From Candidatus Peregrinibacteria bacterium (lineage in GTDB: Bacteria > Patescibacteriota > Gracilibacteria > UM-FILTER-43-11): a DNA stretch of 64,000 nt. Numbering within the stretch: the first letter of the stretch is position 1; each line of letters starts with the position of its first letter. The notes beneath the pieces are model-generated. The model worked only from the letters and a program-made list of their open reading frames with translations. It had not been told where the DNA came from and ran no database searches. The translations under genes were made by a program, and so were the position numbers. Positions 1 to 64,000 of the stretch are shown one piece after another. The stretch covers positions 1 through 64,000 of the forward strand of contig JAFGCT010000023.1 in the NCBI GenBank assembly GCA_016932505.1. The letters run 5' to 3'.

Positions 1-144
1 GACCATTATATTCGGAACGACCAAGATTTTGATTATCATATGGATTATATGATTTGGAATATAGATAAGCATAAAATGCCATACGACTGGGAATATATAT
101 TCACAAATGAGAAGTATGAGGATTTGATGGACGATTCTTTTTAA
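1..144 (+). CDS. C-terminal fragment of a Y1/REP-associated-type transposase (truncated by window edge)
   Basis: Frame 1 is open from base 1 to TAA at 142-144: DHYIRNDQDFDYHMDYMIWNIDKHKMPYDWEYIFTNEKYEDLMDDSF. Resembles the C-terminal DHxIRDExDFxxHLDYIHYNPVKH segment of Y1_Tnp-like proteins. Confidence 0.5.
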   Translation, partial: DHYIRNDQDFDYHMDYMIWNIDKHKMPYDWEYIFTNEKYEDLMDDSF

Positions 145-1649
145 ATCAAACTCTCACATGTCATTTCCTCAGGTTTTGGGAGCCCAATCAATTCCAAAAT
201 TGTCGGTGCTATTTGGCATAAACCACCATTTTTAACTGATTTAATTTTATTTTCAGGGTCAGCGATTAGCAATATAACCGGATTCATGGAATGAGCGGGT
301 TTATCTGACCCATCAGAATATTTCATATCATCAGCATTACCATGGTCGCCCGTAAGAAGCATTGTGTAACCAGATGCCATTGCCTGTTCATACAACTCAC
401 CTACAGCCTTATCAACAGCTTCTACGGCTTTTATAGTGGCCTTTAAATCACCCGAATGACCAACAAGGTCGCAATTAGCAAAATTAACAATTATTACATC
501 ATGCTTTGCTACTGCTAAAGCAGCAATAACTTTATTTGTTACTTCCGGTGCGGACATCTCTGGCTTTTCCGCATAACTTGGAACTTTAGGCGAATGAACA
601 AGAATCCTTTCTTCCCCTTTTACCGGATGCTCTACTTGAGAATTAAAGAAAAAAGTTACATGTGCATATTTCTCGGTTTCCGCACAACGTAATTGAGTTT
701 TGCCATTTTCAGCCAACCAATTTGCAAGATTATTTTTTACTTCTGGAACATCAAATACAATAGGTGCATTTTCAGAATACGGCCCCATACAAACAAATTT
801 AACTTCACCGATAGTTCGTTCAAATTTATCAAAATCAGGGTCAACGAATGCAGAAGTAATTTGACGTGTACGATCAGTACGGTAATTAAAAAATATAACA
901 CCATCCCCTTCTTTTATAAGCCCGGATTCATCCAATAAAATCGGTGGCAAATAGTAATCTGACAAATCGGCATCAGATTTATAGTAATAATCAATTGCAG
1001 AAGAATAGTCGCTGAAATTTTCACCTTCACCAGCTGTCATAAGCCGATATGCTTTTTCCGTTCTATTCCAGTTTGTGTCGCGATCCATAGAATAATAACG
1101 ACCAACGATTGTAGCAATTTTACCAACACCTGTTTCGTTTATTTTTAATTCAATTAGCTTTAAGTAACGGGATGCACTTCTTTCTTCAACATCACGGCCA
1201 TCAGTTATGCAATGAATAAAAACTTTTTCCAATTTTTCTTTTGCCGCCCAATCAAGCAAAGTTATTAAATGGTCTATATGTGAGTGAACTCCTTTGTTGG
1301 ATATCATCCCCATAAGATGTAGTGATTTACCAGATTCCTTAACATATTTAAATACATCGACTAATGGTTTCTTTTGAAAAAAAGAACCATCTTTAATACT
1401 GTTATTTATATCAAGTAAAAACTGGGGAACTATTCTGCCTGCACCAATTGTAAAATGGCCAACCTCCGAACCACCCATTGTCCCTTCTGTTAAACCAACA
1501 GCCTCCCCTGTACATTTTAATTTTCCGTAGGGATATTTAGAACGCAATTTATCGATATTAGGTGTATTAGCAAGCGTAATAGCATTACCGGCACCACTCG
1601 GACCTTCGCCAAATCCATCTAAAATTGTTAACAATACTTTTTTGCTCAT
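141..1649 (-). CDS. gpmI: 2,3-bisphosphoglycerate-independent phosphoglycerate mutase
   Basis: ORF with LTILDGFGEG, GGSEVGHFTIGAGR and GDHGNAD motifs. Start trimmed to MSKKVLLTILDGFG; the 15 upstream residues look like leader translation. Confidence 0.95.
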   Translation of the reverse strand: MSKKVLLTILDGFGEGPSGAGNAITLANTPNIDKLRSKYPYGKLKCTGEAVGLTEGTMGGSEVGHFTIGAGRIVPQFLLDINNSIKDGSFFQKKPLVDVFKYVKESGKSLHLMGMISNKGVHSHIDHLITLLDWAAKEKLEKVFIHCITDGRDVEERSASRYLKLIELKINETGVGKIATIVGRYYSMDRDTNWNRTEKAYRLMTAGEGENFSDYSSAIDYYYKSDADLSDYYLPPILLDESGLIKEGDGVIFFNYRTDRTRQITSAFVDPDFDKFERTIGEVKFVCMGPYSENAPIVFDVPEVKNNLANWLAENGKTQLRCAETEKYAHVTFFFNSQVEHPVKGEERILVHSPKVPSYAEKPEMSAPEVTNKVIAALAVAKHDVIIVNFANCDLVGHSGDLKATIKAVEAVDKAVGELYEQAMASGYTMLLTGDHGNADDMKYSDGSDKPAHSMNPVILLIADPENKIKSVKNGGLCQIAPTILELIGLPKPEEMTCESLI

Positions 1650-1699
1650 CAAAATATTTTTATGTTGGTTATAATATAGCATAACAATTAGCATTTTTC

Positions 1700-1754
1700 A
1701 TTTGTGATTTATCATAAGAAAATCATTTCAATCACATAAATCACAGTTCAGACA
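1700..1754. repeat. 55-bp copy of the TGTCTGAAC-ended repeat element
   Basis: Exact reverse complement of 6072-6126. Confidence 0.85.
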
Positions 1755-1784
1755 GAATCATTTAATTACAAATTTAACGTATTT

Positions 1785-1820
1785 AAAAAAGCGGGGGGGA
1801 AGCGCAAGCCTTCCACCCCC
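1785..1820 (-). terminator. Rho-independent terminator (minus strand)
   Basis: Minus strand GGGGGTGGAAG-gcttgcg-CTTCCCCCCCGC followed by TTTTTT. Confidence 0.8.
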
Positions 1821-2352
1821 ATAATGTACGGAGAAGTTTGAAAATGTGATTGAAAAAAAGAATTTGAAGGAGAAGTGCCCGTTTTAAATTGTGCAAGAGT
1901 GCCTAATACTCCACGATAGCTGCGGAATTAGGCGCGGCCGGCGACGATAGCTTCGATTTTGTTGGAGGCGACGATAACTTCGGCGATGGTCAACGAACCT
2001 CTTCTTTTTTTGTGAAGTGTTGCCGTACTGTTCGCCGCTTTTGCCTTCGATGTGCCCATTCGTTCCGTCATGTCGTCTTGCCAGTGTCTCATCATCCTAC
2101 TCCATTCTTGGTTCAGCACACCTCGTGCACTGCACCGGTTGTGACTATCATCCCCATCAGGGATAACAGTCGTTTCAATTCACACCAAAACAAAAGTATC
2201 GGAAGTCACTTGGACTCTTTCCGCCACTTATGCAAAGGTGCTTTTTATACGCTCAAAAAAATAAACGCACAAAACACACCTTTACTAAAGCTTAATTTTT
2301 AGCAGAAAACATTTTTGTTTTTGGGTGTAAGCCATTTTCAAAGATCATGTAC
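1791..2352 (-). ncRNA. Candidate structured non-coding RNA of unknown family
   Basis: Minus-strand TTGACA-N16-TATTAT promoter (2387..2360), terminator at 1785-1820, locally GC-rich, no convincing protein, strong hairpins at 1901-1933, 2110-2136, 2143-2171 and 2200-2223 with G.U pairs only on the minus strand. Confidence 0.6.
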
Positions 2353-2359
2353 TGAAACG

Positions 2360-2387
2360 ATAATATATAATATTAAAAAAGTGTCAA
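2360..2387 (-). promoter_or_regulatory. Sigma70-like promoter for the minus-strand RNA unit
   Basis: Reverse complement reads TTGACA (2387-2382), 16-nt spacer, TATTAT (2365-2360). Confidence 0.6.
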
Positions 2388-2492
2388 ATTTTTTAACTCA
2401 AATTCAAATTCATAGTCTCAAGTCTCCAATTTCAATCTTGCACCAATCCGCACAATAAAGTATTATTTAAGCTATCAACCACAAAAAAATCT

Positions 2493-4655
2493 ATGCTGGA
2501 TAAAGTCACAATAGGTGAAATTATTAAAGGCGCTAAAAAGTATCTCCCTCATGTGGATGAGAAACGCGTGTTAAAAGCATACGAAATTGCAAAAAAAGCT
2601 CATAAAGGTCAAAAGAGGGCATCGGGTGAACCCTATATTAATCATCCGTTAAATGTAGCAAAAATACTTATAGATTTAAAACCAGATGAAGATTCAATAA
2701 TAGCCGCACTTCTTCACGATGTTATTGAAGATACAGAAATGAAAGTTGATGAGCTAAGTGAAATTTTTGGTGAAAGTATTGTGCCTCTTCTTAATGGCAT
2801 GGAAAAACTTAAAAATGTTTATTATAGAGGTCGTGAAAGGCAAATAGAAAATCTGAGAAAAATGTTCATCGCTATGTCGAATGACATTAGAGTAATTCTT
2901 ATAAAACTTGCGGACAGACTTCATAATATGAGGACATTGGAGTTTTTGAGAGAGGAAAAACAAAAGATTATTGCAAAAGAAACCCTAACTGTTTATTCCC
3001 CTATTGCTGGTAGACTGGGTATTTTCCGCATAAAAAATGAATTGGACAATCTTTCGTTTATGTATCTACATCCTGAGGATTACAAAAGGATAAATGAGGA
3101 TATGAAAAAATATGCGGGCAAACAAATGAACGTAATTAAAAAATGTAAAAACATACTGGCTAAATCTTTAAAAAAAGCAAAAATCGAAGCAAAACTAGAA
3201 GGAAGAGTTAAACACCTGTACAGCATAAGTAAAAAACTTAAAGCAAAGGATAAAAATTATATTTCGGAGCTATATGATATTTTTGCGCTTAGAATAATTG
3301 TAAAAGATGAAGCGACTTGCTATCAGACTTTAGGAATGATTCATAAAAACTGGATGCCTTTACCAAGGCGATTTAAGGATTATATAGGACACCCAAAACC
3401 AAATGGATATCAGAGTCTTCATACAACGGTTATAGGTATTGTTCCAGACCTAAGAAATCAACCTATTGAAATTCAAATTAGATCTGAAGATATGAACGTT
3501 GTAGCGAAATTCGGAATAGCGGCTCACTGGCAATATAAAGAAAAAAGTGGATATTCGATTGCAGTACCTGAAGATAAATTAAAATGGATTCAAAGCCTTG
3601 TAAGCGTTCATGAGCATCTGAAAAACAATACGGAATTTACGGAAGCTCTGAGTATGGATATTTTCCATGACCGTATTTTTGTACTTACACCAAAGGCAGA
3701 TGTATTGGATTTACCAAGTGATGCCACACCAATTGATTTTGCTTACAGTATTCACACTGACATTGGACATAGGTGCAAGGGGGCAAAGGTAAACAACAAA
3801 ATAGTACCCCTTGATTACAAATTAAAAAACGGGGAGGTTATTGAAATTATTACTTCTAATAAATCTGAGCCAAATCGCTACTGGCTTTCTTTTGCAAAAA
3901 CAACACATGCACAAAACAGAATCAAACAATGGTTTAATTCACAAGATAAAGACAATCTGATTAAGATTGGAAAGGAGATGATTAACAAACATTTAAAACG
4001 GTTTGAGCAAAAGCCACTTGGCCCGGGTTTAACTATTTTAAGAAAATACAGCGACAAAAAAATGACCGTAAGGGAACGTGAAGAGCTACTAGAAAAAGTG
4101 GGTAATGGCTCAGTGGATGTTATGGCGGTTATTAACAAAATCATTCCACCAGAAAAGGTAATGAAAAAAACTCCGCAAGCGAAAATGGTAAAAGAAGTTT
4201 TAAGCGAAGGAGTAAAACTGGATAAATCAGCAGAAGTTTTAATTACAGGAGAAAAAGGTTATTTCACGCAAATTGCTACCTGCTGTAAACCTAAGCCACC
4301 TGATAACATTGTAGGCTATGTTACTCGCGGAAGAGGAATTACAATTCATAAAAAAGGATGTAAAGCACTGCTTGGCCATACAGATGATAGATTAATTGGT
4401 GCATCATGGAATATTGAAAAAAATGCCGAATACAACGCCAAATTGCTTATAAAAAGACAATCTCGAATAGGAATGCTTAGGGATATAGCGGACATTTTTG
4501 CGGTTCAGGGCCTTCCTATTATGGATATACAAAATTACAAAGACACATCGGAAATGATGATAGCTGCAAACTTTGATAGCCTTGAAAAACTAGACTTAGT
4601 AATACAGCAATTAGAAGCGATTCCGGGAATATTTAAAGTGAAAGAAGTAAGTTAA
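2493..4655 (+). CDS. rel: RelA/SpoT-family (p)ppGpp synthetase/hydrolase
   Basis: HD domain (HDVIEDT), synthetase motif (GHPKPNGYQSLHTTV), TGS domain (VLDLPSDATPIDFAYSIHTDIGHRCKGAKVN), C-terminal ACT-like region. Confidence 0.96.
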   Translation: MLDKVTIGEIIKGAKKYLPHVDEKRVLKAYEIAKKAHKGQKRASGEPYINHPLNVAKILIDLKPDEDSIIAALLHDVIEDTEMKVDELSEIFGESIVPLLNGMEKLKNVYYRGRERQIENLRKMFIAMSNDIRVILIKLADRLHNMRTLEFLREEKQKIIAKETLTVYSPIAGRLGIFRIKNELDNLSFMYLHPEDYKRINEDMKKYAGKQMNVIKKCKNILAKSLKKAKIEAKLEGRVKHLYSISKKLKAKDKNYISELYDIFALRIIVKDEATCYQTLGMIHKNWMPLPRRFKDYIGHPKPNGYQSLHTTVIGIVPDLRNQPIEIQIRSEDMNVVAKFGIAAHWQYKEKSGYSIAVPEDKLKWIQSLVSVHEHLKNNTEFTEALSMDIFHDRIFVLTPKADVLDLPSDATPIDFAYSIHTDIGHRCKGAKVNNKIVPLDYKLKNGEVIEIITSNKSEPNRYWLSFAKTTHAQNRIKQWFNSQDKDNLIKIGKEMINKHLKRFEQKPLGPGLTILRKYSDKKMTVREREELLEKVGNGSVDVMAVINKIIPPEKVMKKTPQAKMVKEVLSEGVKLDKSAEVLITGEKGYFTQIATCCKPKPPDNIVGYVTRGRGITIHKKGCKALLGHTDDRLIGASWNIEKNAEYNAKLLIKRQSRIGMLRDIADIFAVQGLPIMDIQNYKDTSEMMIAANFDSLEKLDLVIQQLEAIPGIFKVKEVS

Positions 4656-4756
4656 AGTCACCCCGTCATTTCGTCATCTCATCGTTTCGTCACCCCGTTG
4701 CTACGCGGTTTGATTTATGATAAACTACCTGCACTTGTATTAATTATTATAGACAC

Positions 4757-6046
4757 ATGAAAGCTACAATTAAAAAACTAGAAAAATCTCAAGTTGAGAT
4801 TACTATCACTGTTTCTTACGAAGAATATGAAAAAGGGGAGAAAAAAGCTCTTCAGGAATTGAGTAAGGAAGTAAAGGTGGACGGATTCAGAGCAGGGCAT
4901 ATGCCAGAAGAAATGATAAGAAAGCATGTTGATGAAAAAACTATTCAAGCTGTTACCCTAGAAAACATTATTCCTATTACTTATACGGATGCCGTAAAAG
5001 AACACGATGTTCATGTAATAGCCCAACCTAAAGTGGATATTAAATCACCTATTAAAAAACAAGGTGATGATTTTGTATATACAGCAGTTGTTGCTGTTAT
5101 GCCAGAAGTTAAAGTGGGAGATTATTCAAAGATTAAAGTTGAAAAACCTAAAATAAAAGTTGAAAAAAAACAGGTTGAAGATACTATTAAAATGATTGTC
5201 GACCGTTTTGCTGAATGGGCAGATGTTAAAAGAAAAGCTAAAGAAGGTGATAGGGTAGAAATTACTTTTGAAGGTTTTGATGAAAACGGAAAAGCTATAG
5301 AGAACACAGCAAGTAAAAATCACCCACTAATACTAGGAAGTAAGACAATGGTGCCCGGTTTTGAAGATGCTGTTATAGGTATGGAAATAGGCGAAGAAAA
5401 GGAATTTGAAGTTACTTTCCCAAAGGAATACCATGCACCAGTAATGCAGGGTAAAAAAGTAAAATTTAAATTGAGCCTGGGAAGAGTTGAAGAAAAGAAA
5501 GAGCAGAAATTGGATGAAACAATGATTGAGAAAGTAACTGGTCAAAAACAAAGTGTTGATGAATTTAAAAAACGTGTAGAAGAAGATTTACTTTCAGAAA
5601 TGAGTCAAAGAGCACAACGTGACCACGACAACGCTGTTGTACAGGAAATAATCAAAATAACAAAAGCCGATTTACCCGATGAGCTTGTTAATGATGAAAT
5701 TGAACATATGAAAGAGGAACAAAAAGGAAGAGTGAAACAACAGGGGATTACATGGGAACAATATCTTGAGCACATTAAAAAGAGTGAAGAGGATTTCGCC
5801 AAAGACCATAAAGAAGCTGCTGAACAAAGACTTCTTGCCCGCTTTGGTGTAAGCCATATAATTAAAGATTCAAAAGTAGCTGTTACTGATGAAGAGGTGG
5901 ATAAAAAATTGGAAGAAATGATCGGCAATTATCCTAAAGAACAACATAAAGCATTTAAAGAACACTACAAAAAAGGGTCAGATAATTATGTAAGCCTTAA
6001 AAACAACATGGCCGCAGATAAACTGATTAGTATGCTAACAAAGTAG
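4757..6046 (+). CDS. tig: Trigger factor (peptidyl-prolyl isomerase chaperone)
   Basis: Ribosome-binding-like N-terminus (VDGFRAGHMPEEMI), FKBP-like middle, helical C-terminus; about 430 aa. Confidence 0.93.
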   Translation: MKATIKKLEKSQVEITITVSYEEYEKGEKKALQELSKEVKVDGFRAGHMPEEMIRKHVDEKTIQAVTLENIIPITYTDAVKEHDVHVIAQPKVDIKSPIKKQGDDFVYTAVVAVMPEVKVGDYSKIKVEKPKIKVEKKQVEDTIKMIVDRFAEWADVKRKAKEGDRVEITFEGFDENGKAIENTASKNHPLILGSKTMVPGFEDAVIGMEIGEEKEFEVTFPKEYHAPVMQGKKVKFKLSLGRVEEKKEQKLDETMIEKVTGQKQSVDEFKKRVEEDLLSEMSQRAQRDHDNAVVQEIIKITKADLPDELVNDEIEHMKEEQKGRVKQQGITWEQYLEHIKKSEEDFAKDHKEAAEQRLLARFGVSHIIKDSKVAVTDEEVDKKLEEMIGNYPKEQHKAFKEHYKKGSDNYVSLKNNMAADKLISMLTK

Positions 6047-6187
6047 TGTCTGAACTGTGATGAATTATTACTGTCTGAACTGTGATTTATGTGATTGAAA
6101 TGATTTTCTTATGATAAATCACAAATCACAAATGATAAATGATAAATGATAAATGATAAATCACAAATCACAAATCACAAATGATAA
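6047..6187. repeat. TGTCTGAAC-ended repeat element plus CACAAAT/GATAAAT tandem tract
   Basis: TGTCTGAACTGTGAT at 6047 and 6072; 6072-6126 is an exact inverted copy of 1700-1754; then tandem aaatcac/gataaat units to the next gene. Confidence 0.8.
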
Positions 6188-6188
6188 A

Positions 6189-6722
6189 TTACCCCTTCTT
6201 TTCCTCCTCCCTTAATTCCTTAATCGCCTTTTGAATTTGTTCATCAGTTTTTTGGAACTCAAGCTGCCATGCATTAAAGTATTTTTCAGCTTCTTTGCGA
6301 TTACCCGCCTTGATGTGTGACCAAGTAATATTGCGTAAATATTTAGCTTCAAAATATTCATCTACAAGGCGTTGGTACATAGCAATTGCTTTATCGTATT
6401 CCCCTACTTCATCATAAAGCTTGCCAAGATTGTTTAAAATTGCCAGTGTTTTATGGCCTTCAGCCAAAACATCTTCGTATACTTTAATTGCCTTACCTAA
6501 TTCACCTAGTTCCATATAAGAACGTGCTAATTCAACGATTTGATCAGCAGCAATTTGTCCTTCCGATCCTTCAAAATTTTTGATTTCATCCTTTAACTCG
6601 CTAATTCTTGTCTTTGTTGCACTAATTTCATCATTTGATAAATCCACATCGACTTTATACGAAAAACCACATGATGAAAGAAATATAATAGCTGTAATGA
6701 GTAACGGAACTAGTTTTTTCAT
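6189..6722 (-). CDS. TPR-containing putative lipoprotein
   Basis: Lipobox-like signal (MKKLVPLLITAIIFLSSCGFS) and TPR pattern (AIKVYEDVLAEGHKTLAILNNLGKLYDEVGEYDKAIAMYQRLVDEY). Confidence 0.75.
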   Translation of the reverse strand: MKKLVPLLITAIIFLSSCGFSYKVDVDLSNDEISATKTRISELKDEIKNFEGSEGQIAADQIVELARSYMELGELGKAIKVYEDVLAEGHKTLAILNNLGKLYDEVGEYDKAIAMYQRLVDEYFEAKYLRNITWSHIKAGNRKEAEKYFNAWQLEFQKTDEQIQKAIKELREEEKKG

Positions 6723-6813
6723 TTTATTTAATAAAAAATTAAGAGTAACAAGATATAATTATATGGTTTTAAATTTAGGATTTCAAGTTTAGAATTCATT
6801 GGTCATTGAAAAC

Positions 6814-7992
6814 CTAATCAAGAAAATAAGAAACTCTATCAATCGCTTTCCCAAGTGCAGGACAATAACTAGCTGGCTCAGAAGCATTAACACAATTATC
6901 ATCATATCTTTCCTGTGGATACTTTCTGCGTATTTCCATAAGGTGCAAATCATATTCAGTAAGGTTGGTATCAACTTCGGACTTACCTGTAATATCCTGA
7001 GCGTATACAAGGTCTATTCTGGCCCATAGGCAAGCAGAATCATTTATAGCGGCTGGAACACCTCCACGCATACATTTAATGCTATAACGGATTTTATAGT
7101 AGTTTAAAAGACGATTTAACTCAGCAGATTCGGACTCTTCCTCCATCAGCTCCTCAACTGGCTCCTCAACTGGCTCCTCAACTGGCTCCTCAACTGGCTC
7201 CTCAACTGGCTCCTCTGGGTTTAAATCAACCTGCACTGATGTCATTGTGGAATTTCTGCTATCAAGTGTATAAAGCTCATATTTTATAACATCACCCTCT
7301 TGAACATTTGTATCTGTGTATTCAACTGACCCCCAATTTTCAAAAACAAATTCCCCGGAAGTTTTACCGGCTCGAGTTACAAATCTTTTTAAAGTAAAAC
7401 CCGCAAAATCATAATCAATTGGCTCTTCCCATGTTAGAGTAACTGATTTTTTATCATTAGCTACGGTATATTGAAAATTTGGAGCAGCAAAAGGCGGTGT
7501 ATTATCAGATTTAACAATATCATCAGTAACATAATATGTAGAAACATCATAGGCATCCGCTACATAATCACCTGTTAAATCAAGACCAAAAAACTGCTGA
7601 CCTACGGTTTTTTGATAAATTCTCATATGAATACCTGCTATTGTCACTTCTTCATCCTTAGCTAAATCCTCCAGTACAGGAATATGAAGAATTTTATAAC
7701 CATTTATATAGGTAGGGTCTATAACGGCTGATATTTTGCCATTAGTAACAGCCGAACCCGTAGCATTTAAAATTGCGATGTCATCCCACATTACCTCTGG
7801 ATTGGATTCAAGGATAATATTAATCCCATTCTCAGCATTAATTTCACCATCTACATCCGCCTTTAAATAAATTTGATTGATCTCCTTACTTTCATTTATG
7901 TAAAACTTATTGCCATTAGAATTCATAAATATAGCAAAGGTACTTGTCGGGAATACTAGTAAAGCAATTAAAAGTGATATTAGTTTTTTCAT
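6814..7992 (-). CDS. Secreted protein with FN3-like domain and EEPV repeat linker
   Basis: Signal peptide, FN3-like segment (KKSVTLTWEEPIDYDFAGFTLKR...), tandem EEPV linker, C-terminal region with conserved-looking cysteines. Confidence 0.65.
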   Translation of the reverse strand: MKKLISLLIALLVFPTSTFAIFMNSNGNKFYINESKEINQIYLKADVDGEINAENGINIILESNPEVMWDDIAILNATGSAVTNGKISAVIDPTYINGYKILHIPVLEDLAKDEEVTIAGIHMRIYQKTVGQQFFGLDLTGDYVADAYDVSTYYVTDDIVKSDNTPPFAAPNFQYTVANDKKSVTLTWEEPIDYDFAGFTLKRFVTRAGKTSGEFVFENWGSVEYTDTNVQEGDVIKYELYTLDSRNSTMTSVQVDLNPEEPVEEPVEEPVEEPVEEPVEELMEEESESAELNRLLNYYKIRYSIKCMRGGVPAAINDSACLWARIDLVYAQDITGKSEVDTNLTEYDLHLMEIRRKYPQERYDDNCVNASEPASYCPALGKAIDRVSYFLD

Positions 7993-8188
7993 AGGTAGTA
8001 GCGAGTTACGCGTTCCGAATGAAACGCACTCCGATGTTACATCGAAGGAAGTAAAATGAGGATTCCGATGTAAAAATTTCAGAATAAATTTTTATAATCG
8101 GAAAGTGTAACCCTATTGGGTGTTTTAGTTAGTGGTTTTATTGTAGCAAAAATATTGACCAAATACCACTTTCTTATTATCTGGATTA

Positions 8189-8878
8189 TTAATGATTATT
8201 CCTATCTCTATCCCACATCTGCGGGTTGTAATAAATATATTCTTGGATTTTGAGTAATTCTTTGTCATTGGTAATTATGTGGTCGTAAAATCGTGATTGC
8301 CATTGGAAGTTTGGGTATTTTTTATGTATTTCAAATACCGTTCGACCTTTAAACCAACGTATAATTTCACCCAATGACCCCTTGCCCATTGGATTATGAC
8401 ATCTTGTGACACCACCCGTAGAGACGCGATTAATCGCGTCTCTACGTTGGATTGACGATGATTGTGGTTTATCAATCGCCTCACCCCAATCACCCGCCCC
8501 CACGATGGATGTTATATCGTTTTGTGGTTTATCAATCGCCTCACCCCAATCACCCGTCCCCACGGTGGATGTTATATCGTTTTGTGGTTTATCAATTATT
8601 ATAATCCCATGAACATGGTTTGGCATTATCACCCATTCGTCCAATCGGACGTTTTTAAAATGATTTGGTATTTCCTGCCAATATTTTGTTGCGATACATC
8701 CAATTTCATTCAACCCCATAACAAAATTCCGCACTTCACCAAAATGATTCACCATTTTTTTGGTGCATATTGTTATAAAATACCAACCATCATTGGAATA
8801 ATCCCAATTCGGTAATCGGGTGGACTTGATACGGAATTTTTCTTTATACAAAATTTTATCTAATTCTTGTTTATACAT
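8189..8878 (-). CDS. REP-associated tyrosine transposase (RAYT, Y1_Tnp family)
   Basis: HUH motif in MPNHVHGIIII; IRWFKGR...NFQWQSRFYDHIITNDKELLKIQEYIYYNPQMW is the typical RAYT C-terminus. Confidence 0.9.
   Translation of the reverse strand: MYKQELDKILYKEKFRIKSTRLPNWDYSNDGWYFITICTKKMVNHFGEVRNFVMGLNEIGCIATKYWQEIPNHFKNVRLDEWVIMPNHVHGIIIIDKPQNDITSTVGTGDWGEAIDKPQNDITSIVGAGDWGEAIDKPQSSSIQRRDAINRVSTGGVTRCHNPMGKGSLGEIIRWFKGRTVFEIHKKYPNFQWQSRFYDHIITNDKELLKIQEYIYYNPQMWDRDRNNH
8417..8446. repeat. Perfect 30-bp REP-like palindrome inside the RAYT ORF
   Basis: CGTAGAGACGCGATTAATCGCGTCTCTACG is its own reverse complement. Confidence 0.9.
8461..8597. repeat. 60-bp in-frame tandem repeat (2.3 copies) inside the RAYT ORF
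   Basis: 8461-8520 and 8521-8580 near-identical, third partial; encodes IDKPQNDITS(T/I)VG(T/A)GDWGEA. Confidence 0.9.
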
Positions 8879-8966
8879 AATAATTCATTTAAATACTACT
8901 TAAGATACACATCTTAATCAGCTTCCAATATATTGTCAAAAAAATAACCAAACCCCCACATAACAA

Positions 8967-9003
8967 AAAACCCCTCTCTGCCCGCAGGCAGAAAGGGGTT
9001 TTC
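8967..9003 (-). terminator. Terminator of the S-layer gene
   Basis: AAACCCCTcTCTGCCcgcaGGCAGAaAGGGGTTTT; T-run on the minus strand just beyond the stop at 9058. Confidence 0.8.
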
Positions 9004-9057
9004 GTTTGTAGTTAATTCTCAAATTAATCTACATAACAAATCACTTAGTGACTAATA

Positions 9058-12000
9058 TTAGTCAATTGAATGAGATGTTAATTCGCTTATCTTCAATAGG
9101 TAACCGTTAGCCCAATCAAGTGAGCTTGTATCGATTGTAGTGTTAACACCAGCTATTGTAGTGTAAGCTTTTACGTCAGCTGATCTATCAGACCAAACGA
9201 AATCAGCAGTTGGAGTAGTAGCATCAGCAAGATAGTCATCAGTAGCAACCATTAATGAGCCACTTGTACCACCAACTACAGTAGAGAAGATACCATTTCG
9301 GCTTTCTGTCATAGGAGTTGCATCATCGTCATCAGAAAGTCTGGTAACGATAGTTTCACCGTTAAGAATTGCACCAGTAATATCAGCGTCTAAGTAGAAA
9401 GTAGCACTTGAACCTGCGTCAATGATTTGTTCCTGAAGTAATGCAACGATTACATCAGCAGAACCATTACTCATAGCAGCATCACCCTCAGCTATACTAG
9501 CAGCACCATCTTCATAGATAGTAGCCTTAGCAGCTGTACCGGAAAGTTTAGTACTTCCTTTGTAGAACTTGAATTCATCCAATACACCACCAGCAGATGT
9601 CTCAGAAACATTGAATACCATACGACCTAAAGATATAGGACCGTTAGAATCTGCAGTAATTGTAACACCGAATAGTCTGTTATCTGTAGCAGATGGACTA
9701 GCATTAGTGTTCAAAGAACTAGCTTTTGTAATGATTGGTTTAGATTTGTGAACTACGAATGGATTTATAGAAGCAACACCATTAATCAAATCTGTAGCTA
9801 GAGCACTTTGTACTCCTGCAACAGTATTCATGTTGTTAGTTTCAGAAGAACTAGCACCTACAGCCTCGAAAGTACTGATAGTGTTAGAAATATTCTGTAA
9901 TCCAAGACGGATTGTAGTACCAGTAGCAGTTTCACCACCGGCAGTAACCATAGTGTTGATGTCTGCTTCTACTAAAAGAACAGCATCTTCACCAGCTGGA
10001 ACATAGAAGTCAAGATTAGAGAAAGTAGCAACGCCAGCATTCATAACTTTAGTAGCAGTCTGTGTGTAACCAGTTGCATCTGGATAAGAAATAGTAATTG
10101 ACTTAACAACTGGAGCAGCAGTAACGTTGTCTCCAAAGTCAGCACCGGTAACATCGTTAACGATAGTTAACTTGTTAACATTGTATCCTTCCTGTAATGC
10201 GCTGAATGTGTATTGAGCAATATCAGCACCATCAGAATTAGTTACCAAAATTTCAGAATCTTCACCATCAGATGAAACAGAAAGTGAACCGTTCTGAGCA
10301 ATTGTAGCTAAAGGTGTCTTAGTAGTAGTAGCATTAAGTGCACCACCAACTGGAGTAATTGTGTTTGCATCAGCATCTTCAGCAACCATTGTAGCTGGAT
10401 CCAAATCTACTGCAACATAAGAAACACCAGTCATAGTGTTAAGTAAAGCTACTTTAGCCACTAATGATTTAGTATCTCCTGCTTCAATAGTAAGATTTAA
10501 ATCGTCAAACTGAGAAGTGTATACACCTCCAGAAAGAGAAAGTCCTTTAGGACCTGCAATAACATCATCACCATCGTAAAGAGTTACAGATGAAACAACA
10601 GTATTAGCAGCAATATCACCACCAACAGTACCCCAAACATTTGTAGCACTATTTGCATAAACTTTAATGTTTAAACGTTTAACTGTAATATCACCTGCAT
10701 CACCTGCAGTCATAGCAAATCCAAGAGCTGGAACAGCTAGATCTCCTTTAACATAGTTGTAAGAAGTAGGAGTAGCAGATTTTGCAACAGTAAGACTGTT
10801 AGCAGCAACTGACATCCATTTTCCACCTAATGCACCAATTTCACTAGAAGCACCTACAACATCAGTTCTAGGAACATATTCGTTAGCAGCCATGTCTTTC
10901 ATGTAACTGTTTCCGGAAGCATCAGTAGAATCACCATAAGCAATGCTAGCTTTGATTCTGTAATTTGCAGGAAGGTCCTGGTGAAGATCAACTTCAACAG
11001 CTAAGTGACGAGTGTCACCACCTGTTAGTTCGTAGTCTTCAGAAAGAACTTTACTGTAAGAAGAAGTAGCACCAGCAGTTGCCAAATCAGCACCTGCATT
11101 AGCTGTAGTCAAAGGACCAGCCAAAGTAGAACCACTGTCTACGTCTACCAAACGTACGTTTTTAACGTAATCGTATGGATTAACTTCAGTGATAGTACCG
11201 TTAGCTGTTGGAGTACCATTAAGTGCCTGAACAGTGTATACACCAGCACCAACAACAACAGATATAATAGTGTATTCAGTACCTACAGAAGTAGGAACCT
11301 GAAGCATATCACCAACTGCCCAACTTGCAGAAGCAACACCTACATCGATAGAAGTAGCTGTACTAGCACCAGCGTTTTCAGTACCAGAAGTCATAGCGGC
11401 AGATAGATCTGGTCCAGTAGCGGCACCAAGAGTGTTCTGAACTTCAACCTTTAAGTATGTATCACGTACAGTCAAATCACGACCGGAAGTTAATCCGAAT
11501 GCAAGGATTTGGTTGTTTGTAGTGTTCTGAGCAATTTGAGCGGAAGCAGGGCTGTTGTCTACAACAGTAACTTCACCACCTTTAAGAGTTAAAGGAGTAG
11601 TTGAACCACTAGCGAAGTTATTAGTAACAACTCCACCGAAACCATATTGTTGGTCAACAACAACTAGGTCAGTGTTTTCATCAAGATAAAGTTGGATAGT
11701 ATCAGTAGTTCGTCCACCATCTATATCACAATGTACATAGAAAGTTTTAGATTGACCTTCTGGAATTATATAAGGTGTATCAAGAACGAATGATACACGA
11801 TCACCATCGAAACCGTCAGCAGTAGCAACTTCGTCTGCACTGCGTAGTAAACGGCAGTTAACCATTTTATCACTGTTTAATCCACCAGCCTGAGTAAGAG
11901 AAACTTTGTGAAGAGCGATATCGTTAGTAGAACCTGCAGTTACTTTGAAAGTAGCAATTTCTGCATCCATTTCACCAATTGAAGGCTGAGCTGGAGCAGA

Positions 12001-13191
12001 ACCTGGAGCTATAGTAACTGTGTTAACAGCTGTACCAGTAGCACCAATTGTGAAAGTATTTCCAGCAACTGGGAAGTCACCAGAAGTAGCCATAGCGTTT
12101 GAAGAAACATCAGCAGCAGAAGCTATATAGAAATAATGCTGGTTAGAAGCACCTGCAAAACCAGTGTTTACTAGATCACCAACAAGAGTTAGAGAAGTAG
12201 TAGTACCAGCTTCTACAAGTAGGCTGCTAAGAGCAAAAGTAGCAGTATTTGTATCGCTATTGATTGTGCGACCAGTAGTTAAACGTTTAGCACCATCATA
12301 TAGGTATAGAGCATCCCAATCTGAAGTTAAACCAACACCACCACGAGTAACAACGATTTCAGTAACGTTTACATCGTCATCAGCAGCAGTAATATCGATA
12401 GAAAGAAGATCTACAGAAGAAGCGTATTGAGGAAGAGTAGATGAAGCTGGAGTATCGTCGTTTAGAGATACTTCAAGATCACCTTCACTAGTTTCTTCAC
12501 CTTCACCTTCACCTTCACCTTCACCTTCACCTTCACCTTCTCCGGAAACTCTTTCAACTGGATTCTGAGAATTTACAACAAGTTTTGCAACCTGTGCACG
12601 AGTTACAGCATCAGCAGGACCGAATGAACCGTTTGCGTAACCATCAAGAATTGATTGGTTGTATGCAGTTACTACATAGTCGTAGTACCATGCACCGCTA
12701 GTTACATCAGCGAAAACTGAAGCTGGAGCAAGATCTGTAGGAACGCTGTATGCGTTTACAAGGATTTTAGTTGCAGCAGCACGGTTAACTGTATCTCCAG
12801 GTCCGAACATTCCTGTTAGGTTTCCTGAAGCATCAGTGTATCCGTTTACTATACCAAGTTGTACAGCAGCTTCAACATAATCGTAATACCATGCGTCAAC
12901 AGCAACATCATCGAAAGTTGGAGTAGCAGGAGCTTCGTATCCAGCTAGACCATCGATAGATGTGATTACGATTTTAACTAATTCAGCACGATTAAGTGCA
13001 TCGTTTGGACGATAGTTGTCACTGGCATCAATGACTCCATCATCTACGAGTTGTTCAACATAGTCGAAGTACCAAGCGTCTGTTGATACGTCGTTGAACG
13101 TCTGAGCAATAGCAACAGAAGCTGTAGATGCGAATAACGCAGTAGCAGCAACAGTAGCAAATGCTTTTTTGAATTTAAGAGCAATATCCAT
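9058..13191 (-). CDS. Large SLH-domain S-layer-like protein
   Basis: Signal peptide, three SLH-like repeats (FNDVSTDAWYFDYVEQLVDDGVI..., FDDVAVDAWYYDYVEAAVQLGIVNGY..., FADVTSGAWYYDYVVTAYNQSILDGY...), (GE)n linker, about 1100-aa Ser/Thr/Ala-rich beta-type ectodomain. Confidence 0.88.
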   Translation of the reverse strand: MDIALKFKKAFATVAATALFASTASVAIAQTFNDVSTDAWYFDYVEQLVDDGVIDASDNYRPNDALNRAELVKIVITSIDGLAGYEAPATPTFDDVAVDAWYYDYVEAAVQLGIVNGYTDASGNLTGMFGPGDTVNRAAATKILVNAYSVPTDLAPASVFADVTSGAWYYDYVVTAYNQSILDGYANGSFGPADAVTRAQVAKLVVNSQNPVERVSGEGEGEGEGEGEGEGEETSEGDLEVSLNDDTPASSTLPQYASSVDLLSIDITAADDDVNVTEIVVTRGGVGLTSDWDALYLYDGAKRLTTGRTINSDTNTATFALSSLLVEAGTTTSLTLVGDLVNTGFAGASNQHYFYIASAADVSSNAMATSGDFPVAGNTFTIGATGTAVNTVTIAPGSAPAQPSIGEMDAEIATFKVTAGSTNDIALHKVSLTQAGGLNSDKMVNCRLLRSADEVATADGFDGDRVSFVLDTPYIIPEGQSKTFYVHCDIDGGRTTDTIQLYLDENTDLVVVDQQYGFGGVVTNNFASGSTTPLTLKGGEVTVVDNSPASAQIAQNTTNNQILAFGLTSGRDLTVRDTYLKVEVQNTLGAATGPDLSAAMTSGTENAGASTATSIDVGVASASWAVGDMLQVPTSVGTEYTIISVVVGAGVYTVQALNGTPTANGTITEVNPYDYVKNVRLVDVDSGSTLAGPLTTANAGADLATAGATSSYSKVLSEDYELTGGDTRHLAVEVDLHQDLPANYRIKASIAYGDSTDASGNSYMKDMAANEYVPRTDVVGASSEIGALGGKWMSVAANSLTVAKSATPTSYNYVKGDLAVPALGFAMTAGDAGDITVKRLNIKVYANSATNVWGTVGGDIAANTVVSSVTLYDGDDVIAGPKGLSLSGGVYTSQFDDLNLTIEAGDTKSLVAKVALLNTMTGVSYVAVDLDPATMVAEDADANTITPVGGALNATTTKTPLATIAQNGSLSVSSDGEDSEILVTNSDGADIAQYTFSALQEGYNVNKLTIVNDVTGADFGDNVTAAPVVKSITISYPDATGYTQTATKVMNAGVATFSNLDFYVPAGEDAVLLVEADINTMVTAGGETATGTTIRLGLQNISNTISTFEAVGASSSETNNMNTVAGVQSALATDLINGVASINPFVVHKSKPIITKASSLNTNASPSATDNRLFGVTITADSNGPISLGRMVFNVSETSAGGVLDEFKFYKGSTKLSGTAAKATIYEDGAASIAEGDAAMSNGSADVIVALLQEQIIDAGSSATFYLDADITGAILNGETIVTRLSDDDDATPMTESRNGIFSTVVGGTSGSLMVATDDYLADATTPTADFVWSDRSADVKAYTTIAGVNTTIDTSSLDWANGYLLKISELTSHSID

Positions 13192-13459
13192 AATTTGTAT
13201 GGGTATTAAGAAATAAAAAGTGCGCGAAGTAATTTAATATAGTAGGCTCGTTTTTTCCCGCTGAGCGGGATTAGCCTTAAATTCTTCGCAAAAATATAAT
13301 TAGGGAATCCGGGAACTGGAACCCTATCAATCCCGATTAACGGGATTGTAATTGTAGGGGCATTCATAGCCCCGTATTTAGTTTGTTTCGAGATAGACAT
13401 TAGATCCCGTGTCTACCTTCCCCCATGTTGTTAATGAACAGCACGTCAATAGTTGATAT

Positions 13460-13580
13460 GCAGACAGAATTATATATTTGTGATTTTAAATTTGTGATTT
13501 GTGATTTTTCCAACTCAATCACAATTCTCAAATCACAATTCTCAAATCACAATTCTCAAATAATATATAGTTTTGTCTGC
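13460..13580. repeat. Inverted-repeat element with GCAGACA/TGTCTGC ends and internal 14-bp repeats
   Basis: GCAGACA at 13460, TGTCTGC at 13574-13580; internal AATCACAATTCTCA x3. Confidence 0.6.
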
Positions 13581-14095
13581 AACTCAATGTTTGAAAGAAC
13601 AATTTTGGACAATAATCTCTATCGCTGTTAAGCCGGTCGCCAACCTGTCTTTTTGGACAGCACATCTGCATGAAGCACATATATCACTACCCCCGATTTA
13701 AGTAAAATAAATCAAGGGAATCGATATCAATTATTAATGGCTTGCTGTTAAACAAACCGGCGCTTTTTTGGACAACTGCGTTGAAGCAATCAGAGGTATT
13801 GTAATGAACAGTCGTTTTCGTGTCAAACTAAAGGAAATCCGATGTATTTATGACACTGTTTCCGTTAAGCGCTTTTTCTAGCCTAACTTTCAACCTCTAA
13901 AACTATATTATGGACATTTTGTTACACATTTTATGTTGCATAAATTTGTATATGTTGTACGGGTAGTCCTATCGCTAAGAATAAACAAAAAACGCCCCAT
14001 TTAAGACGCTATGTCAAATTAGTCAAAACATACTAGAAAACGTGTCATGTTGGACACAATATTTGTACAAGAAATTTTGTTTGAATTGTAACTTC

Positions 14096-14241
14096 TGTTT
14101 GAACTGTGATTTTTTATGATTTAACTTATTAATTTAAATAATTTTAATCCGATTATTAACTGAACATTACAATTTGGAATTTATGGATTGTTGATAATCA
14201 TAGATAGAATCATTCCAATCACATAAATCACAGTTCAGACA
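14096..14241. repeat. MITE/REP-like element with TGTYTGAACTGTGATT terminal inverted repeats
   Basis: Left TGTTTGAACTGTGATT (14096-14111), right AATCACAGTTCAGACA (14226-14241): 16 bp with one mismatch. Confidence 0.75.
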
Positions 14242-14247
14242 AAAAAA

Positions 14248-16599
14248 TCACATACCTTCCATCACCTTCTCCTTATCAAACCACTTTGGCATAGGAAAAC
14301 CAGTTGTTTTATGAGTTGTAATGGCATTTTGAATAGATACTTCCACCTTATCTTTAGGTACTCCTACAGCCTTATAATAACCAGCTGGATCTTTAACAAA
14401 TTCTTCTATTATATCCCCTGCTGTATCGTATGAATCCACAAAATGACAGAAATTCTTGGCATAGGTTTGCATAAGCGTAATGTTCTCAATACCATTTTCT
14501 GCATCTTTAGCAGATATCTGGTGGGTATCAGAAAGTACTTCAATTAAGTGGTGAAGTTTTTCCCACATATGCTCACCACTATTAACTCCAAGCGGGTCAA
14601 CAAATATAATTGGAGTAGTAATATTTTTGTGAAGTTTCTGGGAGCAAAGTGATATAGCGGCTTCTTCAAGGGTACCGGCTCCACCAATATTGAATATTTT
14701 AAATGTAGATATATCATCCATTATCTTCTGGCGTGGTAAACGATCTGTATCACGAAAATCAACTATAGCAGGCGGTTTAAAATTAGCTTCCTGCATATCC
14801 TTTTGCTCTAAATCAATTCCTACACCCAATCTATAAACATCATTTTCTTCAGCTATTCTATCAGCGATATTCATAACACCAGGGCCTTTTCCATGAGTAA
14901 TTGCAAAACCTTCTCCAAATAAATTCTTCATACGCTTAATAAAAGAACCCAATTGCTCTTTCAGTAAGTTATCAAGTCCGTCAACATGAGAACCATAAAA
15001 AGCAATAACCGTATCAACTTTTTCCATTGCCTCTTTTGTTTCAGGTCGCACCCAAAACCCACGATAGAATTCACGTATATGTTTATCGATTTTTTCAGAA
15101 TCATCGCTTTCATCAAAAGTTTCATGCATTATCATGTGCATCTTTGCACCTCTTCTTTCCAAATTACGAAATAATTCGTATTGAGTACCGGTAAAGTTCA
15201 AATCGTTTCTAGAAACATCAATATTTAACTCAGATACTGTATCTTTTGGTAAACAAGAAGCAGGAAAAGCATCAGTTGGAATATTTAAATCATTAGCAAT
15301 AAACACAGCTACATCTTGCTTAAGTAACTCAGCCATTGTATCGGCAGGCGGAAAAGCACGTGAAAGCAATACCTTTCCTTCATTTTGTCTTCCTCCAACA
15401 AAATTCAAACCTTCTGTAAGCCATTGCAAATTTGCGTCCACATCACCATCAGAAACATAAAAACCTGGCTGTTCACTAACCACCCTTTCGGCAATTTTTA
15501 AAGTATGCGCATGCTGAAAAGCTGATAATTTTTGCCAAGGAATATCAGCCATTCTATCACCTGCTAAAATCTTTGCATAAATACCACCTTCTCTATATTT
15601 CGGTTCAATTCCATCAAGTACAGTTAGAATGCCATTTCCGCTTTCAAGTTGAGCAATATCACGAAAAGCTATTCCTGACTTAATTTTTGCTGGAATATTA
15701 AACTTTTCAGCTTTATCACGCTTATGTCTTGGTGTTGGATATATACGTATTCGTATTCTTAGGTCATTAGTATTAACAGGCTCAGTTCCTCTGTTGTATA
15801 TTTCCACCTGTCTCGGCACATGGATACCGGTAGTACGCATGCCATCTAAAATTTTTGCCGCCAAATGGATAGTAGTTGGGTCATTGGTTTCATTTTCAAT
15901 AACAGCCATATAATTACCCAAAGCAAATTTAATTGCTCCTACATAAAACTCACCACCTTTAATTTCATTGGTCTTATAAGGAACAGATGATTGAAGCCCA
16001 TCAAAAGCATGCTTACCAATTGTAAGCACCTTGCGCTGAACTTCTTCAAACTGAAAATTTTCTTCACAAAATAAGTACTGTAAATCTTCTAATGGAACAC
16101 TTATAAGCCCATCATCCGCAACTTCCGTACCTTCCGAAAGATACAAAAAACCGCCACCTTTAGCCCTTTGAATATCTTGAGCATTAAGCGAATATTCAGG
16201 ATCAGCCAAAATCATTCTACCAATTTCAGGAGGCCTAACCGAAGTTTCGCAAAGACTTTTCAAATTGGAAAGAAGCTCATCATTTTTTGCTCCTCTTAAA
16301 GAAGATAAAAGTATTGGTATCTTAATATCATTTCTGCCAATCTCAGGCGTTATACCTTCCTGCATTTCGATATTGAGTCCAACTCTGGAATGTCCACTCC
16401 TTCCAATTACATGTAACTTTCTTATGCGATCTCCTTTTAAATTATCATAAACCGCACCTCGAACAAAATCACTATTAGGCATAGCTAATTGCATAACAGC
16501 TTCAATAGAAGGTCTGACTAATTCAGCATGATTACTGAGCTCGCCCATATCCCTAAGCACTCCACCTGAAATCAGAATTGGCGATTCACGTAAGGGCAT
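14248..16599 (-). CDS. Large protein with C-terminal LOG/lysine-decarboxylase-like Rossmann domain
   Basis: C-terminal third: VDTVIAFYGSHVDG...GEGFAITHGKGPGVMNIADRIAEE...FNIGGAGTLEEAAISLCSQ resembles the GGGxGxM/PGGxGTxxE motifs; about 500 aa N-terminal region not recognised. Confidence 0.65.
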   Translation of the reverse strand: MPLRESPILISGGVLRDMGELSNHAELVRPSIEAVMQLAMPNSDFVRGAVYDNLKGDRIRKLHVIGRSGHSRVGLNIEMQEGITPEIGRNDIKIPILLSSLRGAKNDELLSNLKSLCETSVRPPEIGRMILADPEYSLNAQDIQRAKGGGFLYLSEGTEVADDGLISVPLEDLQYLFCEENFQFEEVQRKVLTIGKHAFDGLQSSVPYKTNEIKGGEFYVGAIKFALGNYMAVIENETNDPTTIHLAAKILDGMRTTGIHVPRQVEIYNRGTEPVNTNDLRIRIRIYPTPRHKRDKAEKFNIPAKIKSGIAFRDIAQLESGNGILTVLDGIEPKYREGGIYAKILAGDRMADIPWQKLSAFQHAHTLKIAERVVSEQPGFYVSDGDVDANLQWLTEGLNFVGGRQNEGKVLLSRAFPPADTMAELLKQDVAVFIANDLNIPTDAFPASCLPKDTVSELNIDVSRNDLNFTGTQYELFRNLERRGAKMHMIMHETFDESDDSEKIDKHIREFYRGFWVRPETKEAMEKVDTVIAFYGSHVDGLDNLLKEQLGSFIKRMKNLFGEGFAITHGKGPGVMNIADRIAEENDVYRLGVGIDLEQKDMQEANFKPPAIVDFRDTDRLPRQKIMDDISTFKIFNIGGAGTLEEAAISLCSQKLHKNITTPIIFVDPLGVNSGEHMWEKLHHLIEVLSDTHQISAKDAENGIENITLMQTYAKNFCHFVDSYDTAGDIIEEFVKDPAGYYKAVGVPKDKVEVSIQNAITTHKTTGFPMPKWFDKEKVMEGM

Positions 16600-16689
16600 A
16601 GCAGAAAATAATTAAATAAGGTTAATGAATATACTACTATTTTGGGATAAGGTCAATATATAGTTAATTATCAATAAAACACTTTTTAT

Positions 16690-16717
16690 TTGCATTTTTG
16701 GCTTACTTCCGTATAAT
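16690..16717 (+). promoter_or_regulatory. Putative promoter immediately upstream of the tRNA
   Basis: TTGCAT-N16-TATAAT; -10 ends 6 nt before the mature tRNA 5' end. Confidence 0.5.
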
Positions 16718-16723
16718 CCCTTT

Positions 16724-16798
16724 TGCGGGATAGAGCAGTGGCAGCTCGTCGGGCTCATAACCCGGAGGTCGTAGGTTCGAATCCTACTCCCGCAACCA
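16724..16798 (+). tRNA. Initiator tRNA-fMet (anticodon CAT), CCA encoded
   Basis: TGCGGGA/TCCCGCA acceptor stem, GGGCTCATAACCC anticodon arm with three G:C pairs, GGTTCGAATCC T arm, ACCA end; closely resembles bacterial fMet tRNA. Confidence 0.95.
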
Positions 16799-16806
16799 AA
16801 ATAATA

Positions 16807-16831
16807 CTTCAGAGCACTGAGGTTTTTTTGT
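16807..16831 (+). terminator. Terminator following tRNA-fMet
   Basis: ACTTCAG-agca-CTGAGGT followed by TTTTTT. Confidence 0.65.
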
Positions 16832-16935
16832 TAATTTAGCTACCATTAAAAAATCAATAACCCCTACGGAGAAAAAGCGACAGCCCCACGCGAAGCAGCC
16901 CCTCGACAACCCCACGCGAGGTAATCCGAGCAGAA

Positions 16936-17415
16936 TCATCCTTCCACCGGCTCAACCACCCTATCTTCAAATGGTTCTACCTTTGGTACAGAAACAGGAC
17001 TTGGGACTTTAACTGAAAGGGTTTGACCAAAAAAATACTCTCGCCATTGCTGAGGATTAGACATTCCTAAAACGGAAGCAGAACCTTTTTTATCGGTCAT
17101 AAGATTAACAGCACCTTTTTCCACCACGCGGTCTTCTTCGGGAATGATTATTAATTTCTCACCAGGATTTAAAAGGTTTAAATTTTCCTTAGCGTATCTG
17201 TCTTTATATTCAACAGAAGCAAAATATTCAACATCTTCCGGTTTTGTATTGGCAAGATCAGCCAGATTATTAATATCAGCTTCAAACTTTTGAATTTCTG
17301 ATTCCAATTTATAATCCCTATATATGGAAGTAGCCAATGCAAAAAACATATAGAAGAAGAAAATAAATCCTCCTATTACGATCATTTGAAATGTAAGAGT
17401 GTTATTTTTGCGCAT
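16936..17415 (-). CDS. FtsB/DivIC-like septum formation initiator
   Basis: Short N-terminal TM segment, coiled coil, then ENLNLLNPGEKLIIIPEE, typical of FtsB/DivIC; divergent from murC. Confidence 0.65.
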   Translation of the reverse strand: MRKNNTLTFQMIVIGGFIFFFYMFFALATSIYRDYKLESEIQKFEADINNLADLANTKPEDVEYFASVEYKDRYAKENLNLLNPGEKLIIIPEEDRVVEKGAVNLMTDKKGSASVLGMSNPQQWREYFFGQTLSVKVPSPVSVPKVEPFEDRVVEPVEG

Positions 17416-17508
17416 TTGACTATTACAAGATTACAAATTTATTTTGTATTATAATTGCATCACTTATATTATATTAATCTTGTAATTTTGTAATCTTGTA
17501 ATTTTGTA

Positions 17509-18810
17509 ATGATAGATAACTACAGGCACATTCATTTCATAGGTATAGGGGGTAGTGGAATTAGTTCAATTGCTTATTTGGCAAAAAGCCACGGTTTAAA
17601 AGTAACAGGTTCCGATAGTGCTCATTCTAATATTACCGATGCGCTTAAAGAAGCAGGTATTGAAGTTGTTATTGGACACAAAAAGGAGAATATCGACGAA
17701 CTTGCAGAATTAGTAATTTTTACCGAAGCTATTGATCAAAAAACAAATCCTGAGTATTTAGAAGCAAAAAGACTAGGAATTAAAATGTTGAATTATTTTG
17801 AAGCTATAGGCGAAATATCACAACATAAAAAAACAATCGTCGTTATAGGAACTCACGGCAAAACCACAGTAACCGCCATGCTTGGAACAGCACTTGTTGC
17901 AGCCAACTACGACCCAATGGTTATTCTAGGTGCACAGGTAAAAGGTTTTGATAATAAGAATATAAAGATTGGACATAGTGAATGGTTTATTGTTGAAGGC
18001 TGTGAATACAGGAGGTCTTTCTTGAGTCTCGTACCTTTTGGGGCAGTGCTTATAAGCTGTGAAGCTGAGCATATGGATTATTACAAAGATGAAGAAGATT
18101 ATATTAATGCCTATATAGAATTTGTAGAAAAAATTCCGGAAAACGGTTTTATTGTTTATAACAAAGAAAATCCGAATTCAGTTAAAGTAAGTGAACATTG
18201 CAAGGGTAGAAAGATTGGCGTTGATGCCACAATGGTTAAAGAGTTAAGTATAAAGCCAATGATTCCGGGAGATTTTAATATGGAAAATACAGCAATTGCA
18301 TTTACAACGGCAAAGACCATTGGTGCGAATGAAGATTTGGTAAAAAAAGAACTGGAGAGCTTCAGGGGGGCAGCCCGCAGAATGGAAGTATTAGGAGAAG
18401 TAAACGGAGTAACGGTAATAAGTGATTACGCACATCATCCAACTGAAATAAAAGCGACGTTAAAAGCATTAAAAAAAGAATATTCAGATAAGCGAATAAT
18501 ATGTGTTTATCAGCCTCATCAATACGCAAGAACTTTGACAATTATGAACGATTTACCAGATTCATTTGATGAAGTTGATTTGCTGATGATTCCTAATATA
18601 TATGCCGCAAGAGATACCGAAGAAACAAAAAGCAAAATAAATGCCAAAAAACTTGTTGAAATGATAAGTGAAAAACATCCAAACGTAATCTGGACTGAAA
18701 ATTTCGACAAAACATTTGAAAAAATAAAGGAAGAAGTAAAGTCAGGCGATCTATTATTAATAATGGGTGCCGGCGACGTATACGAAATAGGCGACAAATA
18801 TATAAAGTAG
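17509..18810 (+). CDS. murC: UDP-N-acetylmuramate--L-alanine ligase
   Basis: HFIGIGGSGISSIA, GTHGKTTVTAM, EAEHMDYYK, DYAHHPTEI, YQPHQYART motifs. Confidence 0.93.
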   Translation: MIDNYRHIHFIGIGGSGISSIAYLAKSHGLKVTGSDSAHSNITDALKEAGIEVVIGHKKENIDELAELVIFTEAIDQKTNPEYLEAKRLGIKMLNYFEAIGEISQHKKTIVVIGTHGKTTVTAMLGTALVAANYDPMVILGAQVKGFDNKNIKIGHSEWFIVEGCEYRRSFLSLVPFGAVLISCEAEHMDYYKDEEDYINAYIEFVEKIPENGFIVYNKENPNSVKVSEHCKGRKIGVDATMVKELSIKPMIPGDFNMENTAIAFTTAKTIGANEDLVKKELESFRGAARRMEVLGEVNGVTVISDYAHHPTEIKATLKALKKEYSDKRIICVYQPHQYARTLTIMNDLPDSFDEVDLLMIPNIYAARDTEETKSKINAKKLVEMISEKHPNVIWTENFDKTFEKIKEEVKSGDLLLIMGAGDVYEIGDKYIK

Positions 18811-18905
18811 GGACACGATACATCGCATGGATGTACGGACGCGATAAATGCTGTACGGACGCGATACATCACATGGATGTACGGACGCGATACATCGCGT
18901 CCCTG
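18810..18905. repeat. REP-like cluster: four GGACRCGATA units, abutting murC stop
   Basis: GGACRCGATA at 18811, 18837, 18857 and 18883; array bounded by GGGACACGATACATCG and CGATACATCGCGTCCC. Confidence 0.85.
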
Positions 18906-18937
18906 TAAAAAACCAAAAACAAAATCATTCAAATTAC

Positions 18938-18966
18938 TTGACAGACTTTTTTTAATATTGTATAAT
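18938..18966 (+). promoter_or_regulatory. Perfect consensus sigma70 promoter upstream of the DHH phosphoesterase
   Basis: TTGACA (18938-18943), 17-nt spacer, TATAAT (18961-18966). Confidence 0.8.
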
Positions 18967-19038
18967 AGTCTAATGACAAAGTTCAGTTTTACAAAACACT
19001 ATAATCTTATATAATATAAAACCCTTACAATAAACGAT

Positions 19039-20871
19039 ATGGAACCAAATACTACAGACCAGATTCTCAACCTAATAGAAAAGAGCCAAAACATATTGCT
19101 TTTAACGCATGCAAGAGCCGATTGTGATGGATTAGGAGCAATGCTGGCTACCTATATAGTACTAAATCAATTAGGAAAAAATGTTACCGCGGTTACAAAC
19201 GATCCAACTCCGGAAAATCTAGCATTTTTACCATCAATTAGCATTGTCCAGAATTCAATGTCTTCATCAAAAGATTTTGTTATTTCGCTGGATATCAGCA
19301 AAGTTCCATTAAATAAGATTAAATATAATATGGAAGGCGGAAGAGTGAATATTATTATCACTCCAAAAGGGGGAATATATACAAAAGAAGACGTTAGTTT
19401 TAATGAAGGACAAAATAATTATGATTTAATTATTGTACTGGATGCAGGCAACCTTGAGCATTTAGGGCCAATATATGATCAAAACTCCGAATTGTTTTTT
19501 GAAACACCTATAATAAATATTGACCACCATTCAAGTAATACTGATTTTGGACAAGTGAATATGGTGGATATGGTAGCAGCATCAACTACAGAAGTGCTTT
19601 TCCATGTTATTAAGGAAATGGAGAAAAAATATGATAAAAAGTTTATTAATGAAGACATAGCCACTCTGCTTCTTGCGGGAATTATTACTGATACTGGAAG
19701 TTTTCAACACGCAAATACATCACCTAAATCCATGGAAGTAGCTGCTCAGCTTTTGGACTTTGGTGCAAGACAACAGGAGATTATCAAAAACATATATAAA
19801 ACTAAAAAACTTAGCACATTAAAACTATGGGGAATTGTACTTTCAAAAGTACAAGTGGATCCGGAATACAGAATGGTATGGTCGACAATTTCAAAAGAAG
19901 ATCTAGCTGAAGCCGATGCCGAATCAAACGAAAGCGAAAGTATTATTGATGACCTACTTACAAATGCTCCGGGAGCAGAAGTAATTATGCTTATTAAATA
20001 TAATGAAGAAGGCTATGTATCAGTTAGTATGCGCTCAACAAGCAATGCAATAGATGTTGGTAAAATTTGTGCCGACATGGGTGGTGGAGGTCACGTTAGA
20101 GCCGCTGGTTATAAAATCAGAGATGGAAAATCTTTCGAACAAGTTGTAAGTGAGGCATTAAGTAAGGTTAGAGAATACCAAGGCGAACGTCTAAATGTTC
20201 ACCCAGAAGATATTCAAATTCCAACACAAGAATTAAAGCCAGAAGATAAACCAGAACCTCAACCTACCCCTCAACCGGAACCACAATCTGCTCCTCAACA
20301 GGAACCACAATCTGCTCCTCAACAGGATTCCAAACCAAAAAATGCAAAATATCTGGAATTCAAAAAACCTGAAAAGGAAAAGAGGGAGGAAAAACCACGA
20401 GAAACAACTCCGCAAAAAAAAGAGGAACCAAAAAGGCAAGATAACGGAAATGATAACGGAAATAATAGAGGAAAACAGCAACATAACCAACAACGACAAA
20501 ATCAACAGCAGAAAAATCAACAACAGCAAAAACCTCCTCAGCTTAAGGCTCAGAATCAAAATGAACAATCAAAACCAAATCCAAAACCAGAGGCAAAACC
20601 TCAAGAGCAACGAAAACCACAACCAAATAATGAGCCTACACCTACTCCAAAACCAGAGCCAAAAGTAGAAGCACCAAAGGTAGAGCCTAAAGTGGAAATG
20701 CCTACACCTCAACCAGAACCACAACCTGCTCCTCAACCAGAACCACAACCTGCTCCTCAACCAGAACCACAACCTGCTCCTCAACCAGAACCACAACCAA
20801 CGGAAACGACAGATTCACCCGATAATGGAACAGAAACCCCAGCAATACCAGACTGGCTAAAATCCGAGTAA
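19039..20871 (+). CDS. DHH/DHHA1 phosphoesterase (NrnA-like) with Pro/Gln/Glu-rich C-terminal tail
   Basis: THARADCDGLGAM, DAGNLEHLG, NIDHHSSNTDFG, GGGGHVRAAGYKI; then about 210 aa of PEPQPAPQ-type low complexity. Confidence 0.88.
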   Translation: MEPNTTDQILNLIEKSQNILLLTHARADCDGLGAMLATYIVLNQLGKNVTAVTNDPTPENLAFLPSISIVQNSMSSSKDFVISLDISKVPLNKIKYNMEGGRVNIIITPKGGIYTKEDVSFNEGQNNYDLIIVLDAGNLEHLGPIYDQNSELFFETPIINIDHHSSNTDFGQVNMVDMVAASTTEVLFHVIKEMEKKYDKKFINEDIATLLLAGIITDTGSFQHANTSPKSMEVAAQLLDFGARQQEIIKNIYKTKKLSTLKLWGIVLSKVQVDPEYRMVWSTISKEDLAEADAESNESESIIDDLLTNAPGAEVIMLIKYNEEGYVSVSMRSTSNAIDVGKICADMGGGGHVRAAGYKIRDGKSFEQVVSEALSKVREYQGERLNVHPEDIQIPTQELKPEDKPEPQPTPQPEPQSAPQQEPQSAPQQDSKPKNAKYLEFKKPEKEKREEKPRETTPQKKEEPKRQDNGNDNGNNRGKQQHNQQRQNQQQKNQQQQKPPQLKAQNQNEQSKPNPKPEAKPQEQRKPQPNNEPTPTPKPEPKVEAPKVEPKVEMPTPQPEPQPAPQPEPQPAPQPEPQPAPQPEPQPTETTDSPDNGTETPAIPDWLKSE

Positions 20872-20970
20872 GTAAGGACGCGATACATAGCATAATGACA
20901 CTCAGTGTAAGGACGCGATATAACATCGATTAATGACACTCAGTGTAAGGACGCGATACATCGCGTCCGT
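20872..20970. repeat. REP-like cluster: three GGACGCGATA units, abutting the nrnA-like stop
   Basis: GGACGCGATA at 20876, 20911 and 20949; TAATGACACTCAGTGTAAGGACGCGATA repeated; ends CGCGTCC. Confidence 0.85.
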
Positions 20971-21004
20971 ATAACCCACCAAAAACAAAAAAACAAAAAA
21001 CCAT

Positions 21005-21133
21005 ATGTCCAAAATCTATATAATCAACGACCTACAAGTCCTTGCAGAAGAAATCCAAAATCTTCTCGATGAAATCAACCACATTGTTGCAGAAGACGAC
21101 GCAACTGAAATGCTGGTTAAGCACATAAAATAA
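21005..21133 (+). CDS. Small protein (42 aa), unknown
   Basis: ATG...TAA: MSKIYIINDLQVLAEEIQNLLDEINHIVAEDDATEMLVKHIK. Confidence 0.35.
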   Translation: MSKIYIINDLQVLAEEIQNLLDEINHIVAEDDATEMLVKHIK

Positions 21134-21141
21134 AAAACAAA

Positions 21142-21204
21142 ATGTCTATTTTTGATATCTTAAATGAAGCCATTACAATCCTTGGAGGTAGCTCTGAAGA
21201 TTAA
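21142..21204 (+). CDS. Very small ORF (20 aa), unknown
   Basis: MSIFDILNEAITILGGSSED, 8 nt after the previous small ORF. Confidence 0.25.
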   Translation: MSIFDILNEAITILGGSSED

Positions 21205-21219
21205 TTCAAACCAAGTTTA

Positions 21220-21477
21220 TTAAGGCAAATCCACTCCCCCATCCGACCACGGATTACACCTCATAATTCTCCACATTCCTTTAAAAGTACCCCTAATAAA
21301 ACCGTACTTTTTTAACGATAAACGAGTATATTCGCTACAAGATGGATGGTATTTGCAGTGCCCATGACTCTTAACCCATTTAGCCCAAAAACTGTGATCC
21401 GGCGAAAAGAATCTTTGATAAAAAACTACAAAACCAATAGCTGTATTTCGAGGTATGTGCCAAATTGTCTGAACCAT
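21220..21477 (-). CDS. yidD: Membrane protein insertion efficiency factor YidD
   Basis: FYQRFFSPDH...HCKYHPSCSEYTRLSLKKYGFIRGTFKGMWRIMRCNPWSDGGVD. Start placed at MVQTIWHIPR. Confidence 0.93.
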   Translation of the reverse strand: MVQTIWHIPRNTAIGFVVFYQRFFSPDHSFWAKWVKSHGHCKYHPSCSEYTRLSLKKYGFIRGTFKGMWRIMRCNPWSDGGVDLP

Positions 21478-21574
21478 GATTTTTATGATTTTCATGATTG
21501 CTTGATTTTTATATTGTTTTTTCCTATTTATAATCATGATCATCAAATAATCAAGTGAATCATGGTTCAGACAA
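21465..21574. repeat. 110-bp inverted-repeat element with perfect 16-bp termini
   Basis: TTGTCTGAACCATGAT (21465-21480) and ATCATGGTTCAGACAA (21559-21574). Confidence 0.85.
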
Positions 21575-21575
21575 T

Positions 21576-22502
21576 TTAGAAAAAATTCATCGGATTATAC
21601 TTCACTCCATTAATACGCACTTCAAAGTGCAGATGTATTCCTGTTACTCCGTATACACGTCCGGTATTACCCATCCAAGCAATTGTCTGACCTTGTTCTA
21701 CATATTGTCCTACAGTAACATAAAGCTTTTCGTTATGAGCATATAGAGTCTGCATACCATTTCCATGATCAATAATAACCTCATTACCATATCCGCCATT
21801 CCATCCATATGCCGCTTTTATAACCTTTCCACTTGCAGCAGCAAATATAGGACCCTTGTCTCTTGTGGCAATATCAACAGCATAATGCCCACTATGGAAA
21901 CCCTGAGTAAGTTTAGCCTTGCTAAGAGTAGGCCAAATCAAACGACCTGTTGAAGGACCTGAATAATTGTAACCTGCAGCACTAGATGGAGCAGAACTAC
22001 CACCGGTATAAACAGGGGCAGCAGGCATTTCTTTTTTACCACCGGGAATAATCAGAGCAGTACCAACAAGTAACTCATCACTGTCTTCAAGTTGGTTCTG
22101 TTTTATAATTAAATCCTCTTCAACTTTATACTTTTTAGCAATGGAAGAAACCGTATCACCCTTCTTTACAAGATGAGAAACTCCATCCACAGGCAAAATA
22201 TTAATTGTAAGACCCGTACGTACGCTATTAGCATTCCATAAATTATTTTCCATTATCAGAGTTTCTTTTTTAATTCCGAATCTCTGAGCAATGGAAGAAA
22301 GTGTGTCGCCATATTCAACATCATAGGCAAAAATATCACTTGCAGTACTGCGATCACCAACAGTTGTATTTAGCGCGGGTTTAAGCAAAAACCCATCTTC
22401 AGTCATAATTTGATTTAAAGTATTTTCCTTTGCCTCATCGCTAAAATCAAAAATAATATAATCATCCTCCAAATTGCCATTACCCTCTGTAAACTGATAC
22501 AT
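21576..22502 (-). CDS. LysM + M23-family peptidase
   Basis: Two LysM repeats (YDVEYGDTLSSIAQRFGIKKETLIMENNL; HLVKKGDTVSSIAKKYKVEEDLIIKQNQL) and M23 motifs (GFHSGHYAVDIAT, GNTGRVYGVTGIHLHFEVRING). Frame stays open upstream to 22781. Confidence 0.9.
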   Translation of the reverse strand: MYQFTEGNGNLEDDYIIFDFSDEAKENTLNQIMTEDGFLLKPALNTTVGDRSTASDIFAYDVEYGDTLSSIAQRFGIKKETLIMENNLWNANSVRTGLTINILPVDGVSHLVKKGDTVSSIAKKYKVEEDLIIKQNQLEDSDELLVGTALIIPGGKKEMPAAPVYTGGSSAPSSAAGYNYSGPSTGRLIWPTLSKAKLTQGFHSGHYAVDIATRDKGPIFAAASGKVIKAAYGWNGGYGNEVIIDHGNGMQTLYAHNEKLYVTVGQYVEQGQTIAWMGNTGRVYGVTGIHLHFEVRINGVKYNPMNFF

Positions 22503-23024
22503 AGGAACAAAAGAACTTGCAATAAAGAATGCGGTACTAAATGCAATAATTTTTTTTGTTAAACGGTTTGTTACAGGATTATCTAAATCGAGCTTTAGTA
22601 AAGATTGTAATTTACTAGTAATAACTCCAAAAAATGACCTCCGTATAACAACTGGTTTTTCAGCTATTTCGGAAAAATTTTGTTCCTGAAGTCTTGCGTG
22701 TCGTGCCTGTCTCGCCTCTATGTTAACGTCTTCAGTGCTTATAATTGGAGGATAAAAAAGTAAATTTAACTCACAGCATCTTTATCGGGTGGATTTTACA
22801 GAAATACTTAGCGAAATTCAAGTGAATAACATTGACAATATTACACAAACATTATTTAGATATATTGATTCAAATTTACATTAATGGCTTATATATGCCA
22901 TTTTTACAACTATCAACCATTGATTGTATAATAGAATTATGTTATAATTATAAATTAGAAAAGAGCTCGAATAGAGAAGGAAAAAAATTAATTTACAACA
23001 CTCCTGAAAATTCTATTATAAATA

Positions 23025-23243
23025 TTACAGATTTGGCTGAACCTCATCTGATTTTGAAGGCAAGCTTCGTCTTGGCTCTTCAGCTTTTTCATTTTGCTGA
23101 CCACCTGCCATTAAAGCTTTTAAATCCAACCTAAAAGCACCGGCATTTCCTTCTTTCATAAATGCTCTTAAACCTTTTCCCATTTCCATCATTCTGTCAT
23201 CATCTGGTGCCATTATGTCATCTGTTCTTTCTATAGTGCCCAT
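23025..23243 (-). CDS. Hypothetical small protein
   Basis: MGTIERTDDIMAPDDDRMMEMGKGLRAFMKEGNAGAFRLDLKALMAGGQQNEKAEEP...; start trimmed. Confidence 0.45.
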   Translation of the reverse strand: MGTIERTDDIMAPDDDRMMEMGKGLRAFMKEGNAGAFRLDLKALMAGGQQNEKAEEPRRSLPSKSDEVQPNL

Positions 23244-23410
23244 AGTGCAAATATTTATATTGTATCTAACTAAAACGTACACCATTTTTTGTTATTTAGC
23301 AAGCATTTTTAGCTAAAATCAACCTATTGAAATAAATTTGACAATAGACACTCGGCACATATAAAGTAAGCTCTTGAAAATAATAAAGTTTAACCTCCAC
23401 AATAAATATC

Positions 23411-24655
23411 ATGAATAAAATACCGACAAAATTCGATAGATTAGAACCTCGATATCAATATCTTCCAGATCTTCTTACGTTAGGCGGATTACAAGTTGAT
23501 CAGGGTATTCTTTCCGATGCAGACACTATAAAAGAATTATGGACAATCCTTGAGCCATTGAATCAAGCTGAAAGAGCCATTGTTTTAGAAAGTGCAAGAA
23601 AAGCTTATAGAGGGCATGGAAAATTATTTGAAAACGCAGTGGGTTTTGATAGAGCACAAAGAGAACTAATTGAAGGGACAAGGTCGTGTGTTGATTTTTC
23701 AGTAGGACAGGTTGATTCTTCCATGAAATATCTTGACCAATATTTGAATGAAAGTGAAGGAAAGCCAACTTTTAGTCATTATAATAGTGGAGTAGTTACA
23801 AGAGCTACAGACCCTGTATATAGACCAAATGTCGATGAACTTGGAAAATTTTCGGGAATCACTGAAGTGGTAGGAGGTACCCAAGCACAATATGACGAAA
23901 TGCTTATTCAGGCAGGGGAGGGAACAACTCCAAAGCACTTAAAAAAGATGTTATCAGGAGGAAAAGTTTCAGGATTGATGGTTGATGAACCAGAATTAAT
24001 AATGAGACATCTACAAAGATCAGCTAATAGATTCAGCACAGGAACTATCGGTAATACAGCGTTAGATATGGCAGTGCATAATCTTCAAACAATGGGGTTA
24101 AATTTATTTTCCACAGAAACTCAATATTCAATTGAAAATTTATATGGTGGATTTTCAACATTTTATGCACAAATTCATAAAAAAGCCCCGGATAGTGCTA
24201 CTTATAATTCAATGAAAGGTTTAATTGATTCAATGTTATCGGGAGAAATTGATGAAAGAGTTTTTAATGAGGAAGTATATAAACTTTTCAAACTGGAATG
24301 TAATTTTGAAGTAGCTGAAACCGCCTTTAATCACAAAACCAAAGCATTTGGAGTTGAGGAAAGAAGAGAGGAATGGGTTAGGACTGTTCAGGAATATATA
24401 CTAAGTACAAAAATATTCCTATTTAAAATGAAGCATATTAACCATAAAAATATGCAAGCCCTAACCGGCAGAGAAAGTATATTTACAACACTTTTAAGAC
24501 CAGATTTATTATTAAAAAACCGCTCAGTATTACCAATACGAAGCCCACGAACAGCAACCGACAAAATTGCCGCTAATATATCTGGGTCACTCGGTATTAA
24601 TGACAGAAATTTTGGAGATTATGATATAAGTGGGCAAAAAGGTGTCTTAAGATAA
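23411..24655 (+). CDS. Hypothetical protein
   Basis: 414-aa ORF preceded by TTGACA-N16-TATAAA (from 23338); family not recognised. Confidence 0.7.
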   Translation: MNKIPTKFDRLEPRYQYLPDLLTLGGLQVDQGILSDADTIKELWTILEPLNQAERAIVLESARKAYRGHGKLFENAVGFDRAQRELIEGTRSCVDFSVGQVDSSMKYLDQYLNESEGKPTFSHYNSGVVTRATDPVYRPNVDELGKFSGITEVVGGTQAQYDEMLIQAGEGTTPKHLKKMLSGGKVSGLMVDEPELIMRHLQRSANRFSTGTIGNTALDMAVHNLQTMGLNLFSTETQYSIENLYGGFSTFYAQIHKKAPDSATYNSMKGLIDSMLSGEIDERVFNEEVYKLFKLECNFEVAETAFNHKTKAFGVEERREEWVRTVQEYILSTKIFLFKMKHINHKNMQALTGRESIFTTLLRPDLLLKNRSVLPIRSPRTATDKIAANISGSLGINDRNFGDYDISGQKGVLR

Positions 24656-24730
24656 GAAATTATCAGAAAGCAATATTGTGAATTTTTAGTTTTTAAACTA
24701 TGAATTCCAAGTTTTTTGTGTTATAATAAT

Positions 24731-25024
24731 ATGATGGATAAAAATTCAATATTACAAACATCAAAGGAGTTAGAAGAATTGTTCGAAACAGTAATGAAAG
24801 TCTACTGGGAACAATTAAAAACTATTGAAGTTTATATCAATAAAATCCCCAATTCAGAGGAGGCTTTGCTTGATGAAATGAATAATCTTTTATTAGAGGT
24901 TCAGACATCAATGGAGCATGACATTGGAATTTTTTCTAAAGCGATTAATCAAGATGCTGAAAATATTCACAGCATTCAGGATAAATTAAAAGTAAACGAT
25001 ATTTACGATAAACTTAAAAAATAA
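24731..25024 (+). CDS. Hypothetical coiled-coil protein
   Basis: ORF start trimmed to MMDKNSIL; helical, charged. Confidence 0.6.
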   Translation: MMDKNSILQTSKELEELFETVMKVYWEQLKTIEVYINKIPNSEEALLDEMNNLLLEVQTSMEHDIGIFSKAINQDAENIHSIQDKLKVNDIYDKLKK

Positions 25025-25674
25025 TGTTACCTACTGTAGCAGAATCATTGGTTGAAAGAGTAAGAAGAGCGCCAGGACAAGCAAAAGAAGCTGTGTTAGG
25101 TACTCTAAAAGGTTGTTTTGATGCAGTAAAAGGCTCTGATTCTATTAGAGGAGAAATTGGAAAAACCGCTGGAATGGCACTAAAAACTCCTTTAGAAACT
25201 GGTGCTGGAGTTCTAAGTGCCGGAAAAACACTTTTACAAAAACATCCATATCAGGCTACAAAAGAAATAGCAGGTACTTTTATTGAAACAACAAAAAATA
25301 TCGCAAAACTTGGCGTATCACCAATTTCCGGAGCATCTACCGTTGCAAGATCGGGAATTAGAACATGTGGAAAAATATTAAAATCACCAGGAGCTCTTGC
25401 ATTCGGTGCATTTCACACCGCCCAACGTATAAATGAAAGGCTATTTTTATTAGGAGAACAATTTGATAAATGGAATAAAGAGGGTGTAGAAGAAAAGCCA
25501 CCCACAGATGTTAAAGCACAAGTTGAAGGTAAACCTAAAATAAGCAAAAAAGAAAAACTCGCAAACCTGATGTCAATTCCTGTAGAAAATTCTGATACAG
25601 AACAACCTGCACAACCCGAAGAACAAATTCCTGCAGCAGAAACACCAAAAGAAGAAATAAAACAAGCCGCCTAA
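25024..25674 (+). CDS. Hypothetical protein
   Basis: Start overlaps the upstream stop (TAATG), suggesting translational coupling. Confidence 0.6.
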   Translation: MLPTVAESLVERVRRAPGQAKEAVLGTLKGCFDAVKGSDSIRGEIGKTAGMALKTPLETGAGVLSAGKTLLQKHPYQATKEIAGTFIETTKNIAKLGVSPISGASTVARSGIRTCGKILKSPGALAFGAFHTAQRINERLFLLGEQFDKWNKEGVEEKPPTDVKAQVEGKPKISKKEKLANLMSIPVENSDTEQPAQPEEQIPAAETPKEEIKQAA

Positions 25675-25717
25675 ACAAAACCACACGTAGTAAATCCACG
25701 CGACGAAGGAGTAGGAT

Positions 25718-26611
25718 TTACCACTCAAACGATCGAAAAACCCAATCAATCATACTTTTGTTTTCCTGAAAACGACTTGGACTATTTAGCAAAACAGTAA
25801 TTATTTCATTCCCATATTCATTACGAGCTAGGTTAATTAGGCTTTCACCGGCATTTTCTGTAGTACCTGTTTTAACTCCCTGAATATCTAAATAACTATC
25901 AAGAAGATAATTTGTACTTAAAAATTCATGCTTAATGTTGCCGTCAGTTGATTCAATTGTTGCCCCTTTCATTTTTACGATATTTCTAAATGTCTTATTT
26001 CTAAGGGCATATTTAGTAAGAATTGCCAGGTCAAATGCACTGGAATAGTGCCCATCTGCATCAACCCCTACTGGATTTACAAAATGTGTATCTTTTAGAT
26101 TCAATGCTTTTGCCCTCTCATTCATTTCATTCACAAAAGCCTCGACCGAACCACTGTGATATTTTGCTAAAGCGTATGCAGTATCACCGGCAGATCGAAC
26201 AAGTAATGAAATCATAAGATTACCGACGGTAATTTTTTCACCATTCCTAAGCCATATACGAACACCTAAAACATCTTCACCAAGATTTCCATAATTCTCA
26301 TCAATTGTAACAATTTCATCCAAATCGTGAGATTCCAGTATTATAATTGCAGTCATTATTTTTGTAAGACTAGCCATTGGTAATTGTTCTCTGGCATTTT
26401 TTTCAAAAAGCACAATTCCAGAATCCAAATCCATCGCAATCGCAGCAATTGCTCCGATTTTAGGTTCAATAGCATCATTGTTTATTAAAGGCACTGGGTT
26501 AACATCCAAAAGTGCAACAGGATTAAACTCAGAAGTCGGATCTTCCGCCGGCATAATAGTGCCGGAACTTAAATTCGCCAGTAATAGTAAACTTATTAAA
26601 CTTCTGAACAT
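25718..26611 (-). CDS. D-alanyl-D-alanine carboxypeptidase (S11 family)
   Basis: SxxK in MASLTKIMTA, SAG variant (RSAGDTAYALA), KTG in VKTGTTENAG. Confidence 0.92.
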   Translation of the reverse strand: MFRSLISLLLLANLSSGTIMPAEDPTSEFNPVALLDVNPVPLINNDAIEPKIGAIAAIAMDLDSGIVLFEKNAREQLPMASLTKIMTAIIILESHDLDEIVTIDENYGNLGEDVLGVRIWLRNGEKITVGNLMISLLVRSAGDTAYALAKYHSGSVEAFVNEMNERAKALNLKDTHFVNPVGVDADGHYSSAFDLAILTKYALRNKTFRNIVKMKGATIESTDGNIKHEFLSTNYLLDSYLDIQGVKTGTTENAGESLINLARNEYGNEIITVLLNSPSRFQENKSMIDWVFRSFEW

Positions 26612-26683
26612 GTTTCGTATAATAATTCGTATTGGGAATCGTATGAATCCATCCGAGCTCCGATTCGATCCTCTATCCGAATT

Positions 26684-27685
26684 TTATTTAGGTGGATTAC
26701 AATTAGACCTCAGGGGACAATATATTACCTTTTCTTTAACTCTTAAATCAATATAAGCGAGTTCCTCCTTGTTAAGCTCAGCTGCTTCATAAATAGTACT
26801 AAGCTTATCTATTTGCTCCTTGAAATCTTTTTCAACTGTTATCCAAATAACAAAACCCGCATCTGTTTTTAAATGGACTTCTCTTGCTATTGGCAAATAT
26901 TCAACTCCAACTATTTCCATTTTAAATAAATTGGAAAAATACTTTATAGAATCAAGAATATAATTCATCTTTTCCTCGGGCACAATAACTTGCCTATCCT
27001 CAATTGGCTGAGAAAGACCCGTAAGAACTATTGTCATCAATTCCAAATCCTGCTCTTTGTCAAAAATTGCTTGTCCTATTTCGTTTATAAGGCATTTTTG
27101 CTCAATGGGTTCAATTTCCTTTTCTGACGATTCGTCTTCATCAAGAACAAATGATTCTTTTAGAGCTTGTTTTATTAAATCATCTGCCTCTTCATCAGGC
27201 ATTGGTTCAACCTCTGGCAATACATAATATGCTCTAATATTTGCAACTATTGGATGACTTTTTAAATCAATTTTTAAAGTGTCCGGTAAAACTTTCTTTA
27301 CATGTACAGAGGCAAATTCAGGAAAGTTTTTTTGTATTTTATCTACTATCTTTCTTCTCTGAAAAAACAAAATATTATTGCCGATATATTCATTGAGCTG
27401 ATTAGATATTTGTGCGGTATCAATATGAAAATCCTGCCTTAAAACTTCTATATGCAAAATTGAAAAATAACTCGAAAATATCATTACCAAAACCATAAAA
27501 ACAATGAACAAACCGGCAATTGCATAATAAAAAGTATTCTTAAATATGCGAGAAACTCGATTTTTAATATTACTCGTCATTGGCCTACGGGTCACCCTTT
27601 TAACCGTTTGTCTCCTAGGCTGAGTATACCAACGTGATTTAGTTGGGTAATAAAGCCTTTTTGGAGATTTTTTTCTTCTAAACAT
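26684..27685 (-). CDS. FtsQ/DivIB-like protein (POTRA)
   Basis: Basic N-terminus, one TM, POTRA-like LHIEVLRQDFHIDTAQISNQLNEYIGNNILFFQRRKIVDKIQKNFPEFASVHVKKVLPDTLKIDLKSHPIVA. Confidence 0.75.
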   Translation of the reverse strand: MFRRKKSPKRLYYPTKSRWYTQPRRQTVKRVTRRPMTSNIKNRVSRIFKNTFYYAIAGLFIVFMVLVMIFSSYFSILHIEVLRQDFHIDTAQISNQLNEYIGNNILFFQRRKIVDKIQKNFPEFASVHVKKVLPDTLKIDLKSHPIVANIRAYYVLPEVEPMPDEEADDLIKQALKESFVLDEDESSEKEIEPIEQKCLINEIGQAIFDKEQDLELMTIVLTGLSQPIEDRQVIVPEEKMNYILDSIKYFSNLFKMEIVGVEYLPIAREVHLKTDAGFVIWITVEKDFKEQIDKLSTIYEAAELNKEELAYIDLRVKEKVIYCPLRSNCNPPK

Positions 27686-27814
27686 ACGTTCTGTTTTCTT
27701 TACGACTATATTACTGATTACATTCAGATGTGTCCACTTAGTCGAAATTTATAAGCAATAATACCAAAATATAAATCTATTTTATAATTAAAAAATTATT
27801 AATTCTTTAGATTT

Positions 27815-27955
27815 TAGAAATTAAGTTTTAGAAATTAGGATTTAGAAATTAGGATTTAGAAATTAGGATTTAGAAATTAAGTTTTAGAAATTAAGTTTTA
27901 GAAATTAAGTTTTAGAAATTAGGATTTAGAAATTAGGGTTTAGAAATTAGAAATT
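27815..27955. repeat. 14-bp tandem repeat, 10 copies (TAGAAATTA + AGTTT/GGATT)
   Basis: TAGAAATTA at 27815, 27829, 27843, 27857, 27871, 27885, 27899, 27913, 27927 and 27941: exact 14-bp period. Confidence 0.95.
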
Positions 27956-27991
27956 ATGTTGTATCTTAATTCAGCAATATAATTAAACAAT

Positions 27992-28954
27992 ATGGAACGA
28001 ATTTTAGTAACTGGCGGAGCAGGCTTTATTGGCTCAAATTTCTGCAATATTAATAAGAACAAATTCGATGTTACCGCTTTAGATAATTTGTTTTTAGGAG
28101 ACGAAAAAAATCTAGATGAAGATGTTAAATTTGTTAAAGGAGATGCTTGTAACGCAGATGATTTAAACAAAGTTGGACCAGTTGATTATGTGGTGCATCT
28201 TGCAGGTACTTCTTCCGCACCTATGTTTATGGATGATGGATTTGTAAACGGGTATGTGAATTCGATTCAATCATTCGTAACCGTACTGGATTGGGCAAGA
28301 AAAAATGGAGTAAAAAGAGTGCTTTATGCTTCAACTTCATCTCTTTACGGCAACAATCCGTTACCACTTATGGAAACTCAGGAAGTAACACCTATTAATC
28401 ATTATGCTGTAACAAAAAGAATGTATGAATACTGTGCCAAGTGTTATAACAAGGTTTATCCGGAAATGGATATAATTGGTTTTAGATTTATGAGTGTTTA
28501 CGGACCAAACGAAGAGGCAAAAGGTAAATTCGCCAATTTAATTTCTCAATTCTGTTGGGATTTTGCACGAAAAAGAGTACCTGTTATTTACGGTAATGGC
28601 TCACAAACACGTGATTTTACAAATGTAAGAGACGTTGTTCAAGGGCTAACCCTGGCAATAGAATCTGACAAAAAACTTGGTGCTGACGTGTTTAATATTG
28701 GCACTGGTTACTCAGTTTCCGTTCAGGAAATAGCAAATGAACTAGAAAAAGCTTTTGATAATGGAATTAAAGCAAAAAATATTCCAAACCCAGTAAAAGA
28801 AGACTATGTAAAAGGCCAACATGCGGATATTTCAAAAATAAAAACCACGCTTGGTTACGAGCCAAAAGTTAAATTAGCAGATGGAATAAAGGAACAAGTT
28901 GAAAACTTGAGGATGGAAAGAATAAGAGGAACTAGCTCAGATGAATTGCGATAA
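27992..28954 (+). CDS. NAD-dependent epimerase/dehydratase (SDR)
   Basis: ILVTGGAGFIGSNFC; YAVTKRMYEY; RDFTNVRDVV. Confidence 0.92.
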   Translation: MERILVTGGAGFIGSNFCNINKNKFDVTALDNLFLGDEKNLDEDVKFVKGDACNADDLNKVGPVDYVVHLAGTSSAPMFMDDGFVNGYVNSIQSFVTVLDWARKNGVKRVLYASTSSLYGNNPLPLMETQEVTPINHYAVTKRMYEYCAKCYNKVYPEMDIIGFRFMSVYGPNEEAKGKFANLISQFCWDFARKRVPVIYGNGSQTRDFTNVRDVVQGLTLAIESDKKLGADVFNIGTGYSVSVQEIANELEKAFDNGIKAKNIPNPVKEDYVKGQHADISKIKTTLGYEPKVKLADGIKEQVENLRMERIRGTSSDELR

Positions 28955-29015
28955 ATATCCTAAAAAACTTTCCTTTTATATTATTCTATTTAAAAAGGTT
29001 ACCTTTAACAAACAA

Positions 29016-31139
29016 TTATACTGTTTTATCCATTTGCCCTTCAATTGCTCGACTCGCATATTTCACTTTAGGAATAGGGAAATCGCATTTTTTTAAACGA
29101 GCATACACCTGTTTATAATCTTGATTATCACCAAATAAATCCGCACTGACAACACACAGCTTATCCCATAAATTTTGCAAATATTCTTTTACCTTTGTAA
29201 ATTTAAGATTGTATTCTGATTCAATGGTTGCCCTGTTAATAGGATCAAGCATAGCATTATATACACCAAACAAAGACTTTGTCGCTTCATTTACAACATT
29301 TACTTCACCCTCCCAAGTACTTGGATCAAGGAAAAAAGGTCTATTTTGTTTTGCCAATTGAATTGAATTATCAATACGAACAAATCTAGCTAATTTATTT
29401 CTGTAACCTTCAGTGTTTTTATTACTAAAATCCAAAGCAATCGCAAGATTAACGACCGCCCTTCTTAACTCAGTTGTATCAACAGCACCGTCTAATCCAT
29501 ATATCGACTCAATTTTTAATTGCAGAGAATACATAGATTTTACAGTTGGTTTTGCGCCCCCCTCCTTAATTAATTTAGTCATCTCGTTAATACTTTTAAC
29601 CATTGTCTTAACTAGCTGCTCAGGATTTTTATTTAATTCCAATATAGTTAAATTTATTCTCTCTGGCGTAAAATTGACCCTTTTGCCATTTGCACCTTTC
29701 TGTGAATCCTGAGAACCCCAGTTAGGATCTAAATGCATAACTCCAATTTCACCATTTTTACCAGCCACACTCATTTGAACCCAAGCATGCTCTTTTTGTA
29801 ATCCAGGCGTAGCCGCTTTACCTTCAAACGTTTCTGCAGCTGTAGTTTTAATATGCACTCCTTTTATTTTTAATGCCTTCATATATCCCTCGAAAATTTG
29901 AGCTGAATTTCTGCATACAATTGGTTCATTATTTTTTGAAAGCTCCATAATTGACATGGCATCTGCATTTATATCATTTGGATCATTCATATTCATGGGC
30001 TTCAATTTAGCCACAATTCTATTGCCAAATTTTACCTTCATTAAATATTGAACAAACATAACTGCCTCATTTGGCTTCAAATTTGAAAAATCACTCTCAA
30101 TACCCATTTCTCTTAATATTTTTTCATGTTTTTTAAATTGTTTTTTTAGATATGCATTTAATTTATTCAAACTGGGGTCTTCTTTTAAGGTACTGATCAT
30201 ATTAATAGTTTGCCCCTTAGCTGTATTGGATATATTGTCTTTATCCATTTCTTTTGCTAGTTCCTCGGGAAAATCAACAGTTTCCGTTCTAGACATTGTC
30301 TGGAAGTCAGTTGCAGCCAAGCTGAAATTTTTACCCCCAACAGAAACATCTGTTCTTGATAATGCAACAGTAGCTGGATCTAATTGTTCAGCCTCAGCAT
30401 GCTCTCTTGAAACATCAAAAGCTTCATTATTTGCCATCGATATTTTAAATCCTTCTTTGATTGAATCACCCTGATGAACAACTGCTCTAACAGCTAAATT
30501 ATCAGGTGTTTGATAAACATAATTATCGCCAGCCTTTTTCAACACATAATAATCGCCATCTTTAATTGCATTTTTTGGTATCCGTCTTTTTGTTGCCGAC
30601 CTTTTTGATTCGTTGATTTTAATTTTTAAAGTATGACTTGTGAACATATCCCCTAGTCCAACCTTATTTTCTAACTCCTGAAAACCTCGAAAATTAACCT
30701 CACCGGAATTCTTATCCCAACAATAGCTTTTAATTTGGTTTTTAAAATACCCACTATTTTTATTTTTTGGATTATTTAAACCATTCACTATTCTTAACCA
30801 TCTCGGAGTTGTTCTTTCTTTAATAGCATTAATCAGTGAATCAATTTCTTCTAAATCAACCTTGTCCAAAAAATGATCTCTCAAAAGCTTATTTACTCTA
30901 TTTTGATACATTGTTGCATCTTCCTTACTTAACTTTTGGGTATTCATTGCATCGTAAAATTTGTTCAAAGCATCTTGTGATTTTTCATCCAAATTTATTG
31001 ATTCGGTAACTTCCTGATTTTCATCTGATTCATTAAATTCATCAAAAACAGGCCCAGGTGCTACTTCAGGACTCATATAAACAAGCCTATTGCTAGTGAA
31101 AGAAAATCCCCTATGATTGTTATTTAGTAAAAATATCAT
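29016..31139 (-). CDS. Large protein with transglutaminase-like segment
   Basis: EPIVCRNSAQIFEGYMKAL ... KEHAWVQMSV ... VMHLDPNWGS matches Cys-His-Asp spacing of transglutaminase-like domains; rest unrecognised. Confidence 0.55.
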   Translation of the reverse strand: MIFLLNNNHRGFSFTSNRLVYMSPEVAPGPVFDEFNESDENQEVTESINLDEKSQDALNKFYDAMNTQKLSKEDATMYQNRVNKLLRDHFLDKVDLEEIDSLINAIKERTTPRWLRIVNGLNNPKNKNSGYFKNQIKSYCWDKNSGEVNFRGFQELENKVGLGDMFTSHTLKIKINESKRSATKRRIPKNAIKDGDYYVLKKAGDNYVYQTPDNLAVRAVVHQGDSIKEGFKISMANNEAFDVSREHAEAEQLDPATVALSRTDVSVGGKNFSLAATDFQTMSRTETVDFPEELAKEMDKDNISNTAKGQTINMISTLKEDPSLNKLNAYLKKQFKKHEKILREMGIESDFSNLKPNEAVMFVQYLMKVKFGNRIVAKLKPMNMNDPNDINADAMSIMELSKNNEPIVCRNSAQIFEGYMKALKIKGVHIKTTAAETFEGKAATPGLQKEHAWVQMSVAGKNGEIGVMHLDPNWGSQDSQKGANGKRVNFTPERINLTILELNKNPEQLVKTMVKSINEMTKLIKEGGAKPTVKSMYSLQLKIESIYGLDGAVDTTELRRAVVNLAIALDFSNKNTEGYRNKLARFVRIDNSIQLAKQNRPFFLDPSTWEGEVNVVNEATKSLFGVYNAMLDPINRATIESEYNLKFTKVKEYLQNLWDKLCVVSADLFGDNQDYKQVYARLKKCDFPIPKVKYASRAIEGQMDKTV

Positions 31140-31492
31140 TAATCCAGGGAATTAATTTCATTTTCCAAAACCTTTAACTCTGATTTATCCTTTGTTTCTG
31201 ATTCTTTTTCTTCCGTAGCTAATTTTTCTCCTTTTAAAGTTTTCGTCATAAATATAAAGTCTTTATATTTTTGTTCATCAGAAGTAAGCACTTTTTTCAA
31301 AGCGAAATCCTTTTTAGATTCTAAATTCTGAAGCATTTTTAATACTTCTCTTTTTTCAGCTTCATCTACCCCTGAAATGTAATTGATTATTTCAGTCTTT
31401 AAATCTAAATCTATAAATACTGAATCTCTAACCAATGAGTGTATTTTTTGATCTATATCCATAAATAAAATTATATCTATATATTCTACCAT
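31139..31492 (-). CDS. Hypothetical protein
   Basis: 117-aa charged ORF overlapping the next gene by 1 nt (TAATG). Confidence 0.55.
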   Translation of the reverse strand: MVEYIDIILFMDIDQKIHSLVRDSVFIDLDLKTEIINYISGVDEAEKREVLKMLQNLESKKDFALKKVLTSDEQKYKDFIFMTKTLKGEKLATEEKESETKDKSELKVLENEINSLD

Positions 31493-31737
31493 AAAATTAG
31501 ATAATTTTCAATAGATAATGGCTTAATGAAAAGCAAAAATCATAAACAGACTTTTTATTATCAATATTAAAAATTACCTCTCCAAATATAATAAAAAACT
31601 ATTTGATGGTTTATTCTCTAATAATTTTATAAAAACTATAGACAAGCTTTCTAGTTACAATCTCAATAGCCACTTCCAAATAAGTATTTTTTTTGATACA
31701 TTAATTTTGTAACAAAATATTAACTAATCAAAAAAAC

Positions 31738-32658
31738 ATGGCACTTACTATTGCAATTATCCTTGCTCTCGCATTATTTGTAATGATGACCTACAACAGT
31801 ATGGTTACTTTGCGCAATCGCGTAAAAGAAGCTTGGTCCGATATCGACGTTCAATTAAAACGCAGATATAACTTAATTCCTAACATAGTAGAAACTGTTA
31901 AGGGTTATGCTACTCACGAAGAAAGTGTTCTTACACAAGTAACAGAAGCACGTTCACAAGCTATTAACGCAACTAATGTAAAAGATCAAGGACAGGCGGA
32001 AAACATGCTATCTGGTGCATTAAAATCATTATTTGCAGTTGCAGAAAATTACCCTGACTTAAAAGCAAATGAAAACTTTTTACAACTACAAAATGAATTA
32101 GTTGATACAGAAGATAAGATTCAATCATCACGTCGTTTCTATAACGGAGTAGTAAGAGACTTCAATACAAAGATTCAGCAATTCCCTGCTTCAATTATTG
32201 CGGGTATGTTTAAATTTATGGCTGAAGAATTCTTTGAAATTGAAAATGATGAAGAAAAGAAAAACGTAAAAGTAGATTTTAATAAAGAAGCACCAGCTAC
32301 CCCTGCTCCAGTAGCTGTAACTCCAACTGAGCCAACCCCAGAAACACCAACTGAGCCAACCCCAGAAACACCAGCTGAACCAACTCCTGAAACTCCTGCA
32401 GAACCAACTCCTGAAGCTCCAAAAGAAGAACCTGTAGCTGAGACTCCTACTGAAACACCAACTGAACCAACTCCAGAGACACCTGCAGAACCAACTCCTG
32501 AAGCTCCAAAAGAAGAACCTGTAGCTGAGACTCCTGCTGAGACAACGCCTGAGGCTCCAAAAGAAGAACCTGTAGCTGAGACTCCTGCTGAACCAGCTCC
32601 AGAGACTCCAACTGAACCAACACCTGAAACTCCTACTGAGGAAAAACCTCAACAATAA
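31738..32658 (+). CDS. lemA: LemA-family protein with long Pro/Thr/Glu repeat tail
   Basis: N-terminal [66 protein letters not shown]; then EPTPETP repeats. Confidence 0.92.
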
Positions 32659-32670
32659 ATCAAAAAACAA

Positions 32671-32704
32671 AACGGACGAAAGCCCAGCTATCGTCCGTTT
32701 TTAT
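32671..32704 (+). terminator. Terminator after lemA
   Basis: AACGGACGA-aagcccagcta-TCGTCCGTT followed by T-run. Confidence 0.85.
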
Positions 32705-32745
32705 ATATAGCAATTCATAATTTTTAATTTCTAATTAAATAAAGT

Positions 32746-33672
32746 ATGCTTGTAGATAGTAAAAAGATGTTTGAAGACGCTTACAAAGGCGGATATGCCA
32801 TCGGCGCTTTCAATGTAAACAACATGGAAATTATACAGGGGATAATAGGAGGATGTGCTGAAAAAAAGAGCCCAGTAATAATTCAGGTTTCTGCCGGAGC
32901 ACGTAAATATGCCAATCCGATTTACCTTCGAAAACTAATTGAAGCTGCTGTCGAAGAACATCCAGAAGTTCCAATTTGTATGCATTTAGACCATGGTGCT
33001 GATTTCGACATTTGTAAGCAATGTGTAGATATGGGATTTACTTCTGTAATGATTGATGGTTCACATTATGATTTTGAAGAAAATATTAGAGTTACTAAAG
33101 AAGTTGTAGATTATGCACATAGCAAAGGAGTTGTTGTAGAGGCAGAACTTGGTAAATTAGAAGGCGTTGAAGACGAGGTAAAAGTCGCTTCAGGAGAAGG
33201 TTCTTACACCGACCCTGATCAGGCAGTTGAATTTGTAGAACGAACAGGTTGCGATTCTTTGGCAATTTCTATTGGTACTAGCCACGGAGCGTTTAAGTTT
33301 AAAGGTGACCCAAAATTGGATTTTGAGAGATTAGATATTATAACAAAAAAATTATCCGGATTTCCGCTCGTTTTACACGGCGCATCTACAGTTATTCAGG
33401 AATTTGTAGATAAGTGCAATCAATACGGTGGAGATATTCCAGGTGCAAAAGGTGTACCAGAAGAAATGATTTCTCAGGCAGTAAAATCTGGAGTGTGCAA
33501 AGTAAATATTGATACTGATTTAAGACTCGCAATGACAGCTGAAATAAGAAAAGCTTTCCACGATAACCCAGGTAACTTTGACCCAAGAGGCTACCTTAAG
33601 CCAGCACGTACAGCCATACAAGAAATGGTAATGCATAAGTTGGATATTTTAGGCAATATAAACCGTATTTAA
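32746..33672 (+). CDS. fba: Class II fructose-bisphosphate aldolase
   Basis: GAFNVNNMEIIQGI, HLDHGADF, VEAELGKLEGVED, LVLHGAS motifs. Confidence 0.95.
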   Translation: MLVDSKKMFEDAYKGGYAIGAFNVNNMEIIQGIIGGCAEKKSPVIIQVSAGARKYANPIYLRKLIEAAVEEHPEVPICMHLDHGADFDICKQCVDMGFTSVMIDGSHYDFEENIRVTKEVVDYAHSKGVVVEAELGKLEGVEDEVKVASGEGSYTDPDQAVEFVERTGCDSLAISIGTSHGAFKFKGDPKLDFERLDIITKKLSGFPLVLHGASTVIQEFVDKCNQYGGDIPGAKGVPEEMISQAVKSGVCKVNIDTDLRLAMTAEIRKAFHDNPGNFDPRGYLKPARTAIQEMVMHKLDILGNINRI

Positions 33673-33757
33673 ATTGTGATTTTTGATTTCTGGTTTGTGA
33701 TTTAATTCACAAATCTCAAATCTCAAATCACAAATATAACTTAACCCTCCAAATGTT

Positions 33758-34762
33758 ATGAGAATAGGTTTAAACGGCTACGGCCGAATAGGACGAAACG
33801 TCCACCGCATACTACTAAATCATCCTGATATTGAAGTAGTTGCAATCAATGCAAGAAGTGAAGACAACGTTATGCGTGCTCACTTATTAAAATACGATTC
33901 TCTTCATGGCAAAATTCCAAATGAGATAATACCGAATGGAGATAAAATCACAGTTGATGGGAAACACATAAAATGCTTTTCAATAAAAGACGCTTCAGAA
34001 ATTCCATGGTCAGACGTTGGCGTAGATATTGTTCTTGAGTGTACAGGTAAAGCAAAAACATACGACATCGCCGCCAGACATCTTGCAGGTGGTGTAAAAA
34101 AAGTTCTTGTATCTGCACCAATGAAAGACGACACGCCTACTTTTGTTATTGGAGTTAACGAGCAGGACTTAAAAGCTGAATACAATGTAGTATCAAACGC
34201 TAGCTGTACAACAAACTGCATAGCTCCTCCAATTAAATTAATTCACGAAAAATGGGGAATTAAAAATGCCTCAGTTTCTTCAATTCACTCATTCACTCAT
34301 TCACAAAATCTATTGGATAATTCAGGTACTGATCTTCGCAGATGCCGCAGCGCCGTACAATCTGTTATTCCTACAACAACAGGCGCAGTTCGTGCAACAG
34401 CTCAAATTATTCCTGAACTTAAAGGTAGATTAGATGGTATGGCATATAGGGTTCCAATTGCAACTAGCTCGATTTGTGACATTGTTTTACATCTTGAAAA
34501 ACCAACTACTGCAAACGAAATAAATGAATTCTTCCGTGGTATTGCAAAAGATCCAAAATTTGACGATGTAATTGATGTAAGTGATGAACCTTTGGTTTCA
34601 ATAGACTACAAAACAAATCCTCATTCAAGTATTATTGATTTAGGATTAACACAAGTTACAGGTGATGGTACTTATGTAAAACTATTTGCATGGTATGATA
34701 ATGAATGGGGTTATGCTTGTAGACTTGTTAATATGATGGAATTACTTTCTAAAAACTTTTAA
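33758..34762 (+). CDS. gap: Glyceraldehyde-3-phosphate dehydrogenase
   Basis: GLNGYGRIGRN, NASCTTNCIAP, WYDNEWGYACR. Confidence 0.97.
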   Translation: MRIGLNGYGRIGRNVHRILLNHPDIEVVAINARSEDNVMRAHLLKYDSLHGKIPNEIIPNGDKITVDGKHIKCFSIKDASEIPWSDVGVDIVLECTGKAKTYDIAARHLAGGVKKVLVSAPMKDDTPTFVIGVNEQDLKAEYNVVSNASCTTNCIAPPIKLIHEKWGIKNASVSSIHSFTHSQNLLDNSGTDLRRCRSAVQSVIPTTTGAVRATAQIIPELKGRLDGMAYRVPIATSSICDIVLHLEKPTTANEINEFFRGIAKDPKFDDVIDVSDEPLVSIDYKTNPHSSIIDLGLTQVTGDGTYVKLFAWYDNEWGYACRLVNMMELLSKNF

Positions 34763-34841
34763 TAACCGTATTATTTACAAATAGTTCACGAATAATTGAA
34801 CACAGCAATACGTAAACAATACGAATATAATAGCCAAAATT

Positions 34842-36068
34842 ATGGAACAAAAGAAAACAGTAGCAATTCTATGCAGCGGAGGCCCAGCTCCAGGAATTAA
34901 CTCGGTAATAAGCTCAATTGCTAAATCATTTTTAAAAGAGGGATGGCGTGTAATAGGATTCAACGAGGGCACTAAAACAATATTCACAAATCATCCAAAA
35001 ACTGTAGAATTTGATTTTGCTTATGCAGATTATATTTATAATCGCGGAGGAAGTGTTTTACGCATGAGTAGATATAAACCTAAAGATTCTGAATTTAATA
35101 CTGATTTTTTTGTAAAAAATAATGTAAAACTTCTTGTTACAATCGGTGGAGATGACACTGCATCAACTGCAAATCGTATTACCAAATTTTTAAATGAACA
35201 AAAAGTAGATATTAAAAATATCCACGTGCCAAAAACAATTGATAACGATTTACCATTGCCAGATAGATTGCCTACATTTGGTTATCAAACAGCTAAAAAT
35301 GAAGGCACTAGCATTGCTCAAACTGTTTATGAAGATGCGAGAAGTAGTGGAAACTGGTTTGTCGTTTCGGTTATGGGCAGAGAAGCCGGACATTTAGCTT
35401 TTGGCATTGGAACAGCTTGCCATTACCCAATGGTGATAATTCCAGAAATGTTCAGAGGTAAAAAAATCACTTTCGACAAAATCATCAATATGATGATCTC
35501 ATCTATTCTTATTCGAAAAACAATTGGAGTTCATCATGGAGCAATAATTATCAGTGAAGGAGTATTCCATTTTATGGAGGAAGAAGAAATCATTAACTGT
35601 GGAATTAATTTTACATTTGATGAACATGGACACCCTGAACTTGGAACCGTATCTAAGGCTCATATCTTTAGTGTACTGCTCCAAACTAAAATTAAAGAAC
35701 TTGGACTAGATGTAAAAACAAGACCTGTTGAATTGGGATATGAAATAAGATCATGCGCACCTACTGCTTTTGATATGAATTACTGCACAATGTTAGGAAT
35801 GGGGGTTAAAAAATTATTTGATGAAGGTCACACTGGTTGTATTGTAATTTCCAAGGCTAATGGTGAATTCTCTCCGTTATACCTCAAAGATATTGCAGAC
35901 CCTGAAACTGGAAAAGTAAGAACAAGACTTGTTGATGTAGATGCACAGGATTATCAATTAGCTTTTTCAAATATGCATTATCTTAAACCAAAGCATTACG
36001 AAAGTGCTAAGAAGTTTGTAGATAATCCAGAAGATTTTGATCTAGAAAGAATTTTAGCTACAGATTAA
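34842..36068 (+). CDS. 6-phosphofructokinase, PPi-type signature
   Basis: PFK family; GGDDTAST and PKTIDNDL match PPi-dependent signatures (ATP enzymes: GGDGS, PGTIDND). Confidence 0.85.
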   Translation: MEQKKTVAILCSGGPAPGINSVISSIAKSFLKEGWRVIGFNEGTKTIFTNHPKTVEFDFAYADYIYNRGGSVLRMSRYKPKDSEFNTDFFVKNNVKLLVTIGGDDTASTANRITKFLNEQKVDIKNIHVPKTIDNDLPLPDRLPTFGYQTAKNEGTSIAQTVYEDARSSGNWFVVSVMGREAGHLAFGIGTACHYPMVIIPEMFRGKKITFDKIINMMISSILIRKTIGVHHGAIIISEGVFHFMEEEEIINCGINFTFDEHGHPELGTVSKAHIFSVLLQTKIKELGLDVKTRPVELGYEIRSCAPTAFDMNYCTMLGMGVKKLFDEGHTGCIVISKANGEFSPLYLKDIADPETGKVRTRLVDVDAQDYQLAFSNMHYLKPKHYESAKKFVDNPEDFDLERILATD

Positions 36069-36079
36069 GGTAAATAAAT

Positions 36080-36949
36080 ATGAAAAATGAATTAATTTTT
36101 GATGTAGGTATGCATGATGGTCAAGATACCGCTTTTTATTTAAAAATGGGGTTTAGGGTTATTAGCATAGATGCAAATCCTGATTTTATAAATCTCGCAC
36201 AAAAAAAATTTAAAGAATATATCGATAATGGACAATTAATAGTGTTAAATTATGCAATTACAGAAAAGGATAATGATGAAATTACATTCAATATAAGCAA
36301 GCTAAGTGCATGGAGTTCTATTAAAAGTGAAATCGCAGATAGAGAAGACAAACTGGAAAAAACAATCCCCGTAAAAACTCAAAAATTATCAACGATTATT
36401 TCTGAATATGGCACTCCTTATTACTGCAAAATAGATATTGAAGGATATGATAACACTGCTCTGGAATCACTTATAGAATTAAAAAATCTACCTAATTTTA
36501 TATCTGCAGAAACAGAATGCTTAGGTGACAAAGGGGAGATAAGTGAAGAAGAAAGTTTAAAAACCTTAGAAACTCTTTATAAACTAGGTTACAGAAAGTT
36601 TAAACTAATTGATCAGATTTCATTCAAAGTGTTAAATAAAAATACAAATATTCATAAAACCAAGCCATTTTTATTACGTTTTATTGAAAAGCATTTTAGA
36701 ATACATAAGATATTGAAAAAAATCGGATACCCAATTCAGGTAAGAGAAAGATATAACAAAAAATTTAACCATACATTCGAATTCGGTTCATCAGGCCCAT
36801 TCGGAGATGATTTAAATGGCAAATGGAGCAATTATAAAGAAGCCAAGAAAATATTAATAAAAAACAGAAAAGATTATTTCAATACAACTGATGCCAACAA
36901 TTACGGCTTTTGGTGTGATTGGCATGCAAAATTAGATAATGCAGGCTAA
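36080..36949 (+). CDS. FkbM-family methyltransferase
   Basis: IFDVGMHDGQDTAFYLKMGFRVISIDANP; CKIDIEGYDNTALESL. Confidence 0.8.
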   Translation: MKNELIFDVGMHDGQDTAFYLKMGFRVISIDANPDFINLAQKKFKEYIDNGQLIVLNYAITEKDNDEITFNISKLSAWSSIKSEIADREDKLEKTIPVKTQKLSTIISEYGTPYYCKIDIEGYDNTALESLIELKNLPNFISAETECLGDKGEISEEESLKTLETLYKLGYRKFKLIDQISFKVLNKNTNIHKTKPFLLRFIEKHFRIHKILKKIGYPIQVRERYNKKFNHTFEFGSSGPFGDDLNGKWSNYKEAKKILIKNRKDYFNTTDANNYGFWCDWHAKLDNAG

Positions 36950-36994
36950 GAGTATTACCAAAAGAACAGATAACACTCCCCCTAGTTACCGAAA

Positions 36995-37013
36995 GCGCGG
37001 ATGGCATCCGCGC
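36995..37013. repeat. REP-like palindrome
   Basis: GCGCGGATG-g-CATCCGCGC in an AT-rich intergenic region. Confidence 0.6.
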
Positions 37014-37102
37014 CCTAATTGCCAAGCCACAAACACCAATTTGTACTAAAGGGTTTTTTGGTGTTATAATTTCTTAGAAAATAAAACATAAAAAAACAAA
37101 TC

Positions 37103-38629
37103 ATGAAAAAAATATATTTATTCATTTTGGGGATAGCAATTTTGAATGTCCTTACGATTTCTGTATATGCGCAAACTACAGCAAATATGGCGCAAGAAGG
37201 ATCAACAGTAGAAGACGAATTACAAAATGAGAATGAAGATGAAAATAATATTTTAGAAACTAATAACGAATCTCAAGTAGGGACAGAATATATCCTGTCC
37301 GATGATGAAAGTGAAGAAAGTAGCGATAATGATGATTCAAATTCATTAAGAGCCAAAATACAGGCAAAATATTCGGATCTAAATATCAGGGAAAAGGCAA
37401 AAGCAGTTGAAGAAATTCGCGACCAGCTTGAAGCTATGAAAAAAGAACGCATTCAGCTACAAAAAGAATTAAATGACGCCAAAGAACTTTTAAATAAAAT
37501 TAATGCCTATAAATTCACTGTATCAACACAAGTTGATGTAGAAGAAGCTTTAGCTAGATTTGAAAACAGAATAAAAAATATTGATGTTAGTGAAGAAGAA
37601 ATAGCACGTCAAAAGGAATTATTACTCGAAAAATTTGAAACATTAAGAAGTCAGGCACGTGAAGAAAAATACCGTATCGGAGCTATACCATTTTTAGATA
37701 CAGATGATGACGAATGGTTTACAGTATATGTAATCGCTGTAAAGAAAAGAAACATAGTATCCGGCTACAAAGATGCTAACGGAAATCTAACAGGAGAATT
37801 TAGACCAAGCAGGGATGTTACCCGCGCAGAAATACTAAAAATGGTTCTTGAGGTAACTGGGTATGGACCCGCAGATACTTCTGCAAATGCTGAACATTGG
37901 GCAGGTAACTATATTCAGCAATCTCAAAATCTGGGATTGGATTTTTATGAATTGGTATCTGCCGAACCAAATAGACACGCAACAAGAGGTGAAGTAATGA
38001 AATTAATTTTGGATGTATTCGGTGAAGAAGTACCTGAGTTCGTTGAATATAAATTAAGTGATTTAGAAGCACCAGAAGGACGTTATATTCAATATGCCGC
38101 AAACCTGGGAATCGTGGATGGATATCCTGATGGAACATTCAAACAAAATGATACAATCAATAGAGCAGAAGTATCGAAGATATTAAAAAATGCCGCAGAT
38201 ATTTTGGAACCTAGAATGCAGGAAAGGGAAGAGCAAGAGGCAACGGAGGCAACGGAGGCAACGGAGGCAGCAGAAGCAGAAGCTGAGGAAGAAGTAATAG
38301 CTGAGGAAGAAACCACATATATGGATATATCTGCTTCAGACGCAAAAGCATTAATTGAAGAAAATTCAGAACTAATCATTATTGATGTTTCCCCAAAGTA
38401 TGACGAAGGTCATTTGCCTGGTGCAATTAATTACTATGTAGGTGATGGGTCATTAGATGAAGCAATCCCAAGCTTAGACCCTGAAGCTACATACTTAGTA
38501 TATTGCCACGTAGATTCAGCCTCGATTCTTGGTTCTGAAAAACTAATTGAAGCAGGCTTTAAAAATGTTTATAGACTTGAAGGCAATTACTCAGCATGGG
38601 TAGATGCAGGTTATAAGGTTGAGATGTAA
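37103..38629 (+). CDS. Secreted SLH-domain protein with C-terminal rhodanese domain
   Basis: Signal peptide, coiled coil, SLH-like repeats (YVIAVKKRNIVSGYKDANGNLTGEFRPSRDVTRAE; YAANLGIVDGYPDGTFKQNDTINRAE), then rhodanese-like IDVSPKYDEGHLPGAINY...YLVYCHVDSASILGSEKLIEAGFKNVYRLEGNYSAWVDAGY. Confidence 0.88.
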   Translation: MKKIYLFILGIAILNVLTISVYAQTTANMAQEGSTVEDELQNENEDENNILETNNESQVGTEYILSDDESEESSDNDDSNSLRAKIQAKYSDLNIREKAKAVEEIRDQLEAMKKERIQLQKELNDAKELLNKINAYKFTVSTQVDVEEALARFENRIKNIDVSEEEIARQKELLLEKFETLRSQAREEKYRIGAIPFLDTDDDEWFTVYVIAVKKRNIVSGYKDANGNLTGEFRPSRDVTRAEILKMVLEVTGYGPADTSANAEHWAGNYIQQSQNLGLDFYELVSAEPNRHATRGEVMKLILDVFGEEVPEFVEYKLSDLEAPEGRYIQYAANLGIVDGYPDGTFKQNDTINRAEVSKILKNAADILEPRMQEREEQEATEATEATEAAEAEAEEEVIAEEETTYMDISASDAKALIEENSELIIIDVSPKYDEGHLPGAINYYVGDGSLDEAIPSLDPEATYLVYCHVDSASILGSEKLIEAGFKNVYRLEGNYSAWVDAGYKVEM

Positions 38630-38758
38630 TATGTTTTTTAAATAAACTATTACTAGAACTATAACAAAGACTTAAATCAATAATAATATTGGTAAAAAAC
38701 TATTTGACTTATTGCATTTTTAAGGTATGATAAACTCCTATAATTAATTTTTCATAAC

Positions 38759-39229
38759 ATGGAAAACGAACACAACTATAGCGGAGAACCAGAAGTTTAC
38801 GAAGTCGATTTCGATGCTACAGGTGGTGCTGATGATTGTGCACATTTACCTAATTTAAACGGTATTAAAGCTGAAAATGCAGATACTGCCTTTGGTAAAG
38901 AATTCTTAACATTTGTAACTGACAGCATTGAATCGTTCAGAGATGATTTATGGACTATAATTAATGGTTCTTACGTTTGTAATGCAAAACTAGAGGATGG
39001 AACTCAGATAGGAATTACAATTAATAATGGTAATCTAGTATTTTCAAATACAGATATCCAAATGCCAATCACAGATTATTCAATATTCCTTTCAAAGGAA
39101 AGGTTTGTACAGACCATAGCCAATGAAACTGGTATTAATATAACTGGTGTTTCAGGTGAAAAATCAGATACTGTTAACAGATGGTCAACAATTCCTGAGC
39201 CATATGTTGATGATGAAGAAACTGAATAG
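38759..39229 (+). CDS. Hypothetical protein
   Basis: 156-aa ORF, acidic, no recognised family. Confidence 0.55.
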   Translation: MENEHNYSGEPEVYEVDFDATGGADDCAHLPNLNGIKAENADTAFGKEFLTFVTDSIESFRDDLWTIINGSYVCNAKLEDGTQIGITINNGNLVFSNTDIQMPITDYSIFLSKERFVQTIANETGINITGVSGEKSDTVNRWSTIPEPYVDDEETE

Positions 39230-39342
39230 CCAGTGAAACTATAAATGTAAAAAAGTAACAACTAGGAACAACTAATATTAATACCTAGTGATAATTTTGA
39301 TATAATTAACAACGAGTCACGAGTCACGAGTCACGAACCATA

Positions 39343-39489
39343 ATGAAAAAAGACCTCATCGTAATTATAGGAGCACTTATAATAACCGCATTAATTGTTG
39401 GATTCGGTGTGTATCAATGGAATCAGCCCATAAAAGAATTACCAAAAAGCCCCGTTAAACTATTCAACGCGTCAGCTATTTTAGATTAA
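39343..39489 (+). CDS. Small single-pass membrane protein (48 aa)
   Basis: MKKDLIVIIGALIITALIVGFGVYQWNQPIKELPKSPVKLFNASAILD; not in the ORF track. Confidence 0.5.
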   Translation: MKKDLIVIIGALIITALIVGFGVYQWNQPIKELPKSPVKLFNASAILD

Positions 39490-42400
39490 CAGTATAGTTT
39501 TTTAGCATCCTCATCTCTACCTGCTTTCCTTAAACGTCTGCATTCTCTTTTTGCTTCAAATGAAAAATAGAGAACCGGAATAATTATAAGCGTAAGGATT
39601 GTTGAAAATGCCATTCCGAATACAATAGCCATTCCAAGTGTCAGCCAGAATGGGTCTGTTAGAGATATTGGAAGAACACCGAGTATTGTGGTTACAGATG
39701 TTATTATAATTGGCTGTAAACGTGCAGGCCCAGCTTCTTTAATAGCATCTATTAAATCCATATCCTTAGTACGCCGATTGATATTTATACGATCAATTAG
39801 CACGATTGCATCATTAATTACAATTCCGGAAAGAGCAACGATTCCAATCATAGTTGAAACACCGACATTTAAACGGAAGAAAAAGAACCCATACAGCACA
39901 CCAATTAAAGAAAGTGGTAATGCCATTAATATTACAATTGGCTGTTTAAATGAATTAAATTGAGCAATTAATATTAAAAATATTAATAAAACCGCCAAAC
40001 TCATTGCATTTAGCAAGTCTTTGAATGACTGCATTGTGTCATCATTTCCACCTGCCATTTTATATGAATAACCCACAGGCCACTCATAGCTTTCCAAAAA
40101 AGGATTTAGTTCATCAAGTATATCTGCAGGGACTTGATCTTTTCCGACATCAGCACTAACAGTAACAACCTGATCACCATCAACATGTTTAATGGAAGTA
40201 AGACTCGCTCCAATTGTTGGATTTGCAAGACTTGAAAGTGAAATATATTTTCCTGTAGGATTCTGAATTTGAATGGATTTCACCGCATCGATAGATGAAG
40301 GACGAAAACCATCCCAGTCCCTTTGAACATCAATATCAATCTCCTCATCACCGCGCTTAATTGTAGCAGCTTTTGTTGGATAAACCGCCATACGGACTTC
40401 CTGAGAAACATCCATTACATTTAAACCATAATTACTCAAAACCGCTTTTTTGTATGAATCGCTAAAATCAAATGTGAATTCTGCAGTACCTGTAGATATA
40501 TCATCGTCGACTTGCTGTGCCCCTAATTCGTTCAATTTTGCCCGTATATCGTTTGAAATCTGTTTTAGGACCTTGTAGTCGTCTCCGAATAAACGAACCT
40601 GCACAGCCGAACCTGTTGGTGGACCGGAACGAAGTTCTGGAACTTTAATTTCCGCTTCGGTAATAAATGCCAATTTATCTTTGTAACCTTCTGCAATTTC
40701 ATAACTTTTCTGTGTTCTTTTTTCTGCATTAACAAAATTAATACTCATTGTCGCCAAATGAGTGCTACTAGATGCTGAACCTAGGCTATTACCACCATTA
40801 CCACCTGTACCCATATTAAGCACATAGCTTTCAATATTCGGATCTTCTTGTACAACTTTTTCAATCTTCTTAACAATTGGATCAAGTTTTTCTAAAGTAG
40901 TACCAATTGGAGCTTCAGCATCGATATACATGAAATCAACATCAACAAGTGGGAACCCCTCAATTTTAACAAGACCAAGTGCCGGCAATAAAAGTGCAGA
41001 TATAAAAACAAGAGTTGTAATCGAAAACAAACCTTTTCTTCTTTTCTTCTTTTCCAGAAGAAAATTCAATAGCTCTTGATACTTTGCATTAATTTTTGCA
41101 ATAACTTCTCTTCTTTTATGACGAAGAAAACGTGAGGTATCTGATTCCTTCTTTTCACCAGCTTTACTCATAAAAATAACAGCAAATGCGGGGATAATAA
41201 ATAATCCTATAACTAGCGAGCTAATAAGAACCGCACTAACGGTAATTGGGATGAATTTAAAAAACTGCCCCATAATTCCCGACATCATAAGCATAGGAAC
41301 AAACGCAGCAACAGTAGTAAGCATTCCGGACATAAGGGGATAACGATATGTTTTAATCGCCATCAAAGCAGCATTCACGGGTGACATTTTCTTAATATAC
41401 AAAAACTCATGTATTCCTTCCATAATTACAATCGTCGCATCCACAAGTAATCCAAGACCAAGAATAAGACTAAAAAGCACAAGGAAATTGAATGTATAAC
41501 CGATTTGATTAAGATAGGTAAAGGTAACAAGAAATGTAAAAGGAATTGCGATACCTCCGATCAACGCTTCTTTAAATCCAAGTGCAAGAAAAAGCATTAT
41601 GAAAATTAGTGCGATTGTCTGAAGTGCGTTCTTCATCAGATTATAAAAATCCGTTTTAACATATTCAGACATATCATTGATTTCAAGACATTGCACTTCT
41701 GCGGGAATTTTACCGTTTGCATACATCTCATCAATAATTGCCCTTGCTTCATCCACTGTTTTAATTACATTGTCTCCTGTTTTTTTAACAACACTAATAG
41801 ATATTGCCTGCTTGGAAGGATTACCATTTTCAGAAACCCTACTCATTGTTGTAGCCTCCTGTAATTCTTCAACCACATTTGCTACATCTTTTAAATAAAC
41901 AGTAGCACCATTACGCGTAACAATAGGTATATTTTTTACAAGTTCAACATTTTCCTGCTCAGCTTCAATTCGCACTCTGTATAAGAGTTCATCAATTTCG
42001 ATATTTCCAACGGGGCTATTAGCGTGAAAAGCAGAAATAGCACGACTGATTGTTCGTAAATTTAAACCATATTGCATCATGTCATTTTCACGAACGGCAA
42101 CAAGAATATGCTTTGTCCTTTTTCCAACTACTGTAGCACTTTGTATTCCCGTAATTTTTTCAAGTTCACCTTGAACATCTTCAACAATAGAAAGTAATTG
42201 TTCATAAGGCAAATCTCCATAAAAACCAAAATTGATAATTGGACTACTTGAAAAAGAGAGCTCCTGTACAATTGGATCATTAGCATCACTTGGTAAAGTT
42301 GCCTTAGCTTCATCAACTTTATCTTTAAGCTTTCGAATACTTGTTTCGATATCCGCTTTCGCATCAAATTCAACAAATATGCTAGAAACACCTTCACCGG

Positions 42401-42704
42401 AACTGGATGTCATTTCCTCTAAATCTTCGAGGGATTTAATTTTCTGTTCAATTTTATAAGTAACTTGTTCCGCAACCTCTATGGGGGATGCACCAGGATA
42501 AGTTGTCATTACCATTCCGTATGGCACTTTAACTTCCGGTTCGGACTCAAGTGGCATTTTTAAATAACTATAAACACCGGTAATAAGAAACATCAACCCC
42601 AGCATTATCGCCATTCTTTTGTTGAAAATGAAAAATCCCCAAAACGAATTGGCTATATCTTTAAGTTCCTCAAGCACTTTGCTTTTTTCTTTTTCTACTG
42701 ACAT
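39486..42704 (-). CDS. RND-superfamily efflux transporter (AcrB/MMPL-like)
   Basis: 1072 aa; TTYPGASPIEVAEQVTYKIEQKIKSLEDLEEMTSSS; VDATIVIMEGI; GIVINDAIVLIDRIN. Confidence 0.93.
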   Translation of the reverse strand: MSVEKEKSKVLEELKDIANSFWGFFIFNKRMAIMLGLMFLITGVYSYLKMPLESEPEVKVPYGMVMTTYPGASPIEVAEQVTYKIEQKIKSLEDLEEMTSSSGEGVSSIFVEFDAKADIETSIRKLKDKVDEAKATLPSDANDPIVQELSFSSSPIINFGFYGDLPYEQLLSIVEDVQGELEKITGIQSATVVGKRTKHILVAVRENDMMQYGLNLRTISRAISAFHANSPVGNIEIDELLYRVRIEAEQENVELVKNIPIVTRNGATVYLKDVANVVEELQEATTMSRVSENGNPSKQAISISVVKKTGDNVIKTVDEARAIIDEMYANGKIPAEVQCLEINDMSEYVKTDFYNLMKNALQTIALIFIMLFLALGFKEALIGGIAIPFTFLVTFTYLNQIGYTFNFLVLFSLILGLGLLVDATIVIMEGIHEFLYIKKMSPVNAALMAIKTYRYPLMSGMLTTVAAFVPMLMMSGIMGQFFKFIPITVSAVLISSLVIGLFIIPAFAVIFMSKAGEKKESDTSRFLRHKRREVIAKINAKYQELLNFLLEKKKRRKGLFSITTLVFISALLLPALGLVKIEGFPLVDVDFMYIDAEAPIGTTLEKLDPIVKKIEKVVQEDPNIESYVLNMGTGGNGGNSLGSASSSTHLATMSINFVNAEKRTQKSYEIAEGYKDKLAFITEAEIKVPELRSGPPTGSAVQVRLFGDDYKVLKQISNDIRAKLNELGAQQVDDDISTGTAEFTFDFSDSYKKAVLSNYGLNVMDVSQEVRMAVYPTKAATIKRGDEEIDIDVQRDWDGFRPSSIDAVKSIQIQNPTGKYISLSSLANPTIGASLTSIKHVDGDQVVTVSADVGKDQVPADILDELNPFLESYEWPVGYSYKMAGGNDDTMQSFKDLLNAMSLAVLLIFLILIAQFNSFKQPIVILMALPLSLIGVLYGFFFFRLNVGVSTMIGIVALSGIVINDAIVLIDRININRRTKDMDLIDAIKEAGPARLQPIIITSVTTILGVLPISLTDPFWLTLGMAIVFGMAFSTILTLIIIPVLYFSFEAKRECRRLRKAGRDEDAKKLYC

Positions 42705-42766
42705 TATATTTAATTAAACTATAACTATAACTAAGACTAAGACTATAACTAAGACTATAACTAAGA

Positions 42767-44683
42767 CTAGTTTAGATATTGTATCTCCTCTCCATCCACC
42801 AAACTTCTATGACCTTCAACAATAACTTTGTCGGATGGCTGAAGTCCGGATTCTACTGTCACCCACTTATCAAAAACCTTACCCATCACTATATCTTTTT
42901 GAATCGCCTTTCCTTCTTCCGCTACAAAAACAAATTGCTCATTTTGACCAACTATTACTGAATTAAGAGGTATATATATTTTATTATTATCAAACACGCT
43001 TTCACTGATATCAATTGAAACATTAACAAATGACTCAGGTTTTAAAAGAAGCTCTTTGTTAAATGCAATCCCCTCCACCAAGAATTTTTTTGTAACATTA
43101 TCAGCAGAAGGTGAAATTTTAGATATCACTCCAAAATAATCACTTTCTTCACCACCAGAAAGATTGAATTCAATCATCTGATTAATAAAAAGATTGTTAG
43201 CAATTTCTTCAGAAACATTTAAAACAATTTTTACTTGTTCATATTGAATAACCTTACCAATATAAGTTCCGGGTGATACATAATCACCTTCATCTACAGC
43301 AAGCTCACTAATAACTCCGTTTATTGAAGATGTGATTTTATTGTCAGAAAGTGACTTCTGAGCTAGTTTTAATTGATTTCCCAATGTGTTTACTTCTAGA
43401 TTTTTTGCACCACTTTGAATCTGAAGATTACGCTGTGATGTATATACATTTTCCTGGGCAGAAAGAAGGTCATTCTCCATTTGAATTATCTGAGATTCCA
43501 AATCCTTTTTTGATGATTCATTAGTAATTAAAAATCTATTAAGAGCATTTTTTGCATCACTTAATTGATTATTTGCAACAGTTAAATTGTTATTCGCCAC
43601 AGAAAGCTCCGTTGTTTCACTTAATTTAAGACTTTGAAAAGTATTTGAAAGCTGATTAAGATTAGCTATATCAGCTGACGATTTATTTACCGCCCCAGTA
43701 ATTGTTCCCAAATATGCACTAAGTGCTGATTCTGTAATGCCATTACCCGGAATAGAATTAACAAGTAATGTTTGAACAGCTCTGCTCATATCATAAACAA
43801 GAGAAGAAAGTTCACTACCTATTTGTAAAATTTGTGCGATATTATCAGAATTTAAAGAAACTCCATTTAAAAATAAATCTTCATTACTATCAATAAAAGA
43901 CGTAACTTGATTATAAATATTAACCGTTGCATTTTTCTGAATTGAATCCCTTGCCCCAAAAACATTTGGTAAATCGGAACGAGAAAGTACGGTTTCGTTT
44001 TTAGAATTCAATATACTTGAAGCAGTATCATAATTTGTTATCCCGCTATTTAAAACTGAATTTACAGCAACTTCTGCACTCGAATAAAAATCCTTCCATG
44101 ACTGTTTGAATTTATCCAACATAGCATTATAGGATATTTGTGCATTGTTTGCGCCTATTTGTGCATTTTCAACTTGCAGTTCAAGTGTTTTAAGAGTGCT
44201 TTCATTAGTATCTTCAAGTTCACCTAAATTACGATTCATACGGCTAATGGAACTTTCCAGGCTAGCGACCCTAAGCTCAGCCTGCTGTACCAGACTTTGA
44301 TTATTTGCATAAATTTCATCCGCATTTGATTGCGCGTTATTATACTGCAATGACACATTATCCAGATTCAAACGCGCCGTATTATCAGGGCTATTAAAAT
44401 CCACAGTAGCCAGAACTTGTCCTGCCTTTACCTGCTGTCCAATAACTGCAAAAAGTTGATCGATTGTGCCTGCAGATTTACTTATTATCTCAATTTCCTG
44501 CACAGGTTTTATAACACCAATTTCAGAAATAATATATTCAGGCTTTTGATTCAAATCCAGTATTTCTACAGTTGGCACAGGTGCGGATATATCCACAATC
44601 AAATCACCATTACCACAACCAGACATAGTTAATACAAAGAAAAAAACAAAGATAAAGGTGAAAATTCGTAATTTATAATTCAT
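42767..44683 (-). CDS. Periplasmic adaptor / HlyD-type membrane fusion protein
   Basis: Biotinyl-lipoyl-like halves (AGTIDQLFAVIGQQVKAGQVLATVD ... NGVISELAVDEGDYVSPGTYIGKV), long coiled coil; precedes the RND gene. N-terminal repeat-derived residues trimmed. Confidence 0.88.
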   Translation of the reverse strand: MNYKLRIFTFIFVFFFVLTMSGCGNGDLIVDISAPVPTVEILDLNQKPEYIISEIGVIKPVQEIEIISKSAGTIDQLFAVIGQQVKAGQVLATVDFNSPDNTARLNLDNVSLQYNNAQSNADEIYANNQSLVQQAELRVASLESSISRMNRNLGELEDTNESTLKTLELQVENAQIGANNAQISYNAMLDKFKQSWKDFYSSAEVAVNSVLNSGITNYDTASSILNSKNETVLSRSDLPNVFGARDSIQKNATVNIYNQVTSFIDSNEDLFLNGVSLNSDNIAQILQIGSELSSLVYDMSRAVQTLLVNSIPGNGITESALSAYLGTITGAVNKSSADIANLNQLSNTFQSLKLSETTELSVANNNLTVANNQLSDAKNALNRFLITNESSKKDLESQIIQMENDLLSAQENVYTSQRNLQIQSGAKNLEVNTLGNQLKLAQKSLSDNKITSSINGVISELAVDEGDYVSPGTYIGKVIQYEQVKIVLNVSEEIANNLFINQMIEFNLSGGEESDYFGVISKISPSADNVTKKFLVEGIAFNKELLLKPESFVNVSIDISESVFDNNKIYIPLNSVIVGQNEQFVFVAEEGKAIQKDIVMGKVFDKWVTVESGLQPSDKVIVEGHRSLVDGEEIQYLN

Positions 44684-44825
44684 AGATTGTAATTCGTAAT
44701 TCATAGTATTTAATTCATATGTCACCCAAACAAGAATTATTTAGGAATACAAGGATGAGATACTACACCAAAAAAACATATAAAGCAATACATTTATAGG
44801 TAGTTGTCAAAATATTTCTTATTTA

Positions 44826-45122
44826 TTAATTTTCTATATTTTTTAGTTGCTTAATTACTTCTTCTGCAACAAGAGCGCCATATACCTGACTAGATCTAAT
44901 TCCAAATCTGTTTAGTAGTATTGCAAAATCACCAGCAGTATCCACATCCAATACAATATGAATTGTATTATCTAATTCAAGCCTCTGTCCTAAAACAAGC
45001 TGATCAATTGCTGTTCGCATTTTTAAAGTACTTTGTACCATATTAGTAAAAACTTCTCCGTTAAGACCTTGTTTTTCAATTTGAATTACAACACAACCGA
45101 CCTGTTTTTTCTTTTCAGACAT
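44826..45122 (-). CDS. Hypothetical protein
   Basis: 98-aa ORF; unrecognised. Confidence 0.55.
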   Translation of the reverse strand: MSEKKKQVGCVVIQIEKQGLNGEVFTNMVQSTLKMRTAIDQLVLGQRLELDNTIHIVLDVDTAGDFAILLNRFGIRSSQVYGALVAEEVIKQLKNIEN

Positions 45123-45205
45123 AATTTAGAATTAATAAAAAAGCAATTTACACAAAAGAATGCAATTGTAAATGAATTACACAATTAAGTCAAACAAATG
45201 AAAAA

Positions 45206-46132
45206 TTACCCCAAATATTTACGTCTTTCTTTTTTTCTCTTCTTAAACATATCATCATACACATCCTTCAGTTCATCGGGGGTAAAAATTCCCTTCTCTG
45301 TAACAATATAATCTACTAAATCTACCGATACCCTATCATGCGAAAATTTAAGCAGGCTAAATTTAATTTCTTGTTGAAGACGATGGCTCTTTTGCATTTG
45401 ATTATAGTAAGATTCCTGTGATTTATCCGTTAAAGGCCAAAGAGAAAATTTTGAAGTGGTTAAAAACACATAAATAGGCTTTTTTTCTAGTTTAAATTGC
45501 GAAATAATGCCCCTACTTCCCGGATCCATAATAAAATTATAATTTTGCTGAATTGTAACTGCTCCTAAAAACACCATATCAACAACTTTTTCCACATGAG
45601 AGAGCATATGAGAAGGTACTACTTTGTGATCAATATTATGATTATAAAGAAAGACAATATTACTTTCAGTTTTTTCGGCATCCTGGCCGGCTACAATTAC
45701 AGAAAAATTATCACTTTGCTGTTTCATAGCATCAAGTGTACTACGAACCGCAGAACTCTGATCGTGAATTAAAATATGCTTATTGTGAACATCGATTTCT
45801 TGGGCATTGCGCACTAACTGTAGCTTCTCAAGCTGATAAGATGCACTAATTCTATCAATAGTTTTAACTAGTTCGCTAATTTTTGATTTATAATTCGTTT
45901 TATCATTTACTTCCAGAATTTTATAAAAACTATTAAGTAAAATTGCATACCTTGGCCTTGTCATCTGCAAAAGCTGAAAAATATTGAGTAATTGCTTTTT
46001 AAACTGCGTGGAATTACGAAATTCATACTGAAGCAATGCGTCTTTAAGAGCATCAAGCACAAGCAAGGAAAACTTATGAGTCCCCAAATCCGCTTCAATA
46101 TCCCTAAATAGTTTTGATAAAACCGTTTGCAT
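45206..46132 (-). CDS. eIF2B/aIF2B-like (sugar-phosphate isomerase superfamily) protein
   Basis: VVDMVFLGAVTIQQNYNFIMDPGSRGIISQFKLEKKPIYVFLTTSKFSLWP...VDYIVTEKGIFTPDEL matches the conserved IF-2B C-terminal pattern. Confidence 0.65.
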   Translation of the reverse strand: MQTVLSKLFRDIEADLGTHKFSLLVLDALKDALLQYEFRNSTQFKKQLLNIFQLLQMTRPRYAILLNSFYKILEVNDKTNYKSKISELVKTIDRISASYQLEKLQLVRNAQEIDVHNKHILIHDQSSAVRSTLDAMKQQSDNFSVIVAGQDAEKTESNIVFLYNHNIDHKVVPSHMLSHVEKVVDMVFLGAVTIQQNYNFIMDPGSRGIISQFKLEKKPIYVFLTTSKFSLWPLTDKSQESYYNQMQKSHRLQQEIKFSLLKFSHDRVSVDLVDYIVTEKGIFTPDELKDVYDDMFKKRKKERRKYLG

Positions 46133-46164
46133 AAATGTTAAGAGCCCAGACTCCTATTAAAACT

Positions 46165-47496
46165 TTAAAAATAAAAATACCAAACCATTAAATACACAGA
46201 AGATACAGTTAAAGCCATTAGCGTTAAAGGAAGGCTGTATTTTAGATATGAGAGAAAAGTAATTGGAATACCGTGTTTCCTGGCTAAATCCACTCCTATT
46301 ACATTAGCGGATGCACCAATTATAGTTCCATTACCACCAAGACACGCACCAAGAACGAGTGCCCACCAAAGGAGGCTAAAATGTGGATCAGAACCAAGTG
46401 TTGTTTGAATGGTAAAAATAACCGGAATCATTACTGTAACAAATGGAATGTTATCTACAACCATGGATAGTATTCCTGCACTCCATAACACAATTAAAAT
46501 AAGAAGTGCAAAATTATTAGTAGTTCCAATTAAAGAGTGACCAATAATCTCAAGTACGCCAACGCTTTCAAGCCCTCTTACAAGAACAAAAAGCCCCGCA
46601 AAAAAACCAAGGGTGGGCCATTCAACCCTACTGAAAACATTATGGACTTCAATTTTTTTATTTACGATGATCATCAATAAAAACGCACCGCTACAAGCAA
46701 TAACAGCAAGTGGTAAATCAATTATAAATTGAAGTAAAAAACCGATAATAGTAAGAACAATGACAGTCGCAACTGTAATCATGTATGCGGTATTAAGATT
46801 TGTTCGGCAGTATTGATAATGAATTTTTTTAAGCAGAAGATTGCTAAGAAACAGCTTTGATAAATTATGACGAATTGGTTTTAGGTCTTTCCAATTAATT
46901 ACATAAAAAGTGGTAAGAGTAAGAAGAATAATTAAAATTATAGGTAAGCTTAAATGAGCAATAAAACTATTAAAAGATATGCCTGCCATTGTGCCGATTA
47001 AGATATTAGGAGGGTCACCAACTAGCGTTAAAGCACCACCGATATTGGAAAATAAAATTTCCGCAATAACATAAGGAAAAGGGTTATATCCCATTCCGGA
47101 AACAAGAGCAATTGTAATTGGAACTACAATTAAAATCGTAGTTACGTTGTCTAAAAAGGCAGATGCAAATGCGGTCACCAACATAAAAAACAGAAATATA
47201 AGAAAAGGATTACCTTTGGAAAAACTTGCAAGATGAGAATTAATAAGCGCAAAAAGCCCGGATTCCTTGGCAATTTCAACCAAAATCATCATACCCGCAA
47301 GAAGTGCAATTATCTCAAAATTAATAGATTCTACCGCCTCTTCAAAAGTTAAAATTCTGGTCACAATCAAAAGAGTGGCACCCGCAATAGCAACAACCGA
47401 TTTATTCAAAACCTCAAAAACAATTGCAATAAAAGCAAGTACAAATACGCCAACGGCAATTGCAATATCCCAATGATTAATTAGTGTTGATAGCAT
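46165..47496 (-). CDS. ArsB/NhaD-type ion transporter
   Basis: Multi-pass; FASAFLDNVTTILIVVPITIAL, FSNIGGALTLVGDPPNILIG, GACLGGNGTIIGASANVIGV. Confidence 0.88.
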   Translation of the reverse strand: MLSTLINHWDIAIAVGVFVLAFIAIVFEVLNKSVVAIAGATLLIVTRILTFEEAVESINFEIIALLAGMMILVEIAKESGLFALINSHLASFSKGNPFLIFLFFMLVTAFASAFLDNVTTILIVVPITIALVSGMGYNPFPYVIAEILFSNIGGALTLVGDPPNILIGTMAGISFNSFIAHLSLPIILIILLTLTTFYVINWKDLKPIRHNLSKLFLSNLLLKKIHYQYCRTNLNTAYMITVATVIVLTIIGFLLQFIIDLPLAVIACSGAFLLMIIVNKKIEVHNVFSRVEWPTLGFFAGLFVLVRGLESVGVLEIIGHSLIGTTNNFALLILIVLWSAGILSMVVDNIPFVTVMIPVIFTIQTTLGSDPHFSLLWWALVLGACLGGNGTIIGASANVIGVDLARKHGIPITFLSYLKYSLPLTLMALTVSSVYLMVWYFYF

Positions 47497-47646
47497 TTTT
47501 TATTTGTCTTATTCTAGACTCTTTTTATAATGTAAATCAAGAAAATCGCTTTGTAATCTCTTTTGCCAACTGCTATGCTGACTTATGCAGTTTTTAAAGA
47601 ATTCGATTTAAAAAATTGTAAATTATAAATTTAAATTTAATTAGCT

Positions 47647-49230
47647 ATGTTCTGGGTAGACGAAATTGTAGATAAAATAATCGAAACATATCCAAATTTG
47701 GATGAATTTATAATACGTGATGAAAAAACCTTATCCGGTCCCGTTCATGTTGGTTCACTTAGAGGTGTAGTTATTCATGGAATAATCACGCAAGTTCTTA
47801 ATGAACGTGGTAAAAAAGCCAAATTCGTATTTGAGTTTAATGATTTTGACCCAATGGATGGTATGCCTAAAGAACTCGAAGGAAAAGGGTTCGATGAACA
47901 TATGGGAAAACCTCTATATACGGTTCCTGCACCGGATGGTAATGCTGAAAATTTTGCGGAATATTACGGACAGACTTTTTTGGGTGTAATTAATGAAATC
48001 GGATTTAGACCGGAAGTCCCACATGCAAAAGATGCCTACAAAAGCGGAAAAATGAATAAATGGATTGAGATCGGACTTACAAAAAACAATGAGATACGAG
48101 AAATTTACAAACGAATATCCGGCTCAGAAAAACCGGAACACTGGTCACCGGTAGCAGTAGTATGCGAAAAATGTGGAAAAATAGGCTCAACTGATGTTAT
48201 TTCATTTGACGGTGAAAAAGTTAAATATGTTTGTGCTAAACATAAAGTTAAATGGGCAATTGGTTGTGAACATGAAGGTGAAATATCACCTTATAACGGC
48301 AATGCAAAACTAACATGGAAAGTTGAATGGCCAGCTAAATGGGATGTATATAATGTTACAATTGAAGGAAGCGGAAAAGACCATAATGCCGCAGGAGGTT
48401 CACATAATATCGGCGAAGCAATTTGCAAAGAAATCTCGCATACAAATATTCCATTTAATGTTCCATATGAATTCTTTTTGATTGGAGGAAAAAAGATGAG
48501 TGCTTCAAAAGGCCTTGGTCAATCAGCCAGAGATATTGCAAACTTAGTACCACCAGAGATTCTTAGATATTTAATGATTGCTAAAAAGCCAAATCAACCT
48601 ATTGAATTTGACCCAGAAGGCGATACTATTCCAAGATTATTTGACCAACATGATTCAGCTGCAAAATGGTATTTTGAAAAAGGTGAAAAAGACGTTATGC
48701 AAACAGATTTAGCACGTTCCTTTGAGTTATGCCAGTTATCAGACAAAAAACCAACAGAAAGATATCTTCCAAGATTTTCACAACTTGTATTCATTATGCA
48801 AATTCCAAGGCTTGATGTGTATGAAGAAATGGCTAAAATTAAAGGCTCAGAACTTTCAGATGCAGATAAAGAAGAAATTGATTTACGTATGAAATATGCA
48901 AAAATATGGCTAGAAAGTTTTGCTCCAGATAAATACAAATATGAATTACAAGATGCTCTTCCTGAAATGGCAAAAGAACTAACAGATCTTCAAAAACAAT
49001 TCATTAAAGCACTTTCAGACAAACTTGAATCAGTGGAATGGGATGGAGAATTAATTCATGGAAATATTCATGAAATAGTAAAAGGAAATGAAGATTACAC
49101 ACCAAAAGATTGCTTTCAGGCAGTATACAAACTGTTTCTTGCAAAAGAATATGGTCCTCAGGTAGGTTGGTTTTTATCTGCATTGGATAAGGATTTTGTT
49201 ATAAACCGTTTACAAGAAGCTGTTAAATAA
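47647..49230 (+). CDS. lysS: Class I lysyl-tRNA synthetase (archaeal-type)
   Basis: HVGSLRGVVIHG (HIGH region), GKDHNAAGGSHNIGEAI, KKMSASKGLG (KMSKS region). Confidence 0.9.
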   Translation: MFWVDEIVDKIIETYPNLDEFIIRDEKTLSGPVHVGSLRGVVIHGIITQVLNERGKKAKFVFEFNDFDPMDGMPKELEGKGFDEHMGKPLYTVPAPDGNAENFAEYYGQTFLGVINEIGFRPEVPHAKDAYKSGKMNKWIEIGLTKNNEIREIYKRISGSEKPEHWSPVAVVCEKCGKIGSTDVISFDGEKVKYVCAKHKVKWAIGCEHEGEISPYNGNAKLTWKVEWPAKWDVYNVTIEGSGKDHNAAGGSHNIGEAICKEISHTNIPFNVPYEFFLIGGKKMSASKGLGQSARDIANLVPPEILRYLMIAKKPNQPIEFDPEGDTIPRLFDQHDSAAKWYFEKGEKDVMQTDLARSFELCQLSDKKPTERYLPRFSQLVFIMQIPRLDVYEEMAKIKGSELSDADKEEIDLRMKYAKIWLESFAPDKYKYELQDALPEMAKELTDLQKQFIKALSDKLESVEWDGELIHGNIHEIVKGNEDYTPKDCFQAVYKLFLAKEYGPQVGWFLSALDKDFVINRLQEAVK

Positions 49231-49232
49231 CA

Positions 49233-49721
49233 CTATAAATCTTCCTCATATTTTTCACCTATCAGATGTTTAATAGAATCCTTAACCTTTTTGTGTAGCC
49301 CTGAAATAGCGGCAATCATAAGTGTTTTTTGTGTAATTAATTGCATTTTACGAGGCTCGGAGCTTTCAAGTAATTTACCATTTTTATCTCTTGGTAAAGT
49401 TTTTATATTACCTGAAGCAAATTGAAGAGTAACCAATTCGATTGATTCATCTAATAATGATGAAGGTTCAACCATTGCAAGATTAAAATTAATAATACCT
49501 GGCTTCAGTGGAGTCATATTATACACACAGTCATTTTCAGTTTCTAACTCAGATACAGCTAGAGCCTCACAAATAACCTTTCGTAAATAATTTGTTAATT
49601 CTTTTTTGTTTTGAAAGCCGAAGTTAACAAATATTTTGTCTCTAATAGTCTCAAAATTGAACCTTTCTCTTGCTTCTATACCACCCGCAAAAAATTTTGA
49701 ACCGGTTTTTCTTACTTTCAT
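49233..49721 (-). CDS. Hypothetical protein
   Basis: 162-aa ORF convergent with lysS. Confidence 0.55.
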   Translation of the reverse strand: MKVRKTGSKFFAGGIEARERFNFETIRDKIFVNFGFQNKKELTNYLRKVICEALAVSELETENDCVYNMTPLKPGIINFNLAMVEPSSLLDESIELVTLQFASGNIKTLPRDKNGKLLESSEPRKMQLITQKTLMIAAISGLHKKVKDSIKHLIGEKYEEDL

Positions 49722-49886
49722 TAATGCTTATTTAGAATAATAAAGAGGATATTAATAACATATAAACATTTTATACTCAAATATCTTGTTTTTTTACAAT
49801 TAATGAATAAATGAAAAAATGCTTTGTAGTACTTGCTTTTTTATTGAAAATTTGATATAATGTAATGATTTAATAAAAAATTAATC

Positions 49887-51194
49887 ATGAAAACTAATAC
49901 AAAGAAATCAATATTTGCATTAATCATAGCCACAGCATTGGCTATTCCAACCGTATTTGGTGCGGACTACCCTGAGGATGTAACTGGTGTTACAGCTACA
50001 GCAGTAGATTCAACATCAATCGGTGTATCATGGGATTCTGCAACAGATTCCGTAGGCGGACTTGTTGATCATTATCGTATTTACTATAGTGACAATTCAG
50101 TTCAATCAGCCGGAACAGGTGACTATGAATCACAAATAGATACTCCTAATAATAATACTTCATATGTTGTTACAGGGCTTATGCCAGGTGAAGATTACTT
50201 CTTTTCTGTAACTGCATTTGATACATTGGGTGAAGAAAGTGAATCATATAGCTCTGAGGGAAGTGCTTCTACACCAGCCGAAACAGACACAGAAGAAGAA
50301 ACAGCAGGAGTGGTAACATCTCCTATTGTTGTTGATGTCACAGTAATAGATAGTACCCATATAGAGATTGAATTCTCTGAAAACATTGTGCTTCCTGAAT
50401 TACTTCCTGAGGCATCCTTTAGCATTGAAGAACAAATCAATCCTTCAGCAACATTAGAAGTAACAAGTGCAATGGTTGATCCTGCAAATCCGATGTCAGT
50501 GATTCTTGAAACAGAAGAACAAACATACGGTGTAAATTACATCGTTACAGTCGGAGTAAGTGTTAAAGGTGAAAACAACAATCCTATTATAAGTGGAAGT
50601 ACTGATTCTGGATTATTTGTTGGCTCAGACGTTGTTGCAGATTCTGAGGTAACACCAGTAGTAGAAGAAACTACTCCGGTAGAACCAGAGGAAACAGTAA
50701 CTGTTGAAGAAAGTATTTGTGGAAACGGTATATTAGAAAACGAAGAAGAATGTGATGATGGAAACTTAATAAATAACGATGGATGTGCAGAAACATGTGT
50801 AATAGATGAAGACACAACTCCTCCTGAAGATATTACAAGTCTACTTCTTTCATTTAAGGAACAAGTTGAATCATTCATTGTATTAATGGATTGGACAGCA
50901 AGTGTTGATTCTGCGAAAGATCTTGTAGACCAAATTATCTATCAGAGTATGGATAGAGGAACTACATACGACACAGGTACAGCATTAGGTGCTGAAGCAA
51001 CTCATTACGAACTTCCAAATATGGAAGGTGGTAAGGAATATACATTCAAAATTGCAACTAAAGACGATAATGGAAATGAGTCAGTTGGTGTAGTTAAATC
51101 TATCAGACTTCCTCAAACAGGTCTTGGAATCGGATTCCTATTATTAGGTAGTGCAGTTGCCGCAGGTTCTGCATTAAGACGACGCAAACGATAA
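49887..51194 (+). CDS. LPXTG-anchored surface protein: FN3 domains and Cys-rich CDDGN repeat
   Basis: Signal peptide; FN3 (PEDVTGVTATAVDSTSIGVSWDSATDSVGGLVDHYRIYY); CGNGILENEEECDDGNLINNDGCAETC; LPQTG + hydrophobic stretch + RRRKR. Confidence 0.88.
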   Translation: MKTNTKKSIFALIIATALAIPTVFGADYPEDVTGVTATAVDSTSIGVSWDSATDSVGGLVDHYRIYYSDNSVQSAGTGDYESQIDTPNNNTSYVVTGLMPGEDYFFSVTAFDTLGEESESYSSEGSASTPAETDTEEETAGVVTSPIVVDVTVIDSTHIEIEFSENIVLPELLPEASFSIEEQINPSATLEVTSAMVDPANPMSVILETEEQTYGVNYIVTVGVSVKGENNNPIISGSTDSGLFVGSDVVADSEVTPVVEETTPVEPEETVTVEESICGNGILENEEECDDGNLINNDGCAETCVIDEDTTPPEDITSLLLSFKEQVESFIVLMDWTASVDSAKDLVDQIIYQSMDRGTTYDTGTALGAEATHYELPNMEGGKEYTFKIATKDDNGNESVGVVKSIRLPQTGLGIGFLLLGSAVAAGSALRRRKR

Positions 51195-51211
51195 AATGAA
51201 TTATAAACAAA

Positions 51212-51245
51212 GAGCTCACTCAGCACTATTAGTTGGGTGAGCATT
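51212..51245 (+). terminator. Terminator of LPQTG gene
   Basis: GCTCACTCAgcactattagtTGGGTGAGC followed by ATTTTTG. Confidence 0.7.
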
Positions 51246-51287
51246 TTTGAATCTAGTATCAGTTGACATATCCTATATATATGTTAT

Positions 51288-52133
51288 TTATACCCTAAGA
51301 TACTTTAATAGCTCCTGAATACTAAAACGAAGAAATTCAATTTTAGACCTATCTATTATATCAATACCACCAGACATATTTACGCTTCGACTCACAGCTT
51401 CCGCCTCAGACATAGCAGATAAAGCAGATAGCTCTTCAGGTGTTGGCTGACCGTATTCTGCAAAAAAACCATAACACCCGTTTATATTTGCAAGTCCCAT
51501 ATCCTTTTTCCAGTTATCACCAACAACTCCTACTCTTTTTGGAATTTCTTTTTGGGGAATGTGTAAATATCTGGATAAATCTAGATTTGGCTTAGTATTG
51601 GGTAAGGTCGCGAGATTGTATTCATCATGATAGTGCATATTTACTAATGCTCTGCTATATGGCGATTGAAGTGTCGGATCTTTTTGCACAAACACATTAT
51701 CAAAATATTTACCTAACCCAGCCGCACTTAACCGCCAAACAGCCCTTGTGAGTGGCGCATCGGTAAAAACATGCATATTTATTCCTCTTTGCTGGATTTC
51801 TTCAAGCGTACTATGGACATTTGAATAAGGAATAAATGTTTCTGCACATACACCATCGAATACTGCCTTTGAACCCATAGCTAAATCCATTGAATTTGGC
51901 CCATGCAGAATTGGAATATTTTGTACCACAAAAGGATAATCAAGCGTTCCTGCATTACTTTTGACCTGTCTTATCTCATTTTCGATAACAGACTGGGGAT
52001 AACCGGATTCATTAACCAAAAACTCAACCATAGCTCTTTGAGCTTTAACAAACATATTGGTAAACGACCAAGTAGTGTTATCTAAATCAAAAATCAAATC
52101 TGTGATGTCAAACGTGCTAGCTTTATTTAACAT
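51288..52133 (-). CDS. HAD-superfamily hydrolase
   Basis: LIFDLDNTTW motif I; VFTDAP; GVVGDNWKKDMGLANINGCYGFFAEYG. Confidence 0.78.
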   Translation of the reverse strand: MLNKASTFDITDLIFDLDNTTWSFTNMFVKAQRAMVEFLVNESGYPQSVIENEIRQVKSNAGTLDYPFVVQNIPILHGPNSMDLAMGSKAVFDGVCAETFIPYSNVHSTLEEIQQRGINMHVFTDAPLTRAVWRLSAAGLGKYFDNVFVQKDPTLQSPYSRALVNMHYHDEYNLATLPNTKPNLDLSRYLHIPQKEIPKRVGVVGDNWKKDMGLANINGCYGFFAEYGQPTPEELSALSAMSEAEAVSRSVNMSGGIDIIDRSKIEFLRFSIQELLKYLRV

Positions 52134-52284
52134 GTATTTAAAATGGAGGTAATCTTAATACAATTTAATAAAAAAAGCGAACCATATAGTAATGTGATGC
52201 TATTCATTACATCAAACGGATTAAATTTGACAATTTATAAAAAATTATGATATAAACACTATCCAGCACATCACTTTTTGAATT

Positions 52285-53127
52285 TTGGAATTTGTAAATT
52301 GGAATTTACATAAGTGGGTGCTCTCCCACACTATTCTATTTGGAGTTTTATTGCTTGTAACACTTCAATTATTTTCGATTAAGCATTCAGAACTATCTGT
52401 TAGTATTTTGAACGTAGGTCAGGGTGACTCAATTTTAATTCAAACACCTGAATACAAAAATATACTTATCGACGCAGGAGAAAATAGTCAGGTTATTGAT
52501 GAACTAGGTAGCAAGATAAACTTCTTCGACCAAACAATCGATCTAGCTATAATCACACACCCTCACCGTGACCATTTTGGGGGATTTTTGGACGTTATGC
52601 AGAAGTATCCAATCAAACGATTTATGCTTACTGGAGCCTCTGCAAGTGACCCAATGTACACCGCATTATTAGATGCAATCAAAACACAAAAAATCCCAAT
52701 CATTTTTCCCAACAACGACAAAGACCTGCAAATCGGCAAAAATTCATATCTAGATATTATTTATCCACTAAAAGATCAAAATTTACTTGGGCAGAATGTT
52801 GATAATAAAAATAACACTTCAATCGTAGCCAATCTTATAACCAATAATAAGTCACAAATTTTACTAACAGGGGACGCAGAACATGAGGAGGAAAGAGAAA
52901 TCTTACTTAGCGGACAAAATATTCAAAGCCCAATCCTCAAACTCGGCCATCACGGCAGTCGCACCGCGACGTCAAACGAATTCCTTTCTGCGGTTAGCCC
53001 ACAAACCGCCATAATATCCGCAGGAATTAATAATAAATTTGACCATCCTCATCAGGAAACATTAGATAAATTATCAGATATCGAAATATTGCAAACAATT
53101 AATGGAACGATTGAATTTAGTTTTTAG
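52285..53127 (+). CDS. ComEC C-terminal-like metallo-beta-lactamase hydrolase with N-terminal TM
   Basis: SVSILNVGQGDSILIQTP, ITHPHRDHFGG, LLTGDAEHEEE, LKLGHHGSRTATSNEF. Track start is TTG within an AT repeat; start uncertain. Confidence 0.85.
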   Translation: MEFVNWNLHKWVLSHTILFGVLLLVTLQLFSIKHSELSVSILNVGQGDSILIQTPEYKNILIDAGENSQVIDELGSKINFFDQTIDLAIITHPHRDHFGGFLDVMQKYPIKRFMLTGASASDPMYTALLDAIKTQKIPIIFPNNDKDLQIGKNSYLDIIYPLKDQNLLGQNVDNKNNTSIVANLITNNKSQILLTGDAEHEEEREILLSGQNIQSPILKLGHHGSRTATSNEFLSAVSPQTAIISAGINNKFDHPHQETLDKLSDIEILQTINGTIEFSF

Positions 53128-53458
53128 TTTCATGACATTATATAAAGAAAAATATGGAATATTGATTATAAATAATAAGTACGACAACATTACCCCATAC
53201 CCCGTAGAGACACGATTAATCGTGTCTCTACATAATGAATGTTTAAATAAATTTAGACCACTAAACCCCAATTCCCTTTCATCAATTATTAACCAATTCA
53301 AGGGTGCGGTTAAACACTAGTGTAATAAAAACGGATACCCAAACTTCCAATGGCAATCGCGTTTTTACGACCACATAATTACCAATGACAAAGAATTACT
53401 CAAAATCCAAGAATATATTTATTATAACCCACAAATGTGGGATAGGAATAAAAAATAA
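53102..53458 (+). pseudogene. Degenerate RAYT transposase relic (HUH half lost; in-frame TAG)
   Basis: One frame reads YGILIINNKYDN...PNSLSSIINQFKGAVKH*CNKNGYPNFQWQSRFYDHIITNDKELLKIQEYIYYNPQMWDRNKK*; TAG at 53318-53320; C-terminus matches the intact RAYT. Homology starts around 53145. Confidence 0.85.
53204..53231. repeat. Perfect 28-bp REP-like palindrome inside the RAYT relic
   Basis: GTAGAGACACGATTAATCGTGTCTCTAC is its own reverse complement. Confidence 0.9.
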
Positions 53459-53545
53459 AAAATAAAAACTATAAATTGCTTTATTATGGTAAAATAGATT
53501 AAACAAAAGTAATTTTGTAATTTTAAAAATTGTAATAATAAAACC

Positions 53546-54865
53546 ATGCAAGTAATATTACTAGCTGCCGGCCAATCAACAAGACTGGATCCTATTTCTG
53601 ATAAAAATACATTGGAGTTCGCAGGCAAAACTTTAATCGAACACCAAATTGCCGCACTAAAACACGCAAATATGCGGGATATTGCAGTAGTGGCAGGTGC
53701 ACATAATATTAAAAAAATTGAGGAAATTTTGGCGAAACAAAAGAATGTTGTTGTTATGGAACAAACCGATTTAAAAACTGGAATGGCAGGCGGTGTTCTG
53801 GCAGGCGCAAAGGTTGTTAAACACAAAAACATTCTTGTTATGAGCACTAATGACGTTTTTGAAGAAAAATTATTTGAAGACATAATCCAAACATCCAAAA
53901 CAAAAGACATTGATGGTGTAATTGCAGGTAAAGATGTCGATTCTTATTTTCCGGGTGGTTACCTTAAATTTGGAAAAGACAAATTAATTACACAAATTAT
54001 AGAAAAACCAGGGGAGGGAAAAGAGCCAAGCAAGTTTGTAAATCTTGTATGTCATGTTTATAACGATTTCCCTGCATTTGTGGATTTCTTGAAAAAATCG
54101 AAAGCAAAAGCAGATGGAAGATATGAAGACGCATTGAATATTTACATCAAAAAAGGTAAAGCAAAGATAATGCTTCAAAAATACCATGGAAGCTGGCAGG
54201 CAATTAAATACCCATGGGATATTTTAAAATTAATGAATAACTTCCTAAATCAGCTTGAACGAAAAATCGACAAAACCGCTACCATCGCAAAAAATGCAAT
54301 AGTAGAAGGTAATGTAGTTATAGGACCTAATGTAAAAGTATTTGATAACGCAGTAATTCATGGACCTGCTTATATTGGCGAAGGTTCAATTATCGCTACA
54401 AACGCTCTTGTACGCAGTAGTATGATAGGTAGCAGATGCGTTGTCGGCTTTTCAACAGAAGTAGGTCGCAGCTACTTAAATAACGACGTATGGTGCCATT
54501 CCAATTACATCGGCGACAGTATTATCGATGAAAATGTTTCATTTGGATCAGGAACTGTTCTTGGCAACCTACGCTTTGATGAAGAAAATGTAAAAGTGGA
54601 TATAAAAGGCAAACGAATAGACAGTAGAACAAACAAACTTGGTGCAATAATAGGCAAAGGAACAAGAATAGGCATAAATGCTAGCACAAACCCGGGTGTA
54701 AAAATCGGTCAAAATTGCTTCATCGGCGGAAGTATGTATGTAGATAAAGATATTCCCGATAACAAAATGGCACTAGTAGAACAAAAAGTGAAACTTATTC
54801 CCAATAAAAAAACTATCAGCATTGAAGACAGGAAGGAGATGATGAAAAAGTTAAATAAGAAATAA
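53546..54865 (+). CDS. GlmU-like nucleotidyltransferase with left-handed beta-helix domain
   Basis: VILLAAGQSTRLDPISDKNTLEFAGKTLIEHQI; hexapeptide-type C-terminus (IVEGNVVIGPNVKVFDNAVIHGPAYIGEGS...). Confidence 0.88.
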   Translation: MQVILLAAGQSTRLDPISDKNTLEFAGKTLIEHQIAALKHANMRDIAVVAGAHNIKKIEEILAKQKNVVVMEQTDLKTGMAGGVLAGAKVVKHKNILVMSTNDVFEEKLFEDIIQTSKTKDIDGVIAGKDVDSYFPGGYLKFGKDKLITQIIEKPGEGKEPSKFVNLVCHVYNDFPAFVDFLKKSKAKADGRYEDALNIYIKKGKAKIMLQKYHGSWQAIKYPWDILKLMNNFLNQLERKIDKTATIAKNAIVEGNVVIGPNVKVFDNAVIHGPAYIGEGSIIATNALVRSSMIGSRCVVGFSTEVGRSYLNNDVWCHSNYIGDSIIDENVSFGSGTVLGNLRFDEENVKVDIKGKRIDSRTNKLGAIIGKGTRIGINASTNPGVKIGQNCFIGGSMYVDKDIPDNKMALVEQKVKLIPNKKTISIEDRKEMMKKLNKK

Positions 54866-54971
54866 GCCAAACCACATCTCGTTTCTGGCCATGTAAAACA
54901 AATTTTAAAATTGATTTTATGTCCGTTAGAAACGAGTTACACGTAGCCACAATATAAAGAAGACAAACAAT

Positions 54972-56564
54972 CTACTGAATAATCACACTCACACCCCTAA
55001 GATTAATAGCAGGGGATGTTGTTATTGTATAACCATTCAAAGGGGTTGCAGGAAATCCAAAGCGCATATCAATAGTCGGCAAATCATAAATCGAATCTAA
55101 ATAAAGCTTAATTGTGTCGGTTGTGCGCCCACCATTAATATAACACTTAACATAAAAATTTCTTTTTTGGTCATTCTTAATTATGTAAGGAGATGGAAAC
55201 GCAAATATCAATTTATCTCCATAAAAACCTTCTGCAGTAGAAATTAAATCTCCATTATCCAATAAACTGCAATCGGTCATTTTATCTGAACTAAAGGTGC
55301 CACCCTGAGTTAACATTACCGCTCTTAGTGCAATATCACCCGGTGAACCTGCTTCAAGTCTAAATGCTGCTATTTCCGAATAGTCATCTCTTCTAGGGGC
55401 TACAGGAGTTAATCCAGGAGTTACAGTTATGGTATTCGCATATATATTGCCAATATTAACCGCATTGCCAGACATTGGGAAATCTCCAATTACCGATGAA
55501 GCGCTGGAAGAAATATCGGATGCAGAAGCTAGAGAGAAAAAATGTTCATTAGTAGGTGTAGCATATGGGTGAACATCACCATATGCTGCAATGTTTACCG
55601 TTTGACCTGCACCTACAAATACATTAAGTGGTATTGTTACCTTATTTGTATCTGCGCTAATTGTGAACTCTGAAGGAGTAATTTTAAACATACCCTGATA
55701 TACATATATACCAATCCAATCAGAAGAAGCCCCAACTCCTGAGCGAGTTAATGATATTTCAGAAACTAAAACATCAGCATCTGTAGCAGTTAAATCCAAA
55801 TTGATTAGATGTCCTGTGCTTAAAAGTGGAACGGTTATAGGGGGATACTGAGATTGCCCTAAAGACACAATTAATCCATTTTCCTCCATTATTACTTCAT
55901 CAGATGCCACATTCCTGAGTTCGCTTTCTCTATCATCAATCTGCTTAGAATTAGCAATAAGTTTTGCAATTTGAGAACGTGTAATAGGATCAGCAGGCCC
56001 AAAATTACCATCTGCATAACCATCTAATATTCCATTATTAAAAGCGGTAACTACATAATCGTAATACCACATATCTTTTATTACATCTGGGAAAATTGAT
56101 TCGGTCTCGGTATTTATTGGAATATTAAAAGCTGTGATAAGAATTTTCGTTGCAGCATCACGCGTTACAAAATCATTATACCCAAATATATCAGTTGGAT
56201 TGTCATCAACATCCGTATAACCACCAATAATATTTAACTGAACGGCAGCCTCAATGTAATCAAAGTACTCAGAATTGGCAGGAACATCACTAAATGTAGG
56301 ATTTTCCGGAGATTCATAATCAGATAATCCATCAACTGCCTTAACAATCATTTTAGCTAGCTCTGCTCTGGTAAGATTATCATTTGGACGATACTCATCG
56401 CCAAATTCAATTACTCCACCCTGCACAAGCTCCTCAACATAATTATAATACCAAGAATCTACCGGCACATCATTAAAAGTTTGAGCAAAAACAAATTGAG
56501 TATTTACTACAAACAAAGCTACTGCAGAAAAAACAACAAAAGCTTTTTTTATATCTTCAAACAT
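54972..56564 (-). CDS. Shorter SLH protein paralogous to the N-terminal part of the 9058-13191 protein
   Basis: Same order of SLH repeats and following domains; C-terminus corresponds to GGRTTDTIxLYLD...LRG of the large protein. Confidence 0.9.
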   Translation of the reverse strand: MFEDIKKAFVVFSAVALFVVNTQFVFAQTFNDVPVDSWYYNYVEELVQGGVIEFGDEYRPNDNLTRAELAKMIVKAVDGLSDYESPENPTFSDVPANSEYFDYIEAAVQLNIIGGYTDVDDNPTDIFGYNDFVTRDAATKILITAFNIPINTETESIFPDVIKDMWYYDYVVTAFNNGILDGYADGNFGPADPITRSQIAKLIANSKQIDDRESELRNVASDEVIMEENGLIVSLGQSQYPPITVPLLSTGHLINLDLTATDADVLVSEISLTRSGVGASSDWIGIYVYQGMFKITPSEFTISADTNKVTIPLNVFVGAGQTVNIAAYGDVHPYATPTNEHFFSLASASDISSSASSVIGDFPMSGNAVNIGNIYANTITVTPGLTPVAPRRDDYSEIAAFRLEAGSPGDIALRAVMLTQGGTFSSDKMTDCSLLDNGDLISTAEGFYGDKLIFAFPSPYIIKNDQKRNFYVKCYINGGRTTDTIKLYLDSIYDLPTIDMRFGFPATPLNGYTITTSPAINLRGVSVIIQ

Positions 56565-56830
56565 AATATTTTTATTTTAGAATGTGAATTTTATTTTATG
56601 ACCATGATGATAGTAGCAAATTAAGAATTTAAATTCCATATTTAGTTCAATAATTTTGAAAATTAAAATAAAATAGACATAACATTAAATATAGTATATA
56701 ATTTAAAACCTTTATAAAATAATTATCTAAATGGAAAAAGATTGAATAAAAGACGTAACCTGCCATTCACTATCTTGCTCAAGATTGGTGAAAGGCGGAT
56801 TTGTTCTTTTAAGTCGTTAGTGGTGAATTT

Positions 56831-56883
56831 CTTAACAATTCAAGTTCATTTCCAAATTGTTGGAGGTGATAAGAATTGTTAAG
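56831..56883 (+). promoter_or_regulatory. Leader hairpin (11-bp perfect inverted repeat) upstream of small membrane protein
   Basis: CTTAACAATTC (56831-56841) / GAATTGTTAAG (56873-56883). Confidence 0.5.
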
Positions 56884-56921
56884 ATTGTAGGCAATTGTGC
56901 CTTGGCTCAATAGGGGAAATT

Positions 56922-57239
56922 ATGGATAAATTCATTCACGAATGTATTCAGGGTGAACACCTGGCAATTGTAGGGATAATACTGCTTGGAATAGCAGTTT
57001 CGTTACTAACCCTATATGCATTCGCCAGTCGAAAAAGAATTAGAAAGTTAGAAGAAAGGCAGGCTAAAAACAATGAAAGACTGAAAAAGATGCCATATAA
57101 TCGTTGGACAGACCCACAATGGAAAGAGAATAGTGTTGTAAAAAAAAGGAAATCAAGAACAGCTTCAGAAAAAAGAATGATGCAAGCATGGCTTGCATAC
57201 ACTCCAAAAAAACCCAAAAATTCAGACCCTAACCACTAA
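56922..57239 (+). CDS. Small single-TM protein with basic C-terminus
   Basis: MDKFIHECIQGEHLAIVGIILLGIAVSLLTLYAFASRKRIRKLEERQ... Confidence 0.55.
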   Translation: MDKFIHECIQGEHLAIVGIILLGIAVSLLTLYAFASRKRIRKLEERQAKNNERLKKMPYNRWTDPQWKENSVVKKRKSRTASEKRMMQAWLAYTPKKPKNSDPNH

Positions 57240-57306
57240 CGCTTCAACCGCTCCTCCTTGTAATAAAAAAACAGGGAGGGGCACACTATTAAATTCAAAT
57301 AACACA

Positions 57307-57334
57307 TTGACAAAAGATGTATCAATGATATAAT
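57307..57334 (+). promoter_or_regulatory. Consensus promoter of the SLH-sortase gene
   Basis: TTGACA-N16-TATAAT. Confidence 0.75.
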
Positions 57335-57357
57335 TCAAACCTTTCAGAGAGTATATA

Positions 57358-58449
57358 ATGAAATTTGTTCGTTTAGTAACCATAGTTCTGGCTTTAAATA
57401 TTCTATTTTCGGGTACAGTTTTTGCCAAAAGTTATTCCGATGTACCTAGCAATTATAAATACCTTAAATCAATATCCGCTCTATCCGACGGTGGCGTTGT
57501 TAAGGGTTATGCAGATGGTAGCTTTAAGCCGGAAAAACAAATCAACCGTGCGGAAGCAATAAAGATTCTAATAGAATCACAATATGAAGATAATGTAATA
57601 AACTCAGCACTTCTTTCCAATCACTCAGCAACCATTAGGTTTCCAGATGTAAAAGTAGGACAATGGTACGATAAATACGTTGAAATAGCCTACTTAAACA
57701 AAATTATTAAAGGCTACCCAGATGGAACCTTCCGTCCATCGGATAAAATTAATTTTGCCGAAGCCTTAAAAGTAATTTTAGAAAGCTACAATATCACACC
57801 TAGATATACATCATTTGAAGAAAATAAACTTCTGTATGTAAACAATGGAGATTGGTTTAAAAATTACTTTACATATGCCAGCAAGCACAATTTGATTAAT
57901 CAAAATAAATTTTATCACCCATCTCAATTAATCACCCGCGGAGAATTTGCAGAAATTATTTATAGATTGGAATCAATGTTAGAATCTGGACTTTCTGAAT
58001 ATACGACATCAACTAATCCAACATCTAACGAATACACTGTTACTATTCCAAAGTTAAAAATTATTAACCTACCTGTATTCTTCGCAGATCCACACAACGA
58101 ACAATCGGCATTAGAAATTCTGAAAAAGGGAATTGGGCACTATTTGGCAGAGCCTGGCGGTGGTAAGAAATTAGTTCTATTTGGACATTCATCAGGTTAC
58201 TCATGGGATAATTCACCATATAAAACAATATTAAAGAGCATTGATAAACTGAATAACGGAGATCGGATATATCTAAATTACAAAGAAAAGGGATATGTTT
58301 ATGAGATATTTAAATCAGATATTATTCCTCAATCTCAGGATTTAAAAATAGTAGAAAATCCAAATGCGAACGAACTTGCACTTTACACTTGTTGGCCACC
58401 AAATTCAATCAGCCAGAGATATGTAGTTTATGGTAAACCAGTACTATAA
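57358..58449 (+). CDS. SLH-domain / sortase fusion protein
   Basis: Signal peptide, SLH repeats (YSDVPSNYKYLKSISALSDGGVVKGYADGSFKPEKQINRAEAI etc.), then sortase motifs IPKLKI, LFGHSSG (His), LALYTCWPP (Cys), SQRYVVYGK (Arg). Confidence 0.87.
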   Translation: MKFVRLVTIVLALNILFSGTVFAKSYSDVPSNYKYLKSISALSDGGVVKGYADGSFKPEKQINRAEAIKILIESQYEDNVINSALLSNHSATIRFPDVKVGQWYDKYVEIAYLNKIIKGYPDGTFRPSDKINFAEALKVILESYNITPRYTSFEENKLLYVNNGDWFKNYFTYASKHNLINQNKFYHPSQLITRGEFAEIIYRLESMLESGLSEYTTSTNPTSNEYTVTIPKLKIINLPVFFADPHNEQSALEILKKGIGHYLAEPGGGKKLVLFGHSSGYSWDNSPYKTILKSIDKLNNGDRIYLNYKEKGYVYEIFKSDIIPQSQDLKIVENPNANELALYTCWPPNSISQRYVVYGKPVL

Positions 58450-58454
58450 ATTGT

Positions 58455-59097
58455 CTACTTATACACATAAACAAACTTATCAAAATTCTTTGCACATTTA
58501 TGCACATTGTAAAAACTCAGTAATAAAAAGAATTCTTTTTTTTCCACACCAATTTTAAAAATACCCAACAAACAAGCCTTTAAAAATTTTAGCTTAGACA
58601 AGCTGTCTACAAAAAGTTATCCAAAAGTTATCCAAAAGTTTTGCACATTTTATCAACCGTTTTGTCTATTTAAACTGTCCATAATTTTTATTCATTTATT
58701 TTAGCAATTACTAGCTTATAAGTCTGATTCACAAAAAAATAATCAGCTCTAAATTGACTCCACTAAAAGACTTGAATAATCGTAACAATATTAAACTATA
58801 TATTTTAATCAATAAACCGCTAAAAACAGCCATTAAATAAATATAATCAAATAACACAATTTTTATTCATATGGTCTCGTTTAGTTTATAGAGCAATCCT
58901 TAACTTCAAAAATAATTCTCATATGTTACTTTCCATTTTAGACACCAAAGGTCAACCCCTTTATACTACGTCTATTAAATATATTTAATTAATAAAACAT
59001 TAGAAAAACGTTTGCTAAACAAATAAAAAATCAATATTATAGACATGTAATAAATTTGATTACAAAAACTTTTTAACAAAAATTCAGACAACCAAAT
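58455..59097. other. Candidate chromosomal replication origin (oriC) with DnaA-box cluster
   Basis: TTATACACA 58459, TTATGCACA 58498 (both fit TTATNCACA), TTATCCAAA 58617 and 58628, TTTTGCACA 58639 (11-bp spacing), CTTTGCACA 58488; AT-rich; directly upstream of dnaN. Confidence 0.65.
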
Positions 59098-60198
59098 ATG
59101 CGCTTATCCTGTTCTCAAAAAGATCTTTTTAATGCATTGGCTATAACAAACAAGGCGGTAGATGTTAACAATACACTACCGGTTCTTAACAATGTGTTGC
59201 TGAAAGCCGAAGGAAAAAGGCTTTATTTTACAGCTACAAATTTGGAAATAGCCATTACATACTGGATTGAAACTGATGTAAAAAATGAGGGTGAGGTTAC
59301 AGTTCCTTCAAAAATATTCACAAATTACATAAATTATCTGAAAGATGAAAAGGTTGATATAAATGCTGAAGAAGGAGATGTTGTAATTAAAACCGAAGAT
59401 TCAAAGACTAAAATTAAAGGCATTCCTGCAACTGAATTTCCACCAATTCCTACAGTTGAAAAAGAAGGAAGCATTAAACTAAAAGCAAAAGACCTAAAAG
59501 AAGCTATTCATCAGGTTGTTTTTGCGGCTGCAATCAACACAACAAGACCAATACTTGCTGGTGTTTATTTTAGTATTGGAGGGGGTGAGTTAAAAATGGT
59601 TGCTACAGATAGTTATAGATTAGCCGAAAAAACAATCAAAGTATCTGAAGCTAGTGGTGATATTAAGTGTATAATTCCCGCAAAAACAATATTGGAACTT
59701 GGTGGTATTTTGGATACTTTTAAGGGTGACGACGAAATTGAAATAGTAATTTCAAAAAACCAAGTGTTGTTCTCTGTTGGAGAAGTTAAACTAATATCAA
59801 GATTAATTGAAGGACAATTCCCTAATTACGAGCAGATTATTCCAAAAGATACAAAAACAGAAATTACTTTTGATATCCATGCTTTAACTCTTGTTCTAAA
59901 AAGAATTAATATTTTCGCAAAAGAAAATAATAATAAGATTATTCTAAAAACCTCCGATGGAATTGTAAATGTTACTACTGATTCAACCCAGTATGGTGAG
60001 GGTGAAGTTCAATTAAAAACAAAGACAACCGGTAGTGATGGAGAAATAGCCCTTAATTCACAGTTTATTTTAGACGTTTTGGGAAATATTGGAGGAGAGG
60101 AAATTAAATTTAAAATTGGAGAAAAAATTACACCTGTAATTATATCCCCAAAAGAAAAGAGTGATTATACCCACATAATAATGCCACTTAAAATCTAA
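59098..60198 (+). CDS. dnaN: DNA polymerase III beta sliding clamp
   Basis: MRLSCSQKDLFNALAITNKAV...LPVLNNVLLKA; RLIEGQFPNYEQIIP; MPLKI C-terminus. Confidence 0.96.
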   Translation: MRLSCSQKDLFNALAITNKAVDVNNTLPVLNNVLLKAEGKRLYFTATNLEIAITYWIETDVKNEGEVTVPSKIFTNYINYLKDEKVDINAEEGDVVIKTEDSKTKIKGIPATEFPPIPTVEKEGSIKLKAKDLKEAIHQVVFAAAINTTRPILAGVYFSIGGGELKMVATDSYRLAEKTIKVSEASGDIKCIIPAKTILELGGILDTFKGDDEIEIVISKNQVLFSVGEVKLISRLIEGQFPNYEQIIPKDTKTEITFDIHALTLVLKRINIFAKENNNKIILKTSDGIVNVTTDSTQYGEGEVQLKTKTTGSDGEIALNSQFILDVLGNIGGEEIKFKIGEKITPVIISPKEKSDYTHIIMPLKI

Positions 60199-60282
60199 TA
60201 ACGGTGTAACGAAACAACGTCATAACACTTTTTGAATATGTTATTGCGTTATAGCGTTACGACGTTATCGCGTTGTTATAAA

Positions 60283-63200
60283 ATGAACATTTACCCATAT
60301 TTCCCCAAATCGGTTCATAGTGATATTTTCAATGCACTAAAACCAGATGTACCTCTGGTTATTTCTGGTGTCAGTAATGTTACCGCAAAAAGCTACCTTT
60401 TGGGCGACTTATTAGCTACCAGAAAAATCAACAATATATTTTGGGTGGTTAATGACAACAAGGATATATATGACATAAAAAACAGTATTCCATTCTGGAC
60501 AGATAAAACGGGGGTTGCATTAGACAGTCTGATGTCCAAAGACCAACATGATTATCGCATCACGGAAACAGTTGCCAGAATTCACAGTGATGAAAAGAAG
60601 GTTTACGTAATAAGTAGTGAGGGGATAACTGTTCCAGTGCCTACACTTAATGAAGTAATGGAGGCAGGAGTTGTAATAATGAACAAGCAGGACATTAGAA
60701 CTGTTGAGTTCTTTAATAAACTTATACAATTGGGATACCAGCCGAGCGCTGATGTAAGCCTAAAAAAAGGAGAATATAGAAGGTCAGGAGGTGTTGTTAA
60801 TATTTATCCGCCAAATTATGATTCTTTAATTAAAATTGAAGTAGATTATGATAAAGTGTCTGGTATTTGGCTATATAATCAGGAAACAAAACAACTTGGC
60901 AAGACATTGGATAAAATTGACATCCTACCGATAAGCGTTGAAGGTGGTCAGGGTACTTTTTTAGATCATGTGGAAAAAGATGATTTAATTATTACAGATG
61001 ATCTTGATGAAACTGAGGATATTTTGTTGGACAACATAAGCAAATCACATTGTTATAAAATTAATTTCACATCATTTCCAAGAAGTGATGAAGATTATTT
61101 TCACCTAAGATATCTATCTGTTCTTAAGTATTATAATATTTTTGATCTTTTAAACGATTTACGAGATAAAATACAAAGAGATTGGAAAATTAATATTTTT
61201 ACAAAAAGAGTTAAGGAAATTTCAAATATTTTAAATGAAGAAAAGATTCAGTTTTCCTTAAAAAATGATCCAAAGGCAAAAATTACCATCATAGATGCTG
61301 GTGAGCTGGAAAATGTACCAACATCATTCCAAAACCCTCAATTAAAAATCCAATTACTTACAGATAAAGAAATTTTTAATTTAAGTCGGACGGTAAAAAG
61401 TAATGGGGCACAAAAAATTAATCTCGACTTTTTAACAGGGCTTCGTGTGGGGGATTTGGTTGTTCATATGGATCACGGAATCGGCCGTTTCTTAGGGGTT
61501 GTACCAAAAACAATAGACGAAATAAAACGTGAGTATTTAGAAATAGGATATGCAGAAAACGACAGATTATTCATTCCAATTGACCAAGCGGATAAAATTA
61601 GTAAATATGTCGGAGGAGAGGAAAATGAGCCACAATTAAGCCGTTTAGGAGCTACTGAATGGAAAACGGTCAGTCAGAAAATCAAAAAAGATACTCAGAA
61701 AATTGCCAAGGAACTACTTGAGCTATATGCAAAACGCGCACAGTTAAAGGGGCACAATTATGGTCCTGATACCGAAGATCAGAAAAAATTTGATGCTGCA
61801 TTTCCTTATGAGGAAACTCCCGGTCAAATGAAGGCGATTCTGGATGTAAAATCTGATATGGAATCAGATCAACCAATGGATAGACTGGTTTGTGGTGATG
61901 TTGGATTTGGTAAAACCGAAGTTGCGATGCGTGCAGCATTTAAGGCGGTACAGGGTGGAAAACAAGTCGCATTTATCGCACCAATCACAATTCTTGCCGA
62001 CCAGCATTTAAAATCCTTCCAAAAAAGAGCCAAAGGGTTCAATGTAAGAGTGGAAATGTTGAGTCGATTCAGGTCTGCAAAAGAACAAAAAAATACTCTT
62101 GAAAGATTAAGAAAAGGAGATGTAGATATATTAATAGGTACACACCGTCTTTTGCAGGATGATGTTAAATTTTTCAATCTTGGTTTAATAATAATTGATG
62201 AAGAACAAAGGTTTGGGGTTAAGCAAAAGGAAAAATTTAAACAAATAAGAAATCAAGTCGATATTCTCACTATGACAGCCACACCTATTCCGCGTACTCT
62301 CAATCTAGCGCTTAATAAATTACGCGACATATCCACAATCACAACACCTCCACCAGGGCGTCTGCCAATTGTTACAGAGGTGAGAAGATATGGAGATCGA
62401 TTGGTAATTGATGCTATAGATAACGAAATTAGCAGAGGCGGACAAGTTTACTTTTTGCATAACCGCGTTGAAACAATTGAAAGTATTGCAGAAAAACTTA
62501 GGAAAATGCTTCCACATGTAAAATTTATTGTTGCACATGGTCAGTTACAACCGCTGGATCTAGAAGCGCGTATTTTAAAATTTAAGAATAAAGAATGTGA
62601 TGTTCTTATTTCTTCAACCATAATCGAAAACGGAATTGATTTGCCTAATGCGAATACGTTAATTGTAGATGATGCTGAAAACTTCGGACTATCTCAACTA
62701 TATCAATTACGTGGTCGTATTGGTCGAAGTAAAACACAAGCTTATGCATATTTTCTTTACAAATCACGCCAGCTCCGTCTTGATGCCAAAAAACGTCTTA
62801 AGGCAATCGTAGATGCTTCCGAGCTTGGTTCGGGTTTTCAGGTTGCAATGCGTGACTTAGAAATTCGTGGTGCCGGTGACATTCTTGGTATAAGTCAGCA
62901 CGGAACAATTCGAGTGGTAGGGGCTAATCACTTTTTGAGAATGTTAAATAAAACTATTGATGAAATGCGTGCCGGTCAAAAAACTTCAGTTGGTGAATAC
63001 AGGCAAGATGTTTCGATAGAACTTCCAATGGAAGCCTATATTCCAGATAGTTTCATTCCTGACACAAAAGACAAAATCAATGCTTACCAAAAATTATCTT
63101 CAGTCGGCAGTCTTGAGCTACTTGAAGAATTCCGTGAAGATTTGATTACCGAATATGGTCACTTCCCCGTTCAGGTGGGTAATTTATTCCAAATTCTTCA

Positions 63201-63477
63201 AATAAAGATTTTGGCAAAAATGGCAGGTTTAATTAATATCAAATCTATTCCAATGGGTAATGCCGGTCGCCAGATTGTAATGCATATGAGCACTTCAGTA
63301 ACAGCAGAGCAGATAATGAATCTTCTTAAATTTAATACAAAATGGTTAATAAGTGGCGATAAATTGAAAATTGATTTAAAGAATTTAGGATTTAATTGGT
63401 CGGAAAAATTGAAAGAAAATGTTAAACTACTTGTGCCGAAAAATAAGGAAGATAAAATTGACGGCGATGAAGCTTAA
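60283..63477 (+). CDS. mfd: Transcription-repair coupling factor
   Basis: RID/TRG and SF2 helicase motifs (VHMDHGIGRFLG, DRLVCGDVGFGKTEVAMRAAF, IIDEEQRFGVKQKE, TATPIPRTLNLA). Start trimmed to MNIYPYFPKS. Confidence 0.96.
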   Translation: MNIYPYFPKSVHSDIFNALKPDVPLVISGVSNVTAKSYLLGDLLATRKINNIFWVVNDNKDIYDIKNSIPFWTDKTGVALDSLMSKDQHDYRITETVARIHSDEKKVYVISSEGITVPVPTLNEVMEAGVVIMNKQDIRTVEFFNKLIQLGYQPSADVSLKKGEYRRSGGVVNIYPPNYDSLIKIEVDYDKVSGIWLYNQETKQLGKTLDKIDILPISVEGGQGTFLDHVEKDDLIITDDLDETEDILLDNISKSHCYKINFTSFPRSDEDYFHLRYLSVLKYYNIFDLLNDLRDKIQRDWKINIFTKRVKEISNILNEEKIQFSLKNDPKAKITIIDAGELENVPTSFQNPQLKIQLLTDKEIFNLSRTVKSNGAQKINLDFLTGLRVGDLVVHMDHGIGRFLGVVPKTIDEIKREYLEIGYAENDRLFIPIDQADKISKYVGGEENEPQLSRLGATEWKTVSQKIKKDTQKIAKELLELYAKRAQLKGHNYGPDTEDQKKFDAAFPYEETPGQMKAILDVKSDMESDQPMDRLVCGDVGFGKTEVAMRAAFKAVQGGKQVAFIAPITILADQHLKSFQKRAKGFNVRVEMLSRFRSAKEQKNTLERLRKGDVDILIGTHRLLQDDVKFFNLGLIIIDEEQRFGVKQKEKFKQIRNQVDILTMTATPIPRTLNLALNKLRDISTITTPPPGRLPIVTEVRRYGDRLVIDAIDNEISRGGQVYFLHNRVETIESIAEKLRKMLPHVKFIVAHGQLQPLDLEARILKFKNKECDVLISSTIIENGIDLPNANTLIVDDAENFGLSQLYQLRGRIGRSKTQAYAYFLYKSRQLRLDAKKRLKAIVDASELGSGFQVAMRDLEIRGAGDILGISQHGTIRVVGANHFLRMLNKTIDEMRAGQKTSVGEYRQDVSIELPMEAYIPDSFIPDTKDKINAYQKLSSVGSLELLEEFREDLITEYGHFPVQVGNLFQILQIKILAKMAGLINIKSIPMGNAGRQIVMHMSTSVTAEQIMNLLKFNTKWLISGDKLKIDLKNLGFNWSEKLKENVKLLVPKNKEDKIDGDEA

Positions 63478-63502
63478 TTGTCTCAAAACTCAATAAATAG
63501 TT

Positions 63503-64000
63503 ATGAAAAAGCATTTATTACAATTGTGGTTACTCGCAAAAAAAAAGAAATCAGATTTTATGAACAGTGAGTATGCCACTAGCGCAAAAATACGCAAAAT
63601 ATTAATTGCAATTATCGCTTTTTTTATTATATTCCCGTTATTATTTTTAGCTATACTATACCCTACCTTACCGGATATTGATGACATTCAAAGTCTAGTG
63701 GCTGCCGAATCAAGTGTAATTTTAGATAGAGATGGAGAAGTCTTATACACAATTCATGGAGACGAAAACAGAAAAAATGTCACACTAGATAAAATTTCAC
63801 CCTATGCTCCTCAGGCAATTATGGCTATCGAAGATGATGAATTTTACAATCACTCAGGAGTTGATTTTAAAGCATTTCTACTAGCTGTTTGTGGCGAATT
63901 CGGTTTATGTAATACTGCTCGCGGTGGTTCAACTCTAACTCAGCAATTTGTTAAAAACGCCTTTCTTAGCCCAGAACGTAGTTATACACGTAAGGCTAAA
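63503..64000 (+). CDS. Class A penicillin-binding protein / transglycosylase (partial, runs off window)
   Basis: Basic N-terminus, TM, SSVILDRDGEVLYTI, AIEDDEFYNHSGVD, ARGGSTLTQQFVKN. Confidence 0.92.
   Translation, partial: MKKHLLQLWLLAKKKKSDFMNSEYATSAKIRKILIAIIAFFIIFPLLFLAILYPTLPDIDDIQSLVAAESSVILDRDGEVLYTIHGDENRKNVTLDKISPYAPQAIMAIEDDEFYNHSGVDFKAFLLAVCGEFGLCNTARGGSTLTQQFVKNAFLSPERSYTRKAK

Follow-up and report, generated by a model that had tools for sequence, protein, structure and literature searches.

A stretch of minus-strand DNA between gpmI and relA/spoT in the genome of an uncultured Candidatus Peregrinibacteria bacterium is probably a boxA-led gene whose product, about 569 nt long, is a structured RNA that is not translated. 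Coordinates below refer to the window, meaning the whole 64,000-nucleotide stretch analysed, with which contig C30 begins; the genome measures 1.35 Mb. A predicted promoter, a boxA-like motif common to tmRNA leaders, a strand-specific fold, a putative terminator and an expanded intergenic gap were all read from the sequence. The untranslated and structured nature of the unit is the best-supported part of this reading; the gene itself is a probable orphan, specific to its lineage, and not an established RNA family.

Genomic setting

The unit lies between the divergently oriented genes gpmI and relA/spoT, both confirmed by Pfam, and is present in a single copy in the genome. The same two genes stand side by side, again in divergent orientation, in ten family members with contigs that carry both. 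Here the gap measures 843 nt, compared with 86-226 nt in nine of the ten relatives, and the extra DNA sits between the promoter-like sites of gpmI and relA; both genes are intact, and each appears to have its own promoter-like site. In G009 (L053), which belongs to another genus, the gap is 663 nt long and filled with repeats, and its sequence is unrelated to the unit; the gpmI/relA gap may be a spot that tolerates insertions. The sole same-genus genome in the comparison, G001 (72% complete), has a contig that stops 140 nt upstream of gpmI in a hairpin repeat. Because this contig ends next to gpmI, G001 is uninformative on the presence or absence of the unit. The contig end itself (L071:1-31) is a perfect hairpin repeat, GGGCGGATTTTCTCGTAGAGAAAATCCGCCC.

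The short gap of the nine relatives, a single-copy unit with no detected homologs, the repeats in G009 and at the G001 contig end, and a Y1 (RAYT-like) transposase gene 6 kb away would all fit an insertion, recently acquired or decaying, that serves no function today and whose promoter, boxA-like word and hairpins arose by chance or were left over from another element. However, the promoter, the boxA-like start, the end-pairing helix and the terminator are all intact and correctly spaced, the fold is strand-specific, and matches to phages and plasmids are only short, chance ones; we consider such an insertion unlikely. The transposase gene (8189-8878, minus strand) encodes an IS200-like Y1 transposase (PF01797), probably of the RAYT type, i.e., a REP-associated transposase. 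Elsewhere on the minus strand of the window, 9058-13191 and 54972-56564 encode large S-layer-homology (SLH) proteins.

The GC content is 44% over the unit and 51% at 1900-2179, compared with 35% for the window, which bears out the GC-richer stretch in an AT-rich genome described in the original prediction, a note made from the sequence alone. At 0.44, the unit falls within the range of the genome's own noncoding RNAs (tmRNA, 0.45; RNase P RNA, 0.47; 6S RNA, 0.41). Published work treats long intergenic regions of high GC content as a hint of structured noncoding RNAs (PMC8632094).

A separate observation concerns the neighbouring gene. The RelA genes of some class members (L061, L062; matches in G028 and G039) carry 9-45 in-frame TGA codons. 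TGA is probably read as sense in these members and seems to be used as a stop in the window's genome.

Promoter, terminator and predicted transcript

The near-consensus promoter that had been proposed is present at 2387-2360 on the minus strand. It is of the sigma-70 type, TTGACA-N16-TATTAT, and agrees with the consensus at 11/12 positions (TTGACA at 2387-2382, a 16-nt spacer and TATTAT at 2365-2360). Taken alone, the promoter is weak and unremarkable evidence in an AT-rich genome; eight sites this good occur in the window, compared with 2-4 expected per 64 kb of Markov sequence. The proposed strong terminator was likewise found, at 1820-1785 on the minus strand, as the intrinsic terminator GGGGGUGGAAG-GCUUGCG-CUUCCCCCCC-GC-UUUUUU, with a six-U tract and pairing probabilities of 0.89-1.0; a pattern-based terminator scan of the window did not list it. 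With a start near 2353, placed from the -10 box, and an end at the terminator, the predicted minus-strand transcript runs from 2353 to 1785 (~569 nt), and its 5' end reads AGUACAU-GAUCUUUGAAA-AUGG.

The terminator lies 136 nt ahead of the gpmI start codon, and the unit shares its strand with gpmI. The same elements could therefore be read as a long gpmI leader of riboswitch-like character, with transcription from 2387 attenuated at the 1785 terminator and reading through into gpmI. This is very unlikely: a separate promoter-like site with an extended -10 (1701-1673, 9/12) stands between the terminator and gpmI, no convincing antiterminator pairing could be seen by eye, gpmI of the relatives has no such leader, and the unit has no match to an Rfam riboswitch. 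Beside the terminator there are perfect inverted repeats, TGTGATTTAT/ATAAATCACA and TTTCAATCACAT/ATGTGATTGAAA (1703-1745; 1726-1737/1844-1855), reminiscent of a CRP/FNR-type operator or of an additional hairpin ahead of gpmI.

A boxA-like start, as in tmRNA leaders

In rRNA leaders, boxA is the NusB-NusE site. The predicted transcript carries a boxA-like element, GATCTTTGAAA, near its 5' end (2346-2336, minus strand), 13 nt after the -10 box, which places it within the first tens of transcript nucleotides, as in a boxA-led unit. This opening is a newly noticed feature, missing from the original prediction; it was spotted post hoc, with a motif definition drawn from the literature and from tmRNA leaders. 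GATCTTTGAAA resembles the boxA consensus of another group, the gamma-proteobacterial GYTCTTTAANA, and boxA is also found in some mRNA leaders (PMC5725501). There are 387 promoter-like matches in the window, and only the one at 2387-2360 and another that overlaps it, at 2396, are followed by a boxA-like motif within 35 nt downstream; such boxA-like 11-mers number four on 128 kb of strand, GATCTTTGAAA being one of them. GATCTTTGAAA is one base off GYTCTTTRANA, at position 2, and the same deviation occurs in the tmRNA leader of G020 and in a leader of G040 (reverse strand), which reads GATCTTTAACA and precedes a gene that we take, by eye, to be 23S rRNA.

We examined the leaders of 29 tmRNA genes from the same class, including that of the window's own genome, searching the 150 nt upstream of each tmRNA for TCTTT[AG]A[ACT]A. 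The pattern is present in 13/29 leaders, compared with 0.013 expected per leader at the window's rate. In 11 of the 29 genomes, this one included, it stands at exactly -12/-13 relative to the tmRNA 5' end, just past the -10 box (L022, L023, L027, L082, L083, L084, L085, L086, L089, L090 and L099). The remaining 16 leaders lack the strict motif, several of them having near misses, and the motif was absent from the seven RNase P leaders examined. We know of no earlier report of a boxA-like motif at tmRNA starts in this class.

Fold of the RNA

Folded as the minus strand, the 569 nt reach -185.3 kcal/mol (z = -5.25), a value that none of 100 shuffles equalled, versus -159.9 kcal/mol (z = -1.98) for the plus strand, in agreement with the minus strand as the folding strand claimed earlier. 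In 120-nt windows on the minus strand, the excess is located in 2100-2340 (z from -3.7 to -6.2, the latter at 2180-2299). From 1900 to 2100 the RNA folds no better than shuffles, and 1700-1859, a region that includes the terminator hairpin, has a fold excess on both strands.

The ends of the predicted RNA pair with each other. A closing helix of 10 perfect Watson-Crick pairs (p = 0.99) joins TTTGAAAATG at 2342-2333 (UUUGAAAAUG as RNA) to CATTTTCAAA at 1846-1837, both on the minus strand, and the full-length ensemble adds a pairing of GUAC at 2352-2349 with 1829-1826. The folded stretch is flanked by the promoter and the terminator, and the helix that pairs its ends falls in register with both of them. 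The helix has P = 0.0006 against shuffled ends; since the comparison with genomic pairs of equal spacing yields only P = 0.027, the paired ends are suggestive, not proof.

Inside the closing helix, a first domain (2330-2180, minus strand; p = 0.59-1.0) consists of a long stem, 2330-2308/2200-2180, enclosing two hairpins: a 25-nt imperfect hairpin at 2290-2227, which like the closing helix was not listed before, and a hairpin at 2223-2200, the outer pairs of which are partly lost to the longer stem in the full-length ensemble. It is followed on the same strand by the 13-pair hairpin GACUGUUAUCCCU/GGGGAUGAUAGUC at 2171-2143 (p = 0.98), the hairpin GGUGCAGUGCAC-GAG-GUGUGCUGAACC at 2136-2110 (p = 0.93-0.99) and, beyond a middle region that is loosely paired in the ensemble, the hairpin GCCUAAU-UCCGC...GUGGA-GU-AUUAGGC at 1933-1901 (p = 0.84-0.99). 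Thus, the four hairpins of the original prediction (2223-2200, 2171-2143, 2136-2110 and 1933-1901) are all in place, with most of their pairs well supported in the ensemble. The repeated motif that it had noted before the last stem is GAAGYTATCGTCGCC, found in two copies at 1982-1940 on the minus strand, with a weaker third copy at 1924-1909 inside the last hairpin.

Coding potential

The only coding candidate in the unit is a 55-residue open reading frame at 2095-1928 on the minus strand, which has start and stop codons and, 4-7 nt before ATGATG, a GGAG. With purines at 79% of its first codon positions, it could be taken as a small gene for a basic protein, the unit then being an mRNA with a structured 5' leader. 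The frame is nevertheless unlikely to be a gene because searches of 194 genomes, viral contigs and phages gave no homolog and no family match was credible, because it fits coding sequence poorly (codon-phase score of -3.2, near the 1st percentile of genuine coding segments; P = 0.10 versus shuffles), and because no Shine-Dalgarno sequence (GGAG/AGGA/GAGG, 21 nt before the start codon) precedes any of 26 window genes, the upstream stretches being A/T-rich. The opposite strand, moreover, carries a longer chance frame. The mRNA is accordingly an improbable reading of the unit. A prepilin-like interpretation of the frame (KKRRGSLTIAEVIVAS) was rejected, there being neither a hydrophobic stretch nor a family match.

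Search for known families and homologs

The Rfam scan that the original prediction had called for (Rfam 15; 4227 families, at gathering thresholds and at E up to 10) gave no credible match in the unit. The best match, snR31 (26 bits; gathering threshold, 45), covers the terminator hairpin only and was rejected. Covariance models likewise gave no match of the unit to tmRNA, RNase P, SRP or 6S RNA, in line with the original prediction. For tmRNA (RF00023), neither Rfam nor ARAGORN found a match in the unit, the genuine gene being at G000:C38:5236-5674 (105 bits); the genuine RNase P RNA (RF00010) and 6S RNA (RF00013) are at G000:C6:116509-116896 (187 bits) and G000:C9:38063-38217 (49 bits), again with no match in the unit, and bacterial SRP RNA had none at E up to 10. 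OLE, ROOL and GOLLD were likewise not among the matches to the unit at E up to 10. As an observation on the class, the small bacterial SRP RNA model RF00169 found no convincing match in 31 genomes (this one, G000, and 30 relatives of the class).

Two other element types were considered and set aside. Integron attC sites are expected to carry an AAC/GTT core, which is absent from the GCCTAAT...ATTAGGC hairpin. A retron or omega RNA was considered for the paired ends, but neither a reverse transcriptase gene nor one for TnpB was noticed next to the unit.

Conservation in relatives was not borne out. By blastn, the unit has no homolog in 41 relatives or in 389 genomes of the phylum, and only short chance matches to phages and plasmids. 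The best match, 34 nt in G040 (E = 3.6e-4), lies in the 5' part of the presumed 23S rRNA gene and was judged to be chance, the rRNA sense strand corresponding to the opposite strand of the unit. Two single-sequence covariance models, R1 and R2 (131 and 221 nt), a type of model with little power for distant homologs, gave a single chance match of 18 bits in 100 genomes and nothing in 194, and exact patterns found nothing in viral contigs apart from one 21-nt GC-rich match with no further similarity. As no homologs were found, covariation cannot be shown. Of the "undescribed structured RNA" first proposed, then, an independent minus-strand unit, structured, probably untranslated and without a credible Rfam match, stands, and a conserved homolog does not.

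Discussion

From these features we infer how the unit might be transcribed, bind Nus factors, be processed and act in trans. RNA polymerase would begin near 2353, and the boxA-like start may recruit NusB-NusE, which would let a long untranslated RNA escape Rho termination in the way that rRNA does. The transcript would then fold into a multi-domain structure with its ends joined in a leader-trailer-like helix, and transcription would halt at the 1785 terminator, ahead of gpmI. Its most likely mode of action would be in trans, as a stable, protein-binding or self-assembling RNA like 6S RNA and the large ornate RNAs, a role to which we give somewhat less than even probability.

Several known systems share parts of this design. 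6S RNA has paired ends and codes for no protein; the unit has paired ends as well but no match to the 6S model, and the genome's 6S RNA is elsewhere. Closest in its start is the tmRNA unit of the same Patescibacteria class, in which TCTTT[AG]A[ACT]A likewise stands right past the -10 box of an untranslated structured RNA, although the unit has no tmRNA match by Rfam or ARAGORN and the genome's own tmRNA is on C38. The Escherichia coli rRNA operon leader (PMC10250234, PMC5725501) is alike in its boxA-like start and mutually pairing RNA ends; in contrast, the unit encloses no rRNA, its helix overlaps the boxA word itself and, at 10 + 4 pairs, that helix is shorter than the at least 17 needed for E. 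coli 16S. OLE, ROOL and GOLLD (PMC12286853) are comparable in size range and multi-stem architecture, but the unit has no match to their covariance models, and no prophage or tRNA-island setting was seen. The 520-nt lncRNA of Lactobacillus salivarius is also long, untranslated, confined to a single species and of unclear function; it is, however, proven, very abundant and megaplasmid-borne, whereas the RNA described here is predicted and lies between chromosomal housekeeping genes (PMC5643018).

A more far-reaching version of the preferred reading is that the unit represents a new class of large structured noncoding RNA with a boxA start in Patescibacteria, made by the antitermination route of rRNA and tmRNA. 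Such an RNA would work in trans, as a machine of RNA alone or of RNA and protein, and sequence searches would miss its relatives because these have diverged too far or are sampled too poorly. We regard this combination as rather unlikely. The most useful by-product of the analysis is the boxA-like start at many tmRNA transcripts in the class. A promoter, a boxA within 35 nt and a fold together offer a homology-free handle for untranslated RNA genes in these genomes. Genomes of ~1 Mb spare little room for idle DNA, and for one of them to keep a 570-nt untranslated unit with a promoter, boxA-like start and terminator of its own would be a considerable outlay. The RNA genes of this phylum have hardly been explored, and the unit, if expressed, would contribute a large orphan RNA to them.
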